Origin: Acidobacteriota bacterium | GTDB lineage: Bacteria > Acidobacteriota > Blastocatellia > Pyrinomonadales > Pyrinomonadaceae | Reading direction: 5' to 3' | Assembly: GCA_003222895.1 (NCBI GenBank) | Contig: QHXI01000054.1 | Location: 1 to 64,000, forward strand | DNA: 64,000 nucleotides | Part shown: positions 1-64,000 of the stretch, in pieces | Numbering within the stretch: position 1 is the first letter of the stretch | How the letters are laid out: every line of letters begins with the position of its first letter | Made by a program: the position numbers and the translations under genes | The notes under the pieces: model-generated | The model's input: only the letters and a program-made list of their open reading frames with translations | The model's database searches: none | Told to the model about the DNA's origin: nothing

Positions 1-1
1 C

Positions 2-3000
2 AAGATTCAATTCACGATCAAGGTCGGCGATCTCTCGAACATTCCGCCAGGATGGCGTTGGGCGGTTCGCTTTGGAGTAACGAAGAATGGTGTGCTGCAG
101 CATCCGCCAACTGACGCGACGGGTGGCGCTTCGGAAGACTACTTCGTTTCGATGGTTACTTCGGACGGGGCCGCTCCGACATTCACCTGGGGCGTAACCA
201 GCGTGCCGCAGAACGCAGCGCGCGTGTTCACGACGAAGGGCACGCTCGATTCAGCGAGCAACGCAAACCCGAACGGCACGATCACTCTAGTGATCCCGAA
301 GTCGCTCATCAACAATCCGGGCCCCGGTGATGCGATCACCGGAATGCTCGGCAGCGTGCGTGCGACTGTGCCTTCGACTCTGCCCGGCACTGGCGGCACG
401 AACGAAACCATTCCCGACAGTACCGGCGGCGGCAGCTACACGCTGCGTCCCGCGAACTTGTGCCTGCTGAACACCGCGCCGGTAGCGCATTTGACTGCTG
501 ATGTCGATCACGGTGACAAGCCACTCACAGTGCAGTTCGATGGCAGCGCCTCGAACGATCCTGATTCGATCGACACCATCGCCAGTTACACCTTCAACTT
601 TAATGATGGTGGCGACGATGTGACTCAAACGGCTCCAGTAATCGTGCACACGTTTACGGAAGGCGGCGAGTACGACGTCAAGCTGGTGGTAACGGATTCG
701 CGTGGCAAGGTGAGTTCGAACACTGCTCACTTCATAGTCGAGGTGGAAGGTGCGGCGCCAACTCCGACGCCAACGCCAACTCCGACTCCGACGGCGACGC
801 CTACTCCAACTCCAACTCCAACGCCGACGCCCGCGTGCGCGACCTCGGGCACGTTATCGCCGACAAACGCAAGCATTCCGTTCTGCGGCGGTCCGTTCTC
901 GGTCTCGAATCCGTCTTCGCCGACCGGCGACAATCCACCGGTGTGCATCAACGGAAACTGCGGCCAATTCGCGCTGACAGTTTCGATTCCGGCTGGTGAC
1001 ACGAACCACTATGTGGTGACCGTCAACGCTGGTTGGACCAATAGCAACTCAACAAGCTCAACTCAGGGGAACAACACGAGCGATTACGACCTGTACGTTT
1101 ACCAGCCCGACGCAACTGGGCCGCGAACTGCCAAGGGCGCCGGTAACACGAATCCTGAGGTGGCCGCGTTCGACGGATTGCTGGGCGCAAGAAACTACAC
1201 AATTTACGTCGTGCCTTACGACGTACAACCTGATGTGCCTTACGCGGGTACGATTAGGTTGGCGGTGCCACCGGCACCGAGCCCGACGCCGACGCCAAAC
1301 GGGACACCGCCGCCGGCGGCAACGTTTGGGCACAACACGCTGGCTGATTTCTCAGCCGTCGGTGGTGAGCCATTCATCCGCGTCGATAAGCAGGACAACA
1401 TCTTCGTGTCGTCGCCATTCGGCTTCAGCACGACGGTGAGCCTGCTTTGGAAGTCATCTGATCACGGACGCACGTTTATTCCGCTCGGCACGCCCATCGT
1501 GCGCGACGCAGTGACGAGTCCGGGTGGTGGCGACACGCACATGGACTTTGACGATCGGAACCGGCTCTATTACTCGGACCTTTCAGCCGGATGCACGACT
1601 GCGGCAGTATCGGAAGATAACGGCAATACCTTTCCGCTCGATCGGAACAATCCGCTGGTATGCATTGGCCAAGGCGAAGATCCGTACGGTGCCGAAGACG
1701 ATCGCCAGTGGATCGCGGCTTTCGGCGATGGCATTGCGTATTCAACTGTCCGCAATCTCGCCGTCAAGTACGGTGCCCACAACTTCCATATCGCCAAGAC
1801 TGCCGACGCCGGCAAGAGCTGGCATACGCAAATGATTGGTGACGTGGGCCAGTCTGGTCCGCTCGAGGTCGACAAGACGAAGCGCACGCTCAGCGACGGG
1901 CGGCAGGCGATCCTGCTCTACCAGATTTACTACACGGGCAGCACGCTCAAAGTCATGCGCATTGCGGATGTCACTGACACAAATCCGACGCCCGCGTACA
2001 TCGTCGACAATCTGACGATTCCTACTCTCGGCAGCGTGAGCGTGGCGACCGTCTTCCCGGTCCTGAGCATCGACAAGGCCGGCAACCTTTACGTTGTTTG
2101 GTCGGATGGTTCGACGATCAAGATGGCGGCGTCAACCGATCGCGGAGAACACTGGACGCCACCGGCGCAGGTGAATCCATTCTCGATGACTGGCATGAAC
2201 ATCATGCCGTGGATCGTTGCGGGTGATCCCGGACGTCTCGATATAATTTGGTATCACACGAGTGGCGGCAACAACGAGAACAGCAGATGGGACATTCACA
2301 TGGCCCAGACACTGAATGCGTTGGACAACTATCCGTCGTTCACGACAAACAAGGTAAACGAGAACACGATTCACACGGGAGAGATTTGCCTCAACGGTCT
2401 TGACTGCGACATCGCGACTTTGAGCGGTACGCCACGCGATCGCAGCTTTGCCGAGTTCCCGTCGATCGATATCGATTCGAAGGGCGCGGCCTACATCACT
2501 TACAACGACAGCACAAACCAGTTGCCGGCGCCGTACGTGATGATCGCCCGGCAAACCGGTGGCGCCAGTCTAATCAATTCGGTTGGATCGCTGACGCCCA
2601 CGGGCGGCAACGTGACGATCGCTTCGCCGAATGCGGGCGACACGATCAGAACGACTTCGATGACTTTGAGTGGAACACACACGCTCACACCGAAGAACTT
2701 CGATCGCGACGATGCGGCCGACGCAAAGTTCCCGGATCACGGCGCGGTCATCGGCAGCAACATTCCGGCACTCGATCTGAAGTCGGTTTCGCTCAGCGAC
2801 GACTCAACTTCGGTGACCGTCAACATGCAGGTCGCCGATTTAACAACGACTGCGTTGGCCTCGGCTCCGGCGTTATCGGGCGGCGACGGCGTGCTTTATC
2901 TGACACAAATGCACTCAGGCAACACGGTGTACTGGGTCGGCGCCGAAGTGCGCGGCGGCACGGCGCGGTTCCTAACCGGCACACTTAGCTCGATCAATTC

Positions 3001-4015
3001 GAGCACGTCCAAGAAGTACATAACCTACAACCCGGACCTGACGAATTCGTTGTCGGTACAGGGCTCGTACACCGCAACGGCGCCCGGAACAATCACGATG
3101 AAGATTCCGAAGTCTTTGCTGGGCAATCCGGCCGTAGGCACGCTCTTCACCAGTGTCACCGGCTACACGATGACTGAACGCGGTCCATTGGCGCCATCGG
3201 CGGGAACAACCGCGCCCAACCCGACCAGCCTGCCGATCCAGGTCGACGCCGCCGGTGCTTTGAGTTACACGATTGGCGACGGCTCGCCGCAATTCAACGG
3301 CTTAGTCGAAGTTTCGCTCGACGATCCGAACTTCACCGCGCCACGACTCGCGGCGCTAGGTGATGTCGTCAACGCGAACACCTGGTCGCTGCAATTGAGC
3401 GGCTCTGACTTAGTCGTGGGCGCGCACACCGCTTACGTGCGTCAGCGAATCAACGGACTCGCTTCTTCGGCGGTCGCGTCCGTTTCGTTCACCATCTCTC
3501 CGAACGTCGAGCAATCGGTCACCTCGATGGTCAGTTTTGCTACTGCCAATGTTCGATCTTCGGGCGGTGTCAGTCAGTACGACATGACTATCAAGAACAC
3601 TTCGACCGCGACAATCTATGCACCGATGCGCATTGAAGTCGCCAGCATCACGTCCGCCAGCGGCAGAGTCACCGTGGCGAATGCTGATAACGGCAAGACT
3701 GGCGCGGGCGCTTTGTGGGATTACAGCACGAAGCTCGGCACCGACAACGCGTTGACTGCCAACGAAGTTTCAGCAGCGCGCACGGTGAAATTCAACAACC
3801 CGAGCAACGAAGCATTCACAGTGACCTTCAACGTCATCGGTAATGTAGCTCGAAGTTCGGCCAGCGGAACGTCAAGCAGTAGTTCATCTGGCGGCGGAGG
3901 CAGTGGCGGAACTTCAGGGAGTAGTAGTACGACTACTACAGTCACGAGCATGGTCTACAGCCTGACTTACAATCCGCTGCTGAACGCGATCACGTCGCAG
4001 TTGATTAAGCCGTGA
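2..4015 (+). CDS. Large secreted PKD/BNR (Asp-box) protein, 5' end outside window
   Basis: The reading frame is open from base 2 to the stop at 4013-4015, so the gene is cut by the window edge; a GTG at 92 is only an internal candidate start. Visible order: a beta domain with a T-I-x-L-V-I-P-K-S-L motif, a PKD domain (about nt 480-740, YTFNFNDG core), a (TP)n linker (nt 758-832), a pre-peptidase-like domain with DYDLYVYQPD, then a beta-propeller with four Asp-boxes (SSDHGRTF, SEDNGNTF, TADAGKSW, STDRGEHW). A second copy of the first beta domain follows (about nt 3050-3250), and the tail is rich in Ser and Gly. Asp-box propellers are found in sialidases, but catalytic residues cannot be assigned here, so the role is inferred only as an exported or surface protein. 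The related protein at 8077-12091 shares the T-I-x-I-V beta domain. Confidence 0.85.
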   Translation, partial: KIQFTIKVGDLSNIPPGWRWAVRFGVTKNGVLQHPPTDATGGASEDYFVSMVTSDGAAPTFTWGVTSVPQNAARVFTTKGTLDSASNANPNGTITLVIPKSLINNPGPGDAITGMLGSVRATVPSTLPGTGGTNETIPDSTGGGSYTLRPANLCLLNTAPVAHLTADVDHGDKPLTVQFDGSASNDPDSIDTIASYTFNFNDGGDDVTQTAPVIVHTFTEGGEYDVKLVVTDSRGKVSSNTAHFIVEVEGAAPTPTPTPTPTPTATPTPTPTPTPTPACATSGTLSPTNASIPFCGGPFSVSNPSSPTGDNPPVCINGNCGQFALTVSIPAGDTNHYVVTVNAGWTNSNSTSSTQGNNTSDYDLYVYQPDATGPRTAKGAGNTNPEVAAFDGLLGARNYTIYVVPYDVQPDVPYAGTIRLAVPPAPSPTPTPNGTPPPAATFGHNTLADFSAVGGEPFIRVDKQDNIFVSSPFGFSTTVSLLWKSSDHGRTFIPLGTPIVRDAVTSPGGGDTHMDFDDRNRLYYSDLSAGCTTAAVSEDNGNTFPLDRNNPLVCIGQGEDPYGAEDDRQWIAAFGDGIAYSTVRNLAVKYGAHNFHIAKTADAGKSWHTQMIGDVGQSGPLEVDKTKRTLSDGRQAILLYQIYYTGSTLKVMRIADVTDTNPTPAYIVDNLTIPTLGSVSVATVFPVLSIDKAGNLYVVWSDGSTIKMAASTDRGEHWTPPAQVNPFSMTGMNIMPWIVAGDPGRLDIIWYHTSGGNNENSRWDIHMAQTLNALDNYPSFTTNKVNENTIHTGEICLNGLDCDIATLSGTPRDRSFAEFPSIDIDSKGAAYITYNDSTNQLPAPYVMIARQTGGASLINSVGSLTPTGGNVTIASPNAGDTIRTTSMTLSGTHTLTPKNFDRDDAADAKFPDHGAVIGSNIPALDLKSVSLSDDSTSVTVNMQVADLTTTALASAPALSGGDGVLYLTQMHSGNTVYWVGAEVRGGTARFLTGTLSSINSSTSKKYITYNPDLTNSLSVQGSYTATAPGTITMKIPKSLLGNPAVGTLFTSVTGYTMTERGPLAPSAGTTAPNPTSLPIQVDAAGALSYTIGDGSPQFNGLVEVSLDDPNFTAPRLAALGDVVNANTWSLQLSGSDLVVGAHTAYVRQRINGLASSAVASVSFTISPNVEQSVTSMVSFATANVRSSGGVSQYDMTIKNTSTATIYAPMRIEVASITSASGRVTVANADNGKTGAGALWDYSTKLGTDNALTANEVSAARTVKFNNPSNEAFTVTFNVIGNVARSSASGTSSSSSSGGGGSGGTSGSSSTTTTVTSMVYSLTYNPLLNAITSQLIKP

Positions 4016-4238
4016 GTCTTGGACTTGAGCGGCGGCGCGTTCTCGCGGGACGCGCTGTCGCATCAGGTCGCGGCTTTCACTTTTGAAATCGCGAGTCGCT
4101 TTCATCCCTGTTGCGTTTTTCTTGTCGAAACAATTCCCCCTGAACATGAGCTGTTCTCTCAAGAATTCCTCAAGGCGGAATTCGTAAGGTGGCCATCATG
4201 CGAAGGCCAAAAAACTTATCTGCGAAAGGCGAGTTGAG

Positions 4239-7200
4239 ATGAAACGAAAAAGCTATCGGGCGCGAATTCTGATGATTGCGTTGCCGCTTTGCGTCGCGGC
4301 GTCGTCGATGTTCTTGATGTTACCGTCACGTGGCGCCAGCGGAACGAAGTTCGATCCGTCCAACCTCGGCGCGCCTAACTTTGATTTGAACGCGACGGCG
4401 GGAGCGGTTCGCAAAGCCACATCGGCCCAGGCTGCTGCCTTGAATCAGTTCAAGTCGAACTATGGCAGCCAGACGACTGTGCGTTGGAATTCGTTTGCGG
4501 GCTCGCCGGATGCGATGATGGGATTTCACACCGGCGCTTCAAACGACACGCCCGAAAATGTCGCGCGAACTTTCGTGGCTGCAAACTCGACTCTTTTCGG
4601 CGTCGATCCGACCTCGCTCACACTCGTCGATCAGAAAGAAGGAATGGGCGGGTACATGGTCAAGTTCCAGCAAAACGTTGGCGGCGCAAACGTCGTTGAC
4701 GGCGGTCTGGGTTTTGTGATGACCGCGAACAAAGAAATTCGCATGGTCATGGGTTCGACGTTTCGCGATGTGACCGTTGCCGGCGCGCCTTCGCTCGGCG
4801 CCGATGCGGCGACTGCTGCGGCACAAGCAGCGCTCGCGAAGTACGCACTCTCGCGACCGTCAGGCACGGATCAATATTTCGCGCCCGCGCTGGATGCGCT
4901 GCAGGCGGAAATCGCGCCGGTTTTGCGCGCGCCGAGACTCAACATCTTTCCGACTGCAGATGGTTACAAGTTGGCCTGGAACGTGATTACGTTCTCGCGC
5001 AATCCGTTCGGCCTTTACATCACCCAGGTTGATGCGAACAGCGGCCAGATTCTGTTCCGCGAGAACAAGGTGCACTCGCAGACGCCAACACTTCCTTACA
5101 CGGCGGACATCTATCCGAATCATCCGGTGATGGCGAATCCCGATACGGGCGAGTTGAAGCTCAACAGTAACGGCGAGCCCGAGGGCTTGCTGCGCGTTAG
5201 TCTGCGAAATTACAACGAAGGCACGAATGCGACGGGCGTGCTGGGAACGATGACTGGACCACACGCGCTGGTTAAGAACGTGCTCGCGATTCAGCAACCG
5301 TTCGCGCAGGCGGCCCAGGGAACCTGGCACTTCCGCGCGAACAATGCTCCGCTCGAAGCTCAACCCAACGAAGCTGACGACCTGGCCGAACCGGCTGAGC
5401 ACATCGATGACGTGAACATCTTTTTCTTTGTCAACTATCTGTTGGAATACATGACCGACTTGCATCGGCGCGATGACGCGGTTCACAACCGGATCGGTCA
5501 AGGCGATTTCCCGGACAACTTCCCAAACAGCGATCGTCCGCTGGTGGCTCTCCCGCATTTTCCCAGTGAAGCCAGCATCGATACGACCAGTCCCGACACG
5601 ATTGAGCGGTCAGCTTTGGGATTCGATAATGCATTCTCGGTTCCGGCCAGTGAAACCGTCGATACGCCCGCGGGCCCGCAAACCGTAATCGTGAATCCGA
5701 CCGTTTATGGCCATGGCTATCTGTTCAACGATCTCGGAAAAGACGGCGCCGTCGTCTATCACGAAGGCACACATTCGATCTCAACTCCGATTGCCGGTTT
5801 GGAAGGCAACGAGGGTGGCGCGCTGAACGAAGCGCAGGCCGACCTGTGGGCGTACACGATTACCGATGCCGAAGCGATCGGCGAGTACGTAGCTCAGGGC
5901 GCCAGACTTCGCCAAGCCGTCCGTAATTGCGAAATCTTTGCGGCGGATACTGGCTGTGACGCGAACCTGGTTGCCTGGATTCGTTCCGTACACAACACGC
6001 TGAAGTATTCGCAGCTCGGTACGCGCGGCGGCAATGGCTTTGAAGTGCATCGTGACGGCGAGATCTACGTCGCGACGATGTGGGACTTGCGCTATTTGAT
6101 GAAGGCCGCAGAGCCGCAGCTTCGATATCTACGGCCTGCGTTTCTTGATGGCGCGCCGACGCGACAGATTTCTCAAGGGCAGGAAACCTGGGAGCGTCTG
6201 CACCTCGGCTCGCTGTATCTATTAGGACTCACGGCGCCAGACACGTTCGTGAAATTCCGCGACGCGGTCATCGAAGCCGATCGAATTCTCTACTCAACCG
6301 ATCCGTCGAATCTTGATGCGCCCGGACAACACGAGGCGCTGATTTGGCAGGTCTTCGCTTCGCATGAAATGGGCATCAATGCCGATTCATTGGTCGGCGG
6401 TCGCCAGACGATTTCGACGCGCGTGCCGCAATTCGCCGCGGACCAGCTGCACTTGACCGCGCCGCAGGGGGTCAGCGTCGAGCCGGCTTCAGCGAAGTCT
6501 CTGCGCGTATCGTGGCAACCAGTTTCCGGTGCATTGGCTTACGAAGTATTCAAGCGCAAAGTCGGAACGGCCGGCCAGCGGCAATTTACCGGCGCACCTT
6601 TGCATACTTACTTCGACGGTGATCCGTCAACCAATGGCTGGAGCCACGTCGCTTATGTAACGGACGCAACGACGAGTTACGAAGACAGGGGCTTCACAGC
6701 TGAATTCTTTGCGCCGGCGGGACTGAGTTCCACGACGAACAACGGCTTCAACGAAATGCTGGACACGGAATATGCCGTGCGGGCAGTATCGATCAATGCA
6801 AATCGCCAGGGCGGTGTTTCAGATTTGAGCGCAGGCACAGCGGTTAACAGCCAGATTCAGGATGTCACTACTTCGATTACAGTGACGATCGCCAATCCAA
6901 CTATCGCTGGTGGCGGGTTCGAAATGGATCAAGTGCTGAAGAACAACGGCATCTCCTCGCCCGACGGCACCGCCTATGGTCCAATCACTTACCGCATTGT
7001 TGGTATCTCTGATTCGACCGTCAAAGTCATTAACGCGGACAATGGCGGCGATGGACAATCGAACCCGGCGGCTTTCGTTTACAACCAGACGCTGGGCAGT
7101 GGCGCCACGTCGACCGCGCGTCATCTGAAGTTTAGCGATCCTTATTCACATCTGTTCACGGTCACCGCAAACGTCACCGCGCGCGTTCGTACTGCACCCG

Positions 7201-7811
7201 TCGCAGTCAACGGCAGTCAGCCCGGCGATGGTGCGGGCACGGGATTGCCACCCACGGACGTCCGCTTTAGCTCACAAACCGACACGCTTTCGGGAATCGT
7301 CGTGGTCGGCAGTGCCGGGTCAGAACTCGTCGGCAGTGTGGACTATGTCGATATTCCGTTTGTCTCTAAGGCGAACTCGTTCGGCGTCGACGGCACCATG
7401 GATACATTCCCGGTTTCGGCCGGTGCTCTCCCCGATCTCGATCTATCGCTGCTCGACGATCAAGGCCGCGTGCTTTCATCGTCCGGCAATTTGGGGCCGC
7501 ATGAATTCGTCAGCGGCGCGTTGACTCCGGGAAAGACTTATCGATATCACGTGACCGGATTCGTAAATGGTCCGACGCAAGTGAACATCACGAGCAAGCA
7601 GTACTTCCCGGCGGGGATGGCGCCGAGCGGAAGCGGAAGCAGCGGCACGTCTTCGCAGTTGCCGACTATACAAGGCGTCAGTCTGCTGAAAACGCTGCAA
7701 TTGAGTTTCAACCCGCCCCACTTGAAAGCCTCTCCGAGTCTGAGACACTCGGAGAGGCGACTTTTTTCAAATGCTCGTAAGCTTTTGACAACAAAATTTC
7801 ATGAGTGCTAG
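4239..7811 (+). CDS. Secreted M36 (fungalysin-type) zinc metalloprotease with C-terminal beta domains
   Basis: The 1190-residue product starts with a basic residue run and hydrophobic signal peptide (MKRKSYRARILMIALPLCVA). An FTP-like propeptide precedes the catalytic domain, whose HExxH zinc motif reads HEGTH at residues 508-512. The third ligand is the Glu of NEAQADLW near residue 531, matching the spacing of the M36 family. Beyond residue ~740 are fibronectin-like and pre-peptidase-type beta domains resembling the neighbouring secreted proteins. A purine-rich AAAGGCGAG lies upstream of ATG 4239. The last ~30 codons are abnormal: they read through a strong intrinsic terminator (7728-7767). 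Removing one C from the CCCC at 7716-7719 would end the protein as FNPPT with TGA at 7723-7725, so the annotated C-terminus is probably a frameshift product. Likely role: extracellular protein degradation. Confidence 0.85.
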   Translation: MKRKSYRARILMIALPLCVAASSMFLMLPSRGASGTKFDPSNLGAPNFDLNATAGAVRKATSAQAAALNQFKSNYGSQTTVRWNSFAGSPDAMMGFHTGASNDTPENVARTFVAANSTLFGVDPTSLTLVDQKEGMGGYMVKFQQNVGGANVVDGGLGFVMTANKEIRMVMGSTFRDVTVAGAPSLGADAATAAAQAALAKYALSRPSGTDQYFAPALDALQAEIAPVLRAPRLNIFPTADGYKLAWNVITFSRNPFGLYITQVDANSGQILFRENKVHSQTPTLPYTADIYPNHPVMANPDTGELKLNSNGEPEGLLRVSLRNYNEGTNATGVLGTMTGPHALVKNVLAIQQPFAQAAQGTWHFRANNAPLEAQPNEADDLAEPAEHIDDVNIFFFVNYLLEYMTDLHRRDDAVHNRIGQGDFPDNFPNSDRPLVALPHFPSEASIDTTSPDTIERSALGFDNAFSVPASETVDTPAGPQTVIVNPTVYGHGYLFNDLGKDGAVVYHEGTHSISTPIAGLEGNEGGALNEAQADLWAYTITDAEAIGEYVAQGARLRQAVRNCEIFAADTGCDANLVAWIRSVHNTLKYSQLGTRGGNGFEVHRDGEIYVATMWDLRYLMKAAEPQLRYLRPAFLDGAPTRQISQGQETWERLHLGSLYLLGLTAPDTFVKFRDAVIEADRILYSTDPSNLDAPGQHEALIWQVFASHEMGINADSLVGGRQTISTRVPQFAADQLHLTAPQGVSVEPASAKSLRVSWQPVSGALAYEVFKRKVGTAGQRQFTGAPLHTYFDGDPSTNGWSHVAYVTDATTSYEDRGFTAEFFAPAGLSSTTNNGFNEMLDTEYAVRAVSINANRQGGVSDLSAGTAVNSQIQDVTTSITVTIANPTIAGGGFEMDQVLKNNGISSPDGTAYGPITYRIVGISDSTVKVINADNGGDGQSNPAAFVYNQTLGSGATSTARHLKFSDPYSHLFTVTANVTARVRTAPVAVNGSQPGDGAGTGLPPTDVRFSSQTDTLSGIVVVGSAGSELVGSVDYVDIPFVSKANSFGVDGTMDTFPVSAGALPDLDLSLLDDQGRVLSSSGNLGPHEFVSGALTPGKTYRYHVTGFVNGPTQVNITSKQYFPAGMAPSGSGSSGTSSQLPTIQGVSLLKTLQLSFNPPHLKASPSLRHSERRLFSNARKLLTTKFHEC
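7728..7767 (+). terminator. Rho-independent terminator of the M36 protease gene
   Basis: A perfect 12-bp stem (GCCTCTCCGAGT pairing with ACTCGGAGAGGC) encloses a 7-nt loop (7740-7746) and is followed by a six-T run at 7762-7767. It lies inside the last codons of the open frame, directly after an out-of-frame TGA at 7723-7725. Confidence 0.85.
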
Positions 7812-7814
7812 ATT
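7785..7814 (+). promoter_or_regulatory. Possible sigma-70 promoter for the 8077 gene
   Basis: TTGACA (7785-7790) is followed after 18 bp by TAGATT (7809-7814). It sits directly after the terminator of the upstream gene and about 260 nt before the next start codon, implying a long leader. The -10 box is imperfect, so this is a weak call. Confidence 0.3.
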
Positions 7815-8076
7815 CAATCCACCTCAGTCCCCAAACAACCCCCTGGAAGTTTTTAGTTAGCTAACGGGCGGATTCGATTGCGCCCTTCCCCTCGAGTCTT
7901 GCGATTTGGTTTTCATCGCATGACAACTTCGCGGGCGATTTTCCCCCGCTGATTTCTCAAGTTTTTCTCAACCCCTAGCGTCGATAATCCCCCAAAAGAT
8001 AAATACGAACTCTCCCCAAATATTTCAGGCCGTTAAGTCGGCCCCATTTCGTCGTCAGACGTCCGGGAGGCCATTC

Positions 8077-9924
8077 ATGAACACACGAGCCAATCACACT
8101 CTCTGGTTTTTCGTCATCTGCATCGCATCACTAATGATCGTCTCCGCGACGTCCATCTTTCGCGGACGCGCGGCATCGCCTTCATCCGGAACTATTGCGG
8201 CGACGCTTGGGGCATCAACCGCATGGGCGGGCGATCCAACCCTGGCTACAGGCGCGACCGGCGGCGAGGGTCAGTGCATCGACAGTGGTCCGGCGAAAAA
8301 TTGCGACAGCTATGCGTTGAACGTTTTAGGGAATCAAAGCGATTGGAACGGAAAGCTCATCCAGGTAAGAGTTGATTGGAATCTCGGATCGCACGACTAC
8401 GATCTCTACATTCACAAAGGGGACCTCAGCGGTCAGGTAGCCGCGTCGGGAACGAATGGCGGCCAACCGGGAACTGATGAAACGGCTTATCTCGATCCGA
8501 CTAACATGGGTGTCGGTCTTTATACGGTTCACGTAGCTTACGCGGTAGTGACACCGGGGCAGGACACTTACAACGGTACGGCGACGGTGGTTCCCGGTCT
8601 GACTCCGGCGCCATCAGGAAGCGGACTCTCTCCACGTTTTCAAAATCATTACCCGCAGCAGAGCTTGATCACCGCCGGCAAGGGACTCGATGCGGGCGAA
8701 CCATCTATCGGCGCTGACTGGAAAACTGGAAAAGTGATGTACATCTCGGATCTTACGACTCTTCGCGTGACCTTCGACGATAGCTGTCCAGCGAACGCGC
8801 AGAAATCTACCTGGGAAGACAAAAGCGCGCCTAACAATCAGGAGAGTCTCGATCCGATTCTATTTACGGATCATGGATACAACACCGCCACGCCTCAGGT
8901 GGCTCGGACCTTTGCATCGCAACTTACTGGACAGGATAGCTTGACGTCATTCACTGATGACGACGGCGACAATTGGACTCCGAGCCAGGGCGGCGGCATT
9001 CCCTCCGGCGTCGACCATCAGGCGATTGGAGCCGGACCTTTTCACGCGCCCCTGACTGGCGTCGCTTATCCCGATGCAATTTATTACTGCTCACAAGACA
9101 TCGTTGCGGCGGCCTTTTGCGCGCGCAGCGACAATGGTGGCCTGACCTTTGGCCCCGGCGTGCAGATCTATGGAGGTGACGTTACTAATTGCGCCGGTAT
9201 CCACGGTCATCCAAAAGTCGGACCCGACGGCACCGTTTATGTTCCGGCCCGCGCCTGCAACAACCTAACGACCATGGTCGTGTCACAGGACAATGGCGTC
9301 ACTTGGACACTTAGATCAATTCCCGGGAGCAACACTTCGCACAGCGATCCAGCAGTCGCTGTCGGCAGAGGCAATGTCGTTAATACCGGCGGACTAAATC
9401 CGCAACCCATTGGCCGCGTGTACGCAGCTTTTGGCAGCGGTGACAGCATCGCCGGTGTGTCGGTCTCAGACGACCGCGGCGCTACCTGGAAGAACAGTTT
9501 TGATGTTGGCTCGCTGGTTGGAATTAAGGCGGTAGCCTTTCCGGCGATTGTCGCCGGCGATGATGAGCGCGCTGCGTACGCTTTCCTCGGCTCAACCACA
9601 GCAGGAGCTCCCGACGACAAAGCTTTTCCCGGGTTATGGCATTTGTATGTAGCAACCACGGCTGATGGCGGCAGCACCTGGCAAGTATCAGATGCGACAC
9701 CGAACGATCCGGTGCAACGCAACGGCATACACCTTGGCGGCGGATCGCCGCCTCATCGAAATCTTCTGGACTTTATCGGCATCGATCTCGATAACGATTG
9801 CCAGGCAGTCAGGCGGCAAACGTTTGCTAGCAGCCAGCGATCCACCTTCGCAACCGACGATGCCGGGAGTGCCGAACTTAACTGTCGGTCGCGACGGCGG
9901 CGTCGCGAAGCTGACCTGGTCTGA
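8077..9924 (+). CDS. Secreted Asp-box (BNR) protein, 5' part of a split gene
   Basis: A signal peptide (residues ~5-32) is followed by a pre-peptidase-like domain (DYDLYIHKGDLSG) and a six-bladed-type propeller with Asp-boxes SDNGGLTF, SQDNGVTW, SDDRGATW and TADGGSTW. GGGAGG stands 7-8 nt before the ATG. Up to about nt 9793 (IDLDND) the frame is coherent; the last ~40 residues are Arg-rich nonsense read out of frame. The natural continuation is in the +2 frame from about 9794 (TIARQSGGKRL). By comparison with the usual layout of these proteins, roughly 30 residues seem to be missing between the two parts, so this looks like a short deletion rather than a single-base slip. Function unknown beyond secretion; no catalytic set is recognised. 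Confidence 0.8.
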   Translation: MNTRANHTLWFFVICIASLMIVSATSIFRGRAASPSSGTIAATLGASTAWAGDPTLATGATGGEGQCIDSGPAKNCDSYALNVLGNQSDWNGKLIQVRVDWNLGSHDYDLYIHKGDLSGQVAASGTNGGQPGTDETAYLDPTNMGVGLYTVHVAYAVVTPGQDTYNGTATVVPGLTPAPSGSGLSPRFQNHYPQQSLITAGKGLDAGEPSIGADWKTGKVMYISDLTTLRVTFDDSCPANAQKSTWEDKSAPNNQESLDPILFTDHGYNTATPQVARTFASQLTGQDSLTSFTDDDGDNWTPSQGGGIPSGVDHQAIGAGPFHAPLTGVAYPDAIYYCSQDIVAAAFCARSDNGGLTFGPGVQIYGGDVTNCAGIHGHPKVGPDGTVYVPARACNNLTTMVVSQDNGVTWTLRSIPGSNTSHSDPAVAVGRGNVVNTGGLNPQPIGRVYAAFGSGDSIAGVSVSDDRGATWKNSFDVGSLVGIKAVAFPAIVAGDDERAAYAFLGSTTAGAPDDKAFPGLWHLYVATTADGGSTWQVSDATPNDPVQRNGIHLGGGSPPHRNLLDFIGIDLDNDCQAVRRQTFASSQRSTFATDDAGSAELNCRSRRRRREADLV

Positions 9925-12091
9925 GGCCGACAACGGAGGCTCGGCAGTAACGAATTACTCGATCTTCCGGGGAACCGTCAGTGGCGGTGAAGTATTTCTG
10001 GCAAGCTCAGGAACCGCAGCCAGCTATAACGATGCGACGGCTGACGCGAATACAACTTACTTCTATCGAGTCAGCGCGACGAACACCGTGGGAACTTCCT
10101 GCGGCAGCAACGAAGTGAAGTCCGTGCCGATAGGCGAGTCACAATGCACTGGTCTTCAGGAAGTAATCGATCCAACGGGAGATCAAAAATCTGCTCCGGG
10201 CAATGCCGACCTCGATGTTACCGAAGTACGAGTTGCCGACAATGTGATTAGTGGAAAGGAAAAGATCTCGTTCAAGTTAAGAGTAGCGAACCTCGGCACG
10301 TTGCTACCCAACCGTCAATGGCGCGTGATCTGGAATTATCCGGTTCCGTGCGCCGTGTGCGATCCGGTGACTCCAGGCGGAACGCCATTCACCGGTTCGT
10401 ATTACGTCGGAATGAACACCGACAGTTCCGCAACGCCCGTCGTTTCGTTTGAGTATGGAACTGTGACTACGGTTGAAGCAGTTCCCGCGAATACCGCCGC
10501 TCCGAACAAGATCGGCGCCGCCGATGCCGAGTCGAGTGTCAACCAGGTGACAGGAATCATCACGATCGTTGTATCGGCCGATAAAGTCGCAAACCCGAAA
10601 GTTGGAGACGTAGTCGGCTCTTTAGTCGGTCGCACTTTTGCAGGCAATGGTAATAGTACTTTGTTGTCGTCATCGTCGACTGACACGACCAGTTCGACAG
10701 GCGCTCAAGATCCTTTTACCGGTAAAGCCTATCGACTGGTCGGAAATGCGGCGTGTGTCACAGCGCCTCCGCCCACTCCGACACCTAGTCCAACGCCAAC
10801 GCCGACGCCTACACCAACACCCACGCCCACGCCTACTCCAACGGCCGTGTTCCAATTCAACTCGACCACGTATGCCGTTCAGGAAGCGGTGACGGCGGTT
10901 AACGTCACGGTCATCCGAGGAGGTGTGACGAGTACGACCGCAGCAGTCGATGTTGGAAGCGCGGACGCGACCGCGAAACAGAAAGGCGATTACACCTACG
11001 TGATCGCGCATCTCGTGTTCGCGCCGAACGAAACTCAGAAGACGTTCCAGGTGCTGATCAGCGACGACGGTTACACGGAAGGGACGGAATCGGCGACCCT
11101 GCTATTGCAAAATCCGACGAATGGCACGCTTGGTTCGCCAAACGCAGCCACGCTTCAGATCATCGATAACACACCGGAGACGAACAGCAATCCGATCGAC
11201 ATTTCACGAACGTTTGTGGGCCAGCACTATCACGATTTTCTGTATCGCGATGGCGATCTACAAGGTCAGGATTTTTGGACGAACAACATCGAGAGTTGCG
11301 GCGCCAACGCGCAATGTCGACAGGTCAAGCGCATCGACACTTCAACGGCGTTCTTCCTTTCGATCGAATTCAAGGAGACTGGTTACTTCCTGATTCGCGC
11401 GCACAAGGCCGCGTTTGGCAACGACAAAACGGTCCCGCGCTACACCGTGTTTCTCCGCGATCAGCGCGAGATCGCCGACGGTGTAATCGTCGGTCAGGGC
11501 AATTGGCAGGATCAACTCAACACGAATAAGCAGAATTATCTTGTCGATTTCGTGACGCGTCCTGAATTTACTTCGAAGCCGTCGTTCGCTCCGGGAGTTT
11601 CAGCAGCGACTTACGTCGATGCGCTGTTCGCAAATAGCGGCGCCACACCAACGACGGCCGAGCGCAACGCGGCGATCTCGGCTTATGGCAGCGGCGATAC
11701 TGCCGGACGAGCCGCGGCTTTGAAGAGCGTGATTGAAGGCGGTTCTGTTTTCAACAAGCTCTACAACGACGCATTTGTGTTGATGCAGTATTACGGTTAC
11801 CTGCGACGCAATCCCGACGATGCGCCTGACAACAACTTCAGCGGATACGATTTCTGGCTGGCGAAGCTGAATTCATTCAGCCAGCCGGGCGAAGACATGC
11901 GTGACGATTCGCAGGCCTTCAATCGCGCCAAGCGCGCCGAGATGGTGCGGGCGTTTCTTGAATCGGTTGAATATCGCGAACGGTTCTTTGGCCGCTCGAC
12001 CGGCAATCAATTCGCGCCGCCGGATGAAGGCGCGATGACGAGAATTATTAAAGGCGTTATGCGCTTCGCTTTCTTCGGCGATGTTGGGTGA
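9794..12091 (+). CDS. 3' part of the split BNR protein: FnIII, TP-linker, Calx-beta, DUF4214-like
   Basis: This is the continuation, in another frame, of the gene starting at 8077. The first in-frame ATG is at 9860, and the frame itself is open further upstream but is noise before 9794. Domains: fibronectin type III (NLTVGRDGGVAKLTWSEADN; nt ~9870-10130), a beta domain with GIITIVVSADKV like the one in the 2-4015 protein, a TPTP linker (nt ~10774-10845), a Calx-beta domain (nt ~10850-11180, ending LQIIDN), and a DUF4214-like helical tail with two YRD/LRR...F-W-x-x-x-L units (FLYRDGDLQGQDFW; YLRRNPDDAPDNN). Calx-beta and DUF4214 tails are typical of large cell-surface proteins. No independent start signal is visible, so it is probably not expressed separately unless the split is an assembly error. 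Confidence 0.7.
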   Translation, partial: TIARQSGGKRLLAASDPPSQPTMPGVPNLTVGRDGGVAKLTWSEADNGGSAVTNYSIFRGTVSGGEVFLASSGTAASYNDATADANTTYFYRVSATNTVGTSCGSNEVKSVPIGESQCTGLQEVIDPTGDQKSAPGNADLDVTEVRVADNVISGKEKISFKLRVANLGTLLPNRQWRVIWNYPVPCAVCDPVTPGGTPFTGSYYVGMNTDSSATPVVSFEYGTVTTVEAVPANTAAPNKIGAADAESSVNQVTGIITIVVSADKVANPKVGDVVGSLVGRTFAGNGNSTLLSSSSTDTTSSTGAQDPFTGKAYRLVGNAACVTAPPPTPTPSPTPTPTPTPTPTPTPTPTAVFQFNSTTYAVQEAVTAVNVTVIRGGVTSTTAAVDVGSADATAKQKGDYTYVIAHLVFAPNETQKTFQVLISDDGYTEGTESATLLLQNPTNGTLGSPNAATLQIIDNTPETNSNPIDISRTFVGQHYHDFLYRDGDLQGQDFWTNNIESCGANAQCRQVKRIDTSTAFFLSIEFKETGYFLIRAHKAAFGNDKTVPRYTVFLRDQREIADGVIVGQGNWQDQLNTNKQNYLVDFVTRPEFTSKPSFAPGVSAATYVDALFANSGATPTTAERNAAISAYGSGDTAGRAAALKSVIEGGSVFNKLYNDAFVLMQYYGYLRRNPDDAPDNNFSGYDFWLAKLNSFSQPGEDMRDDSQAFNRAKRAEMVRAFLESVEYRERFFGRSTGNQFAPPDEGAMTRIIKGVMRFAFFGDVG

Positions 12092-12098
12092 TAGCAAA

Positions 12099-12170
12099 GT
12101 GTCAGAAGGCCGACCGTCAGTGAGGGCCACTTGCGAGATTCGCCCTCCCTCACGGTCGGGCTTCTGACAC
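12099..12170. repeat. 72-bp palindromic repeat, family A, copy 1
   Basis: An almost perfect inverted repeat beginning GTGTCAGAAGGCCGACCGT and ending with its complement (..GGGCTTCTGACAC). Arms are ~30 bp around a short core. It fills the gap between the split BNR gene and the alcohol dehydrogenase. Full copies of the same family are at 44357-44429 and 60995-61067, and a half copy is at 52551-52569. Confidence 0.9.
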
Positions 12171-12208
12171 ACTTCACCTTTTCGCTTTTTCCCTTTACCC
12201 TCCAGTTC

Positions 12209-13309
12209 ATGCCGCGCGTCGCCGTCATCCGAAATCCAAACGCTTCAGTCGAAATTCGGGACGTTCCTGAACCTCAACTTGAACCAGATTCTGCTTTGCT
12301 CGAAGTCGAACTTTCAGAAGTCTGCGGCACCGACGTTTATCTGCAGCAAGGACGTCTTCAGGGTGTGCCTTATCCACTAGTGCCCGGTCATGTTTCGGTC
12401 GGCCGCTTGAGCAAGATTCGCGGAAATATTTTCGACGTTGAAGGCCAGGCGTTTCGCGAAGGCGATCGCGTCACGTTTCTGGACGTGCATCGAACCTGCA
12501 ATGCGTGCTGGTACTGTCTGGTCGCGAAAGCGACGACGCGCTGTCCGCAGCGAAAAGTTTACGGCATCACTTACGGATTCGATGACGGTTTGTGCGGCGG
12601 TTGGGCTGAACAAGTTTATTTGAAGCCCGGAACGCGCTGCATTCGGCTCGTTGGAGACGCCGAAACATTCATGGCGGGAGGCTGCGCTTTGCCGACTGCG
12701 TTACATGCAGTCGAGCGCGGCGACATTGCGATTGGCGATACGGTTTTGGTTCTCGGTTCAGGGCCGGTCGGCCTCAATGCGATCATTCTTTCGTTAATGC
12801 GCGGCGCGCTGAAAGTCTTGTGTATCGGAGCGCCGGATCATCGTTTGGAAGCTGCGTCCGAAGTCGGCGCGTCAGACGTGCTCAATTTTGAGAATCGCGA
12901 AGTTGCCGAACGATTGGAATGGGTTTTGGAAAGAACCGACGGTCGCGGCGCTGACGTGACGATTGAAGCGACGGGCACGCCCGACGCGGCAGTTCAGGCG
13001 ATGCGCTTTGTTCGCGACGCCGGTCGCGTTGTAATCGTTGGCCAATACACCGATCACGGCGAGACTTCATTCAATCCACACCTCGATCTAAACAAGAAAC
13101 ATCTGGACGTGCGCGGTTGCTGGGGCTCAGACTTCTCGCATTTCTATCGTGGCGTGCAGATCGTTTCCGATCCGAATCGATCAAAGCCGTGGACGAAGCT
13201 GAAAGAGAAGTTGTCGAGCTATCGCTTAGATCAAGCGAATGAAGCGTTGAATGATGTTAAGGAAGAGCGAGTGCTGAAGGCGTTGATTGAGCTGTCCGAG
13301 AAAGGATGA
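12209..13309 (+). CDS. Zinc-dependent medium-chain alcohol dehydrogenase family protein
   Basis: The 366-residue product from ATG 12209 (MPRVAVIRNP) fits the MDR family. Earlier in-frame starts would lie inside the palindromic repeat and are disfavoured. Seen: the catalytic-zinc Cys in SEVCGTDVY, a PGH motif where the usual second ligand sits (the normal GHE is GHV here), a structural-zinc Cys cluster (CNACWYC...C), and the Rossmann GSGPVGLNA motif at about residue 190. The loss of the conserved Glu after His is a mild oddity. Substrate cannot be assigned from sequence; threonine/sorbitol-type dehydrogenases share this architecture. The neighbours are unrelated and it appears monocistronic. 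Confidence 0.85.
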   Translation: MPRVAVIRNPNASVEIRDVPEPQLEPDSALLEVELSEVCGTDVYLQQGRLQGVPYPLVPGHVSVGRLSKIRGNIFDVEGQAFREGDRVTFLDVHRTCNACWYCLVAKATTRCPQRKVYGITYGFDDGLCGGWAEQVYLKPGTRCIRLVGDAETFMAGGCALPTALHAVERGDIAIGDTVLVLGSGPVGLNAIILSLMRGALKVLCIGAPDHRLEAASEVGASDVLNFENREVAERLEWVLERTDGRGADVTIEATGTPDAAVQAMRFVRDAGRVVIVGQYTDHGETSFNPHLDLNKKHLDVRGCWGSDFSHFYRGVQIVSDPNRSKPWTKLKEKLSSYRLDQANEALNDVKEERVLKALIELSEKG

Positions 13310-13374
13310 CTACATAAGTGGAGCCTGCTACCATTGCGACAAAAGAACCCCTAAACAAATGGAAGGATATATAA

Positions 13375-13617
13375 ATGAGTGCCGCTTATAACAACGAAGC
13401 AAATGAGTTTTTCTTTCAGGACAAAGATGAGGAAGTCTGTATTGGCATTATTCCGGCAAGTGAAGTGAGCTATTTTCCAAGAGTTGGTGAAATATATCTC
13501 TCCCTCGATATGAAGGAAGCGATGGCGGTTATTACGTCATCACACACATCGTCCATAGCTTTATCGCCGAACCCGTTACCGACGACATCAAGTTTTGCTC
13601 TCGGAGATTCTATGTGA
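13375..13617 (+). CDS. Small protein ahead of mntA, probably frameshifted
   Basis: An 80-residue frame with a good GGA-rich ribosome site (AAGGATATATAAATG) that ends in a 4-bp overlap (GTGA) with mntA. The first ~48 residues (through FPRVGEIYLSLDMKE) look like a real small globular protein, but the rest is low-complexity Ser/Pro. In the third frame, nt 13521-13613 reads DGGYYVITHIVHSFIAEP and continues into FCSRRFYV, a much more protein-like ending that runs straight into the mntA frame without a stop. The gene has therefore probably suffered a frameshift near 13510-13521, and possibly lost its own stop. Function unknown. Confidence 0.5.
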   Translation: MSAAYNNEANEFFFQDKDEEVCIGIIPASEVSYFPRVGEIYLSLDMKEAMAVITSSHTSSIALSPNPLPTTSSFALGDSM

Positions 13618-13889
13618 GAAAATTGGCCGCGAACGAAGCGAAAATCAGATCGTTCGGCGTTCGCGGTCTAAGTCTGTTTGGCTCAACTGCTCGTGACGAA
13701 GACACCTCTGAAAGCGACTTGGACTTCATAGTCGAGTTTGAAAAGAAAACGTTTGATTCCTACATGGACTTGAAACTGTTCCTTGAGGAGTTATTCGATC
13801 GACCCGTTGACCTAGTCCTCGCTGACGGTATTAAATCGAAACTGCGCGAGGCGATCCTAAGAGAGGCTATCCATGCCCCGGGATTTTGA
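13614..13889 (+). CDS. mntA: MntA-type nucleotidyltransferase antitoxin
   Basis: A 91-residue minimal nucleotidyltransferase. It has the family motif GS-x10-D-x-D with Gly23, Ser24, Asp35 and Asp37, which coordinates Mg2+ and ATP. In characterised pairs MntA transfers AMP groups to a tyrosine of the HepT toxin and silences it. The chosen GTG start at 13614 overlaps the previous stop by 4 bp; the frame stays open upstream, so the N-terminus is not certain. It overlaps hepT by 17 bp, the normal arrangement for this two-gene module. Confidence 0.85.
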   Translation: MRKLAANEAKIRSFGVRGLSLFGSTARDEDTSESDLDFIVEFEKKTFDSYMDLKLFLEELFDRPVDLVLADGIKSKLREAILREAIHAPGF

Positions 13890-14205
13890 GGTCTACCTCG
13901 AAGACATCCGCCACGCCGCAGCCAAGATCCAGCGTTACACGGCCGGTATGACGCGAAACGGATTGGCGGAAGACTCTAAAACACTCGACGCTGTAATTCG
14001 TAATCTGGAAATCATTGGCGAAGCGGCTAAGATGATTCCGGAATCGATTCGGGTCGAATACCCAAACATTGAATGGAAGAAAATCGCCGGCCTACGCGAC
14101 ATCCTCGCCCACCACTACTTCGAAGTCGATTTAGATATTGTCTGGGACATCGTTCAAAACAAACTGCCGGAGTTAGAGCGCGACCTGGGCAAAAACGCTA
14201 AATAA
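13873..14205 (+). CDS. hepT: HepT-like ribonuclease toxin (DUF86)
   Basis: A 110-residue all-helical HEPN protein. It carries the diagnostic R-x4-H-x-Y motif as Arg75, His80 and Tyr82 (RDILAHHY), which forms the RNase site and provides the tyrosine AMPylated by MntA. Its length matches the family. It is translated from ATG 13873 inside the mntA 3' end, implying coupled expression. Both catalytic motifs of the pair are intact, so the module could be active in spite of the damaged gene upstream. Confidence 0.88.
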   Translation: MPRDFEVYLEDIRHAAAKIQRYTAGMTRNGLAEDSKTLDAVIRNLEIIGEAAKMIPESIRVEYPNIEWKKIAGLRDILAHHYFEVDLDIVWDIVQNKLPELERDLGKNAK

Positions 14206-14243
14206 CCTCAGTCATCGCGCTCCGCTCCGTAGCAGCTCGATCC

Positions 14244-17200
14244 CTACTGCCCAGACGCAATCACATTCCCGATATTTTTATCGCGTAGCATGCGATTGAA
14301 GTTTGCTAGATCACCGCTGACGACTGCATCGAGTTGCTTGCGCAAAGATGCGAGTTGCGATTCGAACATCGACTGCACCTCCTGCTCCTGTGTGTTGGGC
14401 GGATAGTCGCCATCCGAAACATCTCCGGCCAGATAGGTAAGCTTCCCGATTAACTGCGTCGGATAGCGCGTCGTGTCCTGACCCTGACCGCTGAACTTAC
14501 GTTGAATCAGCCTGTCTTCAATGTCGGTCAGCTTCTTTTCCAGATCGTCCGCGGCCGTCTTCAGGGCTGCGTCGCGAACCAGTTGCCGAAGATTGTTTAG
14601 CTGCGCGCGAATGATCTCGATCTGGTTGGTCATATCCGCAGCCGATTCCAAATCCTTGCGCAAGTCCATCAGCATGGCAATTTGTTTTTGAATGTCCGCG
14701 TCGTTTCCGCCCGCGTTTGGATCGATCGAGACCTTGATCGGTTGAGTCCCAACTTCCTGCCCATCAACAGTCAACTTCGCGGTGTAAGTTCCCGGCGGCA
14801 TCAGCATCGTCATGCGTCCGCCTTCCGGCAGCGCCCGCCAGCCTTCGGCGTTGACGCGAATTTCTGGCGCGTACTGCGGACTGGTGCGCAAGCGAACTTC
14901 TTTCGATTGCTCGTTACGCAGGTTCCACCAGACCCGATTCATGCCGGCATTGCCGGTGCCGCGAATCGTCTGAATCGTCTGCCCCTGAGCGTCAACAATC
15001 TTGATTGAAACACCACGAGAGGCCGACTTCAGATAATAATTAATCGACGCGCCATACGGAGGATTCTGTCCCGCCGTCGGATCGTCGGCTGAAGCATACG
15101 GAACAGTGATCCCGCGCAAGCGATAAGTCGCATGCACGGGAAACAGATGAGCATTTGCGTTAGTCACCTCGCTCGTCATCTGCTGAATCGGCGTGATGTC
15201 GTCGAGAATCCAAAAGCCTCGGCCATAAGTCGAGATCACCAGATCGTTGAACTGCTCCTGTACGGTGATCCAATAAACCGGAGCATGCGGCAGATTCATT
15301 TGCAGCGGCTGCCAGTTCGCGCCATCGTCGTACGAAACATAAATTCCATTTTCAGTTCCAACGTACAGCAGGCCCGGACGCACCGGATCTTCACGCACGC
15401 AATGCGCATAACTCAGCATCGACTTGGAAATGCCGTTGGTGATCAACTTCCAGGTCTTGCCGAAATCCGTCGTCTTGTAGATCCACGGATCGCGATTGTT
15501 CACCTGATGACCATCGACGGTGATGTACGCTGTCCCCGCGTTGTAGCGCGACGCTTCAATGTTGCTCACCGTTCCCCATGCCAACATGTTGGGAATGTTC
15601 TTCGTGACGTTCGTCCAGTCCTTGCCGCCGTCGCGAGTAATCTGAACCAAGCCGTCATTCGTGCCAGCCCAAATCGTTCCGGCTTCTTTCGGTGATTCGG
15701 CAATCGCGAAGACAACACCCGCGTACTCAACGCCGATGTTGTCGCCGGTTAAGCCACCCGAGAATCCCTGCCGGCTTTTATCATTCAAAGTTAGATCGGG
15801 ACTGATGATTTGCCAGCTATTACCGCCGTCCGTGGTTTGATGAACGAACTGGCTGCCTACGTAAACCTTGTTGTGATCGTGCGGCGAGATCGTCAGCGGC
15901 ATCGTCCACACGAATCGATATTTGAGATCAGCTGCGACATTGCCGCTGGCGTTGTCGGGCCAGACTTCAACGTTGCGGGCTTGTCCCGTTTTGATGTTAT
16001 AGACCTCGACGATGCCGCCGACACTGCCTGAGCCCGACGCGCTGGACCAGACGATGTTGTTGTCAACCGGATCGGGAGTCGACCATCCGCTTTCGCCACC
16101 AGCGACGTTAATCCATGCGCTGCGCGGAATGCCGCCGCCACCAAAACCACCTCCGCCACCGGTGCGACTGGGTCCGCGATACGAGGGGCCATCCTGCCGG
16201 TTGCCATAAACGTAATAAGGAATCTGATTGTCGGTCGTGACGTGGTAAAGCTGCCCGTTCGGAAGTTGGATTCGTTGCCAGCTTCGACCATGAGTAACTG
16301 AAATACTTACACCAGCGTCGTTCGCGATCGCGATCCGGCTGGAGTTTGTGGGATCGATCCAAATGTCGTGATTGTCCCCGCCCGGACTTGCGGCAAACCC
16401 TCCACCTCCGCCACCACCGCCCCCACCTCCGAGAGCTCGCATCGTCTCACCGCCGTCGAACGAAATGTTGTAAGGGTTGGTCAGAAAGTGAACTTCGTTT
16501 TCATTGTCAGGCGAAACTTCGACGCGAAAGTAATAATGCGTGCGTCCGCCCATGCTGCGATCGTAACTAACCAGCCGCCAGTTCTCGCCGCCATCATCCG
16601 ATCGCCAGAGTTTTCCGCGATCGGTTTCTTGTCCTTTCAAAGGAACGCCGTCGCCGGTTTCGATCAGGGCATAGATGCGATTGGAATTTGAGCGCGAGAT
16701 TGCCAGCGCGTACTTGCCTGTCATTCGGGTCGGCAATCCATGGCCGGTGATCTTCTTCCACGTGGCGCCTTCGTCGCGCGACATATAGAGACCGCTGCCC
16801 GGGCCACCGCTCTCCCGGCCCCAGGTGTGAATCTCAAACTGCCACATGCCCGCGAACAGCGTTCGTGGATTGCTTGGATCCATCACGATGTCTGAACAGC
16901 CGCTGTTTTCATCGGTGAACAAAACACGATCCCAATGCGCGCCACCATCAGTCGTGCGAAACACGCCGCGTTCCTGCTGCGGTCCGTATGCGTGGCCGAC
17001 CGCGCAGGCCATCACGATGTCAGGATTTTTTGGATCGATGACTAGATGACCGATGCGACCGGTTTTCTCAAGCCCCATCAGCTTCCAGGTCTTGCCCGCA
17101 TCAATCGATTTGTAGATTCCTTGCCCTACCGAGATATGACTGCGAATCCACGCTTCGCCGGTTCCGGCCCAAACGACGTTCGGATCAGACGGAGCAATCG

Positions 17201-17471
17201 CCAACGAGCCAATCGACGAAACAGGTTGCGCGTCGAATATCGCTTCCCAATGAATGCCGCCATCGACCGTCTTGAAAATTCCGCCAGACGCCGAGCCCGT
17301 GTAGTAAACAAAAGGCTGACCCGGCACTCCCACGATCGAAGTTACGCGGTTGCCCACTGGGCCAAGGTATCGCCAGCGCAGCGCATCAGTGTTTGCCGGC
17401 TGGGCCTGAACCTGAGTAACGATGAATGCAAGAAATATCAATGCAAGAGCGAAGCGGATTTGTTTTGACAT
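14244..17471 (-). CDS. Secreted VPS10/sortilin-like multi-Asp-box beta-propeller protein
   Basis: The 1075-residue product starts at ATG 17471 (MSKQIRFALALIF), chosen over a start 36 nt upstream because GAGGAGG stands about 8 nt before it. A signal peptide ends near VQAQ. At least nine Asp-boxes are visible (for example TVDGGIHW, SIDAGKTW, TTDGGAHW, TRDGGKDW, TTDFGKTW), making two large propellers of the VPS10/xyloglucanase-like type. The Gly-rich run at nt ~16394-16435 is a flexible loop. The C-terminal ~250 residues form a FnIII-like domain plus a helical region (IQKQIAMLMDLRKDLESA). Family members in Bacteroidota and Acidobacteriota are annotated as glycosyl hydrolases, but catalytic residues cannot be confirmed here. 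Confidence 0.85.
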   Translation of the reverse strand: MSKQIRFALALIFLAFIVTQVQAQPANTDALRWRYLGPVGNRVTSIVGVPGQPFVYYTGSASGGIFKTVDGGIHWEAIFDAQPVSSIGSLAIAPSDPNVVWAGTGEAWIRSHISVGQGIYKSIDAGKTWKLMGLEKTGRIGHLVIDPKNPDIVMACAVGHAYGPQQERGVFRTTDGGAHWDRVLFTDENSGCSDIVMDPSNPRTLFAGMWQFEIHTWGRESGGPGSGLYMSRDEGATWKKITGHGLPTRMTGKYALAISRSNSNRIYALIETGDGVPLKGQETDRGKLWRSDDGGENWRLVSYDRSMGGRTHYYFRVEVSPDNENEVHFLTNPYNISFDGGETMRALGGGGGGGGGGGFAASPGGDNHDIWIDPTNSSRIAIANDAGVSISVTHGRSWQRIQLPNGQLYHVTTDNQIPYYVYGNRQDGPSYRGPSRTGGGGGFGGGGIPRSAWINVAGGESGWSTPDPVDNNIVWSSASGSGSVGGIVEVYNIKTGQARNVEVWPDNASGNVAADLKYRFVWTMPLTISPHDHNKVYVGSQFVHQTTDGGNSWQIISPDLTLNDKSRQGFSGGLTGDNIGVEYAGVVFAIAESPKEAGTIWAGTNDGLVQITRDGGKDWTNVTKNIPNMLAWGTVSNIEASRYNAGTAYITVDGHQVNNRDPWIYKTTDFGKTWKLITNGISKSMLSYAHCVREDPVRPGLLYVGTENGIYVSYDDGANWQPLQMNLPHAPVYWITVQEQFNDLVISTYGRGFWILDDITPIQQMTSEVTNANAHLFPVHATYRLRGITVPYASADDPTAGQNPPYGASINYYLKSASRGVSIKIVDAQGQTIQTIRGTGNAGMNRVWWNLRNEQSKEVRLRTSPQYAPEIRVNAEGWRALPEGGRMTMLMPPGTYTAKLTVDGQEVGTQPIKVSIDPNAGGNDADIQKQIAMLMDLRKDLESAADMTNQIEIIRAQLNNLRQLVRDAALKTAADDLEKKLTDIEDRLIQRKFSGQGQDTTRYPTQLIGKLTYLAGDVSDGDYPPNTQEQEVQSMFESQLASLRKQLDAVVSGDLANFNRMLRDKNIGNVIASGQ

Positions 17472-17645
17472 TGGACTCCTCCTCTGGATGTCACATCGGG
17501 TGGGCACTGGCTTTCGTTGGTTGCGCCGAATAGACTCGCTCGGCGGACATGCTTCTATCGAGAATCGCGGGCAAAGTCAATAAATTTCTTTGCTGTTTGC
17601 AGCCGTAACGCGTCAGAGCTAATCTAACTATGCGGGAGTAATGAC

Positions 17646-18110
17646 ATGAACGACGGAAAGAAGAAGGCTCTGATTGTGGTCGATGTGCAGAATGATTTTT
17701 GCCCCGGCGGCTCACTCGCCGTGGCCCACGGCGATGAAGTCGTGGCGCCGCTGAACAATCTCATCAAAGAATTTCTCGATCGCCGCGAACCGGTTTACAA
17801 AACGCGCGACTGGCATCCGGCGCAGACAAAACACTTCGCGGCTTACGGCGGAACGTGGCCCGTTCACTGTGTCCAGGGAACGCAGGGTGCTGCATTCCAT
17901 CCCGACTTAAGCGATGATCCGCGCATCACGATCATCTCGAAAGGCATCGACGAAAGCGCCGATGGCTATTCCGGATTCGATGGCACGAATCTGGCCGACC
18001 TGCTGCGCGAAGAAGGCGTGAAAGAAGTTTGGGTCGGCGGACTCGCAACTGATTATTGTGTGAAGCACACCGTGCTTGATGCGATGAAAGAAGGATTCGG
18101 CAGGAGCTGA
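17646..18110 (+). CDS. pncA: Nicotinamidase, C-terminally truncated
   Basis: Isochorismatase-fold hydrolase converting nicotinamide to nicotinate in NAD salvage. The catalytic triad is present: Asp13 (VVDVQNDFCPGG), Lys99 (ISKGID) and Cys138 (ATDYCVKH); the metal site KTRDWHP is also present. At 154 residues it is 40-50 shorter than usual. After VLDAMKEGF the frame fails (GRS, stop), while the +1 frame reads AGAEVVGDAAKAAGVS and then stops at 18148-18150, immediately before the inverted-repeat element at 18160. The last strand and helix are therefore missing, and activity is doubtful. The ribosome site is GGGAG, 7 nt before ATG. pncB, the next enzyme of the pathway, follows beyond the element. 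Confidence 0.85.
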   Translation: MNDGKKKALIVVDVQNDFCPGGSLAVAHGDEVVAPLNNLIKEFLDRREPVYKTRDWHPAQTKHFAAYGGTWPVHCVQGTQGAAFHPDLSDDPRITIISKGIDESADGYSGFDGTNLADLLREEGVKEVWVGGLATDYCVKHTVLDAMKEGFGRS

Positions 18111-18311
18111 AGTTGTTGGCGATGCAGCGAAGGCCGCAGGCGTGTCCTAAAGGTTTGATAGTCCGCGAAGCGGACATTCCGAGAATAGCCCAGCGATTTA
18201 TCAGCCGCCAATCAACCGAAACAGTTAAGAACGAGCCTAGGTGGGGCCTACCCGGAAGTTGGTCTTTTCGGCCAATTTCCTAAAGTCTAATGGGAATGGA
18301 TCATCCATTTC

Positions 18312-18680
18312 GAAGCGGGACTGATCCCCGCCAAGGCGGGACTGATCCCCGCCGAAGCGGGACTGATCCCCGCCGAAGCGGGACTGATCCCCGCCGAGGC
18401 GGGACTGATCCCCTCCGAGGCGGGACTGATCCCCTCCGAGGCGGGACTGATCCCCGCCGAGGCGGGACTGATCCCCGCCGAGGCGGCGCTGATCCCCTCC
18501 GAGGCGGGACTGATCCCCGCCGAAGCGGGACTGATCCCCGCCAAGGCGGGACTGATCCACTCCGAGGCGGGACTGATCCCCTCCGAGGCGGGACTGATCC
18601 CCTCCAAGGCGGCGCTGATCCCCTCCGAGGCGGGACTGATCCCCACCAAGGCGGGACTGATCCCCGCCAAGGCGGCGATC
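18312..18680. repeat. Tandem array of 17 hairpin units, 21 bp each
   Basis: Consensus unit GAGGCGGGACTGATCCCCGCC with variants (GAA/AAG starts, CCCCTCC ends, GGCGCTGAT in copies 9 and 15). Each unit can fold by itself (GGCGGG with CCCGCC). 17 full copies run to 18668, followed by a partial one. Because 21 is a multiple of 3, open frames appear on both strands. Confidence 0.92.
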
Positions 18681-18737
18681 AGCGATCACCGGGCTCAAGC
18701 ACAGCATCCCTGGGACTCGACGCAATCCTCAAAAGGA

Positions 18738-18792
18738 AGCCCGCGAACGGGCCGACAGAAACTGTCGCCCCCTTCGCGGGCTCTGACTTTTG
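18738..18792. terminator. Long hairpin near the right end of the element
   Basis: Outer arms AGCCCGCGAA / TTCGCGGGCT (18738-18747 with 18773-18782) and inner arms CGACAG / CTGTCG with a 3-nt loop, followed by a short T-run at 18788-18791. It could terminate transcription rightward. Confidence 0.5.
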
Positions 18793-18849
18793 CTGAACCA
18801 AGTTCCTAAAGCGCTGGGCTATTCTCACTCGTCCGCTACGCGGACTGAT

Positions 18850-19083
18850 TCAACGGCATCGGTGCTTACAATCGTTCTTCGCTTCCTTTGCTCTTCGTTC
18901 ACAAATCTTTCGCTCAGTCTTGAACGGAATTAATTTGCAGGCATCCTTTGCTACCTTGTAGCGATCGGCGCAGTGATCGGTGCAGCGGTTTCCTGCTGAT
19001 GATGTCTGACTGGCCCCCAACAACATGACTCCGGCGACCACAAATGAAAGCACCACAGTCTTAACGATCTTCACGGCATTCAT
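18850..19083 (-). CDS. Small exported cysteine-rich protein
   Basis: 77 residues from ATG 19083 with AAGGAG about 8 nt upstream. A signal peptide (MNAVKIVKTVVLSFVVAGVM..) is cleaved near SSAG. The mature part of ~47 residues is basic and has six cysteines in a C-x3-C ... C ... C ... C-x3-C pattern (CTDHC, DACK, ICER, DCKHRC), which would suit disulphide pairing in the periplasm. No family recognised. Its stop codon lies 4 bp from the right end of the inverted-repeat element. Confidence 0.7.
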   Translation of the reverse strand: MNAVKIVKTVVLSFVVAGVMLLGASQTSSAGNRCTDHCADRYKVAKDACKLIPFKTERKICERRAKEAKNDCKHRCR

Positions 19084-19251
19084 TTCATTCTCTCCTTTGA
19101 CGAAAGCTTTTAGGTCTCAAATCGCTTCACGCGACGCGATCAAAGCGGGAAGAGTTGAAGGGGAATCGGCCTAAGAATACTACTGAAATCGAGGTTCGAG
19201 AAGGCCTGACCGTCAATTTGAATTTTGGGCCAACGATGGCCCGGGAGTATC

Positions 19252-20721
19252 ATGCGAGGTCAAATGGGCACGCTGAACTTCGATCGTTATCACGCCGCGA
19301 TGGGCGATGCGTCATACAAAGACGCGGCGCGCGTACACGATAAACCGTTGAGTGAAATGATCGCGACGTTCTATGTGACGCAGCGTAAGCTGCCGTTCGC
19401 GCCGGTGCTGGGCCATGAACGCCTGATTCGTCTGCTGGTTGACAGTCAAATCGATCGCCCGCGCCTGCGTTTTCTCGAACAGGATCGCGGCGGCCTGCAA
19501 CGATTCGCGAAAGCGATTGAGGATATTCAGTTCGCCGGGAGCATTCGCGCGGTTAAGCCCGGCACGATCATGTTTCCGCAGCAACCAATCGCCGACATCA
19601 CCGGCAGATTCGGCCTGACACAGGCGCAGGAGATCAAATTCGAACATGCTTTCGATCTGCCGATGACGACCGCCAGCACCGCGATGCAGTTTCGCATGGC
19701 CGCCGGCAAGCGTTGGCTGTCTGATTTTTCTTTGCGGCGCAATGGCGACATCGAACGCGCCGTTGACATTGCTACCTACGCTTTCATCGGCGGCTTCAAC
19801 GACACCTCGAATATGGAAGCCGCGCATCGCCTCGACATTCCCGCGGTCGGCACCGAAGCGCATTACTGGCAGCAAGCCTATCTCGAATATATGTACGAGC
19901 CGGAGATTGAGTCGCGCACGGGCCAACCGAAACACTTCGAGCAAGTCGCATTCGAACGTTGGCTCGACGCGAATCCAAACGGCACGACGCTGCTGCTCGA
20001 CACGATCGATGTTTACATGGGCGCGGTGCATGCGGCGATGGCCGCGACATCAAGTGACGTGCGCCGCAAAGCATTCAAAGGTTTTCGCGTTGACTCTGGT
20101 GATTTGGCGGAACTTGGAAAATGGTGCCTGGAATTTTTCGAAGCGAACGGCTTGCATGGTTTGCGTCCGAATCTCACCGGCGATCTCGACGTCGAAAAGT
20201 TGAAGCGCATCATCAGAGAGTTCCCGGAAGCCGCGGGTTTTGGCATTGGCACAAAGCTTTCGAGCGAAGTTAAGAATGTCGCCGGCGTGATATTCAAAGC
20301 CTGCGTAATCGACGGCCGAGCGACGCTGAAGGCTTCTAATTCGCTCGACAAAACGACGCTGCCCGGGAACCTGCAAGTTTTTCGGGGGATCGATGCGCGC
20401 GGAAATTACCTGGCGGATGTAACGGGATTGGATGACGAGCAGATCGAAATTCAAGACGCGGTGAATGTTGAGCGCCTGCTGCAACCGTTCTGGGAGAACG
20501 GACAGCATTCACCGATTCCTTCGATCGAAAAGCAGAAAGCCTTCGTCGCCGGTCAGATGCAACGCTTTTCCGATCTTCACAATTATCCAACGCGCCTGAG
20601 CGATCGATTGACAGCGCTGCGCGACGATCTCACGGCGCAAATGCGCGCCGACAATTCCGGTTGGGAAAAAGTTTTGAAGCTACCGGAAGAAGTCCCCGAC
20701 GAACTGGTGCAAGCCAAATAG
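19252..20721 (+). CDS. pncB: Nicotinate phosphoribosyltransferase
   Basis: Converts nicotinate and PRPP to nicotinate mononucleotide (Preiss-Handler branch of NAD synthesis). The 489-residue length fits the family. Seen: the N-terminal DRYHAAMGDASY substrate region, the phosphorylatable-His motif (GTEAHYWQQ), and the RVDSGDLAEL phosphate-binding strand. ATG 19252 (GGGAG 4-9 nt before it) is chosen over a GTG-like frame start at 19225 because the conserved region begins at once after it. It lies downstream of pncA on the same strand, separated by the inverted-repeat element and a small reverse gene, so an ancestral pncA-pncB salvage cluster seems to have been interrupted. Confidence 0.88.
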   Translation: MRGQMGTLNFDRYHAAMGDASYKDAARVHDKPLSEMIATFYVTQRKLPFAPVLGHERLIRLLVDSQIDRPRLRFLEQDRGGLQRFAKAIEDIQFAGSIRAVKPGTIMFPQQPIADITGRFGLTQAQEIKFEHAFDLPMTTASTAMQFRMAAGKRWLSDFSLRRNGDIERAVDIATYAFIGGFNDTSNMEAAHRLDIPAVGTEAHYWQQAYLEYMYEPEIESRTGQPKHFEQVAFERWLDANPNGTTLLLDTIDVYMGAVHAAMAATSSDVRRKAFKGFRVDSGDLAELGKWCLEFFEANGLHGLRPNLTGDLDVEKLKRIIREFPEAAGFGIGTKLSSEVKNVAGVIFKACVIDGRATLKASNSLDKTTLPGNLQVFRGIDARGNYLADVTGLDDEQIEIQDAVNVERLLQPFWENGQHSPIPSIEKQKAFVAGQMQRFSDLHNYPTRLSDRLTALRDDLTAQMRADNSGWEKVLKLPEEVPDELVQAK

Positions 20722-20729
20722 ATCTTGAA

Positions 20730-21317
20730 GTGGTGACGCTCCTAACTTTCACTCTCGCTGTTTGCTCACTCTGGTTTGCTTCTGCCGGCAATCCCGCTGT
20801 TCGCTCAATCAGTCAAGAACCATCTCCCGATCCGCCGGCGGACTTTACGAAAATCTATTATCTCTCCGCCAACAACACTTTGATCGCGTTGCCATTCGAA
20901 GCTGGAACAACTTCCGTCAACGTCTTTCAGCCGGCAAGCGAAGATCGGGTAACCCGTGTGCGGGTGAGTGGACGCAGAGCGGAAAAAGTTCTGACGAATG
21001 AGAATCTGCACTTCTTTGTGTTCGTCGCGGATCGAATGGATCCCCCACCTCATCAGTTAGTGCGACTGGCGGGCGGTAAGTCGGAACGCTCGCTGAAGAT
21101 TTCGGTGATTAAAGGGCGTAGGGGCTATGCGCCATTTGATGGCGATAACATTCGCCTGGAGCGAATAATATTGAAACGCCTACACGTCGAGGCGGGTCCG
21201 AATCGTTTTCTCTTCATCAATTACATGCAGCTTCGTCCGCTTCAGCCATTACCTGCGGGCGAGTACGCGATCATTGGCAACTCGCTCGCGGACATGGCGA
21301 CGTTTCGGATCAAATAG
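20730..21317 (+). CDS. Exported protein of unknown function
   Basis: The start is uncertain. GTG at 20730 or 20733 puts a hydrophobic signal-like segment (TLLTFTLAVCSLWFASAG) at the N-terminus, 9 nt after the pncB stop; a TTG at 20661 inside pncB is less likely. The mature part of ~165 residues is predicted beta-rich (TLIALPFEAGTTSVNVFQPASEDRV; GEYAIIGNSLADMATFRIK). No family recognised. The gene is close enough to pncB to be co-transcribed, but no functional link can be claimed. Confidence 0.6.
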   Translation: MVTLLTFTLAVCSLWFASAGNPAVRSISQEPSPDPPADFTKIYYLSANNTLIALPFEAGTTSVNVFQPASEDRVTRVRVSGRRAEKVLTNENLHFFVFVADRMDPPPHQLVRLAGGKSERSLKISVIKGRRGYAPFDGDNIRLERIILKRLHVEAGPNRFLFINYMQLRPLQPLPAGEYAIIGNSLADMATFRIK

Positions 21318-21334
21318 CGGCGATTAAGAGACGG

Positions 21335-21733
21335 TCACTCGCACTTTGTTTCCACTTTCGCTTTGCCGTCTTTGATTTTCGCCAGACACTCGTTCGCGCA
21401 CGTGACCGTCACATAGTCCATTAACTTTTTGTCTTTGAAGATGGCCTCTTCTTTTGAAGGCCGGCCGGCGGCTTTTCCCGCCGGTGAGTCCAGCCAAACT
21501 CCGTACATGGCCTCGTAACCGGGATCGGCTTCGCGACAATATTTATTGCAGGCAAAACGTGTTGCGTCGTCAGTTGATGCGCCTTCGCCGACAAATGTCT
21601 TGCCATCGTTATTCAGCGTCGCTGAACATTTTTTAGCTGATGATCCCGAGCTGCACGCGATCACCGCAGCCAGCAGAAGCAAAAGCGACAAGATAGGGGC
21701 GGCAGTCAGTCGGGACTCGGAGTTAGACGGCAT
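21335..21733 (-). CDS. Small lipoprotein, cysteine-containing, unknown function
   Basis: 132 residues from ATG 21733 (MPSNSESRL), with AAGGAGA about 8 nt upstream; an upstream in-frame ATG at 21799 lacks such a site. The signal peptide ends in a lipobox (AAVIAC), so the mature protein begins with Cys and is membrane-anchored. It has five further cysteines (KCSAT, FACNKYC, TCANEC, TKCE). No domain recognised. Confidence 0.7.
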   Translation of the reverse strand: MPSNSESRLTAAPILSLLLLLAAVIACSSGSSAKKCSATLNNDGKTFVGEGASTDDATRFACNKYCREADPGYEAMYGVWLDSPAGKAAGRPSKEEAIFKDKKLMDYVTVTCANECLAKIKDGKAKVETKCE

Positions 21734-21883
21734 GTTCTTCTCCTTCTGATTAGACAGAAACGACCGGGTAAAAGTATTTGGAGCGTGCGCGCTTGTCAAT
21801 AGTAATAAGATTATCTAGTCGGGTTAGGCGAGGTGACCTGGGCCGTTGGCCCAAGGCTTTTGCATTCTGCACGTGCGGCGCTT

Positions 21884-24800
21884 TCAATCGTCGGTGTGTA
21901 AGGCCGGGACGACAGGATTATTCTCGGCTTCGACGGCGTGTTCTCCTCGTCGCGTGGGAGCCATTCGTCTCACCACCCTCGTGACCGGCGCCGCAAATCT
22001 TCCCGTGGCGGCGGCGAGCCTTCGCCATCTCGCGGTCGCGCGCATGTCATCGAGCAACGAATAAACGACCGGCGTCGCAATCAGCGTCAGCAACAACGAA
22101 AGTGATTGTCCGCCGATGACCACGATGGCGATCGAGCGTCGCTCTTCCGCACCCGGTCCAGTGCCGAGCGCCAGCGGCGCCATGCCGGCAACCAGCGCCA
22201 GCGTCGTCATCAGAATCGGCCGCAAACGATCGCGATTGCCCTGAACGATCGCGGCATCGCGTTCCATTCCGAGCGCGCGCAGATTGTTCATGTGATCGAT
22301 TTGCAGGATCGCGTTCTTCTTCACCACGCCAAACAGGACGAGAATGCCGAGCGCCGAATAAAGATTCAACGTATCGCTCAAAAGCCATAACGAAAGCAAC
22401 GCAAACGGAACCGAAAGCGGCAGGCTGAGCAGAATCGTGAGCGGGTGAAGCGTGCTCTCGAATTGCGAGGCGAGGATCATGTACATGAAGATGATCGAGA
22501 GCAGAAACGCCCAAAGGAACTCGACGAACGTTCTCTCTAATTCGCGGCCGCGTCCGGCAACGATCGTTGAATACGTCGCGGGCAGCTTCATGTCAACCGC
22601 TGCTTTGCGCAAAGCATCCAGGCGATCCGCCAAAGCGAAACCCGGCGCGATCCCAGCGCGAACAGACGCCTGACGTTGTCGATCCAGACGGTCGATGCGT
22701 GAAGGGCTAATGTCTTCCTTGATGTCGACCAAATTGTCGACGCGAACCAACCCGCCACGCGACGAAGACACGTATAAACGAGAGATGGTCGCGGCGTCTG
22801 CGCGATCCTGACCGCTCAAGCGAAGCTGAACATCGTAATCTTCATTCATTGATGGATCGCGAAAACGCGAGACGCGATCGTCGCCGCCAACCATCAATCT
22901 CAGCGCCGTGGAAATGTCTGCCGTGTCGACTCCCAAATCCGCTGCGCGATCGCGGTTGATGTGCACGCGCAGCTCAGGCTTATCCAATTTCAAAGTCGTG
23001 TCCGCATCGACGATACCCGGGATTTCTTTCAAAGTTTTTTCCCGCAGGGTGTCGGCGTACTTCGATAGCATCTGCAAATCCGGCCCGCGGAAAACGAAAT
23101 CGATATCAAAGTTGCCGCCCCCAATATTGAATGAAGGAGCATTGCGAACGTTGGATCGAAATGGCGCGTACTTTTGCAAGCGGCGCCGCACCTCCTGCAT
23201 TACGTCGCGCTGCGTGTAATTGCCTTTGAATGCCTCGAGCGGATGACCTGCACGAATTGCGTTCCACAGTTTCGTGAGCGAGAACACGCGCTCTTCGTGC
23301 GGCGCGATTCGCACATAGACGCCCGCGTTATTGACTGCGCCCAAAAATGATCCGCCTGAGGAAGAAAGAATCAGGCGAACGCCGGGTGTCGACATCAAAT
23401 CTTTCTCGATCGCGACCATCGCCGCGTCCATCGCGTCGATGTTCGTGCCTTCGGGCGCGTTCACGTTGACGTCAAACTCAGCTTCATCGACGTCGCTCGG
23501 GATGTATTCTTGTTTGACGACGCGATAGAGCGGAATGCTGGACAGCGCCACCGCGATCGCAATCAAGGCGACGGCTAATCGATGTCGCATCGCGAGTCGC
23601 AGCAGCCAGGTGTACGAGCGATCAATGAAAGCGTAAAAGCCGCGCCGCGAACCGGCCGACGAAACAGTGTCGTGATGATGAAAGTCATGCGCGTGACCGG
23701 CAGACGCGTCTTTCGTTCGCAGTAAGCGCGCGCTCATCATCGGCGTCAAAGTGAATGAAACGAGCAGCGACACCAGCACCGCAACCGCCGCGGTGATGCC
23801 GAACTGAAACAAAAATCGTCCGGAGATCGACGACATGAACGACACCGGCAAGAAGATCACGACCAGTGAAAATGTCGTCGCCATGACCGCGAGCCCGATG
23901 TCGGCAGTTGCTTCTTTGGCCGCGCGCATCGGCGTCATGCGCTTCTCTTCGACGAAACGAAAGATGTTTTCCAGCACGACGATCGCATCGTCGATTACGA
24001 CGCCGACCATCAAGACGAGCGCGAGCATAGTCACGCCGTTCAGCGTGAAGTTCATCGCTCGCATCATGCCGAATGTCGAAATCACTGAGCACGGAATCGC
24101 GACCGCCGCGATCAGAGTCGAGCGCCACGAGCGCATGAAAAGCAAAACGACGAGACTTGCGAGGATGCTTCCCAGAATCAGGTGACGGGTGATCTCGTGC
24201 AGCGCCGCGCCGATGTAGCGCTCCTGATCGCGAATGACTTCGATTTTGATGTCCGAAGGCAGTTGCGCCGAGACCCGATCCAATTGTTGCTTGACGTTAT
24301 GGATCACCTCGACGGTATTCGCGCCCGATTGACGGCGAATTTCCAAAGTCACCGTCGGCGTTCCATTCAAACGGGCAATCGAGCGCTGCTCTTTCGTGCC
24401 ATCCTCAACGCGGCCGATGTCGCGAATCTTCACTGGCGAGCCGTTGATATTGGCGACGACAAGATTTTCCATCTCCCGCGGATCGGTGTAACGGCCCAAC
24501 GTTCGCAAAACCAATTCGCGCTTGCCAGTCTCTACGTTGCCACCCGGCACGTCCGCGTTCTGACGTTGCAGAGCGTCACGCACCTGGGTGATCGGAATCT
24601 TGTACGCCGCCAACCGTTCGGCATCGATCCACACATTGATGGCGCGATCCAATCCGCCGACGACATCAACTTCACCGACGCCGCCCGCGCGTTCGAGCTG
24701 CACCTTGACGACTTTGTCGGCGTATTCAGTCAACTCGCGAATCGAGCGCTGACCCGAAAGCGCAATCGTGACTACTGCAGTGCTGTCGTTATTGAACTTC

Positions 24801-25189
24801 GCAATCACCGGAGGCTTGGTGTCGGGAGGTAGATCGCGAACGACCGTAGCGACCCGATCGCGAACGTCCTGCGCGGCCGTGTCGATGTCGCGATTCAGAT
24901 TGAAAGTCGCGATGACAATCGAGGCGCCCTGGACTGAGACTGAACGCAGATTGTCTATGCCGTCGACGGTGTTGACGACTTCTTCGATTGGCTGTGAGAC
25001 AAGCGTCTCGATTTCTTCAGGAGAAGCGCCCGGAAGATTGGTGCGCACGCTGACCGTGGGAAGATCGACGGAGGGAAACCGATCGACGCCGAGCTTGAAG
25101 TAACTCGCCGAGCCAACCACAACCAGCGACAAAATAATCATCGCGGCGAAGACGGGGCGGCGGATACAAATTTCGGCGAGCTTTTGCAT
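21884..25189 (-). CDS. RND efflux transporter permease (AcrB/MdtB-like)
   Basis: 1101-residue inner-membrane proton/drug antiporter subunit. The classical start (MQKLAEICIRRPVFAAMI), two periplasmic loops and two sets of transmembrane segments are present. The proton-relay Asp pair is in TM4 (GVVIDDAIVVLENI). An internal His-rich stretch (HDFHHHD, nt ~23675-23695) occurs in the central cytoplasmic loop. The permease is encoded downstream of its adaptor (25763-26986), with a toxin-antitoxin pair between them. No outer-membrane TolC-type gene is present here, so the channel must be encoded elsewhere. Substrate not predictable. Confidence 0.92.
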   Translation of the reverse strand: MQKLAEICIRRPVFAAMIILSLVVVGSASYFKLGVDRFPSVDLPTVSVRTNLPGASPEEIETLVSQPIEEVVNTVDGIDNLRSVSVQGASIVIATFNLNRDIDTAAQDVRDRVATVVRDLPPDTKPPVIAKFNNDSTAVVTIALSGQRSIRELTEYADKVVKVQLERAGGVGEVDVVGGLDRAINVWIDAERLAAYKIPITQVRDALQRQNADVPGGNVETGKRELVLRTLGRYTDPREMENLVVANINGSPVKIRDIGRVEDGTKEQRSIARLNGTPTVTLEIRRQSGANTVEVIHNVKQQLDRVSAQLPSDIKIEVIRDQERYIGAALHEITRHLILGSILASLVVLLFMRSWRSTLIAAVAIPCSVISTFGMMRAMNFTLNGVTMLALVLMVGVVIDDAIVVLENIFRFVEEKRMTPMRAAKEATADIGLAVMATTFSLVVIFLPVSFMSSISGRFLFQFGITAAVAVLVSLLVSFTLTPMMSARLLRTKDASAGHAHDFHHHDTVSSAGSRRGFYAFIDRSYTWLLRLAMRHRLAVALIAIAVALSSIPLYRVVKQEYIPSDVDEAEFDVNVNAPEGTNIDAMDAAMVAIEKDLMSTPGVRLILSSSGGSFLGAVNNAGVYVRIAPHEERVFSLTKLWNAIRAGHPLEAFKGNYTQRDVMQEVRRRLQKYAPFRSNVRNAPSFNIGGGNFDIDFVFRGPDLQMLSKYADTLREKTLKEIPGIVDADTTLKLDKPELRVHINRDRAADLGVDTADISTALRLMVGGDDRVSRFRDPSMNEDYDVQLRLSGQDRADAATISRLYVSSSRGGLVRVDNLVDIKEDISPSRIDRLDRQRQASVRAGIAPGFALADRLDALRKAAVDMKLPATYSTIVAGRGRELERTFVEFLWAFLLSIIFMYMILASQFESTLHPLTILLSLPLSVPFALLSLWLLSDTLNLYSALGILVLFGVVKKNAILQIDHMNNLRALGMERDAAIVQGNRDRLRPILMTTLALVAGMAPLALGTGPGAEERRSIAIVVIGGQSLSLLLTLIATPVVYSLLDDMRATARWRRLAAATGRFAAPVTRVVRRMAPTRRGEHAVEAENNPVVPALHTDD

Positions 25190-25195
25190 GGAAGA

Positions 25196-25495
25196 TTAGT
25201 TTATGCGTTCTTGCCAAAGTCTCGGATCACGGCTGCCGTGCAGCACCGCAAGAACCTCGATTCGATCAGTCAATACTCGATAATAAATCAAATAGGGAAA
25301 CGTTCTGAGCTTTGCTCGACGGGCATCGCGAAAGACAAGTACATACATTCCCGCCATGGTTTTGATTCGATCGAGGAGGATGCTCAGCGCGTCGACGAAC
25401 TGAGATCCCAGACGAGATTGTTGCTGCTCATACCAATCATGCGCGGCGAGTACGTCAGGTTCAGCCTCAGGCCTGAATGCAATCGCCAGGCTCAT
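25196..25495 (-). CDS. ParE/RelE-family toxin
   Basis: A 99-residue protein with the ParE-type fold signature: an N-terminal helix hairpin (AEPDVLAAHDWYEQQQSRLGSQFVDAL) and the C-terminal beta strands with an Arg-rich turn (RTFPYLIYYRVLTDRIEVLAVLHGSRDP). Members poison gyrase (ParE) or cleave mRNA on the ribosome (RelE); which applies cannot be decided. It overlaps its antitoxin by 4 bp and ends 6 bp before the RND permease start, so permease expression may depend on the toxin-antitoxin promoter. Confidence 0.85.
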   Translation of the reverse strand: MSLAIAFRPEAEPDVLAAHDWYEQQQSRLGSQFVDALSILLDRIKTMAGMYVLVFRDARRAKLRTFPYLIYYRVLTDRIEVLAVLHGSRDPRLWQERIN

Positions 25496-25728
25496 GATTT
25501 GTCGCGAAGGTTCCGCCTAATGTCTTCCCACGGAATCGCAGCGTCAGGATCTGCATCCGCCGCAGCTAGCCGTCTCCCAAGTTCCTCTCGATGCCATTCG
25601 GGTACAGGCAAAGCATCGATTGAATCAGGAATACCGTCCCAGAGCTCGCCGATGAGTTCCAGGCGCTGCTGCACGGTGAGCGGCGTCTTAAGCAATTCCT
25701 CCGCGACATTTGGTAGTTGTGGTGACAT
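25492..25728 (-). CDS. Antitoxin of the addiction-module (CHP02574) type
   Basis: 78 residues from ATG 25728 (a GTG one codon upstream is possible), with AGGAG ~10 nt before. The sequence resembles short addiction-module components: an N-terminal helix followed by LTVQQRLELIGELWDGI and the typical P-x-W-H-x-x-E-L-x-x-R stretch. It would neutralise the adjacent ParE-type toxin and probably repress the pair. It lies 34 bp downstream of the adaptor gene. Confidence 0.82.
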   Translation of the reverse strand: MSPQLPNVAEELLKTPLTVQQRLELIGELWDGIPDSIDALPVPEWHREELGRRLAAADADPDAAIPWEDIRRNLRDKS

Positions 25729-25762
25729 CACGCGGTTCTCCTGTTACCCGTAACCACCATCA

Positions 25763-26986
25763 CTAGTTTTCCGTGACGGCTTGTCCCGACTGCAAATTCC
25801 CCGGATCGACCACGACTGCTTGTCCAACATTCACGCCGGCTTTAATTTCGACCCAATCACTTCCCCGCCGTCCCAACGTGACAGCTTTCTCGAGAGCCTT
25901 GCCGCCTTCAATGATGATCACTTTGTCGATGCCCGCGAAGGTGATGATTGCGTTTGGCGGAACGGTGACTGCACTGGCAGTTTGATTCGTTACGATCTCA
26001 GCTTTCACAAACGCGCCGGGACGCAAGCGGCCGTTGTTGCGGACGTCAGCTTCGACTGAAAGCATTCGATTCTGTTCAGTGATCGTCGGACTCAAACGCT
26101 TGATGTAGCCCAGATAGGAATCCGGATCGCCTTCGACCGTCACCCGCACGCTTTGTCCATTTTTGATGTTGTGAGATTCGCGCTCAGGAACATCGACTCG
26201 CAAACGCAGCGGATCGATCCGTACCATATCGACGACGGGCGCGCCCGCCGCCAGATATTCACCGACGCTGGCTTTCTTTTCCTGCACGACGCCTTCCATC
26301 GGCGCGTAAACAATCGTGTCGGCGAGTTGCTGTTTCGCGAGCGCCAGTTCCGAACGTCTCTGCGCCAACAATCCCTGGCGGTTGCGAATCTCTTCCAGCG
26401 CATCCTGATAACGGCTCTGCGCAACTTTGTATTCCGAATCGACGGTGTCGTATTCAGCCCGCGGAGTAATTCCCTGCTGCACGAGTTTCGCGGCCCGATC
26501 GCGTTTCAACTTCGCATCTTCCAGAACTGCTTTCGCCTGACGCACCGTTCCCGTTTCTTCCGTCGAGACGCGGTCGTCTGCGCCATCGGGCGACAGACCC
26601 AGCCGGGCGCGCGCCTGGGCCAACGCTGCTTCAGCCTGCTGCACGCGCAATTTGTAATCCTGCGGTTCAAGCTGGGCAATGACCTGGCCCTTATGAACCA
26701 CGCTGCCGAGATCCACTGAAATTGTTTGCAGACGGCCCGGCACTTTCATGCCCACCGTGGTGTGATCAAAGGCCGCGAGGTTGCCGTTGACGACGACGGT
26801 TTCGCCGATTGGCACCTCGGCGACTTTCACGGTTTTCACCTGACGAGGTTGTGCTTTTGGATCGCTGGTCGCCGCTTTTCCCGAGGCGGGATAATCGCTC
26901 TTGCACGCAGTCGTCCCGATCAATAAAAGGACGGCCAGGCACAAAAAAATCAATTTCACAGGGATTCGAGATTTTGGTAAAGCCAT
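25763..26986 (-). CDS. RND efflux periplasmic adaptor (membrane fusion protein) lipoprotein
   Basis: 407 residues from ATG 26986 (MALPKSRIPVKLIF). A lipobox (GTTAC) marks a lipoprotein. Order: biotinyl-lipoyl half (VPGRLQTISVDLGSVVHKGQVIAQLEP), a long coiled-coil hairpin (about residues 115-220, AEAALAQARARL .. RSELALAKQQL), second lipoyl half (YAPMEGVVQEKKASVGEYLAAGAPV), then beta-barrel and membrane-proximal domains. It links the permease at 21884-25189 to an outer-membrane channel. The gap to the permease holds a toxin-antitoxin pair, an unusual interruption of this otherwise standard two-gene operon. Confidence 0.9.
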   Translation of the reverse strand: MALPKSRIPVKLIFLCLAVLLLIGTTACKSDYPASGKAATSDPKAQPRQVKTVKVAEVPIGETVVVNGNLAAFDHTTVGMKVPGRLQTISVDLGSVVHKGQVIAQLEPQDYKLRVQQAEAALAQARARLGLSPDGADDRVSTEETGTVRQAKAVLEDAKLKRDRAAKLVQQGITPRAEYDTVDSEYKVAQSRYQDALEEIRNRQGLLAQRRSELALAKQQLADTIVYAPMEGVVQEKKASVGEYLAAGAPVVDMVRIDPLRLRVDVPERESHNIKNGQSVRVTVEGDPDSYLGYIKRLSPTITEQNRMLSVEADVRNNGRLRPGAFVKAEIVTNQTASAVTVPPNAIITFAGIDKVIIIEGGKALEKAVTLGRRGSDWVEIKAGVNVGQAVVVDPGNLQSGQAVTEN

Positions 26987-27089
26987 TTCAAGTGAATGCC
27001 GGGCAAGGGCGTAGTTTAGCACGCTCGACTTAATACGCCGCAGCGGGCGAGGAAGTTACGCGGTGAATTGCGAAGTTGCGCAAAGAGCA

Positions 27090-27175
27090 GTCAGTACCAT
27101 TTGCGTAAGCAAATGGGATCGGGAGCTGCCTCAATTAACTCCTTGATCCCATCCGCTGACGCGGATGGTACTGAC
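27090..27175. repeat. Double-hairpin palindromic repeat
   Basis: Outer arms GTCAGTACCA (27090-27099) and TGGTACTGAC (27166-27175). Inside are two small palindromes, CCATTTGCGTAAGCAAATGG and CCATCCGCTGACGCGGATGG, flanking a GATC-containing core. It lies in the 208-bp gap between the adaptor gene and the DUF5916 gene. No second copy was seen in the window. Confidence 0.8.
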
Positions 27176-27194
27176 CACTCGAGACAAGTTGGGC

Positions 27195-29753
27195 TCATTT
27201 CCCGCCGAAGCTTTTGCGAATCAGGTAAGACATCTTGATGAAGAAGGTGCGGCCGTTGCGGCGGAAGCCCGGCTCGAGTTGTCCCGTGAACGGACTGAAG
27301 CCGTTGCGCGTCAGGTCGTCGTTGTATCCAGCATAAAACGCCGTGCCGGGATTGGGTGTGTAGCCAAAAAGGAATTGGGCGCGGGCGCCGGATGACAGGG
27401 TGTCGTAGTCGATGCGCGCGCGCACAAACGTGAAGCGGTTGAATTGGTATGTCGTGCGAAACAAATAGATGTTGTCCTGATACGCCAACAAACCGGTGTC
27501 GTTACGTCTCAGCTTGCTCTGTTCCCAACTCAGAGACATGTTGAGCGGTTTAGTCGGCTGATAATTCGCACTGAAATTTATGTCGAATGATTTACCCGGA
27601 CCCGGATCGAGCGCCGCGTTTGGATCTGCGAGCGCGGCCGGGCTCACGCGAATGAATTTCGGGCCCGCGCCGAAATCATAGTCAAACGAATTCCATCCAT
27701 AACTCAAAGACATATCGAATGAATATTTCTGGCTCGGCTTGGTGTTCCCGGACAAGTAGAAACTGTACTGCTTCGTCGAACGCTCGGGCGACCCAAAGAA
27801 TGCGCCGGCGCGTGTTGCCGTTCGTTTCAACCCGAATTCTTCTTCAAACAGCCGCTCGTATCCTTCGTCAACTCCAAAATTCAAATTCGTATTGTGCTGA
27901 AAATTCAGGTTCGCGTTGGTCTCGTGATAGAAGTTCTGACTAAGCCCCTGCCAATTAAAATTAATCCCAAAGTTGTCGCCGACGCTCCAGCTTATCAACT
28001 TCTGCTTCGGATGCGGCTCAGAGTTATAGCCCATATAGCCGCCTTCAAAGTTTGTGTTGAGCCTTCGCGTGAAACCCACGTCCGCGCGGTAATTCTGTGT
28101 CTGGCCATTTCCGTTCAAACCGTAATAGAAATGGCGACCGTCGCGGTTGTACCTGATCTGATAAGCCAGACCATTGCCCGTGCGATAGTAGCTGTTGGTT
28201 TGGCCCGGCCGCGTTGGATTCGCCGGTGTCGGATCGTAACCAACGAAGCAACCGTCGGATGGTCCCGGCCGCTGCGCATCTTTCCCGGGCTCGAAAAAAC
28301 AACGACGCGAAGTTGAACCAAGCACTTGAAACGTAAACGTCTTTTGTTTGCTGATCTGAAAACGGCCGTCGATGCCGCCGAGCTGGTTGTGTTTCTCAAT
28401 AAAGTTATAGCTGGTCATCAACAAGCCGACATAAGATTGTTTCCCCACGTCGCGCTTCAAACGCAGGATGCCGATATAAGCGTTCTTGTCGAGAAAGCGC
28501 TGAATCGTCGGGAACGTGGTTGTATCCTGCCGCTCTTCTTCGGTGAAGTTGCCGGGCGCGTTATCGCTCGCCAGCAACAGCCCGAAAGTATTCTTGCCAC
28601 GCTTGCCGGAAAGTTTTACTGCAACATCGGGATCGACAATCGAGCGCGTGTGCACCGCCTGAATCGGCGTCCTGAAAATATCGATGCCTTCGAGAAAGAA
28701 CGGGCGCTTCTCTTCAAAGAAGATCGGAAAACGCTGGTTCGCCGTCACCACAGTTTGATCGGCTTCGACTTGCGCGAAATCAGGATTAATTGCGAGATCC
28801 AAAGTGACCGTCGGCGTCAGGCTGTACTTCGCTGTCAAACCAAGATCGAACTTCAGCGGTTGATTGAGCAGCCTCCCGGGATCGAACGCGTTCGGATTTG
28901 CGGCGAGCTGCGCGACCGTCAGCGCGTTGACTCGCTTGCCGGTCTCGGACACCGTCACGCTGGGAATAATTTCCAGCGTGCGCTCAGTCGAGATCCCTTC
29001 CAGACCGGTCATGTGTCCTTCCTGACTGAGCAGTGAAGAGATGTCGCGCGAGTTGGGCATCCATGAATCGATCTCGTCATTGAAGCGATCGATGTTGCGC
29101 CAAACATGAATGCCCCAAAGCTTTCCCTTGCCCGCTTCATAGCGCAGCGACTTGAATGGAATCGCGACCTCCAGCGTCCAACCGTCGCTGGTAATCATCC
29201 CCTTCGATTCCATCACGATATCGACGCTGAAGTCTGTGCCCGAACCTTCAGTCATGATCCCGTCGGCCTGCACGCCGAGCGGATTCCATCCTAATACGTA
29301 CGCGCGCCGCTGATCGTTGAACGTGTCTAAAAACACGCGCACGTTGTCTTCGCCAAACACTTCGTCGCGCTTCGCCACGCTCGCGCGAATCTTGTCCGGT
29401 TCGTCATAACAATGGAACGCAAGGTAAAGCGTCCGCGAGTCGTATCCGATCATCGCTTCGGTTGGCTTCGAAGGCGCGATGTTGTCACCGGGACTAGTCT
29501 GATAGAAGTCTTTGAATACCGCCGCCTGCTTCCAAACTTCATCGTCGAGCTTCCCATCGATCACGGGCGGCTTATCAAAGCGAGGAACGTTCAGGGGTTT
29601 GGCTTTCTCGGGAGGGATGACAACCGGATGCTTCGCGGGCGCGGGTGATTTGCTTAAACTGTTTGTCGAACTCGATTGAGCAGCGACGCCGATGCTCGCC
29701 GCGACGCATAAGCACAGCAGCCAAGCGACAACCGTGAGACGCTTGAGGATCAT
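27195..29753 (-). CDS. DUF5916 outer-membrane-type protein with CBM9-like N-terminus (paralogue 1)
   Basis: 852 residues from ATG 29753 (MILKRLTVVAWLL), preferred because a signal peptide starts there. The N-terminal part (PPVIDGKLDDEVWKQA..) is a carbohydrate-binding-family-9-like sandwich, and the remainder is DUF5916, rich in alternating aromatic strands typical of a beta-barrel (SYNFIEKHNQLGG .. YQFNRFTFVRARIDYD) and ending MSYLIRKSFGGK. Family members are predicted outer-membrane proteins of unknown substrate. It is 45-50 % like (estimated by eye) the next gene (30272-32800), and the last ~45 residues are almost identical, pointing to tandem duplication with local gene conversion. Confidence 0.85.
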   Translation of the reverse strand: MILKRLTVVAWLLCLCVAASIGVAAQSSSTNSLSKSPAPAKHPVVIPPEKAKPLNVPRFDKPPVIDGKLDDEVWKQAAVFKDFYQTSPGDNIAPSKPTEAMIGYDSRTLYLAFHCYDEPDKIRASVAKRDEVFGEDNVRVFLDTFNDQRRAYVLGWNPLGVQADGIMTEGSGTDFSVDIVMESKGMITSDGWTLEVAIPFKSLRYEAGKGKLWGIHVWRNIDRFNDEIDSWMPNSRDISSLLSQEGHMTGLEGISTERTLEIIPSVTVSETGKRVNALTVAQLAANPNAFDPGRLLNQPLKFDLGLTAKYSLTPTVTLDLAINPDFAQVEADQTVVTANQRFPIFFEEKRPFFLEGIDIFRTPIQAVHTRSIVDPDVAVKLSGKRGKNTFGLLLASDNAPGNFTEEERQDTTTFPTIQRFLDKNAYIGILRLKRDVGKQSYVGLLMTSYNFIEKHNQLGGIDGRFQISKQKTFTFQVLGSTSRRCFFEPGKDAQRPGPSDGCFVGYDPTPANPTRPGQTNSYYRTGNGLAYQIRYNRDGRHFYYGLNGNGQTQNYRADVGFTRRLNTNFEGGYMGYNSEPHPKQKLISWSVGDNFGINFNWQGLSQNFYHETNANLNFQHNTNLNFGVDEGYERLFEEEFGLKRTATRAGAFFGSPERSTKQYSFYLSGNTKPSQKYSFDMSLSYGWNSFDYDFGAGPKFIRVSPAALADPNAALDPGPGKSFDINFSANYQPTKPLNMSLSWEQSKLRRNDTGLLAYQDNIYLFRTTYQFNRFTFVRARIDYDTLSSGARAQFLFGYTPNPGTAFYAGYNDDLTRNGFSPFTGQLEPGFRRNGRTFFIKMSYLIRKSFGGK

Positions 29754-30271
29754 TCGTGAGTAGCTCAAGTTTTTAACTTTGCGAAGTGTCTCCCTCTCCC
29801 ACAGGAAGAGGGAGACTCTCTCTACGCGAGCAGCGTGAAATAAAGTAGCCAGGGGCAAGCACGCGTCACCCCTGGTAAGCGATTCAATCGATTATGCACC
29901 CTGAAGCGGTGCGAGAACTTTTCTTGTGCCCTTCTGGGGAGCGATTCAAAACTCAAGCGATCCAAAGTGGCGCGACCGCGTGCTTACCTTCTGGTCAGCA
30001 GCGCGACACTTGTCACCATCACTCATCGCCAGTCACTCATCGCCTGTCACTTGTCACGGTTGTTAAATGCCGTCGTTCGATGCTCGGGCAGTTAGACGGC
30101 GCTGCTTCAAATATCGTTCCCTTTTACGCTTTGGGAGTAACGTTTGTTCTGTTTTGTTGCGGGAGATTTCCTGCAGTAGCCTAAGTTGTTAACTTGCGTT
30201 TTGAGTTTTGAATTCTCGTTTACCGGGGATGTCGCGCCGCGCGCTCACCCCTGGCTATGAAGGTCACGCGC
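29754..30271. other. Intergenic region between DUF5916 paralogues
   Basis: A 518-bp gap with no convincing gene. It contains a small hairpin (CCAGGGG .. CCCCTGG, ~29849-29877), a related CACCCCTGG at ~30245, and degenerate GTCACT/CATCGCC repeats at ~30006-30057. A promoter for the 27195-29753 gene is expected near 29780-29900 but was not identified. Confidence 0.5.
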
Positions 30272-32800
30272 TCATCCAAAGCTCTTGCGGAATAGATAGG
30301 ACATCTTGATGAAGAAGGTGCGGCCGTTGCGACGAAAGCCCGGCTCGAGTTGGCCCGTGAATGGACTGAAACCATTCCGCGTCAGATCGTCGTTGTAGCC
30401 GATGTAGAGCGCGGTGCCGGGATTCGGTGTCCAGCCAAACAGAAACTGCCCTTTGTAGTTCGACGCGATTGAATCGAAATCAACGCGGCCGCGCGCGAAG
30501 ACGAAACGAGTGAATTGATAAGTCGCTTTCACCGATACAATGTTTTCATCGAACGCCAGCAGGCCGGTGTCGTTGCGGCGCAAGCGCTGCTTGTTATAGC
30601 TGAAGTTGATATTCAAAGGAGTCAAAGGCTGATACGTAATGCCGCCGCTGAAGTTGAAGAATTTGCCCGGGCCGGGATCCTGCGGCGCGAGACAAACTGC
30701 CGGGGGAGTCGCGCTGCCGCAAAGGCCAGCAGCTTTCGCGTTGCGCGCGGTAACCGCGGGAATGCTGGCGCGCGGATAGCGTGGACCAGCGCCAAAGTCG
30801 TAATCCGTGATGTTGTAAGCCTGGTCGGCGAAGAAGTTAAAATTGAATTTCTTGTTTACGTTTGACTGGACGAAGATATACAGACCGCTGTTGGGCGAGG
30901 ATCGCTCGGCATCATCTCCCCAGAACGTGCAGGTGTTCTTGATCGCGCAGTTCGTGCCGAAGAATTTTCGCGTAGGACCGAACTCTTCTTCAAAGACGCG
31001 CTCGTAGCCGATGTCCACACCGACACCGATCGAGGTTTGACGCGGAAAATTCCATTGCATCTGCGCCTCGTTGTTGTAGTTCTGCATCCGGCCCTGCCAA
31101 TCGAAGTTCGTGCCGAAGGCGTTATAGACGCGCCAATTAACCAGGAAGGCTTTCGGATGCGGCTCAGAGCGGTACTGAGCGAAGAGATTGTGATTGTTCG
31201 TATTCACGCGCCGATTGAATCCCACGTCGGCGCGGTAATAACGAGTGCGGCCGACCGTCGAGTAATCGTAGCTGAAATGGCGGCCCGACATGTTGTAGTC
31301 GGTCGCATAGATAAATCCGTTTTCAACTCGATCGAGCGACTGGCCCAAATCCGGATAGAAGAAGTTGCGACGTGAATGCGTTACCAAAGCCTGCGCATTG
31401 AAGGTTGTCTGTTTGTTGATGCGCAGCTTCGCATCGAAACCGCCCAGCTCGTTATATTGATCGACGAATTTGCGGTAGGTGCCAAGGAAGCCGATGAACG
31501 AATCTTTCTTCCCAATGTCATGCTTCAGACGCAACACTCCGACCGAGGCGTTTCGGTCGATCAAACGCGGGTTAGCGGTGAGCCGCTCTTCCGGGCTGAA
31601 GTTTCCCGGCGCATTGTCTGACGCGACCATCAAGCCGAACGTGTTCCGATCGATCTTTCCGGTAAGCTTCACGGCGAAATCAGGATCCACGATCGTGCGC
31701 GTGTGCACCGCCGCGATTGCTGTGTTGAAGATGTCGATGCCTTCGAGGAAGAAGGGCCGCTTCTCAGGAAAAAAGATCGGGAAGCGTTGGTTCGCGGTCA
31801 CGACCAGTTGATCCGATTCGACCTGAGCAAAGTCGGGATTGATTGCAAAGTCGAGCGTGACATTCGGCGTGATGCTGTACTTGCCGGTCAGGCCGGGATC
31901 GAACTTGATGGGGTCGTTCACCATGCGGCCGGGATCGAGCATGCCCGTAGCGAGTTGCGCAGAAGACAAAGTCGCTTTGCGCTTTCCGGTTTCCGACAGC
32001 GTCAAGCTTGGAATCAATTCCAGAGTGCGTTCAGCCGAGATGCCATCCAATCCCGATAGGTGACCTTCCTGGGCCAGCCAACTGGAGACATCGCGATTGA
32101 GTGGCATCCACATATCCAGCTCGTTGTTAAAGCGCTTGATGCGCCGCCAGAAATGCGCGCCCCAAAGTTTGTCTTTGCCGGCGACATAGCGCAGCGATTT
32201 GAATGGGATCGCCACTTCGACCGTCCAGCCGTCGTTTGTGATCAGGCCTTTCGATTCCATCACGACGTCGGGATTAAAATCCTCGCCGTTATCGGTCCAG
32301 CTTCCATCGGCCTGAATTCCCAACGGATTGAAATCGAATTCATAAGCTTTGCGCCCGTCGTTGAAAGTATCGAAAAGAATGCCGACGTAATCGTCGTTGA
32401 AGATATTGTCGCGTTTCGAAATTGCCGCGCGCACTTTGTCGGGTTCGTCGTAGCAGTGAAATGCGATGTAGAGAAATTTCGCATCGTAACCGAGCATGAC
32501 TTCCGTCGGTTTCGATGGCGCGATGTTGTCGCCCGGCTGAACCTGATAGAAATCTTTCAGGACCATCGCGCTCTTCCAAATCTCTTCGTCTATTTTTCCG
32601 TCGATGACCGGCGGCTTTTCGAACTTCGGCAGCTTCACCGGGTTGGCTTTCTCAGGCGGCAACACGACGGACGGCCGACCGCTGCCATTTGTTTTGACAG
32701 AAGAGGAAGGACTCGCTTTAGCAGCCGGCGCGGGTTGAGCAAACGCGGTTGCGCATAGCGCGAACAGAACTAACAGCAATGAGGCAGACTGAAATTTCAT
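30272..32800 (-). CDS. DUF5916 outer-membrane-type protein with CBM9-like N-terminus (paralogue 2)
   Basis: 842 residues with a clear signal peptide (MKFQSASLLLVLFALCATAFAQ). Same architecture as the 27195-29753 gene: PPVIDGKIDEEIWKSA CBM9-like domain, then the DUF5916 barrel ending MSYLFRKSFG. The conserved core FPIFFPEKRPFFLEGIDIF occurs in both copies. It carries a unique Cys-bearing insertion (nt ~30695-30735) missing in the other copy. It is likely transcribed from the gap 32801-32938; a Fis-type regulator lies directly upstream on the same strand. Localisation is predicted, substrate unknown. Confidence 0.87.
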   Translation of the reverse strand: MKFQSASLLLVLFALCATAFAQPAPAAKASPSSSVKTNGSGRPSVVLPPEKANPVKLPKFEKPPVIDGKIDEEIWKSAMVLKDFYQVQPGDNIAPSKPTEVMLGYDAKFLYIAFHCYDEPDKVRAAISKRDNIFNDDYVGILFDTFNDGRKAYEFDFNPLGIQADGSWTDNGEDFNPDVVMESKGLITNDGWTVEVAIPFKSLRYVAGKDKLWGAHFWRRIKRFNNELDMWMPLNRDVSSWLAQEGHLSGLDGISAERTLELIPSLTLSETGKRKATLSSAQLATGMLDPGRMVNDPIKFDPGLTGKYSITPNVTLDFAINPDFAQVESDQLVVTANQRFPIFFPEKRPFFLEGIDIFNTAIAAVHTRTIVDPDFAVKLTGKIDRNTFGLMVASDNAPGNFSPEERLTANPRLIDRNASVGVLRLKHDIGKKDSFIGFLGTYRKFVDQYNELGGFDAKLRINKQTTFNAQALVTHSRRNFFYPDLGQSLDRVENGFIYATDYNMSGRHFSYDYSTVGRTRYYRADVGFNRRVNTNNHNLFAQYRSEPHPKAFLVNWRVYNAFGTNFDWQGRMQNYNNEAQMQWNFPRQTSIGVGVDIGYERVFEEEFGPTRKFFGTNCAIKNTCTFWGDDAERSSPNSGLYIFVQSNVNKKFNFNFFADQAYNITDYDFGAGPRYPRASIPAVTARNAKAAGLCGSATPPAVCLAPQDPGPGKFFNFSGGITYQPLTPLNINFSYNKQRLRRNDTGLLAFDENIVSVKATYQFTRFVFARGRVDFDSIASNYKGQFLFGWTPNPGTALYIGYNDDLTRNGFSPFTGQLEPGFRRNGRTFFIKMSYLFRKSFG

Positions 32801-32938
32801 GCAGAAATATTTCGCTTAGTTCACCTAGAACGCATTTGACCGAAAATGGTTTCCTTAAAAAAGACGTTTTCGCCGTCGCGTTTGTTAATTCTTCGTCGTT
32901 AACAATGTCGAGGCAAAGTTGTTAAGCCGCGCGCGCAA

Positions 32939-33295
32939 TCAAGCGGCGATTTCTTCGCTGCCGCTCGTCTCGAGCGAGATGCCGTAGCGCTTGATCTTCG
33001 CGTTCAGCGTCGTGTGCTTGACGCCGAGCAGCCGCGCTGCGCGCGATTGATTGCTGCCCGTCCTAACCAAAGCCGCGCGAATCAAATCGATTTCGAACTT
33101 GCGCACCTCTTCGTACAGCTCCAGCTTGTGATTGCCGTTGGCCGTAGTTGTCGAGCGCAGGCTCTCCACCGCATTCAGCAGTTCGATCGCGACGTCTCGC
33201 AGAAAGCTAAGGCGGCTCTCGAAAGCTTCGTCACGCAGAAGGTTTGCAGCTTGAGTTGAAGTTAAATCCTGAGGTCTCCAGCTTATCGTGCTCAT
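32939..33295 (-). CDS. Fis-family helix-turn-helix regulator
   Basis: 118 residues. The C-terminal half is a Fis/NtrC-type DNA-binding domain (FEIDLIRAALVRTGSNQSRAARLLGVKHTTLNAKIKRYGI) with the usual AARLLG helix-turn-helix. The N-terminal half has no sigma-54 AAA+ domain, so it cannot itself activate sigma-54. It lies 44 bp downstream of the HEAT-repeat gene at 33340 and just upstream of the DUF5916 pair, so it may belong to the ECF-sigma operon or regulate the DUF5916 genes; neither is shown. Confidence 0.8.
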   Translation of the reverse strand: MSTISWRPQDLTSTQAANLLRDEAFESRLSFLRDVAIELLNAVESLRSTTTANGNHKLELYEEVRKFEIDLIRAALVRTGSNQSRAARLLGVKHTTLNAKIKRYGISLETSGSEEIAA

Positions 33296-33339
33296 TTTGT
33301 TTCCCCCGTCTTCTCGCGGCTGATTTCAACCGCGGGTGA

Positions 33340-34491
33340 TTACTTTGCGAGCAACTCTTTGAAGAACGAGATGGCTCGCTCGTCTCCGGTATGGCCCAAC
33401 ATCTGCACGGCAATCTTGCGCACTTCGGCGCTCGGATGATTGCGCGCCGCGCGGATCAAGATCGGCACGGCTTCATCCTTCGGACGCCGGCCGATGGCCA
33501 TGACTGCTTGTTTCTGAAGTTCGACTTCGGGATTTGAGTCCAAAGTGTTGGTCAGCGCGCCGAGGCTCTTCTCGCCCGCAACGCGGCCAAGATTCGCAAT
33601 CGCGCTCTTCTTTAGTTCGAGTTCCGGTCCGTTTTCCGCCACGCGAATCAGGTAAGTTGCCGCGCCATCGCGATTGTCGTTTCGCCCGATCCCTCCGAGC
33701 GCGCGTCGCTTCAAATCGCGCGAGGTCATCGTCTCGTAAAGAGTTTCGAGCAACGGTAGAGTCGGCGCGGCGCGGCTCATGGCCAGCGCGGACATCGCCT
33801 GCTGCCGCGCGTCGTTCGATTCACGATCGTTGCGCACCATGCCGGCGAGAAATTCATTCTTCCCCTGGCTCTCTGGCGTGTAACCCAACCAAAAGATCGC
33901 GCGATTGCGAATCGACTCGGCGACCGGCTTCTTGATTAGTTCCGTGAGCAGCGACTCGACGCGCGCATCGTCATGCAGAGCCAGCGCGAAGGCCGCGCGA
34001 TCGCTGAGGCGATTCATCTCAGGCGAGTTGGAATCGATAATTGACTTGAGGTAGTTGAGACTTTCTTCGTTCGTCGCATGGCTGGCCCAATAAACCGGAT
34101 AACCGCCGTACTGATGTTCGCGGCGCAAGTTGTAAACTTCGGCGCGAGTGAAGGCGTCGCGCGCAGTTTCATAGAAGAAGAACACACCCAACTCGCGCGT
34201 TTCATAGCGCGAATCAGACATGATCGACCAGCCGTCATTCGAAATCGAGATCGTTCCGCTAGCGTCGACGATCTCGAAATCGATTGCGACACCGGAACGC
34301 ACTTCGAATTGATAGCCAACCCAAAAGCGTCCGCCCTGCGCGTTTGCTTTGCCTTGAGTGATTGCGTTGTCGATCTTCGCTTTTAGACTCGCGCCTTCGA
34401 CGGGCGTGAAGTTCTTCGTTTGTGCTCCCGCGTTGGCGAAGAAAGTAAGAGCGAGCGCGATCAGTAAAGCTAGCTTGATGAGTTTGTACAC
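33340..34491 (-). CDS. Exported HEAT-repeat protein
   Basis: 383 residues from GTG 34491, selected because GGAGG is 7 nt upstream and a signal peptide (VYKLIKLALLIALALTFFA) begins there. The N-terminal ~130 residues form a beta-type domain (FWVGYQFEVRSGVAIDFEI). The rest is HEAT/armadillo-like repeats of ~33 residues (AIFWLGYTP, AMSALAMSRA, ALGGIGRNDN, AIANLGRVAG, AVMAIGRRPK, AVQMLGHTG). Such repeats form scaffolds. It is the last of four same-strand genes after an ECF sigma/anti-sigma pair, suggesting a role in the envelope response that the pair controls. Confidence 0.8.
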   Translation of the reverse strand: MYKLIKLALLIALALTFFANAGAQTKNFTPVEGASLKAKIDNAITQGKANAQGGRFWVGYQFEVRSGVAIDFEIVDASGTISISNDGWSIMSDSRYETRELGVFFFYETARDAFTRAEVYNLRREHQYGGYPVYWASHATNEESLNYLKSIIDSNSPEMNRLSDRAAFALALHDDARVESLLTELIKKPVAESIRNRAIFWLGYTPESQGKNEFLAGMVRNDRESNDARQQAMSALAMSRAAPTLPLLETLYETMTSRDLKRRALGGIGRNDNRDGAATYLIRVAENGPELELKKSAIANLGRVAGEKSLGALTNTLDSNPEVELQKQAVMAIGRRPKDEAVPILIRAARNHPSAEVRKIAVQMLGHTGDERAISFFKELLAK

Positions 34492-34587
34492 CGCGAGCCT
34501 CCGCTTCTGTCGGTGAAAGCGATTGATTGTGTGATGCCGGCTGCCTGGTATCAGCAATCCGCCCTTTTGCTCAGGTGGATGTCGCCG

Positions 34588-36255
34588 CTACTGCCTCAAG
34601 AGTTGCTCGAGATACGCGATCACATCGGGATCCTTGCCGCGGCTACTTAACAACATAACCACACGGCGACGGCGTTCAAGTGGTGTCTGGGGATTTTTGG
34701 CAATCTCGATGAGCTTGTTGGTGACTCGTTTATCGTTCAAGTATCCGAAAGAATTCATGATGGTGTCTTTCAGCTCTTCGTTCTTTTCCGAATCGTACAG
34801 CCTCATGAGCGTGTCGACCGCGGTTTCTCCTCCGCGGCGCGCAATGCCGCGGATCGCTTCCTTGCGCAACTCGACGTTTTCCGAGGAGTTGGCGATCTCC
34901 AGCAGCCGTGCACCGGCGCGATCGCTCTTGCGGCGCGACAATCCCAATATTACTGACTTACGAATCTCGATGTCGTTGGCCGAATCGTAAATCTTAAAGA
35001 GCGCATCAACCGCCGGCTCACCCGATCGAGCCGAGATGCTCGAGATTGCGGTCCTCCGAAGATTGACCGGTTTGTTGCTGAGCGCGATGTCTGCCAGAAC
35101 GCCTGCGGCCCGCGCTCCGGTATTTTGGCTAAGCGCGTAAATCGCCGCTTCGGAGATTTCGGATTGCTGCGAGTTCAAGGCAAAGTCGCGTAGCGCATCG
35201 ACCACACTCTCATCGTTCATAGCACCCAGCAGCGAAATCGCCCGTGCGCGAACTTTTAGATCGGGATCGTTCTGAGCAACGCTGAGAATTATCGGTGTGA
35301 CTGCTTTGCCTCCATGTCGCGCAAGAAGAGTCAACGCGGCGCGTCTGCAGGCAACTGTCTGTCCTGAGTTCGGCTTTAGCCATTCAGTCGCGACCGCCAT
35401 GCCGCGCTGGGGATCGCTTTCGAATAAGGCCTGGAGCACGACGATCTTGAATTCAGACGGATCGTCGTCGCCGGCTTTACCTTTGCCGATTCCCTTGCCA
35501 ACTCCGTCGAAATCAAAATCGAAGTCGAAATCAAAATCGATTTTGGTTTTGTCTTTGATCTTCTCGCGCGCTTCATCCATGCGTTCCTGCATTCGCTGCT
35601 GCGATTCGCGGACTCGCTCCTGCGATCGCGCTTGCGCTTCGGCGATGCGTTCCTGAATCTCCTGCGTGCGGATTTGCACGTCGACCGGATCCTGGCCGGC
35701 GACAGAAATAGCTACCGGCGCCGCACTCGCGACTCCCGGACCTACCAACACAGCGACTGGCGCAATGTTAACCGCCGGCGAAACCTGCCCGACCGGATCA
35801 ACCGTCACCGGATCGACTTTGACAGTGACGGCGCCGGGAAGTTGAGCCAGAAGCAACTCGGCTTCGTCGCGCCAGCCGGTTTTCTCATAAGTCTTCAATA
35901 GACGATCGATCGTGTCTTTTGATTGATTGAACCTGCGCAGTTTGTACTGCGAATAAGCCATCCAGTACATGGCCGCATCGAGATTGATTTCTTTCGGGTA
36001 CGCCGCGATGTATTTCGAGAATTGATCTTCGGCCTTGGACCACTGCGCGTCATCAATCAGGTCGCGTGCGCCGCTGAACATCGCATTCGCTGCAGCGTTG
36101 CTGCCTTGCTGGGTGAACCGGTTCGCCTTGGGGCGAGTTGAGAACTGTTGCGCTGCGGCCTGATAAATCGTACCGGCGGCAAGCAGCAACACCGCTGCGA
36201 CAGCAAGTGGTTTGGTCATTGAATTTAGTTTCCTTAAGTAGTTCATCTTTTTCAT
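34588..36255 (-). CDS. Exported TPR/coiled-coil/HEAT-repeat protein with an Asp-Phe tract
   Basis: 555 residues. A signal peptide (to ~residue 36) is followed by a TPR-like pair (SKAEDQFSKYIAAYPKEINL, DAAMYWMAYSQYKLRRFNQS), a Pro/Val-rich linker, and a charged coiled coil (residues ~195-240, RSQERVRESQQRMQERMDEA). Then comes an unusual DFDFDFDFDFDG tract (nt ~35507-35545) and a Gly/Lys linker. The C-terminal ~280 residues hold about nine HEAT repeats (AISSISARSGEPAVDALFKI and so on). It sits 24 bp downstream of the anti-sigma gene. Domain order suggests a periplasmic scaffold or sensor; no catalytic site is visible. Confidence 0.8.
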   Translation of the reverse strand: MKKMNYLRKLNSMTKPLAVAAVLLLAAGTIYQAAAQQFSTRPKANRFTQQGSNAAANAMFSGARDLIDDAQWSKAEDQFSKYIAAYPKEINLDAAMYWMAYSQYKLRRFNQSKDTIDRLLKTYEKTGWRDEAELLLAQLPGAVTVKVDPVTVDPVGQVSPAVNIAPVAVLVGPGVASAAPVAISVAGQDPVDVQIRTQEIQERIAEAQARSQERVRESQQRMQERMDEAREKIKDKTKIDFDFDFDFDFDGVGKGIGKGKAGDDDPSEFKIVVLQALFESDPQRGMAVATEWLKPNSGQTVACRRAALTLLARHGGKAVTPIILSVAQNDPDLKVRARAISLLGAMNDESVVDALRDFALNSQQSEISEAAIYALSQNTGARAAGVLADIALSNKPVNLRRTAISSISARSGEPAVDALFKIYDSANDIEIRKSVILGLSRRKSDRAGARLLEIANSSENVELRKEAIRGIARRGGETAVDTLMRLYDSEKNEELKDTIMNSFGYLNDKRVTNKLIEIAKNPQTPLERRRRVVMLLSSRGKDPDVIAYLEQLLRQ

Positions 36256-36279
36256 TCCTTCAGGGGTTCTCTCAAAATA

Positions 36280-37212
36280 TTAGTAGCCACGGAGTTCAGC
36301 AACGATTTCGGTTCTCTGCACGCGATCGGTTATCTGACGAACATCGGCCGGCTTCGCCTTGTCAGGCAAGTTTGCAATGTCAATCAGAAAAGGTTCCAAA
36401 CTTCCCAGCATCGACTTTGCCGGGTACTTGCCGGCTTGCTCGGCATCACGGCGAAGCAAAACGTTCTCGCTCAAGAGCCGCTTTGACTCAGCCTTCTCGT
36501 AAGAAACATCGACCTCTTCATCCGTATCGGAATACTTAATGCTTCTGAACGAGGTCAAAAGGTTCTGCGCCTGCTCGAGGTGACTGGCCGTGTCGCGATC
36601 TTCGATGTCGCTGTTTGCCGGATCATTATCGGGCAGCACATCGGATTGATCGGTTGAGCGCGAAACTTTGATCGACGGCCGCTTGGCGTTGTATGCGACA
36701 AGCTGGATCGACGGCTGACTTTCCCTCGGTTGCTTTTGCGATCCAGCGTCGGGCGTTTTCGCCGCGACTTCGTCTCCGCCCGTTATCGGCGATGGTGTGG
36801 CGCCTGTTACAACGGCTGTCCGATTGATTGGCGGCCGTTGCGGCCGCGTCTTCCAATACGCCAACCCAACCACGGCTGCAATCGCTACGAGAGCTACAGT
36901 CGGCATTACAAATCCGAAGCGAGGAATCGCGAACAAACCTGACAACCATTCGGCGAAATTGAATTTCCGCGCGCGTTGAGCTGGTCGCTCTTCGGTATTG
37001 ATGCTGGCGGTAATCCCGCTCCAGATTGCCGGCGAAACTTGAATCTCTCGATCGTAGCGAACGTAGATTTCATTCTCAGCGGTCAGCGCCTCGTGCTTGT
37101 CTTCGCAGGCGGCGCACGCCATCAAGTGATTGCTCACTTGCTCTGCTTCGCGCTCGGTGGCTTCACCATCGAGATAGGTTTCCAAAAGATTTAGACAGTC
37201 ATCACACTTCAT
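36280..37212 (-). CDS. Zinc-finger anti-sigma factor, membrane-anchored
   Basis: 310 residues. The N-terminal zf-HC2/ZAS domain has the H-x3-C-x2-C motif (NHLMACAAC) and an additional CDDC at the start. A single transmembrane helix (FGFVMPTVALVAIAAVVGLAYW, ~residues 98-119) separates the cytosolic sigma-binding part from a ~190-residue periplasmic part with no known fold. It starts 4 bp after the ECF sigma stop, the usual co-expressed arrangement. Release probably needs regulated proteolysis or zinc-site chemistry, which the sequence cannot decide. Confidence 0.87.
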   Translation of the reverse strand: MKCDDCLNLLETYLDGEATEREAEQVSNHLMACAACEDKHEALTAENEIYVRYDREIQVSPAIWSGITASINTEERPAQRARKFNFAEWLSGLFAIPRFGFVMPTVALVAIAAVVGLAYWKTRPQRPPINRTAVVTGATPSPITGGDEVAAKTPDAGSQKQPRESQPSIQLVAYNAKRPSIKVSRSTDQSDVLPDNDPANSDIEDRDTASHLEQAQNLLTSFRSIKYSDTDEEVDVSYEKAESKRLLSENVLLRRDAEQAGKYPAKSMLGSLEPFLIDIANLPDKAKPADVRQITDRVQRTEIVAELRGY

Positions 37213-37216
37213 ATGA

Positions 37217-37771
37217 CTACGTCCTCACGTATTGCCCGACGCGCTGGCGCATCTCGGCGCGCGCGCGATGTAAATCTGTTTTCAATTTGGGGATCGAGAA
37301 GCCGGTGATCTCCGCAATCTCTTCATAGCTGCACTGGTGAAAAATCTTCAACGTGAACACCAGGCGCTTGTCTTCATCGAGTGATGCCAACGAGCGCTGC
37401 ACGACATCGTTGAATTCTTTGTCGAGCAGTTGGCTCGACGGCACCGGGCTCTGGTCGCTCAGATCGAGCACCTGCTTGTCATCAAGATCGATATGCTGGT
37501 TCTGCCGAATGCGCGCTCGCAACGATTCGCGGGCCACGTTCTTAGCAATTCCAAACAGCCAGCTGGAAAGCTTCGTCTCTTTTCGCAGCGACTTGAGCCC
37601 GCGATAAGCGCGCACGAAAGTTTCCTGCGTCAGCTCATCAGCCAACTCTCGATCGCTGACTTGATCGTAGATAAAGCTAATCACCGGTCGCGAGTACCGT
37701 TCAAAGATCAATCGAAATGCTTCGTGATCGCCTTGGCACGCGCGCGTGACGAGGTCTGCTGAACTATTCAT
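37217..37771 (-). CDS. ECF-type RNA polymerase sigma factor
   Basis: 184 residues from ATG 37771 (MNSSADLVTRAC; AGGA 8 nt upstream); an in-frame ATG at 37837 would add 22 residues and is possible. Region 2 is clear (FRLIFERYSRPVISFIYDQV .. DELTQETFVRAY), as is region 4 (SYEEIAEITGFSIPKLKTDLHRAR). It directs RNA polymerase to a stress or envelope regulon. It is the first gene of a same-strand run: sigma, anti-sigma, two HEAT proteins and perhaps the Fis regulator. Confidence 0.9.
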   Translation of the reverse strand: MNSSADLVTRACQGDHEAFRLIFERYSRPVISFIYDQVSDRELADELTQETFVRAYRGLKSLRKETKLSSWLFGIAKNVARESLRARIRQNQHIDLDDKQVLDLSDQSPVPSSQLLDKEFNDVVQRSLASLDEDKRLVFTLKIFHQCSYEEIAEITGFSIPKLKTDLHRARAEMRQRVGQYVRT

Positions 37772-37851
37772 CAGAGATCCTGTAAACGCACCGGGCCGGC
37801 CTTCCAGGCTTATGTCGCGTGCCGCCAGCCGTTTCATCGTGTACTCGGTGT

Positions 37852-37883
37852 GTTAGTGAGCTCCCGCCGTAAAAGGTTTCAAG
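37852..37883 (-). promoter_or_regulatory. Possible autoregulatory ECF promoter
   Basis: On the minus strand, CTTGAAACCTTTT (37883-37871) is followed by ~12 bp and CACTAAC (37858-37852), then the sigma gene. An AAC-containing -35 close to a short -10 is typical of ECF promoters, but no second instance was found to support it. Confidence 0.3.
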
Positions 37884-38043
37884 TTTTTTGCAGAACTTAC
37901 AGGGAACTGAATTTAAACGGATCGGGACCGGGCCCAGTTCCGAATAATAGACTGTAAATGGCGGAGGTTGGAGTGGGACGAAAGGTGAGCTGCTGATCGC
38001 GCCCGAAAATGGTCGGCGGATCAGCTTCGCAAGAAATGTAGCG

Positions 38044-38430
38044 TTATGCCGCTTTCAAGCTGTCGCGCTCGCCAAGCAGACGCTTAACGGTTGAAAGCAG
38101 GCTTCGCTGGTCGACGGGCTTGGGCTCAAACGCATTCGCGCCGAGCTGCAAAGAGAATGTTGCGCTGCCGGTACCGAACGCCGTCATCACGAGGATTGGA
38201 GTCTCGGCGAGGGAGTCGGTATCGCGTACGCGGCGAACGACGTGAATACCGTCAGCTCCCGGCATGCGAATGTCTGTGATAATGAGGTCAGGCTTCAGGA
38301 AGAGCGCAGCATCATAGCCGTGAACTCCATCGGCTGCGGTGACTACTTCGTATCCATTCTGCTCGAGCGTCATGCGCATCAACTCGCGCATTACATCATC
38401 ATCTTCGATAACGAGAATCTTTTTAGGCAT
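38044..38430 (-). CDS. Stand-alone response regulator receiver domain
   Basis: 128 residues, one REC domain and no output domain. Phospho-acceptor Asp53 (LIITDIRMPG), the acidic pocket (EDDD, residues 9-12), the switch Thr (LVMTAFG) and Lys (EPKPVD) are all present. Such CheY-like proteins act by protein-protein contact; the partner histidine kinase is not in the window. It is monocistronic, with its own upstream gap of ~197 bp. Confidence 0.9.
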   Translation of the reverse strand: MPKKILVIEDDDVMRELMRMTLEQNGYEVVTAADGVHGYDAALFLKPDLIITDIRMPGADGIHVVRRVRDTDSLAETPILVMTAFGTGSATFSLQLGANAFEPKPVDQRSLLSTVKRLLGERDSLKAA

Positions 38431-38627
38431 AGTCCTATCCGAATAAATTCAGGATCGACAAAACGGGGCGCTGCTTGTGTGCTGTTATTAAAGAGCTATT
38501 GCCGTGACGATTCCGTGAAAAGACGAAGTCGCGGCTTTTTTACCGACAACAAACAAAGAAGGCGAGTGCTGATTATCATCAGTTCCCGCCTCTTTGCCCG
38601 CGCCGCAGTTATGACTCAAGTCTTATC

Positions 38628-39206
38628 TTAGTATCCGCGATAACCGTCCGCGTATCCGTTGATAAACGCTTCACGGAAGTACTGCTGATATGCAGATCGG
38701 TCACCGTAACCCGAGTTGAAATCTCTCGTGCCGCTGCGGTATTCGCCGTGGCCGTACGGATTGTAGCGACCATTTCGGCGATCGTCGCGGCCAGCTCTTA
38801 CGCCTGCATTGTAACCAGCATTAAGCGCCGTCTGTCGCATCTGATACGAACCGCCGTAGTTTCCATAGTTGTCGGCGTTACGTCCGCGTCGATTAGAACC
38901 CTGATTGTAGTAACCTTGGTTGTAGTAACCTTGGTTGTAATAACCCTGGTTGTTAGAGCTGTTCGAGTGCCAGTTGCCATACTGGTCATACCATCCGCCC
39001 TGACTCGCCTGTCGCTGGCGTTCGAGCTGAAGCTGACGCTCTCGTTCCTGTCGCTCACGTTCGTACTGACGTTGTCTGCGATAGTAATCCTGATCCTGAT
39101 AAGGATACTGTGCCTGGGCCGTTGTGCTCGACACTAAAGTGATGCCTAAGAACAACAGGAGTCCCAGGATTGCGCCTCCAAAATTTTTCATGTTATTGAG
39201 TTTCAT
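38628..39206 (-). CDS. Exported QGYYN-repeat low-complexity protein
   Basis: 192 residues. GGAGG is 9 nt before ATG 39206. A signal peptide (ILGLLLFLGITLVSSTTAQA) is followed by a YRRQRQYERERQERERQ charged stretch, then three exact QGYYN units (15-bp DNA repeats at ~38899-38950) in a Gln/Asn/Tyr/Gly-rich segment. The C-terminal half (ALNAGYNAGVRAGRDDRRNG .. YFREAFINGYADGYRGY) has a regular G-Y-x-x-G pattern. The composition resembles aggregation-prone or matrix proteins. Function unknown. Confidence 0.75.
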   Translation of the reverse strand: MKLNNMKNFGGAILGLLLFLGITLVSSTTAQAQYPYQDQDYYRRQRQYERERQERERQLQLERQRQASQGGWYDQYGNWHSNSSNNQGYYNQGYYNQGYYNQGSNRRGRNADNYGNYGGSYQMRQTALNAGYNAGVRAGRDDRRNGRYNPYGHGEYRSGTRDFNSGYGDRSAYQQYFREAFINGYADGYRGY

Positions 39207-39500
39207 CTTCGCTAACCTCCGCGGATAAGGTTGGCAATGAACATGCCACTCGCGTAAATAGCGCTGTAATCACTGACTTTCCGTGAAAATGATCGAAAAC
39301 TGATCTGATTCGTATTCCATATCGTGTCGTTATAAACGACATCGGCCTAAATAAGCACGACATTCCTTGCGCCGGAATTACGACAACCGTTCCGCTGGAA
39401 AACAACCAGACGCAGCCAGCCCGATTTCGTTACACGTATCGACTATTGACTCACCGCTCGAATTGACGTAGAAGCAAACTGATTTCACTGAGGGTCCACC

Positions 39501-39905
39501 ATGGATGCATCGCCACAACGAGCACCGCAATCGACCATCGACATCGAGCAGCACGTCCGTCAACTCAACGATGATTGGGTGAAGGCGATGATGCGCAGCG
39601 ATGGACCAACTTTGGATCGCATCATGTCCGACGATTTCTTTTTTACTTATCCGCTTGAAGGCGACGACAAAACGCAATTCATTTCAGATGTGACCTCGGG
39701 GAATCTCAAGATAGAGCACATCTCGCGCGAGCAAGTCAGCGTGCGCGTGTTTGGCAACACCGCGGTCCTCACTGCGCGCGATTCCGCGACGTGGCTTTAC
39801 AACGGTCGCGAGCTCGCGGGGCAATACAAGATCATCAGCGTCTTCACCGAGCGCGAAGGGGTCTGGCAGTTATGCGCGATTCAGGCTTGCCCGATGCAGC
39901 CGTGA
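39501..39905 (+). CDS. DUF4440 / SnoaL-like NTF2-fold protein
   Basis: 134 residues; GAGGG precedes ATG 39501 by ~6 nt. An N-terminal helix (IEQHVRQLNDDWVKAMMRSD), the DDFFFTYP turn and C-terminal strands ending VWQLCAIQACPMQ match the DUF4440 family of cone-shaped NTF2-like proteins. These may bind small ligands or act as enzymes; none is assigned. Its stop is directly followed, in the same frame, by a remnant of the DUF5678-like gene. Confidence 0.8.
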   Translation: MDASPQRAPQSTIDIEQHVRQLNDDWVKAMMRSDGPTLDRIMSDDFFFTYPLEGDDKTQFISDVTSGNLKIEHISREQVSVRVFGNTAVLTARDSATWLYNGRELAGQYKIISVFTEREGVWQLCAIQACPMQP

Positions 39906-40049
39906 GAGGATGGTGCCGAGATCGTCGTAGGCAGCGGCAAGGATGCGGTTGAAGCGATCGAAGATGCAGAAAAACGCGGTTTCCAGGATACGATGCTAAT
40001 GAAAGTACGAGCTTTCGATAGGGGGTTTATCTCGGCGAACTCATCATGA
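39906..40049 (+). pseudogene. 5'-truncated duplicate of the DUF5678-like gene
   Basis: The frame immediately after the DUF4440 stop reads EDGAEIVVGSGKDAVEAIED and on through AEKRGFQDTMLMKV to a TGA at 40047-40049. It aligns with residues ~29-60 of the next protein (ESDGNETIVGSGRDAVEALA..KAKGFENAVLFRV). There is no start codon or N-terminal half. A tandem duplicate degraded at its 5' end, overlapping the intact gene's ATG by 4 bp. Confidence 0.75.
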
Positions 40050-40285
40050 TTCAGACGGAAGAACAACAAATGGCTTTCGTGGAAGCCATGAGAGAATACG
40101 AGGACCGTTGGATCGCGGTCGTTGAATCCGACGGTAATGAGACTATTGTCGGCAGCGGACGAGATGCTGTCGAAGCGTTGGCTGATGCCAAGGCGAAGGG
40201 ATTTGAAAACGCTGTCCTCTTCAGAGTCCCGCCATTCAACACGACTTTCATTCCGCTAATGTCGCAATCTGTAACGGGCGCGTGA
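40046..40285 (+). CDS. Small DUF5678-like protein
   Basis: 79 residues starting ATG 40046, with the pattern W-I-A-V-V-x-x-D-G .. I-V-G-S-G-R-D-A-V-E-A of DUF5678-type small proteins (a short beta hairpin and helix). Function of the family is unknown. The 3' end overlaps the convergent retropepsin-like gene by 30 bp. From memory, DUF5678-type genes often neighbour retropepsin-like genes, but usually on the same strand, so the convergent layout is noted as unusual and should be checked. Confidence 0.65.
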   Translation: MIQTEEQQMAFVEAMREYEDRWIAVVESDGNETIVGSGRDAVEALADAKAKGFENAVLFRVPPFNTTFIPLMSQSVTGA

Positions 40286-40684
40286 ATTCACCTCGAATCT
40301 TCCGCGATACCGCTCAAATACAATTTGAAAGCTGTCGAAGAAACCTCCCTCGCCCAACAGTGGTATTACTTGAGCATCGATAAAGGCAGCTTCGATCTTA
40401 ACCCATTCTGACATTCCTTGAACTCTAAGTTCGATCTTGTGAACGTATCCCACGACGGACTGCCGTGCGATACCCGTGTAATTCTTGAATCTGCCCGACT
40501 CGATGTCTATTCCTAACGCCTCTCCAATCGATCTAGGAAACAAACAGTCCGCCGCGCCAGAGTCAATCAAGGCCCATAGGTCGATCGCCCGGTTTCCGTC
40601 TCGAAGAGTAACCTGAATCACCGGGTGTAATGTGTAGCCTTTCGGATCAACGTCACTGGCGATTTTCTTGTATCGAAATTTCAT
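40256..40684 (-). CDS. Retropepsin-like aspartic protease family protein
   Basis: 142 residues. The active-site motif ALIDSGAADC (Asp41-Ser-Gly) lies in one half, and the Gly-rich LLGEGGFFDSF segment matches the flap-proximal second part of single-domain retropepsins, which work as dimers. No signal peptide, so cytosolic. A short gene upstream (40681-40887) overlaps it by 4 bp (ATGA), suggesting coupled translation. Substrate unknown. Confidence 0.75.
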   Translation of the reverse strand: MKFRYKKIASDVDPKGYTLHPVIQVTLRDGNRAIDLWALIDSGAADCLFPRSIGEALGIDIESGRFKNYTGIARQSVVGYVHKIELRVQGMSEWVKIEAAFIDAQVIPLLGEGGFFDSFQIVFERYRGRFEVNSRARYRLRH

Positions 40685-40887
40685 TTCTTCTCCGTCTTGT
40701 GATTCGCACGATAATGAGGATCGCGAGCGACCGTCAATAGAGAAGCGGGTGCCGCGGGCTGTATCAATCGAAAAAGTGATTTCGGTTGTATTAGCTGTTT
40801 GAGTCTTATTACTGGGCCCCTCACCCTATTCTGCCAAGCGCCACACACATTGACAGCATCTCGTTCATCCGCAAAAATATCCCGCAT
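40681..40887 (-). CDS. Small hypothetical protein coupled to the retropepsin-like gene
   Basis: 68 residues (MRDIFADERDAVNVCGAWQN..HKTEKK), no family recognised. Evidence for reality is positional: a GAGGAG ribosome site ~9 nt before ATG 40887, an ATGA overlap with the next gene, and a start placed 2 bp from the divergent BlaI gene. It could also be a chance frame in the regulatory region. Confidence 0.45.
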   Translation of the reverse strand: MRDIFADERDAVNVCGAWQNRVRGPVIRLKQLIQPKSLFRLIQPAAPASLLTVARDPHYRANHKTEKK

Positions 40888-40889
40888 AA

Positions 40890-41336
40890 ATGAAAGCTCC
40901 TCGATTCCTTCTTCGTGGATTTCGTCGTCCGAGTGAAGTTGCTTCGCTCGCGCTCGGCAGACTAGAGCGACAGGTTTTGGATAAAGCCTGGCAGCGCGAC
41001 GAAGTCAGCGTGCGCGATATCTATCTCGCGTTCGAAGAACGAATCGCCTACACGACACTGATGACGACACTCGATCGTCTTTACAAGAAACGGCTGCTCG
41101 ATCGTCGCAAGGACGGACGCGCGTTTCTATATTCGCCGTCGGTCTCGCGTGAAGAATTCGAGCATGGCATTCGCGAAGACGTGATCGATGGGCTGCTTGG
41201 CCCGGAAGCGGAAGGAGTTCAACCGGTGCTCGCGTGCATTGTTGATACTGTGAGCGAACGTGATCGTCAATTACTGGATGAGTTGGATCGCCTGATTAAA
41301 GAGAAGAGGCGCGAGCTGCGGCGGAAAGTGGATTAG
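40890..41336 (+). CDS. blaI: BlaI/MecI-family transcriptional repressor
   Basis: 148 residues with the winged-helix pattern of the family (LGRLERQVLDKAWQRDEVSVRDIY .. TTLMTTLDRLYKKRLLDRRKDGRAFLYSP) and a C-terminal dimerisation helix pair. It represses its own operon until the cognate M56 protease cleaves it. The M56 gene starts 1 nt after the blaI stop. The start lies 2 bp from a divergent small gene, so the operator is probably shared. Not necessarily beta-lactam-related: no beta-lactamase gene is present nearby. Confidence 0.88.
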   Translation: MKAPRFLLRGFRRPSEVASLALGRLERQVLDKAWQRDEVSVRDIYLAFEERIAYTTLMTTLDRLYKKRLLDRRKDGRAFLYSPSVSREEFEHGIREDVIDGLLGPEAEGVQPVLACIVDTVSERDRQLLDELDRLIKEKRRELRRKVD

Positions 41337-42338
41337 ATGTACGTCTTACTTGGAATTTGTTTAGCGCTGGCGGCCTTTCTGGCCGTGAACGCGATCGCCT
41401 CTCTGGCCGCTTCTTTCGCATGGCGAGCGCTGGATCGGTTGACCGGCGGGGGTTCAGCCAGGGCGCGCGCCGAAGTTCTCTTCGCGGTTCGCATCGCGCC
41501 GCCGGCGTTGGCATTTATTTTCGTCGGCTTTTTCCTGCTTCCGGCTTATGTCGGCTATGAGCCGCGCACAACTTCAGAAGTCGTCAGCGCCAAGCTCGCA
41601 GCGTTCGCGCTACTGTCAGCGTTGGGAGTCGCCTTTGCGATTAATCGCGCATGTCGATCGTATCTCGCTACCCGCGCGTTGCGACGGCAGTGGCTCGCAG
41701 CAGCGACAGAAATCAAATTGCCCAGCATTGACGTGCCGGCGTTTCGCATTCCTCATTCGTTTCCGATCATCGCTGTCGTTGGCACAATTCGGCCGCGCCT
41801 TTTTATCGCCAATCAAGTCCTGCAATCGTTAAGCGCCGAAGAATTGGCGGCAGCGATTGCGCACGAATGCGGGCACCTCGCCGCGCGCGATAATCTGAAA
41901 CGTGGATTGTTGAGAGCCTGCCGCGACGCTTTAATGATCGCGCCGTTCGGTCGATCGCTCGATCGCGCGTGGGCTGAGACGGCAGAAGCTGCCGCCGATG
42001 AGCACGCGGCACAAACCAGTCCCGCGGTCGCGCTCAACCTCGCTTCAGCGCTGGTTAGAATCGCGCGAATGATTCCAGTGGGAATACACGCGGAACTTCC
42101 TTTGGCGGCGTTTCTGGTTGGCGATGAAACTCGCGGAGTCAAAGCCCGCGTCCGTCGACTGCTGGAACTCGCATCATCAAATTGCGAACCGCGCTCTGAC
42201 TATCGTGTGCAAGGAAGGATATTTCCGTTGCTGGCGCTCGCCCTTCTGCTCACCGTTGGCGCGGCATTCGCGACGAACTCTTCGATCCTCTTGGCTATTC
42301 ATTCGATTGTCGAACGCGTCGTCTCACTTCTCAGCTAA
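41337..42338 (+). CDS. M56-family membrane zinc metalloprotease (BlaR1-like, no sensor domain)
   Basis: 333 residues. Several transmembrane helices (residues 1-25, ~55-75, ~85-105, ~300-325) surround the protease motif HECGH (AIAHECGHLAARDN) with the downstream Glu in ETAEAAADEHA. Compared with BlaR1/MecR1 it lacks the C-terminal penicillin-binding sensor domain, so the inducing signal is unknown. Translated immediately after blaI, as usual for this signalling pair. Confidence 0.85.
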   Translation: MYVLLGICLALAAFLAVNAIASLAASFAWRALDRLTGGGSARARAEVLFAVRIAPPALAFIFVGFFLLPAYVGYEPRTTSEVVSAKLAAFALLSALGVAFAINRACRSYLATRALRRQWLAAATEIKLPSIDVPAFRIPHSFPIIAVVGTIRPRLFIANQVLQSLSAEELAAAIAHECGHLAARDNLKRGLLRACRDALMIAPFGRSLDRAWAETAEAAADEHAAQTSPAVALNLASALVRIARMIPVGIHAELPLAAFLVGDETRGVKARVRRLLELASSNCEPRSDYRVQGRIFPLLALALLLTVGAAFATNSSILLAIHSIVERVVSLLS

Positions 42339-42346
42339 CTCAAAAT

Positions 42347-43519
42347 TCATTTCGCGGCCGCAGCCAAAGGCTTGCGCAGCCAGATGAACAAGATTCCCGA
42401 GGTGACTTGCGCTGTGATCCCGAATATAACCAGCGCGACGATCGAGCGATCGTAGAGCAGACCCATCGCGGCGCTGCCTAGAAACCAAAGCACTCCGTAA
42501 ATTCCGTTCAGCGATCCAAACGCCGAGCCGCGCTTGTTCATTGAAACGATCTTCGCAATGCCAGGCCGCAGCAAAGCATCCTGCGCACCAACGCCCGTGG
42601 CCCAACATCCGACCGCCAGGTAAACGGCGGTATGTCCGCCCAGAAAACCGAACGGCAACGCCAGCATCGAAATCGCGATCGCCCACACAATTGTTTGAAT
42701 GCCAAATCGATCGAACAACTTTCCAAACATCAGAGCTGTTAGCCCGCTTAATCCCATCGCAAATGCATACAAGAGCGGAATAACTTCAGCTTTCGTCGCC
42801 GAAGTTTTCTGAAAGTGATAGGCGAGCAGCGGAAAGTCTATGAAACCCAGCGCTAATAATCCGGCCGCTATCACATAAATCCAAAATATTTTCGGCAGAT
42901 ATTCCTCTTTGATTACCGGCGCGGGTTTGTCTTTGGTTAGGCGAAAAGTTCGCGCCAGGATCAGCGCCAGCATCGCACCGGCCGCCGGCACCGCCAACCA
43001 CAGCAACGCCGGTTCGAACCTATGAGTGCGCGCGACGATAAGCGTTACCAGCAATGGCCCAAGCACGGCGCCCGCCTGGTCCATCGCCGCGTGAAGCCCA
43101 AATCCCCAACCGTGGCCAACGACTTCGGTCGCTTCCGAAAGCAAAACGTCGACGGCTGGTCCGCGCAAACCTTTGCCCGTGCGTTCGGCAATGATTAGCA
43201 ACGCAGCCGCTTGCCAATTCCCGGCTAAGGCAAGAAACGGCACCGCTACCAAGTTCAGAAAATATCCGAGGATCGCGATGGTCCAATAAGCGCGGGTTCG
43301 ATCGACCAGCTTCCCGGAAAATAAACGCAGGCTCGCGGCAATCATTTCGCCGAAGCCTGCGATGAATCCAACTTCTGCCGCAGTCGCGCCGAGGTTCTGA
43401 AAAAACGGTCCGATGATCCCGCGCGCGCCTTCGTAGGTCATGTCGGCCAGCAAGCTGACGATGCCGAAGGCGATGATGAAGCGAAAGGCGTTTCGCTTAG
43501 TAATGTTGCGCGGGCTCAC
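42347..43519 (-). CDS. MFS transporter
   Basis: 390 residues, 12 predicted membrane helices. The loop motif after TM2 is degenerate (GKLVDRTRAYW), and a similar GKLFDRFGIQ occurs between TM8 and TM9, as expected for the two six-helix halves. The EGARGIIGPF and ERTGKGLRGPAVDVLLSEA segments resemble the putative efflux MFS proteins seen in many soil bacteria. Substrate unknown. It ends 8 bp from the convergent M56 gene and begins 24 bp after hmuV, so it may be the last gene of the heme-uptake operon. Confidence 0.87.
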   Translation of the reverse strand: MSPRNITKRNAFRFIIAFGIVSLLADMTYEGARGIIGPFFQNLGATAAEVGFIAGFGEMIAASLRLFSGKLVDRTRAYWTIAILGYFLNLVAVPFLALAGNWQAAALLIIAERTGKGLRGPAVDVLLSEATEVVGHGWGFGLHAAMDQAGAVLGPLLVTLIVARTHRFEPALLWLAVPAAGAMLALILARTFRLTKDKPAPVIKEEYLPKIFWIYVIAAGLLALGFIDFPLLAYHFQKTSATKAEVIPLLYAFAMGLSGLTALMFGKLFDRFGIQTIVWAIAISMLALPFGFLGGHTAVYLAVGCWATGVGAQDALLRPGIAKIVSMNKRGSAFGSLNGIYGVLWFLGSAAMGLLYDRSIVALVIFGITAQVTSGILFIWLRKPLAAAAK

Positions 43520-43543
43520 GATTGCAGTTTACAGCTTTTTCGT

Positions 43544-44347
43544 TCAGTCGAAGACCAGATAGAGGCCGGATTGCGAGGGAACGAAAGAGGGTTCGACTCC
43601 AAACGAATCGCGAATGCGATCCGCCGTGAGTACTTCGGCCGGAGAACCAGTCGCCACAACTCGTCCAAGATTCATCAGAATGATCTGATCCGCGAACCGG
43701 GCCGCGAGATTCAGATCGTGCACGACTCCGACCGTAACCACATCAGGAGCGTCAGAGAAGCTGCGGACCTTCTTCATGAAATCGATCTGATGACGAATGT
43801 CTAGAAAGGTGAGCGGTTCATCGAGGAACAAATAACGGCAAGGCTTTTCATGGTCATCGTCGCCCGGTACGTTCATGCCGTCGCGCCAAAGTTGCCCCAA
43901 CACGCGCGCGAAGTTAACGCGTTGGCGCTCGCCTCCGCTAAGCGTTTGATAATCACGATCGGTGAATTCCGTCACATCGAAATGCGCCATCACTTCATCA
44001 ACAATTTTTTCGTCGATTGGGCCGGGGCGGCTGCCGAAGTGTGGATAACGTCCCATCATCACAACTTCGCGAACCGTCAGTGGAAAGGCAACTTCGATGG
44101 CCTGAGAAAGCACGGCGCGCCGTTTCGCGAGATCAGCTTCCGCGGCATCGCGGACGTCGATTTGTTCGTATTTAACTGCTCCGGTTTGCGGTCGCAGCAA
44201 GCGTGCGAGAACCTTGATCAGCGTCGACTTCCCTGCTCCGTTTGGCCCGATGATTAAGTGAAGTTTGCCGGGCGCGAACGAGGCCGAAATGGCTGAGATG
44301 AGCGGCTTGGCGCCGACGCGAAAAGTGATGTTGGTCGCTTGGAGCAT
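43544..44347 (-). CDS. hmuV: Heme-type ABC transporter ATP-binding protein
   Basis: 267 residues. Walker A GPNGAGKST, signature LSGGERQR, Walker B YLFLDEP and the H-loop VVHDLN are intact. The insertion after the Walker A half (WRDGMNVPGDDDHEKPCRY) is typical of HmuV-type subunits. With hmuU and hmuT it would power import of heme, or a related iron/corrin ligand, across the inner membrane. A 73-bp palindromic repeat sits between hmuU and hmuV. No clear ribosome site is seen before ATG 44347. Confidence 0.87.
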   Translation of the reverse strand: MLQATNITFRVGAKPLISAISASFAPGKLHLIIGPNGAGKSTLIKVLARLLRPQTGAVKYEQIDVRDAAEADLAKRRAVLSQAIEVAFPLTVREVVMMGRYPHFGSRPGPIDEKIVDEVMAHFDVTEFTDRDYQTLSGGERQRVNFARVLGQLWRDGMNVPGDDDHEKPCRYLFLDEPLTFLDIRHQIDFMKKVRSFSDAPDVVTVGVVHDLNLAARFADQIILMNLGRVVATGSPAEVLTADRIRDSFGVEPSFVPSQSGLYLVFD

Positions 44348-44356
44348 CGAGTATTT

Positions 44357-44429
44357 GTGTCAGAAGCCCGACCGTAAGGGAGGGCCACTTATCGAGCGAG
44401 GCCCTTGCTTACGCGCGGGCTTCTGACAC
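44357..44429. repeat. 73-bp palindromic repeat, family A, copy 2
   Basis: Same family as 12099-12170 (GTGTCAGAAGCCCGACCGT .. GGGCTTCTGACAC). It lies wholly in the gap between hmuU and hmuV, 2 bp after the hmuU stop, and could form a very stable hairpin in the operon transcript, possibly affecting hmuV expression. Confidence 0.9.
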
Positions 44430-44431
44430 GA

Positions 44432-45371
44432 TCAAAACACGTACCGCCGTCGCCGCAGCAGAAAAATAAATACCGGCACGCCGACTGCCGAAGTCACGAT
44501 GCCGATTGGCAGTTCGGCAGGGCGAACGCACAAACGCGCGATCAGATCGGCCAGCGTCAGAAGTGTCGCGCCTGTCAACGCACTTCCGACAATCAAGTAT
44601 CTGTTGTCCGCGCCGCCAATCATCCGCAGGATGTGCGGCACGACCAGCCCAACGAAACTGATGACGCCGGTGAACGCTGTGGCAACCGCAACGATGACTA
44701 CGTTGACTGAGAGAATGATCCATTTCAAACGATTGACGTTGACGCCCAGATACGTCGCTTCTTCCTCGCCAATCATCAGCGCGTTAAGTTGCTTTGCATA
44801 GCGCAGGGCGATGATTGTTCCGGCGATTGTCGAAACAGCGACAATCTCGACTGCTTTCCGGCTTGCGCCGGACAAGGTGCCGAGACTCCAAAACGTAATC
44901 GAGCGCGCCTGCGGATCGCGGGCGATGTAAGACAGAAAACCAATCGCGCTCATAAACAGCGCATTCACTGCCAGCCCGGTCAACAGCAGCATTACGATTG
45001 ACGCGCGTCCGTCTTCGCGCGGGCGAGCCAGCAGAAACACAAGATAAGTCGAAATAACTCCGCCGATACAGGCAGCGATTGGCAAACTCCACAAACTTGT
45101 GCCTATGTGAAGCACACCGCCGAGCACGAAAAAAAGCGCCGAGCCAAAAGGCGCACCTCTCGAAGTGCCAGCGACCACCGCGCAACTCAAGGAAAATTCG
45201 CTGATCTAAAGTTGGTTCAGGATGTCCGGGAAGGAACGAAGCGAACGCGCGTCCAATCTCTGCAATTGAAAAATCGATCGCGCCGTAACGAATGGACGCG
45301 GCCAGAACGAGCAGCGTAATTAAACTCAACGCGACGAGCAGCGCTACCCGGTTGCCGTGGTGTTTGGTCAC
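44432..45371 (-). pseudogene. hmuU: Heme-type ABC permease (FecCD family), internally deleted and frameshifted
   Basis: The 5' part starts at ATG 45371 (MTKHHGNRVALLVALSLITL) with the first helix and the canonical DQRIFLELR, but then turns into nonsense. The remaining 3' part, in another frame from ~45190 to 44432, resumes at AGTSRGAPFGSALFFVLGG and is normal to the end (GVISFVGLVVPHILR, SAVGVPVFIFLLRRRR). The segment expected between LELR and GTS (LPR .. ALQ .. RNPLADP, about 30-35 residues) is absent, so ~100 bp seem to be lost at about 45195-45205. It overlaps hmuT by 4 bp. A working permease cannot be made from this sequence as it stands. Confidence 0.82.
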
Positions 45372-46255
45372 TTTTGATGAATTAGTGCGGCGACTTTCGC
45401 GATGTTTTCGCCTGAGCGCGGACCGAAATAATTTAGCACGTTTTCTTCGATTCGAAAGATGCGACCCGTCTTGGCGGCGTTCGAGGTCGCGACACCCGGC
45501 AGAGCTTTGATCTGATCGAGCGATCCACCCAGGCGGTCGTAACCAAAATCTGTAAGCAGAATCACATCCGGATTTGCTTGCGCAACTATCTCAGGCGATT
45601 CCATTCGTTGCATGCCTTTGTTCTCGATCGCCATCTGTCCGCCGGCAAGTTCTATCATCTGACTGACGCCGCCGCTGTCGCCGCCGCCGCCTTTGCCGAC
45701 AACCATATACACGTTTGAGGCTCGGCCGAAATGAATCACGGCGACGCGTGGACGATCGCTGTACTGCTTCACTTTCTCGAGCGAAGCCGCGCGTTGGGTA
45801 TCGAGCGTGTTACAGAGTTCTTCGGCGCGCGCTTCTTTGTGAAAGTATGCTCCCATCTCGCGAATCAAAGCCTTCGTGCCGTCGAAAGAATCGTTCTTCG
45901 CCGCGAACGTTTTCATCGGGATGTTCAACTGCTGAAGCTGCTGTACGACTTGCGGCGGGCCAATGTTGTTGTCGTGAATGACTGCGGTCGGATGCAGCGA
46001 AAGAATTCCTTCAGCGCTGAGCGCGCGATGATAACCGACCGTCTGCACCTTCTTAACTTCGGGAGGATACGTCGTTGAGAGATCGACGCCGACGACTTTG
46101 TCATGCGCGCCGAGTGCCCAAATGATTTCGTTGTAAATCGGCGAGATGACGACGTAACGAGCGTCCTTTGAATCAGTGGGCGCGTTATGAAAGCGCGAAC
46201 AACTGATTGAAATGAGCGCCGCGGCAAGCGAAGCAATAATAAGGATTCGTTTCAT
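45368..46255 (-). CDS. hmuT: Heme-type ABC transporter substrate-binding lipoprotein
   Basis: 295 residues. Signal peptide with lipobox (ISISC), then the TroA/BtuF-type fold: VISPIYNEIIWALGAHDKVVGVDLSTTYP in the first lobe and VILLTDFGYDRLGG in the second. The GYHRALSAEGILSLHPTAVI stretch is characteristic of HmuT proteins. It delivers ligand from the periplasm to HmuUV. Heme is the best inference; cobalamin or a siderophore cannot be excluded. Confidence 0.85.
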   Translation of the reverse strand: MKRILIIASLAAALISISCSRFHNAPTDSKDARYVVISPIYNEIIWALGAHDKVVGVDLSTTYPPEVKKVQTVGYHRALSAEGILSLHPTAVIHDNNIGPPQVVQQLQQLNIPMKTFAAKNDSFDGTKALIREMGAYFHKEARAEELCNTLDTQRAASLEKVKQYSDRPRVAVIHFGRASNVYMVVGKGGGGDSGGVSQMIELAGGQMAIENKGMQRMESPEIVAQANPDVILLTDFGYDRLGGSLDQIKALPGVATSNAAKTGRIFRIEENVLNYFGPRSGENIAKVAALIHQK

Positions 46256-46270
46256 AACGACAGAAATTAT

Positions 46271-46338
46271 CCGCAGATTACACAGATTCCGCAGAAAAGA
46301 CTGTCATTTTCAATCTGTGTAATCGGCGTAATCTGTGG
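46271..46338. repeat. CACAGATT palindromic repeat, family B, copy 1
   Basis: CCGCAGATTACACAGATTCC (46271-46290) is matched by an inverted AATCTGTGTAATCGGCGTAA.. ending TCTGTGG (46338). It occupies the 98-bp gap between the TonB-dependent receptor stop and hmuT. A related palindrome is at 51508-51576. Confidence 0.75.
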
Positions 46339-46353
46339 ACCAATTTTTGAACA

Positions 46354-49344
46354 TCAGAACACAAACTTCGCCTGCAACTGAAACATTCGCGGCGGATCGA
46401 TATTAGCGAATGCCGGTATCGCGTTGGTTGCCGGTCCCACGCCGCCAACGAATTGTCCGAACGTAGTCGCCGGCGTCGCCGCATCACCGTACGTCGTGAC
46501 TCCGCGTCCGAGCATGTTTGCGTGATTGAAGATGTTGAAGCCTTCGACGCGCAGGATGATGTTGCGATGTTCACTCTTGAGCAAACGCTTCTCGACAAAA
46601 AAAGAAACGTCTGACGTGGGCGTGCCTTGAAACGCTGATTTTGGAACTACAACTCCGTTGATGACGGGCCGATCGTTGTTCAAGCCATCGCCATTGTTAT
46701 CGACGCCAGTCGTGGCGTTGAACGGACGCGACGAGGCAAATTGCGCGAGGGTCCCCGCAGTAATCTGAAACGGAAAATGGTAGAGGAACGTGATGACCAC
46801 GCGATGCCGTTGGTCGACCACGCTGGGTCCGCGTTCTTCTTCACCGAGCCGCGTCATGATGCTCTGATTCGGACTGATGCCGTTGCCGTCCGGCTCACTG
46901 GTGTTCGTCGCTTTCGACAAAGTGTAGCTGACCGACGCAAATATTTTTCGGTTACCACGATAACTGAAATTCATTTGCAGTCCGTTGTAATCGGCTAGTC
47001 CCAGATTCATCAAGACATTAACCTGGCGCACGCCGCCATTCGCTGGGAAGATCGGCCGGCTCAAGTTCGCCGCGGTGACTGTTCTCACCTGGCCCGGCGC
47101 CGTTCGATCAAAGATCGATGGCGCGTTGAGATCGACCGTGCGATTGATGTTATTCAAGTGCTGGTGCACATAATCGCTTCCTAAAAATAATCCTTTCGCG
47201 ATCTCGCGCTCAGCGCCTATCGAAATCACCTGACTGCGCGGGTTGACTAACTTATCCGGATAGAAAGGCAAGAGATCGAAGTTCAATCCGTAGCGCGCGA
47301 ATTGCGCGCGATAAAAGTCGCGGCGACCGGCCTGAATGGTGATGTCGCGCGCGGGCAATTGATTGGTGGGCACCGTCTTCGGATCGACGTTCACCGCAAC
47401 ACAAGTCAGGCAAGTTGGAAAGCCCGTCTGTCCGGCAACCGCAGTGTAGGTCGTCAATCCATCCAGCCCGTTCACCAGATAGCTCGCGACTAAGTTCGAT
47501 TGAATCTGCGTGTAGTACATGCCGTAGCCGCCGCGAATTGAGGTGCGCGAGCTGCCACCCGGATGCCAACCAAAACCAAAGCGCGGCGCGAAGTTCTTCC
47601 TGGCATCCGTCAAGGTCTGCCGATCATATCGAAGCCCCACATCGATCGTGACGTCCTTTTGTAAGTGGATGCTGTCCTGGACAAAACCCGTCAACAACCA
47701 CTGCGACAGATCGTAGCGACTGATCCCAAAATCGATCGGCTGCTGGTAGTTCTGCACATCGGCCAGGGTCAACTGACCGAACGGCGCTGTCGTCGTGTTT
47801 CTGAAAGTGAACGTGCCGAGAATCGCAGTGCCGGGCTCGCTGCCAAAGCCGCCTGAGTTGTGATGGATCACACTTCCGCCGATGCGAAGATAGTGTTTGC
47901 CGCGCGACCACGATGCTGTGTCGGCAAACTGGAATTGATGACTCCAAAGATTTGATGCTCGCGACTGTCCAATGGTAAACGGCACAGCGCCCCCGCGTGT
48001 GTAAGTAGTCGAGAGCGTCTGCGCTTCCCAAAGAGTGACCGGATCGCCATGCAGATAAGCAAACCGCGCTTCGTTGAGCAGGTTCTTGTCGATGACGGTT
48101 GTGTGATTGGCCTGAAACGTCCACGAACGGCGCGAATATTTGCGTGCAACGCTGGGCGCGTTCGTGCCGCCGACAGCATCCTGCGGGTTGTCATCATAAA
48201 ATCGATCGACATTGAACCGAAACATCAACGTCTGGTTCGACGTGAGCTTGTGATCGATTCTTCCGTCAAAAAGAAACTGCCGATAGTGTCCCGTGTAATC
48301 AAGATGTCCATCCGCCGGCAAGACAAACGAAGGCAAGCTCGACGACAAATAGGTCCTGCGATTCTGCCGCGTGTAATCAGCCGTTCCGAAAAAGAAAGTC
48401 TTGTCCTCCTTGATTGGCCCGCCGATGGAGCCCGAGACCTGTTGCAACGCATCCGGGATGTCCACTGGATTGATCGCGACCAGCGTCGCCGGCGTTATAC
48501 AAGTCGGTACCGATGGTGGACAGAAACCTTTGCTCGAAAATGTCTTTGCCTGCCAACCACCGGGACGGACCAAGACTAATCCTTCGCCATGCAGGCCATT
48601 CGTGCCTGATTTTGTCACGATGTTTAGTGCCGGCCCGGAGGTCCAACCGAATTCGGATGAGAACGCATTGGTCAGCACTGACATTTCCTGGATCGCGCCG
48701 ATCGGTATCGTGGCGATTTGCGTCTGCCGGCCCCATCCTTCGTCGTTACTCGCGCCATCGAGCGTGAACGTTGTTGCTCGCCGCGAACCAACACCGGTGA
48801 TGAAATAGGTCTGATTGACGAAGAGGTCTCCCGTTCCCTTTCCCTGGCGAAACGCCGAATTGAGAAGCGGCAGCGACGAAGTTTTGCGTCCGAGAATTGG
48901 CGTCTCGTTGATTTGCTCAGTGCCGAGCGGAAGACCAATTTGCGGAGTCGTGCGCACACCCTCAGTTGTGCCGTAAACGGTAACCTGACTGGTGCCGCCG
49001 CTCGCCACCAGCGTGACCTTCACGGTAACGGTTTCGCCCGCGCGCAACGAGAGACCCGTCACGTCTTCGGCAGTAAAGCCGCTCATCGTCACGCTGACTT
49101 TGTACTCACCCGTGAGTGGCAGCGCGGCAATCGTCGCCGAACCTGTCTCTCCGGAAACAACCTCGCGCACAGCTCCAGTTGCCGTGTTCATAACCGAAAC
49201 ATTCGCGCCCCGCACCACCGCCCCATTTTGATCGACGACAGTGACGATCATCGACGCGGTGTTTGGCGATTGCGCAGACGCTGCCAACGCTGTAAATGCG
49301 ACGAGCAAAGCGAACACACCGAGTTGGATGAGAAAGGACTTCAT
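46354..49344 (-). CDS. TonB-dependent receptor with carboxypeptidase-regulatory N-terminal domain (Oar-like)
   Basis: 996 residues. Signal peptide to ASAQ, then a CarboxypepD-regulatory domain (MIVTVVDQNGAVVRGANVSV .. TAEDVTGLSLRAGETVTVKV), a plug with TFTLDGASND, and a 22-strand-type barrel ending in Phe (FQLQAKFVF), as outer-membrane insertion requires. This Oar-like group is hugely expanded in Acidobacteriota, with substrates mostly unknown. Here it is the gene upstream of hmuTUV on the same strand, separated by a 98-bp repeat-filled gap, so it may serve heme uptake. Confidence 0.87.
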   Translation of the reverse strand: MKSFLIQLGVFALLVAFTALAASAQSPNTASMIVTVVDQNGAVVRGANVSVMNTATGAVREVVSGETGSATIAALPLTGEYKVSVTMSGFTAEDVTGLSLRAGETVTVKVTLVASGGTSQVTVYGTTEGVRTTPQIGLPLGTEQINETPILGRKTSSLPLLNSAFRQGKGTGDLFVNQTYFITGVGSRRATTFTLDGASNDEGWGRQTQIATIPIGAIQEMSVLTNAFSSEFGWTSGPALNIVTKSGTNGLHGEGLVLVRPGGWQAKTFSSKGFCPPSVPTCITPATLVAINPVDIPDALQQVSGSIGGPIKEDKTFFFGTADYTRQNRRTYLSSSLPSFVLPADGHLDYTGHYRQFLFDGRIDHKLTSNQTLMFRFNVDRFYDDNPQDAVGGTNAPSVARKYSRRSWTFQANHTTVIDKNLLNEARFAYLHGDPVTLWEAQTLSTTYTRGGAVPFTIGQSRASNLWSHQFQFADTASWSRGKHYLRIGGSVIHHNSGGFGSEPGTAILGTFTFRNTTTAPFGQLTLADVQNYQQPIDFGISRYDLSQWLLTGFVQDSIHLQKDVTIDVGLRYDRQTLTDARKNFAPRFGFGWHPGGSSRTSIRGGYGMYYTQIQSNLVASYLVNGLDGLTTYTAVAGQTGFPTCLTCVAVNVDPKTVPTNQLPARDITIQAGRRDFYRAQFARYGLNFDLLPFYPDKLVNPRSQVISIGAEREIAKGLFLGSDYVHQHLNNINRTVDLNAPSIFDRTAPGQVRTVTAANLSRPIFPANGGVRQVNVLMNLGLADYNGLQMNFSYRGNRKIFASVSYTLSKATNTSEPDGNGISPNQSIMTRLGEEERGPSVVDQRHRVVITFLYHFPFQITAGTLAQFASSRPFNATTGVDNNGDGLNNDRPVINGVVVPKSAFQGTPTSDVSFFVEKRLLKSEHRNIILRVEGFNIFNHANMLGRGVTTYGDAATPATTFGQFVGGVGPATNAIPAFANIDPPRMFQLQAKFVF

Positions 49345-49462
49345 CGTGTTTTGGGTCCTCGAAACGAGAAGACTTCAAGCAGGGGAAGATGAATTTAGCG
49401 CGACGCGAGGAAATACTACCAGCCGCCGTTGAAAGGTCAGCTCGATGTCCGTCCCGTAATGT

Positions 49463-49468
49463 TATACT
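49463..49468 (+). promoter_or_regulatory. -10 element of a probably leaderless hicB transcript
   Basis: TATACT ends 7 nt before ATG 49476, so the transcript would begin at or next to the start codon. There is no Shine-Dalgarno sequence. Compare the similar arrangement at 52588-52593. Confidence 0.45.
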
Positions 49469-49475
49469 GGCCGCG

Positions 49476-49760
49476 ATGAAAATAGAGTTCACGAGCCAAC
49501 TATTCAAAGAAGGAAAAATGTTCGTTGCGCACTCGCCTGAACTAGACATCTCTTCTTGCGCCCCGACTGAACGTAAGGCGTTAGCGAATCTGCAAGAGGC
49601 CGTGCGCCTTTTTCTTGAGGAGGCCGCCCGGAAAGGTTCACTCAATCAGATTCTGGAAGAGTCCGGCTTCTCACGACGCCAGCACACCCTAGTTGGCCCA
49701 AAATTAATTCACACTAAGCGGATCACCATGCCTCTCACACTCTCTTATGCCGAAGCTTAG
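49476..49760 (+). CDS. hicB: HicB-like antitoxin
   Basis: 94 residues from ATG 49476 (MKIEFTSQLFKEGKMFVAHS). Partially degraded RNase-H-like HicB fold: V-A-H-S-P-E-L-D-I-S-S-C .. ALANLQEAVRLFLEEA. It would bind HicA and repress the operon. An open frame reaches back to 49389, but only the later ATG matches the family. The 3' end overlaps the frameshifted hicA by 14 bp. Confidence 0.82.
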   Translation: MKIEFTSQLFKEGKMFVAHSPELDISSCAPTERKALANLQEAVRLFLEEAARKGSLNQILEESGFSRRQHTLVGPKLIHTKRITMPLTLSYAEA

Positions 49761-49979
49761 CCGGTCCACTACCGATTACTCGCATGCGTGTTTGAGAAAG
49801 ATGGCTTTGGGCTAGCTCGCGAAGAGGGCGACCATATGATCTACACCAAACGCGGAGTTCTTCGTCCGATCGTTATTCCCAAATACACAAACATTCCAGT
49901 TTTCATCATTAAGAACAACCTGCGAAGCGGGGGAATCAATCGCGAGAGATATTTCGAACTTCTTGGTAAGTGCCGATAG
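49747..49979 (+). pseudogene. hicA: HicA-like mRNA interferase toxin, frameshifted
   Basis: Translation from ATG 49747 begins correctly (MPKLSR) but shifts out of frame near 49764. The rest (VHYRLLACVFEKDGFGLARE .. GDHMIYTKRG .. GGINRERYFELLGKCR) is encoded in another frame, where an alternative GTG start at 49788 would give only 63 residues. One extra G after CGG (49762-49764) would restore a full ~78-residue HicA with the catalytic His (EGDHMIY). Without it the toxin lacks its N-terminal strand, so the pair is presumably inactive, or the base is a sequencing error. Confidence 0.8.
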
Positions 49980-49980
49980 T

Positions 49981-51435
49981 TTACTTCCCAAACCAACCAA
50001 TCGGCTTGCCTGAGAGATCAACCCAGACACTCTTCACCTGCGTGTAAAGATCGAGCGCGTGCTTGCCCATTTCGCGGCCGTAACCTGATTGCTTGTAGCC
50101 ACCAAACGGCGACGCCGCATTCATCATGTTGTATGTATTGATCCAGACAACGCCGGCTTTGATCGCTTTCGCGAAACGATGCGCACGCGTGATGTTCTGC
50201 GTCCAGATCCCTGCCGACAATCCATAGATCGTATCGTTCGCTTTCTGAATCAGCTCATCATCGTCTTTGAAAGTGATGACGCTTGAGACCGGGCCGAATA
50301 TCTCTTCCTGGGCCACACGCATTTTATTATCAACGTCAGAGAAGATCGTTGGTTGGAAGAAATAGCCGTTCTGAAATTGAGGGTCGAGCTGCGGTGACCA
50401 GCTCTTAATCCGATTCAATTGCTCTGCCGAAACCTGCGGCCCCATCAAAGTCGCCTTGTCCATCGGATCGCCGACCTTGACCTTCTCTGCTTTTTCCTTG
50501 AATCGTCCGAGGAATTCATCCTTGACCTTCTCTTCGACGAAGATACGCGAGCCGGCGCAGCACACCTGACCCTGATTGAAAAAGATTCCCATCATCGCGC
50601 CGTTCACCGCTTGATCGATATCGGCATCGGCGAAGATGACGTTTGGGGCTTTGCCGCCGAGTTCGAGCGAAACCTTCGTCAGATTTTCTGCCGCTGCTTT
50701 CGCGATCAGCTTTCCAACTTCAGTCGATCCGGTGAACGCAATTTTGTCGATGTCTTTGTGTGAAGCGAGTGCCGCGCCGGCAGTCTCGCCATAACCCGTG
50801 ACGATATTGACGACGCCTTCGGGAAAACCTGCCTCTTGAATCAGCTTCGCGAGTTCAAGCGCCGTAACGGGAGTTTGTTCGGCAGGCTTCAACACCACCG
50901 TGTTTCCCGCCGCCAACGCCGGCGCAAGTTTCCACGCCGCCATCAACAGAGGAAAATTCCACGGAATGATTTGGCCGCAGACGCCGACCGGCTCGCGCAG
51001 AGTGTAATTGAACATCTGACCCGGCACCGGAATCGTTTCGCCTTCAATCTTCGTGGACCAGCCGGCGAAGTATTCGAAGTTTTCAACCACGCCCGGCAAA
51101 TCTATATAAGTCGATTCTTTGATCGGCTTGCCGTTATCACGCGTTTCCAGTTCCGCAAGTTGTGCCGCATCGCGTTCGATCAACTGCGAAAGCTTGTAGA
51201 GCAGACGGCCGCGATCGCGCGCGCTCATCTTCGACCATTTCCCTTCAAAGGCTTTGCGCGCGGCGGCGACGGCTTTATCGACATCGGCTTTGTCAGCTTC
51301 GGCAACTTCGGCGAATGTCTCGCCCGTTGCAGGATTCGGCGTCGCGAAAGTCTTGCTTGATTCGGCATCGACGAACTGTCCGTCGATGAATAGTTGATAA
51401 CGTCGCGGCGTGGTTTGCGGTTGTGGTGTTGACAT
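49981..51435 (-). CDS. NAD(P)+-dependent aldehyde dehydrogenase
   Basis: 484 residues, ALDH superfamily (betaine/retinal aldehyde dehydrogenase-like). Intact landmarks: oxyanion Asn (IPWNFPLL), cofactor GSTEVG, general base Glu (LELGGKAPN), catalytic Cys (GQVCCAGSR) and the EEIFGPV segment. Between EQLNRIKS and DPQFQNGYFFQPT the sequence is only ~5 residues, whereas the family normally has ~20 more there (the G-A-x-x-x-x-G-G loop). An in-frame deletion of ~45 bp near 50375-50400 is therefore likely and may harm folding. Substrate not predictable. Convergent with hicA (1-bp gap). Confidence 0.88.
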   Translation of the reverse strand: MSTPQPQTTPRRYQLFIDGQFVDAESSKTFATPNPATGETFAEVAEADKADVDKAVAAARKAFEGKWSKMSARDRGRLLYKLSQLIERDAAQLAELETRDNGKPIKESTYIDLPGVVENFEYFAGWSTKIEGETIPVPGQMFNYTLREPVGVCGQIIPWNFPLLMAAWKLAPALAAGNTVVLKPAEQTPVTALELAKLIQEAGFPEGVVNIVTGYGETAGAALASHKDIDKIAFTGSTEVGKLIAKAAAENLTKVSLELGGKAPNVIFADADIDQAVNGAMMGIFFNQGQVCCAGSRIFVEEKVKDEFLGRFKEKAEKVKVGDPMDKATLMGPQVSAEQLNRIKSWSPQLDPQFQNGYFFQPTIFSDVDNKMRVAQEEIFGPVSSVITFKDDDELIQKANDTIYGLSAGIWTQNITRAHRFAKAIKAGVVWINTYNMMNAASPFGGYKQSGYGREMGKHALDLYTQVKSVWVDLSGKPIGWFGK

Positions 51436-51507
51436 GATTTCGTTTCCTTGTCTGATTTGAGAAACAATCTAGCATTGTGGAAACCGGAAAGTCTAAGCCC
51501 AAAAAAT

Positions 51508-51576
51508 AAGCCACAGATAAACACGGATCGACACAGATAATTATTCTGATCTGTGTAAATCTGTGTTATCTGTGGC
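51508..51576. repeat. CACAGAT palindromic repeat, family B, copy 2
   Basis: Imperfect inverted repeat: AGCCACAGATAAACACGGAT .. against ..ATCTGTGTTATCTGTGGCT, ~30-bp arms. It lies between the divergent ALDH and DUF5996 genes, so it must overlap any promoters there. Related to 46271-46338. Confidence 0.85.
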
Positions 51577-51608
51577 TATGTTCGCGCAATGCGGTTATGG
51601 TTAGCCAC

Positions 51609-52511
51609 ATGAACACTTGGCCCGAACTCATCCTGGAAGAATGGCAAGACACGCTCGCGACCGTTCACATGTGGACGCAAATTGTCGGCAAGATTCGGAT
51701 GAAACAAACGCCGCTGGTCAATCATTGGTGGAACGTGACGCTCTATGTTTCGGCGCGCGGGCTGACGACTTCCCCCATGCCTTATGAAGATCGCATCTTC
51801 GAAATCGAATTCGATTTTATCGATCACAAGCTGCGCATCGATTGCAGCGACGGCGCGCTGACGACGCTTGATCTACGTCCACAGACAGTCTCTGATTTCT
51901 ATAAAGAGTTGATGGGCGCGCTTCATGGATTGGACATAGACGTAAAGATTTGGACCATGCCGGTCGAAGTGCCGTCACCGTTCTCGGCAGTGCGGGAAGC
52001 GATTCACTTCGAACAGGATGAAGTGCACAAGTCTTACGACGCCGACTATGTCAATCGGTTCTGGCGCGCGCTCGTAAACATCGACGAGGTATTCAAAGAG
52101 TTTCGGGCGCACTTCGTCGGCAAAGTGAGCCCGGTGCATTTCTGGTGGGGCAGCTTCGATCATGCGGTGACGCGCTTCTCAGGCCGGCCCGCACCGCCGC
52201 GCGAAGGCGCCGATCAAATAACGCAGGAAGCTTATTCACACGAAGTGATCAGTCACGGCTTCTGGCCCGGCGGCAACGGCACCCAGGCCGCGTTCTATGC
52301 TTACGCCGCACCCGAGCCCGCAGGTTTCGGAGAAGCCAAGGTCAAACCCGCGGCCAGTTTCTATTCGTTAGAGGTGAAGGAATTCTTCTTACCATACGAC
52401 GCCGTTCGACAATCCACTTCACCGGAAGATGCGTTGATGGACTTCTGTCAGAGTACGTACGAAGCAGGTGCGAATTTGGGGAACTGGGATCGGAAGGCGT
52501 TGGAGCGATAG
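51609..52511 (+). CDS. DUF5996 family protein
   Basis: 300 residues from ATG 51609 (MNTWPELILEEWQDTLAT); an ATG four codons earlier is possible. The W-P-E-L-x-L-x-x-W-x-D-T-x-x-T-V-H-M-W-T-Q-I-V-G-K-I-R opening and the FWWGSFDHAVTRFSGR and ISHGFWPGG motifs mark DUF5996. The conserved Trp/His/Asp-rich pocket suggests an enzyme, but no activity is known to me. Cytosolic, monocistronic. Confidence 0.85.
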   Translation: MNTWPELILEEWQDTLATVHMWTQIVGKIRMKQTPLVNHWWNVTLYVSARGLTTSPMPYEDRIFEIEFDFIDHKLRIDCSDGALTTLDLRPQTVSDFYKELMGALHGLDIDVKIWTMPVEVPSPFSAVREAIHFEQDEVHKSYDADYVNRFWRALVNIDEVFKEFRAHFVGKVSPVHFWWGSFDHAVTRFSGRPAPPREGADQITQEAYSHEVISHGFWPGGNGTQAAFYAYAAPEPAGFGEAKVKPAASFYSLEVKEFFLPYDAVRQSTSPEDALMDFCQSTYEAGANLGNWDRKALER

Positions 52512-52513
52512 CG

Positions 52514-52569
52514 GAGCGCGGACATCCTTGTCCGCATCTTTGTGGCAGTAGCCCGACCGTGAGGGAGGC
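52514..52569. repeat. Solo REP (GGAGCGC family C) followed by half of palindrome family A
   Basis: GGAGCGC plus hairpin GCGGACATCCTTGTCCGC at 52514-52536 matches the repeats at 62251-62343 and around the RAYT gene. AGCCCGACCGTGAGGGAGG at 52551-52569 matches one arm of the 72-bp palindromes. Confidence 0.75.
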
Positions 52570-52587
52570 TCATGCAGTTGGATTTGT

Positions 52588-52593
52588 TATAAT
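52588..52593 (+). promoter_or_regulatory. -10 element of a probably leaderless toxin-antitoxin operon
   Basis: A perfect TATAAT ends 7 nt before ATG 52601, giving a transcript with no leader. No -35 consensus is seen at the correct distance. Confidence 0.5.
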
Positions 52594-52600
52594 CCGAATC

Positions 52601-52726
52601 ATGAACGGGGACGAAGAAACCGAAGCCATCGAAGCATACGATGAGGCAAGAGCCTCAAACGACGAATCTATTCCATTCGTACAGGCGGTTAGAGAGATTG
52701 AAGATGAGTCAAACGATTACAATTAA
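52601..52726 (+). CDS. 41-residue acidic protein, first gene of a PIN/RHH operon
   Basis: A 41-residue very acidic frame (MNGDEETEAIEAYDEARASN .. EDESNDYN). It has no ribosome site but a perfect TATAAT 7 nt upstream, so it would be read from a leaderless transcript. It overlaps the RHH antitoxin by 23 bp. No family recognised; it could be a leader peptide, an accessory antitoxin or the N-terminal remnant of another gene. Confidence 0.5.
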   Translation: MNGDEETEAIEAYDEARASNDESIPFVQAVREIEDESNDYN

Positions 52727-52913
52727 CCTGCCGGATGACACTAAGAGCGCTCTTAACGATGCGGCTAACGAAGACGGCTTATCGGAAAGTGCATTAGTAG
52801 AAAAGGCCGTTGCGGACTACCTCTTCATACGGCGATTTCGTAGTCTTCGCGAGCGCCTGATGTCACAGGGCAAGGACCTCACCGACCAGGATGTCTTCGA
52901 CATTGTGTCGTGA
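52704..52913 (+). CDS. Ribbon-helix-helix antitoxin
   Basis: 69 residues from ATG 52704 (MSQTITINLPDDTKSALNDA). The basic beta-strand and two helices (LSESALVEKAVADYLFIRRF) match the CopG/RHH antitoxin group; the tail (LRERLMSQGKDLTDQDVFDIVS) would wrap the PIN toxin. It overlaps the toxin gene by 4 bp (GTGA). Confidence 0.83.
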   Translation: MSQTITINLPDDTKSALNDAANEDGLSESALVEKAVADYLFIRRFRSLRERLMSQGKDLTDQDVFDIVS

Positions 52914-53311
52914 AGATCATTCTCGATACGAATGTCTTGATCGCCGCCCTCATCGCGCGCGGCACTTGTCATGAATTACTCGAACACTGCGCCGTACGTC
53001 ACGACCTCTACACCTCGGACTTCATTCTCAACGAACTGCAGGAGAAACTGATTGAGAAGTTCGATTATTCGCCCGAATTGGCTGCGGAGGCCGTCGGAGT
53101 TGTTCGCTCAGGAATGACGGTCGCCAACGCCCAGAAGCTTGAAAGAGCTGTTTGCCGCGATCCCGATGACGACAACATCCTCGCCGCGGCAATTGCCGGC
53201 AGTTGCGATTGCATTATCACCGACGACAAGGATGTACTTGTGCTGAAGACGTACGAAGGAGTAGAGATTTTCAGCCCACACGAATTTCTAATCAACGAAA
53301 GAAATAACTGA
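52910..53311 (+). CDS. PIN-domain ribonuclease toxin (VapC-like, COG1569 type)
   Basis: 133 residues from GTG 52910. The PIN acidic residues are present: Asp6 (ILDTNVL), Glu42 (ILNELQEK), Asp in CRDPDDDNILAAA and Asp in IITDDKDVL. It is an Mg2+-dependent RNase that is held by the RHH antitoxin encoded upstream. All key residues are intact. It ends 20 bp from a convergent UPF0175 gene. Confidence 0.87.
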   Translation: MKIILDTNVLIAALIARGTCHELLEHCAVRHDLYTSDFILNELQEKLIEKFDYSPELAAEAVGVVRSGMTVANAQKLERAVCRDPDDDNILAAAIAGSCDCIITDDKDVLVLKTYEGVEIFSPHEFLINERNN

Positions 53312-53330
53312 GAAGTATTGGATACGACCA

Positions 53331-53597
53331 TTAGGAAGGTGAGATTTGTCGCGAGGAAACAAGATCATTCTCAAGGTCAGTTTCAGTGTAATCAAGATAG
53401 GCACCAGCTTGCTTGAGAAACGCATCCGTCTCCCAACGAGACTTGAACCCCAACACCCGTTGCACCTCGGCGTGCGTCAACTGACCATCGCGATAAGCCT
53501 GCGCAGCCAACGCTCTCAACGTCACGTTCGACAACTCACCTTGTCCGGCGAGGCGGCTGGCAATATCTTCGGGTAATTCGATTGCGACGTGAGTCAT
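53331..53597 (-). CDS. UPF0175 family protein (putative antitoxin)
   Basis: 88 residues from ATG 53597 (GAGGA 7 nt upstream). The family pattern I-E-L-P-E-D-I-A .. ALAAQAYRDGQLTHAEVQRVLGF .. LKQAGAYLDYT shows a small helix-turn-helix protein, commonly an antitoxin to DUF3368 PIN proteins. No DUF3368 partner is adjacent on this strand; the nearest PIN gene is convergent and has its own antitoxin. So it is an orphan antitoxin, or perhaps linked to the AlbA_2 gene upstream on the same strand. Confidence 0.78.
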   Translation of the reverse strand: MTHVAIELPEDIASRLAGQGELSNVTLRALAAQAYRDGQLTHAEVQRVLGFKSRWETDAFLKQAGAYLDYTETDLENDLVSSRQISPS

Positions 53598-53659
53598 TGC
53601 TGATTCCTCGTCTCGAAATGTTAGCACGGTTGGTTCTAAGACATCATTTCGACGTTGAC

Positions 53660-54571
53660 TCACTCCGGCGCAACGCGACCCAGAATAATCGAGTCTTGAA
53701 ATATTCGAGTATCTTCTGCTGAGATCTCATAATCAATGATGATGTCTCGATTAGGTAGCATTTCTGGTCGCGGATTGAAACCTGGGAGCTTAACCCTTGT
53801 CACTTCGTGGATCGTCCCGGGATGAATAACAAGGCCTCCGGTTGATCCATAGCGATATCTCAACCCCTGGCCGTAATGAAGTTTCGAGAGTCCGTTGTTG
53901 CCGTTACCATCCAAGCCGTATTCTGCCGGTCTAAACGGCTCGGTCACGCTAAATGCAAGGTACGGCGCTCTCGCGGTGCCACGGCCGATGTTTCTTATGC
54001 CAAGTACGATTTCTGTAGCGGGTCCGCCTCTTTCAAGACGCGTCGTTAGCTCAAGTTTGGGCCTTCTTCGCCTGCCAAACATATCTTCAAGATCGTAATG
54101 CTCCATCCGGTAAAAACTATCGCCGCTACGTTTGTAGTGTCGATCCTCACGACACTTTGCCATGTGAGGTCCGGATTCACTTTCAGGAACCAGCGTAACT
54201 GCAAAACCACTATCAGCATTTGCCTCGAGAGTTTTGTGTCGCACGCCGTCAATCATTGGCGAGACAGCTTCACCCGTTAGTGTATTCAAGCGTGTCAGAA
54301 ACAATCGAAGAGGATTAATCTCTCGGAAATCGGAAGCGCAGTCTATCTGGTCGGCATTTCTCGTAGCCACTATCCCCCAAATTAACAAGCCACCACTCGA
54401 ATTCGCGAACCCTGAAAGCGCCTTGGCAAGATTCTTTCTATCGGCTGCATGGGATAAGTCCGGCGTGTTGGCGGTTTTGAAGTCGAGAGACAGATTCTCT
54501 TCCTGCCCACTTCTTACAAAGTTCTGCAAGGCTTCAAGAGTTAGGGCATCAAACTGCTCTTCCAAGCTCAT
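53660..54571 (-). CDS. Schlafen/AlbA_2-domain putative DNA-binding protein
   Basis: 303 residues from ATG 54571 (MSLEEQFDALTLEALQNFVR). The N-terminal ~150 residues fit the AlbA_2/Schlafen domain: E-N-L-S-L-D-F-K-T, then KNLAKALSGFANSSGGLLIWGI. The C-terminal ~150 residues are beta-rich (IVLGIRNIGRGTARAPYLAF .. NRDIIIDYEISAEDTRIFQD), like a C2- or Ig-type sandwich. Schlafen-domain proteins include regulators and antiviral RNases. The nearby toxin-antitoxin genes make a defence role possible, but nothing in the sequence proves it. It lies 19 bp after acnA on the same strand. Confidence 0.75.
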   Translation of the reverse strand: MSLEEQFDALTLEALQNFVRSGQEENLSLDFKTANTPDLSHAADRKNLAKALSGFANSSGGLLIWGIVATRNADQIDCASDFREINPLRLFLTRLNTLTGEAVSPMIDGVRHKTLEANADSGFAVTLVPESESGPHMAKCREDRHYKRSGDSFYRMEHYDLEDMFGRRRRPKLELTTRLERGGPATEIVLGIRNIGRGTARAPYLAFSVTEPFRPAEYGLDGNGNNGLSKLHYGQGLRYRYGSTGGLVIHPGTIHEVTRVKLPGFNPRPEMLPNRDIIIDYEISAEDTRIFQDSIILGRVAPE

Positions 54572-54590
54572 ACGTTTCAAACGCGAAAAT

Positions 54591-57515
54591 CTAAAACCCC
54601 GTCGTCCCCGCCAGCAACTGCCGCAGCACATACGGCAAAATGCCGCCGTGCACGTAGTAATCGATCTCGATTGGCGTGTCGATGCGAAGTGTGAGCGGCA
54701 CATCCTGTGAAGAATCATCGGCGCGATGAATCGTGAGCGTCACGTCCATCCGCGGCGTGACTTCGAACTTATTGCCTGAGCCGTCCGAATTGTAATCAGA
54801 TGGAACCAGTCCGGTGATATCGAACGTCTCGGTGCCGTCGAGATTAAGTGACGCCGCATTCGTGCCTTCTTTGAATTGGCAAGGCAGCACGCCCATGCCG
54901 ACAAGGTTGCTGCGGTGAATGCGTTCGAAGCTTTGCGCGATGACGGCCTTCACTCCCAACAGACGCGTTCCTTTCGCCGCCCAGTCGCGTGAAGATCCCG
55001 TCCCGTATTCCTGTCCAGCGATCACGACGAGCGGCGTTTTCTCTTCCTGATATATCATCGCCGCGTCGTAAATACTCATGCGTTCACCGTCCGGCTGATG
55101 GACAGTAACTCCGCCTTCCGTGCCCGGAACCATCAAGTTCTTGATGCGCACGTTCGCAAACGTGCCGCGCATCATCACTTCATGATTGCCGCGACGCGAG
55201 CCGTAGCTGTTGAAGTCCTGCACCTCGACGCGCTTCTGCTGCAAGTAGACTCCCGCGGGTGAAGTCGCTTTTATTGCGCCGGCTGGACTGATGTGATCGG
55301 TTGTGACTGAGTCGCCAAAGATCGCGAGCGGGCGCGCGGCGTGAAGGTCCTCCATCTCGCCAACCTCGGCGCCAAAGCCCTCGAAGAACGGCGGCTCCTG
55401 AATGTAAGTCGAGTTGGAATCCCATTGATATGTCAGCCCGCTCGTAGATGGAATCGAATTCCACATCGGATTCTGTTCAGCGAAGTTGCCGTAAAGTTTT
55501 CGAAACGTCTCAGCGTCGAGCGCGTCTCGCATCATCGCGCCGATTTCTTCCAAGCTGGGCCAGACGTCACGCAAGTAAACGTCTTCGCCTTTGTCATTCT
55601 GCCCAAGAGGCTCTTTCGACAGATCTTTTTCGACTGTGCCGGCGAGCGCGAACGCGACGACGAGGGGCGGACTCATAAGGAAGTTCGCTTTGATGCTTTG
55701 GTGCACGCGCGCTTCAAAGTTGCGATTACCGGAAAGCACGCTCGCAGCAATCAGATCGTGATCGTTAACGATCTCTTCAATCGTGGGATCGAGCGGGCCG
55801 GAATTCCCGATGCACGTCGTGCAGCCATACCCGACGAGATTGAAACCGAGCTGATTCAAATAAGGCTGCAAACCTGTCTTTTCTAGATATTCAGTCACAA
55901 CGCGCGAGCCCGGCGCCAGAGAGGTTTTGACCGTTGGCCGGACCGTTAATCCGCGCTCGACAGCTTTCTTGGCCAGTAACCCCGCGGCCAACATCACGCT
56001 TGGATTCGAGGTGTTGGTGCACGAGGTAATCGCGGCAATCAGAACATCGCCGTGGCCGAGATCGACGTGCGCTTTTGGAAACTCTTCCGGCAGAACTTCT
56101 GCGACACGATCGGGAGTCGGCCGATTGTTCATCATCTCAGTTTCAGTCCACACGCTCGTCTCGCGCGGCGTGACGTCGTTACCAGATGGCGCCGGCGCGG
56201 AAGCAGAATGTTGCTGTCCTCCGCCGACGACAACCGCCAATGCATGTTCACTGGCGCCGATATCCGCGGCATAGCGCGCGGCGATCTCTTCGCTTGATTT
56301 GCCATAGCCGCCACTCTTCGCGTCCTGCTGGAGCAACTCCATAAACTTGTTTTTTAGATCCGGCAGAGCGATTCGATCCTGTGGCCGCTTCGGCCCAGCA
56401 ACGCTCGGTACGATGGTATCGAGATCGAGTTCGACCAGCGTGCTGTATTCGATCTCACCTTTGCGCGGCATGCCGAACAGGCCTTGAGCTGTGAAATAAT
56501 TTCGCACGGCATCGACCTGCTCGTGATCGCGCCCAGTCGCTTTCAGATACGCACACGTCTCTTCGTCGGGCGGGAAGTAGCCCATCGTTGCACCGTACTC
56601 AGGAGACATGTTCGCAATTGTCGCGCGATCGACGACCGAGAGCGACGCTGCGCCTGCACCGTGAAATTCGACAAACTTGCCGACGACTTTCGTTTTGCGG
56701 AGCATCTCTGTGACCGCCAGCACGAGATCCGTTGCGGTCACGCCTTCGCGCAGACGGCCGGTCATGTGCACGCCGACAACATCCGGCGTTAAGAAATAAA
56801 CGGGCTGGCCCAGCATCGCGGCTTCGGCTTCAATTCCGCCGACGCCCCAACCGACGACGCTAAGGCCGTTGACCATCGTCGTGTGCGAATCGGTCCCCAC
56901 CAGACTATCCGGATAATAAATTCCGTTCTTCTCCCAGACGCATTTCGCCAGGTATTCAAGATTCACCTGATGACAAATTCCGATGCCCGGCGGAATCACG
57001 CTAAAGCCGTCGAACGCCTGCATGCCCCACTTCAAGAATTGATAGCGCGAATTGTTTCGCTTGAACTCCATCTCCATGTTCTTGCGGAACGCATCGCCGG
57101 TCGCCGAGAAATCCACCTGCACAGAGTGATCGATCACGAGATCGACGGGGACGAGCGGCTCGATCACGCCGGGGTTTTTATTCAATCGGACCACCGCCGA
57201 TCGCATGCCCGCAAGATCGACCAGCAACGGCACGCCAGTGAAATCCTGAAGCAGCACGCGCGCGACCGTAAACGGCACTTCTTCCGTACGCTCAGCTTTC
57301 GGCTGCCAATTGGCAATTGCGCGCACGTCGTCTTCGGTTATCTTCGTGCCGTCGAAATTTCTCAGCACTGATTCGAGCACGATACGAATACTCACCGGCA
57401 GCTTCGAAACTTGCGCGACACCTTCTTTTTCAAGCTGTGGCAGAGAATAAAATTCACCCGTCTTGCCGCTGGCCGGAGCAAATGTTTGCAGAGAATTGAA
57501 TAAGTTATTTGGCAT
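54591..57515 (-). CDS. acnA: Aconitate hydratase
   Basis: 974 residues, AcnA/IRP type. It isomerises citrate to isocitrate in the TCA cycle. The three [4Fe-4S] cysteines are visible in SCTNTSNPS and [11 protein letters not shown]. Substrate-binding segments include [23 protein letters not shown], and the swivelling C-terminal domain [13 protein letters not shown] and [14 protein letters not shown]. The ~40-residue linker around nt 56150-56230 is Ser/Ala/Pro-rich and slightly long. Length is ~70 residues more than E. coli AcnA. No regulatory site was recognised; the 266-bp upstream gap contains no gene. Confidence 0.95.
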
Positions 57516-57781
57516 GGTTATTCGATGGATCGCGCGACAAATCCGACGACGACGCGACCAAAGCAGGATTTGATGTCAGTTTCAAGTCTCAGTTTAGGTT
57601 TGGCTTACTCGATCGTCAAGCGAGTGTCGTGACGAAAATGTGATTATAGTCACAGCCGCTCGTGATTGTTGCTGTGATAGTTCATTTGTTATAGTCGCGT
57701 TAACGATTCAATCAGAATTTGCAGTCGCGAATCAGGATGTGCAGGGCACGTCCGCGCAAAACTTTTTGAGGAGCAGTCATC

Positions 57782-58180
57782 ATGCCAAAGAAGACGCCGG
57801 AATCTTTTAACTATCTGAGCAACAATCCTGAATTCGTGCCCGATCCTGACATAGAGGAATTCATGGAAGAAGAAATTTCGCACGCGCCGAAGGATCCCGA
57901 TTTGCTGGCTCAACGTCTGCACAACAATACTTCAGCTTCGCCATCCGACGCCGGCGGCGACCTGGACGCAACCTGGGAAGATGTGAACGAGAGCGGATCG
58001 GAAACTTTTGCAGGAGATAATCCTACGCCCGATCAATCGATGGTTGAAGAGAACGCGAAAGCCATGGGCGTGAGTCTGGAAGACAACGAAGAGTTGGATT
58101 TTCTCGGCAAGCTCGAGCGCCGCGATCGCGATCGATACGAATTGGAAGAGCAATCGAAGACTCGCGACGATACTATTTGA
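57782..58180 (+). CDS. DUF6335-type acidic protein
   Basis: 132 residues; GAGGAG lies ~8 nt before ATG 57782. Highly acidic and Asn/Ser-rich. The core DLDATWEDVNESGSETFAGD followed by NPTPDQSMVEENAKAMGV is the DUF6335 pattern, and the C-terminus is charged (ERRDRDRYELEEQSKTRDD). Family function is unknown. Probably cytosolic and partly disordered. Confidence 0.75.
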   Translation: MPKKTPESFNYLSNNPEFVPDPDIEEFMEEEISHAPKDPDLLAQRLHNNTSASPSDAGGDLDATWEDVNESGSETFAGDNPTPDQSMVEENAKAMGVSLEDNEELDFLGKLERRDRDRYELEEQSKTRDDTI

Positions 58181-58194
58181 TCGTCATGTTTGCT

Positions 58195-58449
58195 AGCCGT
58201 CTTCAGACGGCTTCCCCGAAGGGTTCATAGACCAGCGCTTTTGGCGCTGCGGTCAGCCGAGAACGCCGAACTTTAGCGCGCTTCCAGCGTGCTTTCATCA
58301 ACAGCTTCAGCAATTTCACAGCTTCAGCAACAGGCTAAAGCCCTGGTCATAAGCCCGTTGAAACGGGCTCGGGAATTTCAGTACAGCGATTCACTCCGGG
58401 CGTGAAACGCCCGGTCTAATAACCCTGGGAAAGCCGCGTCAACGCGGCT
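58195..58449. repeat. Cluster of five short perfect palindromes
   Basis: The 389-bp gap between the DUF6335 and hydrolase genes holds no gene but five hairpins with 6-8-bp arms and 2-5-nt loops: 58195-58212 (AGCCGTCT-TC-AGACGGCT), 58233-58249, 58352-58369 (AGCCCGTT-GA-AACGGGCT), 58396-58414 (CCGGGCGT-GAA-ACGCCCGG) and 58432-58449 (AGCCGCGT-CA-ACGCGGCT). Arms differ in sequence but share size and layout. Confidence 0.85.
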
Positions 58450-58553
58450 ACCGGACAACCGCTTCCTGGTTCAGATTTCATTTCCACTTCTATGAAGCCT
58501 GAATTTGTAAAAAGACTAAGTTATGATCAGTCTTGCTTATGACTTCTCAAGGC

Positions 58554-58559
58554 TATATT
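58554..58559 (+). promoter_or_regulatory. Possible -10 element of the alpha/beta hydrolase gene
   Basis: TATATT ends 10 nt before ATG 58570, which would leave a leader of about 3 nt and no ribosome-binding site. Confidence 0.35.
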
Positions 58560-58569
58560 CTCCCGCGCC

Positions 58570-59574
58570 ATGCGCATACTTCTTCTGCTGACGTTTCTGC
58601 TGGTTTGCATTCCCGTCTACGCCGTCGACCCTTGCACGAAAGCCACGCCTGATTGCGCCCGCTGGGTAAACCTTGGCGTTGAATCGCGCGCGCTTGTCTA
58701 CAGCACCTATCCGCTGGACAAGAAGAACGATCAAATCGTTCGCGCGCTGATCGTGGTTCATGGCCAGGGCCGAGATGCCGACAATTACTTTCGGACCAGT
58801 TTGGCGGCAACATTTTTGGCCGGCGCGTTCGACAACACAATCGTGATCTCGCCGCGGTTTGGTTCGAACAATGGCACAGGCTGTCGCGATACACTGGCGC
58901 CGAACGAAGTGAATTGGCCCTGTGCCGGCGACAGTTGGCGATCGGGCGGTGTCGCGACAAACAATGCGAAGCTGACTTCTTACGATTTCATGGACGAGAT
59001 CGTCCGCCAGTTGACGCGAACAGAAAACTTTCCGAATTTGAAAGCGATCGTGATCTCGGGGCATTCTGCCGGCGGCCAATTCGTTACGCGTTACGAGATG
59101 GGAAACAAGATTCACGAATCGATCTCGGTGCCGATCACTTATGTTGTTTCGAATCCGTCGAGCTATTCATATCTTGACGCGGAGCGCCCGTCGGGAGCCA
59201 ATAACGAACTGCGCGCGTTCGGTGATGCGCGAAACTGCACGACCTATGACAACTGGCCATACGGTCTTAAGAACCGAACCGGGTACACCGCGAACATCCC
59301 TGAGGATCAATTGAAGAAGCAGTTAGCCTCGCGTCCGGTGACCTATCTGTTAGGTGAATTGGATGTGTTGCCGTTGGCGGGTTTCGATTCGTCGTGTCCG
59401 GCAATGGCCCAGGGTCCGACGCGTTTAGCTCGCGGCCAGGCTTTCGCTGCTTACGTGAAAGCAAAGTATAACGCCCGGCATCAAGTCGTGGTCGTACCGC
59501 TGTGCGGTCATAACGCGCGCTGCATGTTCACTGCGGAAGTGGCGTTGCCGATTCTGTTTCCGAAAGTCGGATGA
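58570..59574 (+). CDS. Secreted alpha/beta-hydrolase
   Basis: 334 residues with a signal peptide (MRILLLLTFLLVCIPVYA). Nucleophile elbow G-H-S-A-G-G (SGHSAGGQFVTRYEM), acid in LLGELDVLP and catalytic His in PLCGHNARCMF complete a plausible Ser-Asp-His triad. The VVHGQGRDADNYF strand holds the oxyanion region. Paired cysteines (DPCTKATPDC, GCRDT..WPC) agree with export. Esterase-type activity on an unknown substrate. Its stop lies 2 bp from the left end of the RAYT element. Confidence 0.8.
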   Translation: MRILLLLTFLLVCIPVYAVDPCTKATPDCARWVNLGVESRALVYSTYPLDKKNDQIVRALIVVHGQGRDADNYFRTSLAATFLAGAFDNTIVISPRFGSNNGTGCRDTLAPNEVNWPCAGDSWRSGGVATNNAKLTSYDFMDEIVRQLTRTENFPNLKAIVISGHSAGGQFVTRYEMGNKIHESISVPITYVVSNPSSYSYLDAERPSGANNELRAFGDARNCTTYDNWPYGLKNRTGYTANIPEDQLKKQLASRPVTYLLGELDVLPLAGFDSSCPAMAQGPTRLARGQAFAAYVKAKYNARHQVVVVPLCGHNARCMFTAEVALPILFPKVG

Positions 59575-59575
59575 T

Positions 59576-60283
59576 TGGAGCGCCCGCATCCTTCCGGGCG
59601 GATCGCAGGCATCCTTGCCTGCGCTCATTTCTTTCGAAACCCCGCACTGCTAAACGGCCAATCCTCGGGCCTGTCGCAAAGATTCGCCCTGACGGGATTG
59701 TTTTCGATGTAACTGACAGTCTTCGCAAACTGCCGTGCGTTACGAATATATCTGTCGAAATATTCTTTCTGCCAAAATCGACCTGAACGATCAAGCATCT
59801 TGTTGGCTTCACTTGAGCTGAACGACTTAACTGAATGCATGATGCTGGCAAGTGACTGTCCCGCGCACGGAGTGCACAACACGTGCACATGATTAGGCAT
59901 TACCACCCACGCAATGAGTCGATACTTGTGCCGATCATGAAACAGAAGCGCGTTCTGGACCATTGCGGCGACATCCTGATCTTGCAAATAGCAACTGCCG
60001 TGGCCCTGATCGAGGTCCGCTTCAACTCGCCGACGCATGATTGACTCTGCCTCTGAGGTTGTTGCGGTCTTCAATTCTTCTTTCCAACGAATCAACACCT
60101 CACGTGGCAGTGAATCGTGCAATCTGAAGGTGATGAATTGAGCGAGTTCGCCGCCGTCGAAATGAGGAAGATAGCCGCGGCTATGCCACCCAAGTTGCGA
60201 CTGCGATTGTGGGAGTTTCGCTTTCATAAAGTTTATGCGCGCAAGGATGCGCGCGAACCGCCCGCAGGGATGCAGGCGCTCCA
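59576..60283. mobile_element. REPtron: RAYT gene framed by inverted REP pairs
   Basis: Left end 59576-59625 (TGGAGCGCCCGCATCC .. two small hairpins) and right end 60237-60283 are inverted copies (complement of the right end: TGGAGCGCCTGCATCC ..). Each end has two REP-like hairpins (for example GCCCGCATCCTTCCGGGC and GCAGGCATCCTTGCCTGC). The unit sits precisely between two convergent genes, whose stops are 2 bp and ~9 bp away. Related solo copies are at 52514-52536 and 62251-62343. Confidence 0.85.
59625..60227 (-). CDS. REP-associated tyrosine transposase (RAYT, Y1_Tnp)
   Basis: 200 residues from ATG 60227 (MKAKLPQSQSQLGWHSRGYL). The HUH motif is NHVHV (WVVMPNHVHVLC), and the nucleophile Tyr is in WQKEYFDRYIRN. 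The ending VSYIENNPVRANLCDRPEDWPFSSA is typical of RAYTs. These single-strand nucleases cut and join REP hairpins. The gene reads through into the left inverted end at its stop. A longer start at 60284 would lie in the right end and is disfavoured. Confidence 0.9.
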   Translation of the reverse strand: MKAKLPQSQSQLGWHSRGYLPHFDGGELAQFITFRLHDSLPREVLIRWKEELKTATTSEAESIMRRRVEADLDQGHGSCYLQDQDVAAMVQNALLFHDRHKYRLIAWVVMPNHVHVLCTPCAGQSLASIMHSVKSFSSSEANKMLDRSGRFWQKEYFDRYIRNARQFAKTVSYIENNPVRANLCDRPEDWPFSSAGFRKK

Positions 60284-60291
60284 TTCAATTC

Positions 60292-60957
60292 CTACGAAGC
60301 GGGAAAATTCGATCTCGGCTGCAGTGTCACGCTCTTAATCACAACCTTGTCCGCCGGCTTGGTGCTGCCCTTCTGCGTCGGCGCGGTCATGATCACTTCG
60401 GCGTTCTTGACGCCGTCGATCACTTTGCCAAACACGGTGTACTTCTTATCGAACGCCGGCTGTTTCTTGAGCGTGATGAACCACTGACAATTCGCGCCGT
60501 TGATGTCGTTCGTGCGCGCCGCGCCGATCGTGCCGCGTTCGTAAGGAATGTCGCTGAATTCAGCCGGCACGTTCGGATAAGGCGAATTTCCAGTGCCCCA
60601 CGCCGCTTGATCGCTTCCCTTGGTTAAAGGATCGCCGCCCTGGATTATTCCGAGGTTTGGATCGATGCGATGAATCGCCGTGCCGTCATAAAACTTTTCA
60701 TTGATGAGTTTCTTAAACCGCTCAACCTGTTGCGGCGCGACGTTCGGATAGAGTTCAATCACGATGCGACCATAGTCGGCCGTTTCCAGCACGGCAACTT
60801 GCGCATCGGGCTGCGGCTTGACGCTGGTTTTGGCATTGCCGCCGGTGTTGCTTGTATTGACGTCTTTGCTTGCCGTATTTGAGTTCGACTGATTGCAGGC
60901 GGTGAATGCAAGAAATAGCAGGCCGATGAGTGTTAATAAGAGTTTCGATCTGTTCAC
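60292..60957 (-). CDS. Lipoprotein peptidyl-prolyl cis-trans isomerase (cyclophilin)
   Basis: 221 residues. Lipobox FTAC gives a lipidated N-terminus, followed by an Asn/Ser-rich linker (~residues 22-50) and a cyclophilin domain: YGRIVIELYPNVAPQQVERF, FYDGTAIHRIDPNLGIIQGG, QWFITLKKQPAFDKKYTVFG. It should assist folding of exported proteins in the periplasm. The catalytic Arg of the usual F-H-R-V motif is conserved as IHRI. Confidence 0.9.
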   Translation of the reverse strand: MNRSKLLLTLIGLLFLAFTACNQSNSNTASKDVNTSNTGGNAKTSVKPQPDAQVAVLETADYGRIVIELYPNVAPQQVERFKKLINEKFYDGTAIHRIDPNLGIIQGGDPLTKGSDQAAWGTGNSPYPNVPAEFSDIPYERGTIGAARTNDINGANCQWFITLKKQPAFDKKYTVFGKVIDGVKNAEVIMTAPTQKGSTKPADKVVIKSVTLQPRSNFPAS

Positions 60958-60994
60958 GATTCAGATTCTCCTTGAGTTGTTGCGTGTGCGTCGC

Positions 60995-61067
60995 GTGTCA
61001 GAAGCCCGACCGTAAGGGAGGGCCCGATTCACAATCGAGCCCTTGCTAACGCCCGGGCTTCTGACAC
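60995..61067. repeat. 73-bp palindromic repeat, family A, copy 3
   Basis: GTGTCAGAAGCCCGACCGTA .. CCCGGGCTTCTGACAC, nearly identical arms to copy 2. It occupies the gap between the cyclophilin start and the dtd stop, 7 bp after the dtd gene. Confidence 0.9.
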
Positions 61068-61073
61068 TCTAGT

Positions 61074-61523
61074 TCAAAACAATTTATTACTATCCAACAA
61101 TATCGTCACTGGTCCATCGTTGACCAGTTCGACCTGCATCATAGCCTGAAATTTTCCCGTCGCAACTTCGTCGACTGCCGATTTCGCCTGCCGCACCAAG
61201 AAATCGTAGAGCGGTTCGGCAACTTCCGGCGGCGCGGCATCAATCCACGAAGGCCGCAATCCCCGGCGCACATCACCATATAAAGTAAACTGAGAAATGA
61301 TCAGCAGAGCACCGTTTACATCTTTAACCGAAAGATTCATCTTTCCATCTGCATCGTCAAAGATGCGCAGGTTGGTTATTTTATCGACGAGATAGGCGGC
61401 TTCTACTTTTGTATCGTCGCGCGCGATCCCAACAAGAACGACGAGACCGTTTCCGATCTCGCCGATCACTTCGTTATCAACTGAGACTTTCGCGCGGGTG
61501 ACGCGCTGAACTACGGCTCGCAT
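61074..61523 (-). CDS. dtd: D-aminoacyl-tRNA deacylase
   Basis: 149 residues, standard length. It removes D-amino acids from mis-charged tRNAs. Motifs SQFTLYGD and [11 protein letters not shown] (Gly-cis-Pro) are intact. ATG 61523 follows the SDR stop without a gap, so the two are translated from one message. Confidence 0.95.
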
Positions 61524-62243
<720 letters not shown>

Positions 62244-62250
62244 GCTAATT

Positions 62251-62343
62251 GGAGCGCGGACATCCTTGTCCGCATGAGCGCGAAGCGCGAACAAAAATCC
62301 TAGCGTGCTGCGCACGCTTTGCGGACAAGGATGTCCGCGCTCC
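62251..62343. repeat. Inverted REP pair (GGAGCGC family C)
   Basis: Two 23-bp units in opposite orientation (62251-62273 and 62321-62343): GGAGCGC followed by hairpin GCGGACATCCTTGTCCGC. They are separated by 47 bp, between SDR and gatB. Same family as the RAYT ends and the solo copy at 52514. Confidence 0.88.
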
Positions 62344-62344
62344 G

Positions 62345-63829
62345 TTAACCTTTCAGCTTCTCGCGCAGCCGCTCATTCACGACTTTCGGATTAGCTTTGC
62401 CCTTTGAAGCTTTCATCACCTGGCCCACGAAAAATCCGAACAGGGCTTCTTTACCTGATCGATATTGTTCAAGCTGATTGGAATTCGCGGCGATCACTTC
62501 ATCAATCACCCGATCGATTTCGCCGGTGTCGCTGACTTGCACCAGTCCGCGCTCTTCGACGATCGCCGTCGCCGATTTCCCGCTCGCGAACATCTCGACC
62601 AAAACATCTTTGCCTTGCTTACCGCTGATTTCTCCTTCGTCGATGATGCGAACTAGAGCGCCAAGTTCGCTTGCTGGAATGGGCGACTCGTCAGCCGTGA
62701 TGCCCGCGTTTTCCAGTTCCCGTATTAACTCTGATCGAATCCAGTTCGCCGTCGCGCGCGCGTTGGCGCTGGCTTCAACCGCCGCTTCATAGTAATCCGC
62801 CAACGAACGATCGCTTGTTAGTTGCCCTGCGTCCGCGTAGGACAATCCGTATGTTTCGGCGAATCGCTTCGCGCGAGGCCCCGGCAATTCGGGCAGCGAC
62901 GCGCGAACGTCTTCGACAAATTCTTTCGTAACGACCAGCGGCGGTAAATCAGGCTCGGGAAAATATCGATAGTCGTGCGCTTCTTCTTTCGAACGCATCG
63001 CCCGGGTTTCATTCAAACGCTCATCCCACAGACGCGTCTCTTGAACCAGGCGACCACCTTCTTCCAAAGTCTTGATGTGACGTTCGACTTCAAACTCGAT
63101 CGCTTTCTGCATAAAACGAACTGAGTTCAAATTCTTCAGTTCGACTTTAGTTCCGAAGGTCGTATCGCCTTTGCGGCGCACGGAAACGTTCGCTTCACAG
63201 CGCAAATTCCCTTTCTCCATGTCGGCTTCAGAAGCGCCGACCCAATGCAACGCACGCCGCACGTGATTGACGTAATCATAGGCCTGCCACGAAGAGCGAA
63301 AGTCTGGCTCAGTCACGATCTCAGCCAGCGGCGTGCCCGCGCGATTCAGATCGATGTAAGAAAAGCGATCGACATCGGGTAATCCTTCATGCACGTTTTT
63401 GCCCGCGTCTTCTTCCAGGTGCAGACGCGTGATCTGAATGGTCATCGGCTTCCAATCATGCGCGTGGCCGCCTTCGTCACGAGCCGCGGTCATGATTTCG
63501 AGCGTGCCATTCGCGGAAAACGGCTGATCGTATTGCGAGATTTGATAACCCTTCGGGAGATCGGGATAAAAATAATTCTTGCGCGCGAAGATCGATCGCT
63601 CGTTGATGTGAAGACCCAAAGCCAGCGCGGCTCGCATTCCCAATTCCACGGCGCGCCGATTCAAGACCGGTAAAGCGCCGGGCAAACCGAGACACACCGG
63701 GCACGTATTGGAGTTCGGCTCGTCGCCAAAACGCGTCGAGCACCCGCAAAAGATTTTCGATTCAGTGCTGAGTTGGGCGTGAACTTCCAGCCCGATGATG
63801 GTTTCCCAATCGTTGGTTTCAGGTTTCAT
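62345..63829 (-). CDS. gatB: Aspartyl/glutamyl-tRNA amidotransferase subunit B
   Basis: 494 residues. Recognises Asp-tRNA(Asn)/Glu-tRNA(Gln) in the GatCAB amidation complex. Conserved: IGLEVHAQLSTESKIFCGC, NTCPVCLGLPGALPVLN, zinc-binding Cys pairs, KGYQISQYDQPF, and the C-terminal YqeY-like helical domain ending NPKVVNERLREKLKG. gatA and gatC are not adjacent. The ATG and first codons (MKPET) lie inside a GTTTCAAGTTTCATG-type palindromic repeat; an internal start is not obvious because IGLEVH begins only at residue 12. Confidence 0.95.
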   Translation of the reverse strand: MKPETNDWETIIGLEVHAQLSTESKIFCGCSTRFGDEPNSNTCPVCLGLPGALPVLNRRAVELGMRAALALGLHINERSIFARKNYFYPDLPKGYQISQYDQPFSANGTLEIMTAARDEGGHAHDWKPMTIQITRLHLEEDAGKNVHEGLPDVDRFSYIDLNRAGTPLAEIVTEPDFRSSWQAYDYVNHVRRALHWVGASEADMEKGNLRCEANVSVRRKGDTTFGTKVELKNLNSVRFMQKAIEFEVERHIKTLEEGGRLVQETRLWDERLNETRAMRSKEEAHDYRYFPEPDLPPLVVTKEFVEDVRASLPELPGPRAKRFAETYGLSYADAGQLTSDRSLADYYEAAVEASANARATANWIRSELIRELENAGITADESPIPASELGALVRIIDEGEISGKQGKDVLVEMFASGKSATAIVEERGLVQVSDTGEIDRVIDEVIAANSNQLEQYRSGKEALFGFFVGQVMKASKGKANPKVVNERLREKLKG

Positions 63830-63903
63830 GTTTCAAGTTTCATGTTAGAGCCTCAGGTCCGTCCGAACAACTTGAAACCTGAAACTTCAAACTTGAAACT
63901 TTG
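63815..63903. repeat. Palindromic TTTCAAGTTTCATG repeat over the gatB start
   Basis: GGTTTCAGGTTTCATG followed by TTTCAAGTTTCATG is matched by an inverted ACTTGAAACCTGAAACTT and CAAACTTGAAACTTTG to 63903. It spans the gatB start codon (63827-63829) and reaches the stop of the upstream gene. Confidence 0.8.
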
Positions 63904-64000
63904 TTACGGTTCCAGCCAAACCTGCGGCACGCGCGCATCGCGCGCTTCGTCTTCCAACTGTTGCCAACGCGCATTAAGCGCCGCGCGCGTCGCGAGCAAG
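63904..64000 (-). CDS. 3' end of a gene upstream of gatB (partial)
   Basis: The minus frame ending with TAA (63904-63906) is open to the window edge and reads LLATRAALNARWQQLEDEAR followed by DARVPQVWLEP. Only 31 residues are visible, mostly helical; no family can be assigned. It lies ~75 bp upstream of gatB and on the same strand, so it may share its operon. Confidence 0.6.
   Translation of the reverse strand, partial: LLATRAALNARWQQLEDEARDARVPQVWLEP

Follow-up and report, generated by a model that had tools for sequence, protein, structure and literature searches.

A REP-dimer frame with a nested leader-array module downstream of pncA: a probable composite of two repeat systems in a soil acidobacterium

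The element that lies downstream of pncA, a vitamin-recycling gene, in this soil acidobacterium is best explained as a composite of two repeat systems, in which a conserved leader followed by a 21-bp array (i.e., the leader-array module) is nested in a REP-dimer frame. We place the probability of this reading at roughly 0.6. The frame occupies positions 18161 to 18845 of the window (i.e., the whole 64,000-nucleotide stretch of DNA that was analysed; Table 1). A sequence-only reading had proposed inverted ends around a 17-copy array of 21-bp units, and both structures proved real. The inverted arms are 20 nt long and 95% complementary (19/20 bases), TRF reported a period of 21 between 18311 and 18675 (17.4 copies, 91% matches, 0% indels), and the array pattern matched 17 times in the array versus 0.56 matches expected over the whole window, so that chance is excluded.

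Table 1. Features of the element and its neighbours in the window
Feature	Position	Strand	Remarks
pncA (isochorismatase-fold nicotinamidase, PF00857)	17646-18150	+	Pfam; orthologues of G001, G002, G004 and G005
Left RF01687-like end	18161-18200	.	Palindrome 18161-18175 and outer arm (plus loop) of hairpin B (second hairpin) 18181-18200; without inner arm
Leader (~90 bp)	18203-18292	+	Conserved at eight loci in two species
Unit 1, seed hairpin GGAATGGATCATCCATTTCGA	18293-18313	+	7-bp stem, 5-nt loop, 2-nt spacer; compensatory changes across loci
Array, 17 units, consensus GGCGGGACTGATCCCCGCCGA	18314-18670	+	Exact 21-bp period
Module tail GGCGGCGATCAGCGATCACCG	18671-18691	+	Partly common to the frameless copy at C151
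Inner inverted pair of frame	18738-18782	.	GCCCGCGAACGGGC-CGACAG / CTGTCG-CCCCCTTCGCGGGC; type present inside other RF01687 dimers
Right RF01687-like end	18807-18846	.	Outer arm 18807-18826 and palindrome 18831-18845; without inner arm
Small cysteine-containing ORF, 77 aa	18850-19083	-	3' end marks the right flank; similar sequence close after pncA in G001 and G004
pncB (nicotinate phosphoribosyltransferase)	19225-20721	+	Near pncA

Each arm of the frame adjoins a palindrome of the type GTCCGC-NNN-GCGGAC (GTCCGCGAAGCGGAC on the left, GTCCGCTACGCGGAC on the right). The sequence-only reading had tied its proposal to further copies of these ends, and such copies exist: the end pattern, with up to two mismatches, was found at 15 places in the genome and at none with the reversed control, which excludes recurrence by chance. 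Many of the 15 places, when read out, are inverted pairs with the order palindrome A, GA(G/A)AATAGCCCAGC with the remainder of hairpin B, an inner pair that includes GACAGA/TCTGTC, B', and A'. The Rfam family RF01687 (Acido-Lenti-1) has 97 matches at E <= 1 in this genome, 17 of them above the cut-off, and the array-bearing sister loci on contigs C60 and C144 pass the gathering cut-off (40.8 and 40.2 versus 37 bits). The two ends in the window gave no match to the RF01687 covariance model at E <= 1 and did not reach the gathering cut-off; judged from their sequence, they are RF01687-like and truncated, the inner arm of the second hairpin being missing on both sides. Since the ends are half-hairpin variants of this kind, the window frame may be dead. 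At least 20 inward-facing RF01687 pairs occur in the genome. In the list of 20, into which the window's own pair was entered by hand, 16 pairs span 184 to 366 bp and four are long dimers, two of which (C125 and C158) hold a Y1 transposase gene and two of which (C60 and C42, the window locus) hold a 21/42-bp array.

The sequence-only reading had no transposase in view. The genome contains seven IS200-type Y1 genes (PF01797) above the Pfam cut-off, and one such match is located inside the window (59697-59939, minus strand). The Y1 genes at C125 (L043) and C158 (L046) lie between RF01687 matches in inverted orientation, the gene at C56 (L044) lies between similar double palindromes (by inspection), and the gene at C35 (L045/L119) lies between blocks of tandem repeats. 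The RF01687-type units around the genes at C125 and C158 are diverged subtypes relative to the window's ends. Three of the Y1 proteins were checked against Pfam. By eye, the C125 protein has an H-x-H motif and a helix that bears a tyrosine; the C158 reading frame stops early. Because RF01687-like units are abundant, paired inward, and flank Y1 (RAYT-like) genes, the frame is read as a non-autonomous REP dimer (BIME/MITE-like) of the RF01687 family. The MITE-like character proposed earlier is thereby supported, the ends recurring as inverted pairs, related pairs flanking Y1 genes, and congeners having a short gap at the locus.

In a table, Weinberg et al. (2010; PMC2864571) list RF01687, from Acidobacteria and Lentisphaerae, as a probable RNA that is probably not cis-regulatory. 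The window's ends are like this family in sequence and in two-hairpin architecture, whereas the units here form inverted pairs and the window copies lack the inner hairpin arm. Since inverted pairs, some of them around Y1 transposase genes, fit the end of a DNA transposon, the data suggest that the "Acido-Lenti-1 RNA" is a transposase-associated DNA repeat, at least in this genome. Earlier work (Nunvar 2010, PMC2817692; Di Nocera 2013, PMC3733652) described RAYT genes between inverted REPs and, in Acidobacteria, tyrosine transposases with TIRs on either side (TIRYTs). The features in common with REP/BIME doublets with RAYT genes and with TIRYTs are inverted palindromic ends, a mostly short interior, a Y1 gene inside similar frames, and no visible target duplication. 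Unlike GTAG-tagged REPs, the ends described here are double palindromes with a TAGCCCA-type core, and, unlike REP/BIME doublets, a 21-bp hairpin array sits within one of the frames. The open-access literature yielded no paper that connects RF01687 with RAYT genes.

At the insertion site, the stretch between the pncA stop codon and the right-flank motif measures 710 bp in the window, compared with 27 bp in G004 and 78 bp in G001, with flanks too diverged for base-exact ends; the gene order in G004 is pncA, small reverse ORF, pncB. Among the checks proposed earlier, that for empty sites is answered by this short gap in G004 and G001, but no target duplication was seen at the frame by eye. Y1 transposases are not expected to generate target duplications. 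No second genome with the window locus occupied was found. The element had also been described as sitting at the broken end of pncA. It does adjoin the 3' end of the gene, beginning about 10 bp past the original stop codon, but the break is internal. The ORF terminates early at 18110, with about 83 bp missing near the 3' end and a resulting frameshift (a length derived from translated neighbours, in a region where the multiple alignment is poor), and the codons for the original C terminus, with the TAA stop (18148-18150), persist in another frame. Since this original gene end precedes the element, the element did not break pncA, and disruption by insertion was ruled out. The pncA genes of the congeners are intact; the deletion and frameshift in the window possibly reflect an assembly error or a pseudogene. 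Two other repeats were observed in passing: a palindromic CCCTCCCTNACGGTCGGGCTACTGCCCC-like repeat, intergenic at L030, L014, L187, L258, and L259, which at L187 fills the pncA-side gap of G001, and short repeats based on 6 bp (CCAACG/CGCCAA) at window positions 758-831 and 10770-10843, possibly within coding sequence.

Inside the frame, the leader (18203-18292) and the seed hairpin (18293-18313) form the conserved part of the module, which the sequence-only reading had not separated from the array. The leader contains a hairpin at 18254-18280 (GGAAGTTGGTC-TTTTC-GGCCAATTTCC), which, together with the stem of unit 1, is largely retained across eight loci. Unit 1 forms a full 7-pair hairpin (G-T allowed) in seven of the eight, with stems such as GGAATGG/CCATTTC, GGAACGG/CCGTTCC, and GGAGGGA/TCCCTCC. 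Overall, 96.4% of the cells in the unit-1 stem are paired and 10 cells changed on both sides, a result equaled by none of 500 shuffles and far above that of slid controls; since the sequences form three groups, this covariation represents few independent events. Covariation was absent from the internal units, where the register is kept and the pairing is no better than that of permuted 3' halves (P = 0.10 to 0.72). In the reading that we favour, visible constraint is limited to the hairpins of the leader and unit 1. With compensatory changes in unit 1 and none in the internal units, the array looks like a slippage expansion of a structured seed.

The leader-array module is also found outside the frame. 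The leader (i.e., the first 100 bp of the interior) and an array recur at C151:29488-30006 with 93% leader identity and no frame, and the congener G002 (a sister species, placed with the window genome in one genus) contains six copies, three of which were found with the first leader model and three of which, having a related leader, were found with the second. With the final leader model, itself built from these eight loci (the window, C151, and six in G002), each of them reaches E = 6.4e-15 or better. Units with a 21-nt period follow the leader in 8/8 loci, and their sequences are unlike: the window has GGCGGGACTGATCCCCGCCGA, while the G002 copies have GGAACGGATGAGCCGTTCCGA-like units and GGCGGTAGCGGCGGCCTCCTT. 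Because the copies at C151 and in G002 are frameless, the leader-array is a second, separable repeat module that was carried in or inserted into the frame; the earlier view of the array as part of the transposon-like element is largely refuted. In a collection of 84,980 species, the leader pattern was found only in one Blastocatellia MAG (palsa_120), and the array unit pattern was absent from that collection, which possibly does not include the window's own genome; the array as a common bacterial repeat was rejected on this count. Weak leader matches in other genera and at C42:94799 in the window's own genome were treated as chance or other hairpins, since those that were read out had no 21-nt array. 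The open-access literature likewise gave no description of the module, nor of palindromic 21-bp arrays from Acidobacteria.

The 21-nt period extends beyond this module. In 1.62 Mb of sampled sequence (lags 10 to 45), lags 21 and 42 were the only enriched repeat periods. Every lag scored at least six places, and six places recurring at lags 20, 21, 22, and 42 look like N runs; beyond this background, lag 21 occurred at 10 places, lag 42 at 11, and other lags at 0 to 2. In the lag-21 set, one place looks like a 7-bp repeat, one is of low complexity, and some loci had been fetched for a pattern or leader match. The survey covers sampled stretches; it was targeted searches that led to C151, C12, and C86b. 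Arrays met without array-directed targeting are those of the window, C60 (42 bp), C144, C86:13085, three in G002, and one in G028, although C60, C144, and C86 had nevertheless been fetched for RF01687 matches. A second 21-bp unit, GACGAAACCTCGTCGGGAGCT, makes up arrays at C144:7492-7864, C86:13085-13388, C86:66946-67318, and C12:22982-23076, the unit numbers being lower bounds because two arrays reach the contig end; among 162 genomes of the class, this unit was found only in this one. The array at C60:11928-12204 (L085) has a 42-bp (2 x 21) unit, CTTTGCTAACCTTCTGCGTGGCAAAGAAAGCTTTCTTGGTGA, and lies within an RF01687 dimer. Separately, two near-identical dispersed 42-bp arrays in G002 (L169:1246-1427 and L177:324-508) have long common flanks (97 to 99%) and appear to be a different 21/42-nt element. 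G028, of another genus, carries a degenerate 21-bp array (L218:257-413; AAACTCGATTACAGGAAGTAA, 7.5 copies), so that the period extends beyond a single genus.

Several other explanations were weighed against the composite. The frame and array might be a single mobile unit that spreads together, since 21/42-bp arrays are present in two of the four long RF01687 dimers and a third array (C144) lies about 50 bp outside a dimer. We consider this very unlikely: the arrays inside frames are unlike each other (C42 versus C60), and the frameless copies of the C42-type module at C151 and in G002 largely refute it. A still lower probability attaches to a protein-coding array, in which each 21-bp unit would supply the 7 codons of a heptapeptide (e.g., GGTDPRR). 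Long ORFs do span the array (18290-18796 on the plus strand, 168 aa; 18237-18725 on the minus strand, 162 aa), and the C151 array shows a synonymous excess. However, that excess occurs in one plus and one minus frame at once, at the same few sites; several frames are open simultaneously on both strands; arrays C144, C86a, and C86b have no synonymous excess; the ATG of the window ORF is missing in the G002 homologue; and Pfam matches were only sub-cut-off and of low complexity. With no synonymous excess in one consistent frame, heptapeptide coding is not supported.

The leader-array might instead be a functional noncoding RNA or mRNA leader, with the array as a string of hairpins in the transcript (i.e., a sponge, stabiliser, or terminator). 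The retained leader and unit-1 hairpins, with the compensatory changes in unit 1, are in keeping with such a role, as are the folding of the whole module, which is better than that of shuffles (z = -4.9), and the common tail with a hairpin 3' of the array in the G002 copies (by eye). Against it stand the internal units, which lack covariation, the weak signal of compensatory change in the leader hairpin, a covariation term for the leader plus unit 1 in five loci that was not favourable, and the absence of any Rfam match to the module; we regard this role as rather unlikely. A hammerhead-like or box C/D-like reading of the CTGA in the units was discarded, the core residues being missing (by eye only). 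We also hold it improbable, more so than an RNA role, that the array is a phased protein-binding array in which a dimeric protein is placed repeatedly on one face of the DNA. Iteron and centromere-like arrays of plasmid origins have palindromic units spaced by about 21 bp (i.e., two helical turns), and the arrays described here are like them in this spacing: the units are dyads, only lags of 21 and 42 are enriched, and the dyad register holds against slid controls. In contrast to those systems, however, the arrays occupy several chromosomal sites, a cognate gene is not found nearby, there are no replication or partition genes around the window array, and unit sequences are not common to the arrays. 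Because the units differ completely between arrays within one genome, a single binding protein is hard to reconcile with them.

Under the composite reading, the frame family, the Y1 link of related frames, the short gap in relatives, the separable module, the covariation of the seed hairpin, and the 21-nt enrichment in the sample are observed directly. We infer that HUH/Y1 transposases encoded in similar frames elsewhere in the genome probably mobilised the frame (18161-18845) in trans, in the form of single-stranded DNA. The module (leader, seed hairpin, and 21-nt array) occupies the position at which two sister frames have a transposase gene. The array probably grew from a palindromic 21-mer through rounds of slippage or unequal exchange, and it may have been re-amplified recently from one derived unit, since its units are near identical, have zero indels, and show no maintained pairing internally. 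The constant period of two helical turns could reflect either helical phasing (i.e., a protein on one DNA face) or a size favoured by hairpin-primed slippage; we favour slippage. The internal units would then have no role. Of the roles offered by the sequence-only reading, slipped-strand expansion is the best supported for the array, and a regulatory or structured-RNA role finds support in the leader and unit-1 hairpins only, where it is a candidate. Bacterial minisatellites and VNTRs are similar in their tandem units, high identity, and slippage-like look, and the near-identical units are only suggestive of minisatellite-type behaviour in the window; in contrast to minisatellites, exact 21-nt dyad units are found here behind a conserved leader and seed hairpin, and homologous leaders precede unlike units.

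A more far-reaching and tentative idea is that these loci represent an undescribed class of dispersed element, in which a leader and seed hairpin direct or permit arrays of a fixed 21-nt period with any unit sequence. Such a candidate class would, equally speculatively, keep its period and fold constant while its letters vary, and its function would concern DNA topology or RNA. The link between the RF01687 "RNA family" and transposase-flanking DNA repeats would alter the reading of its matches in acidobacterial genomes. Moreover, tandem arrays that have a common leader and an exact two-turn period but unlike sequences are a tractable case in which one can test what determines the period of bacterial tandem repeats.
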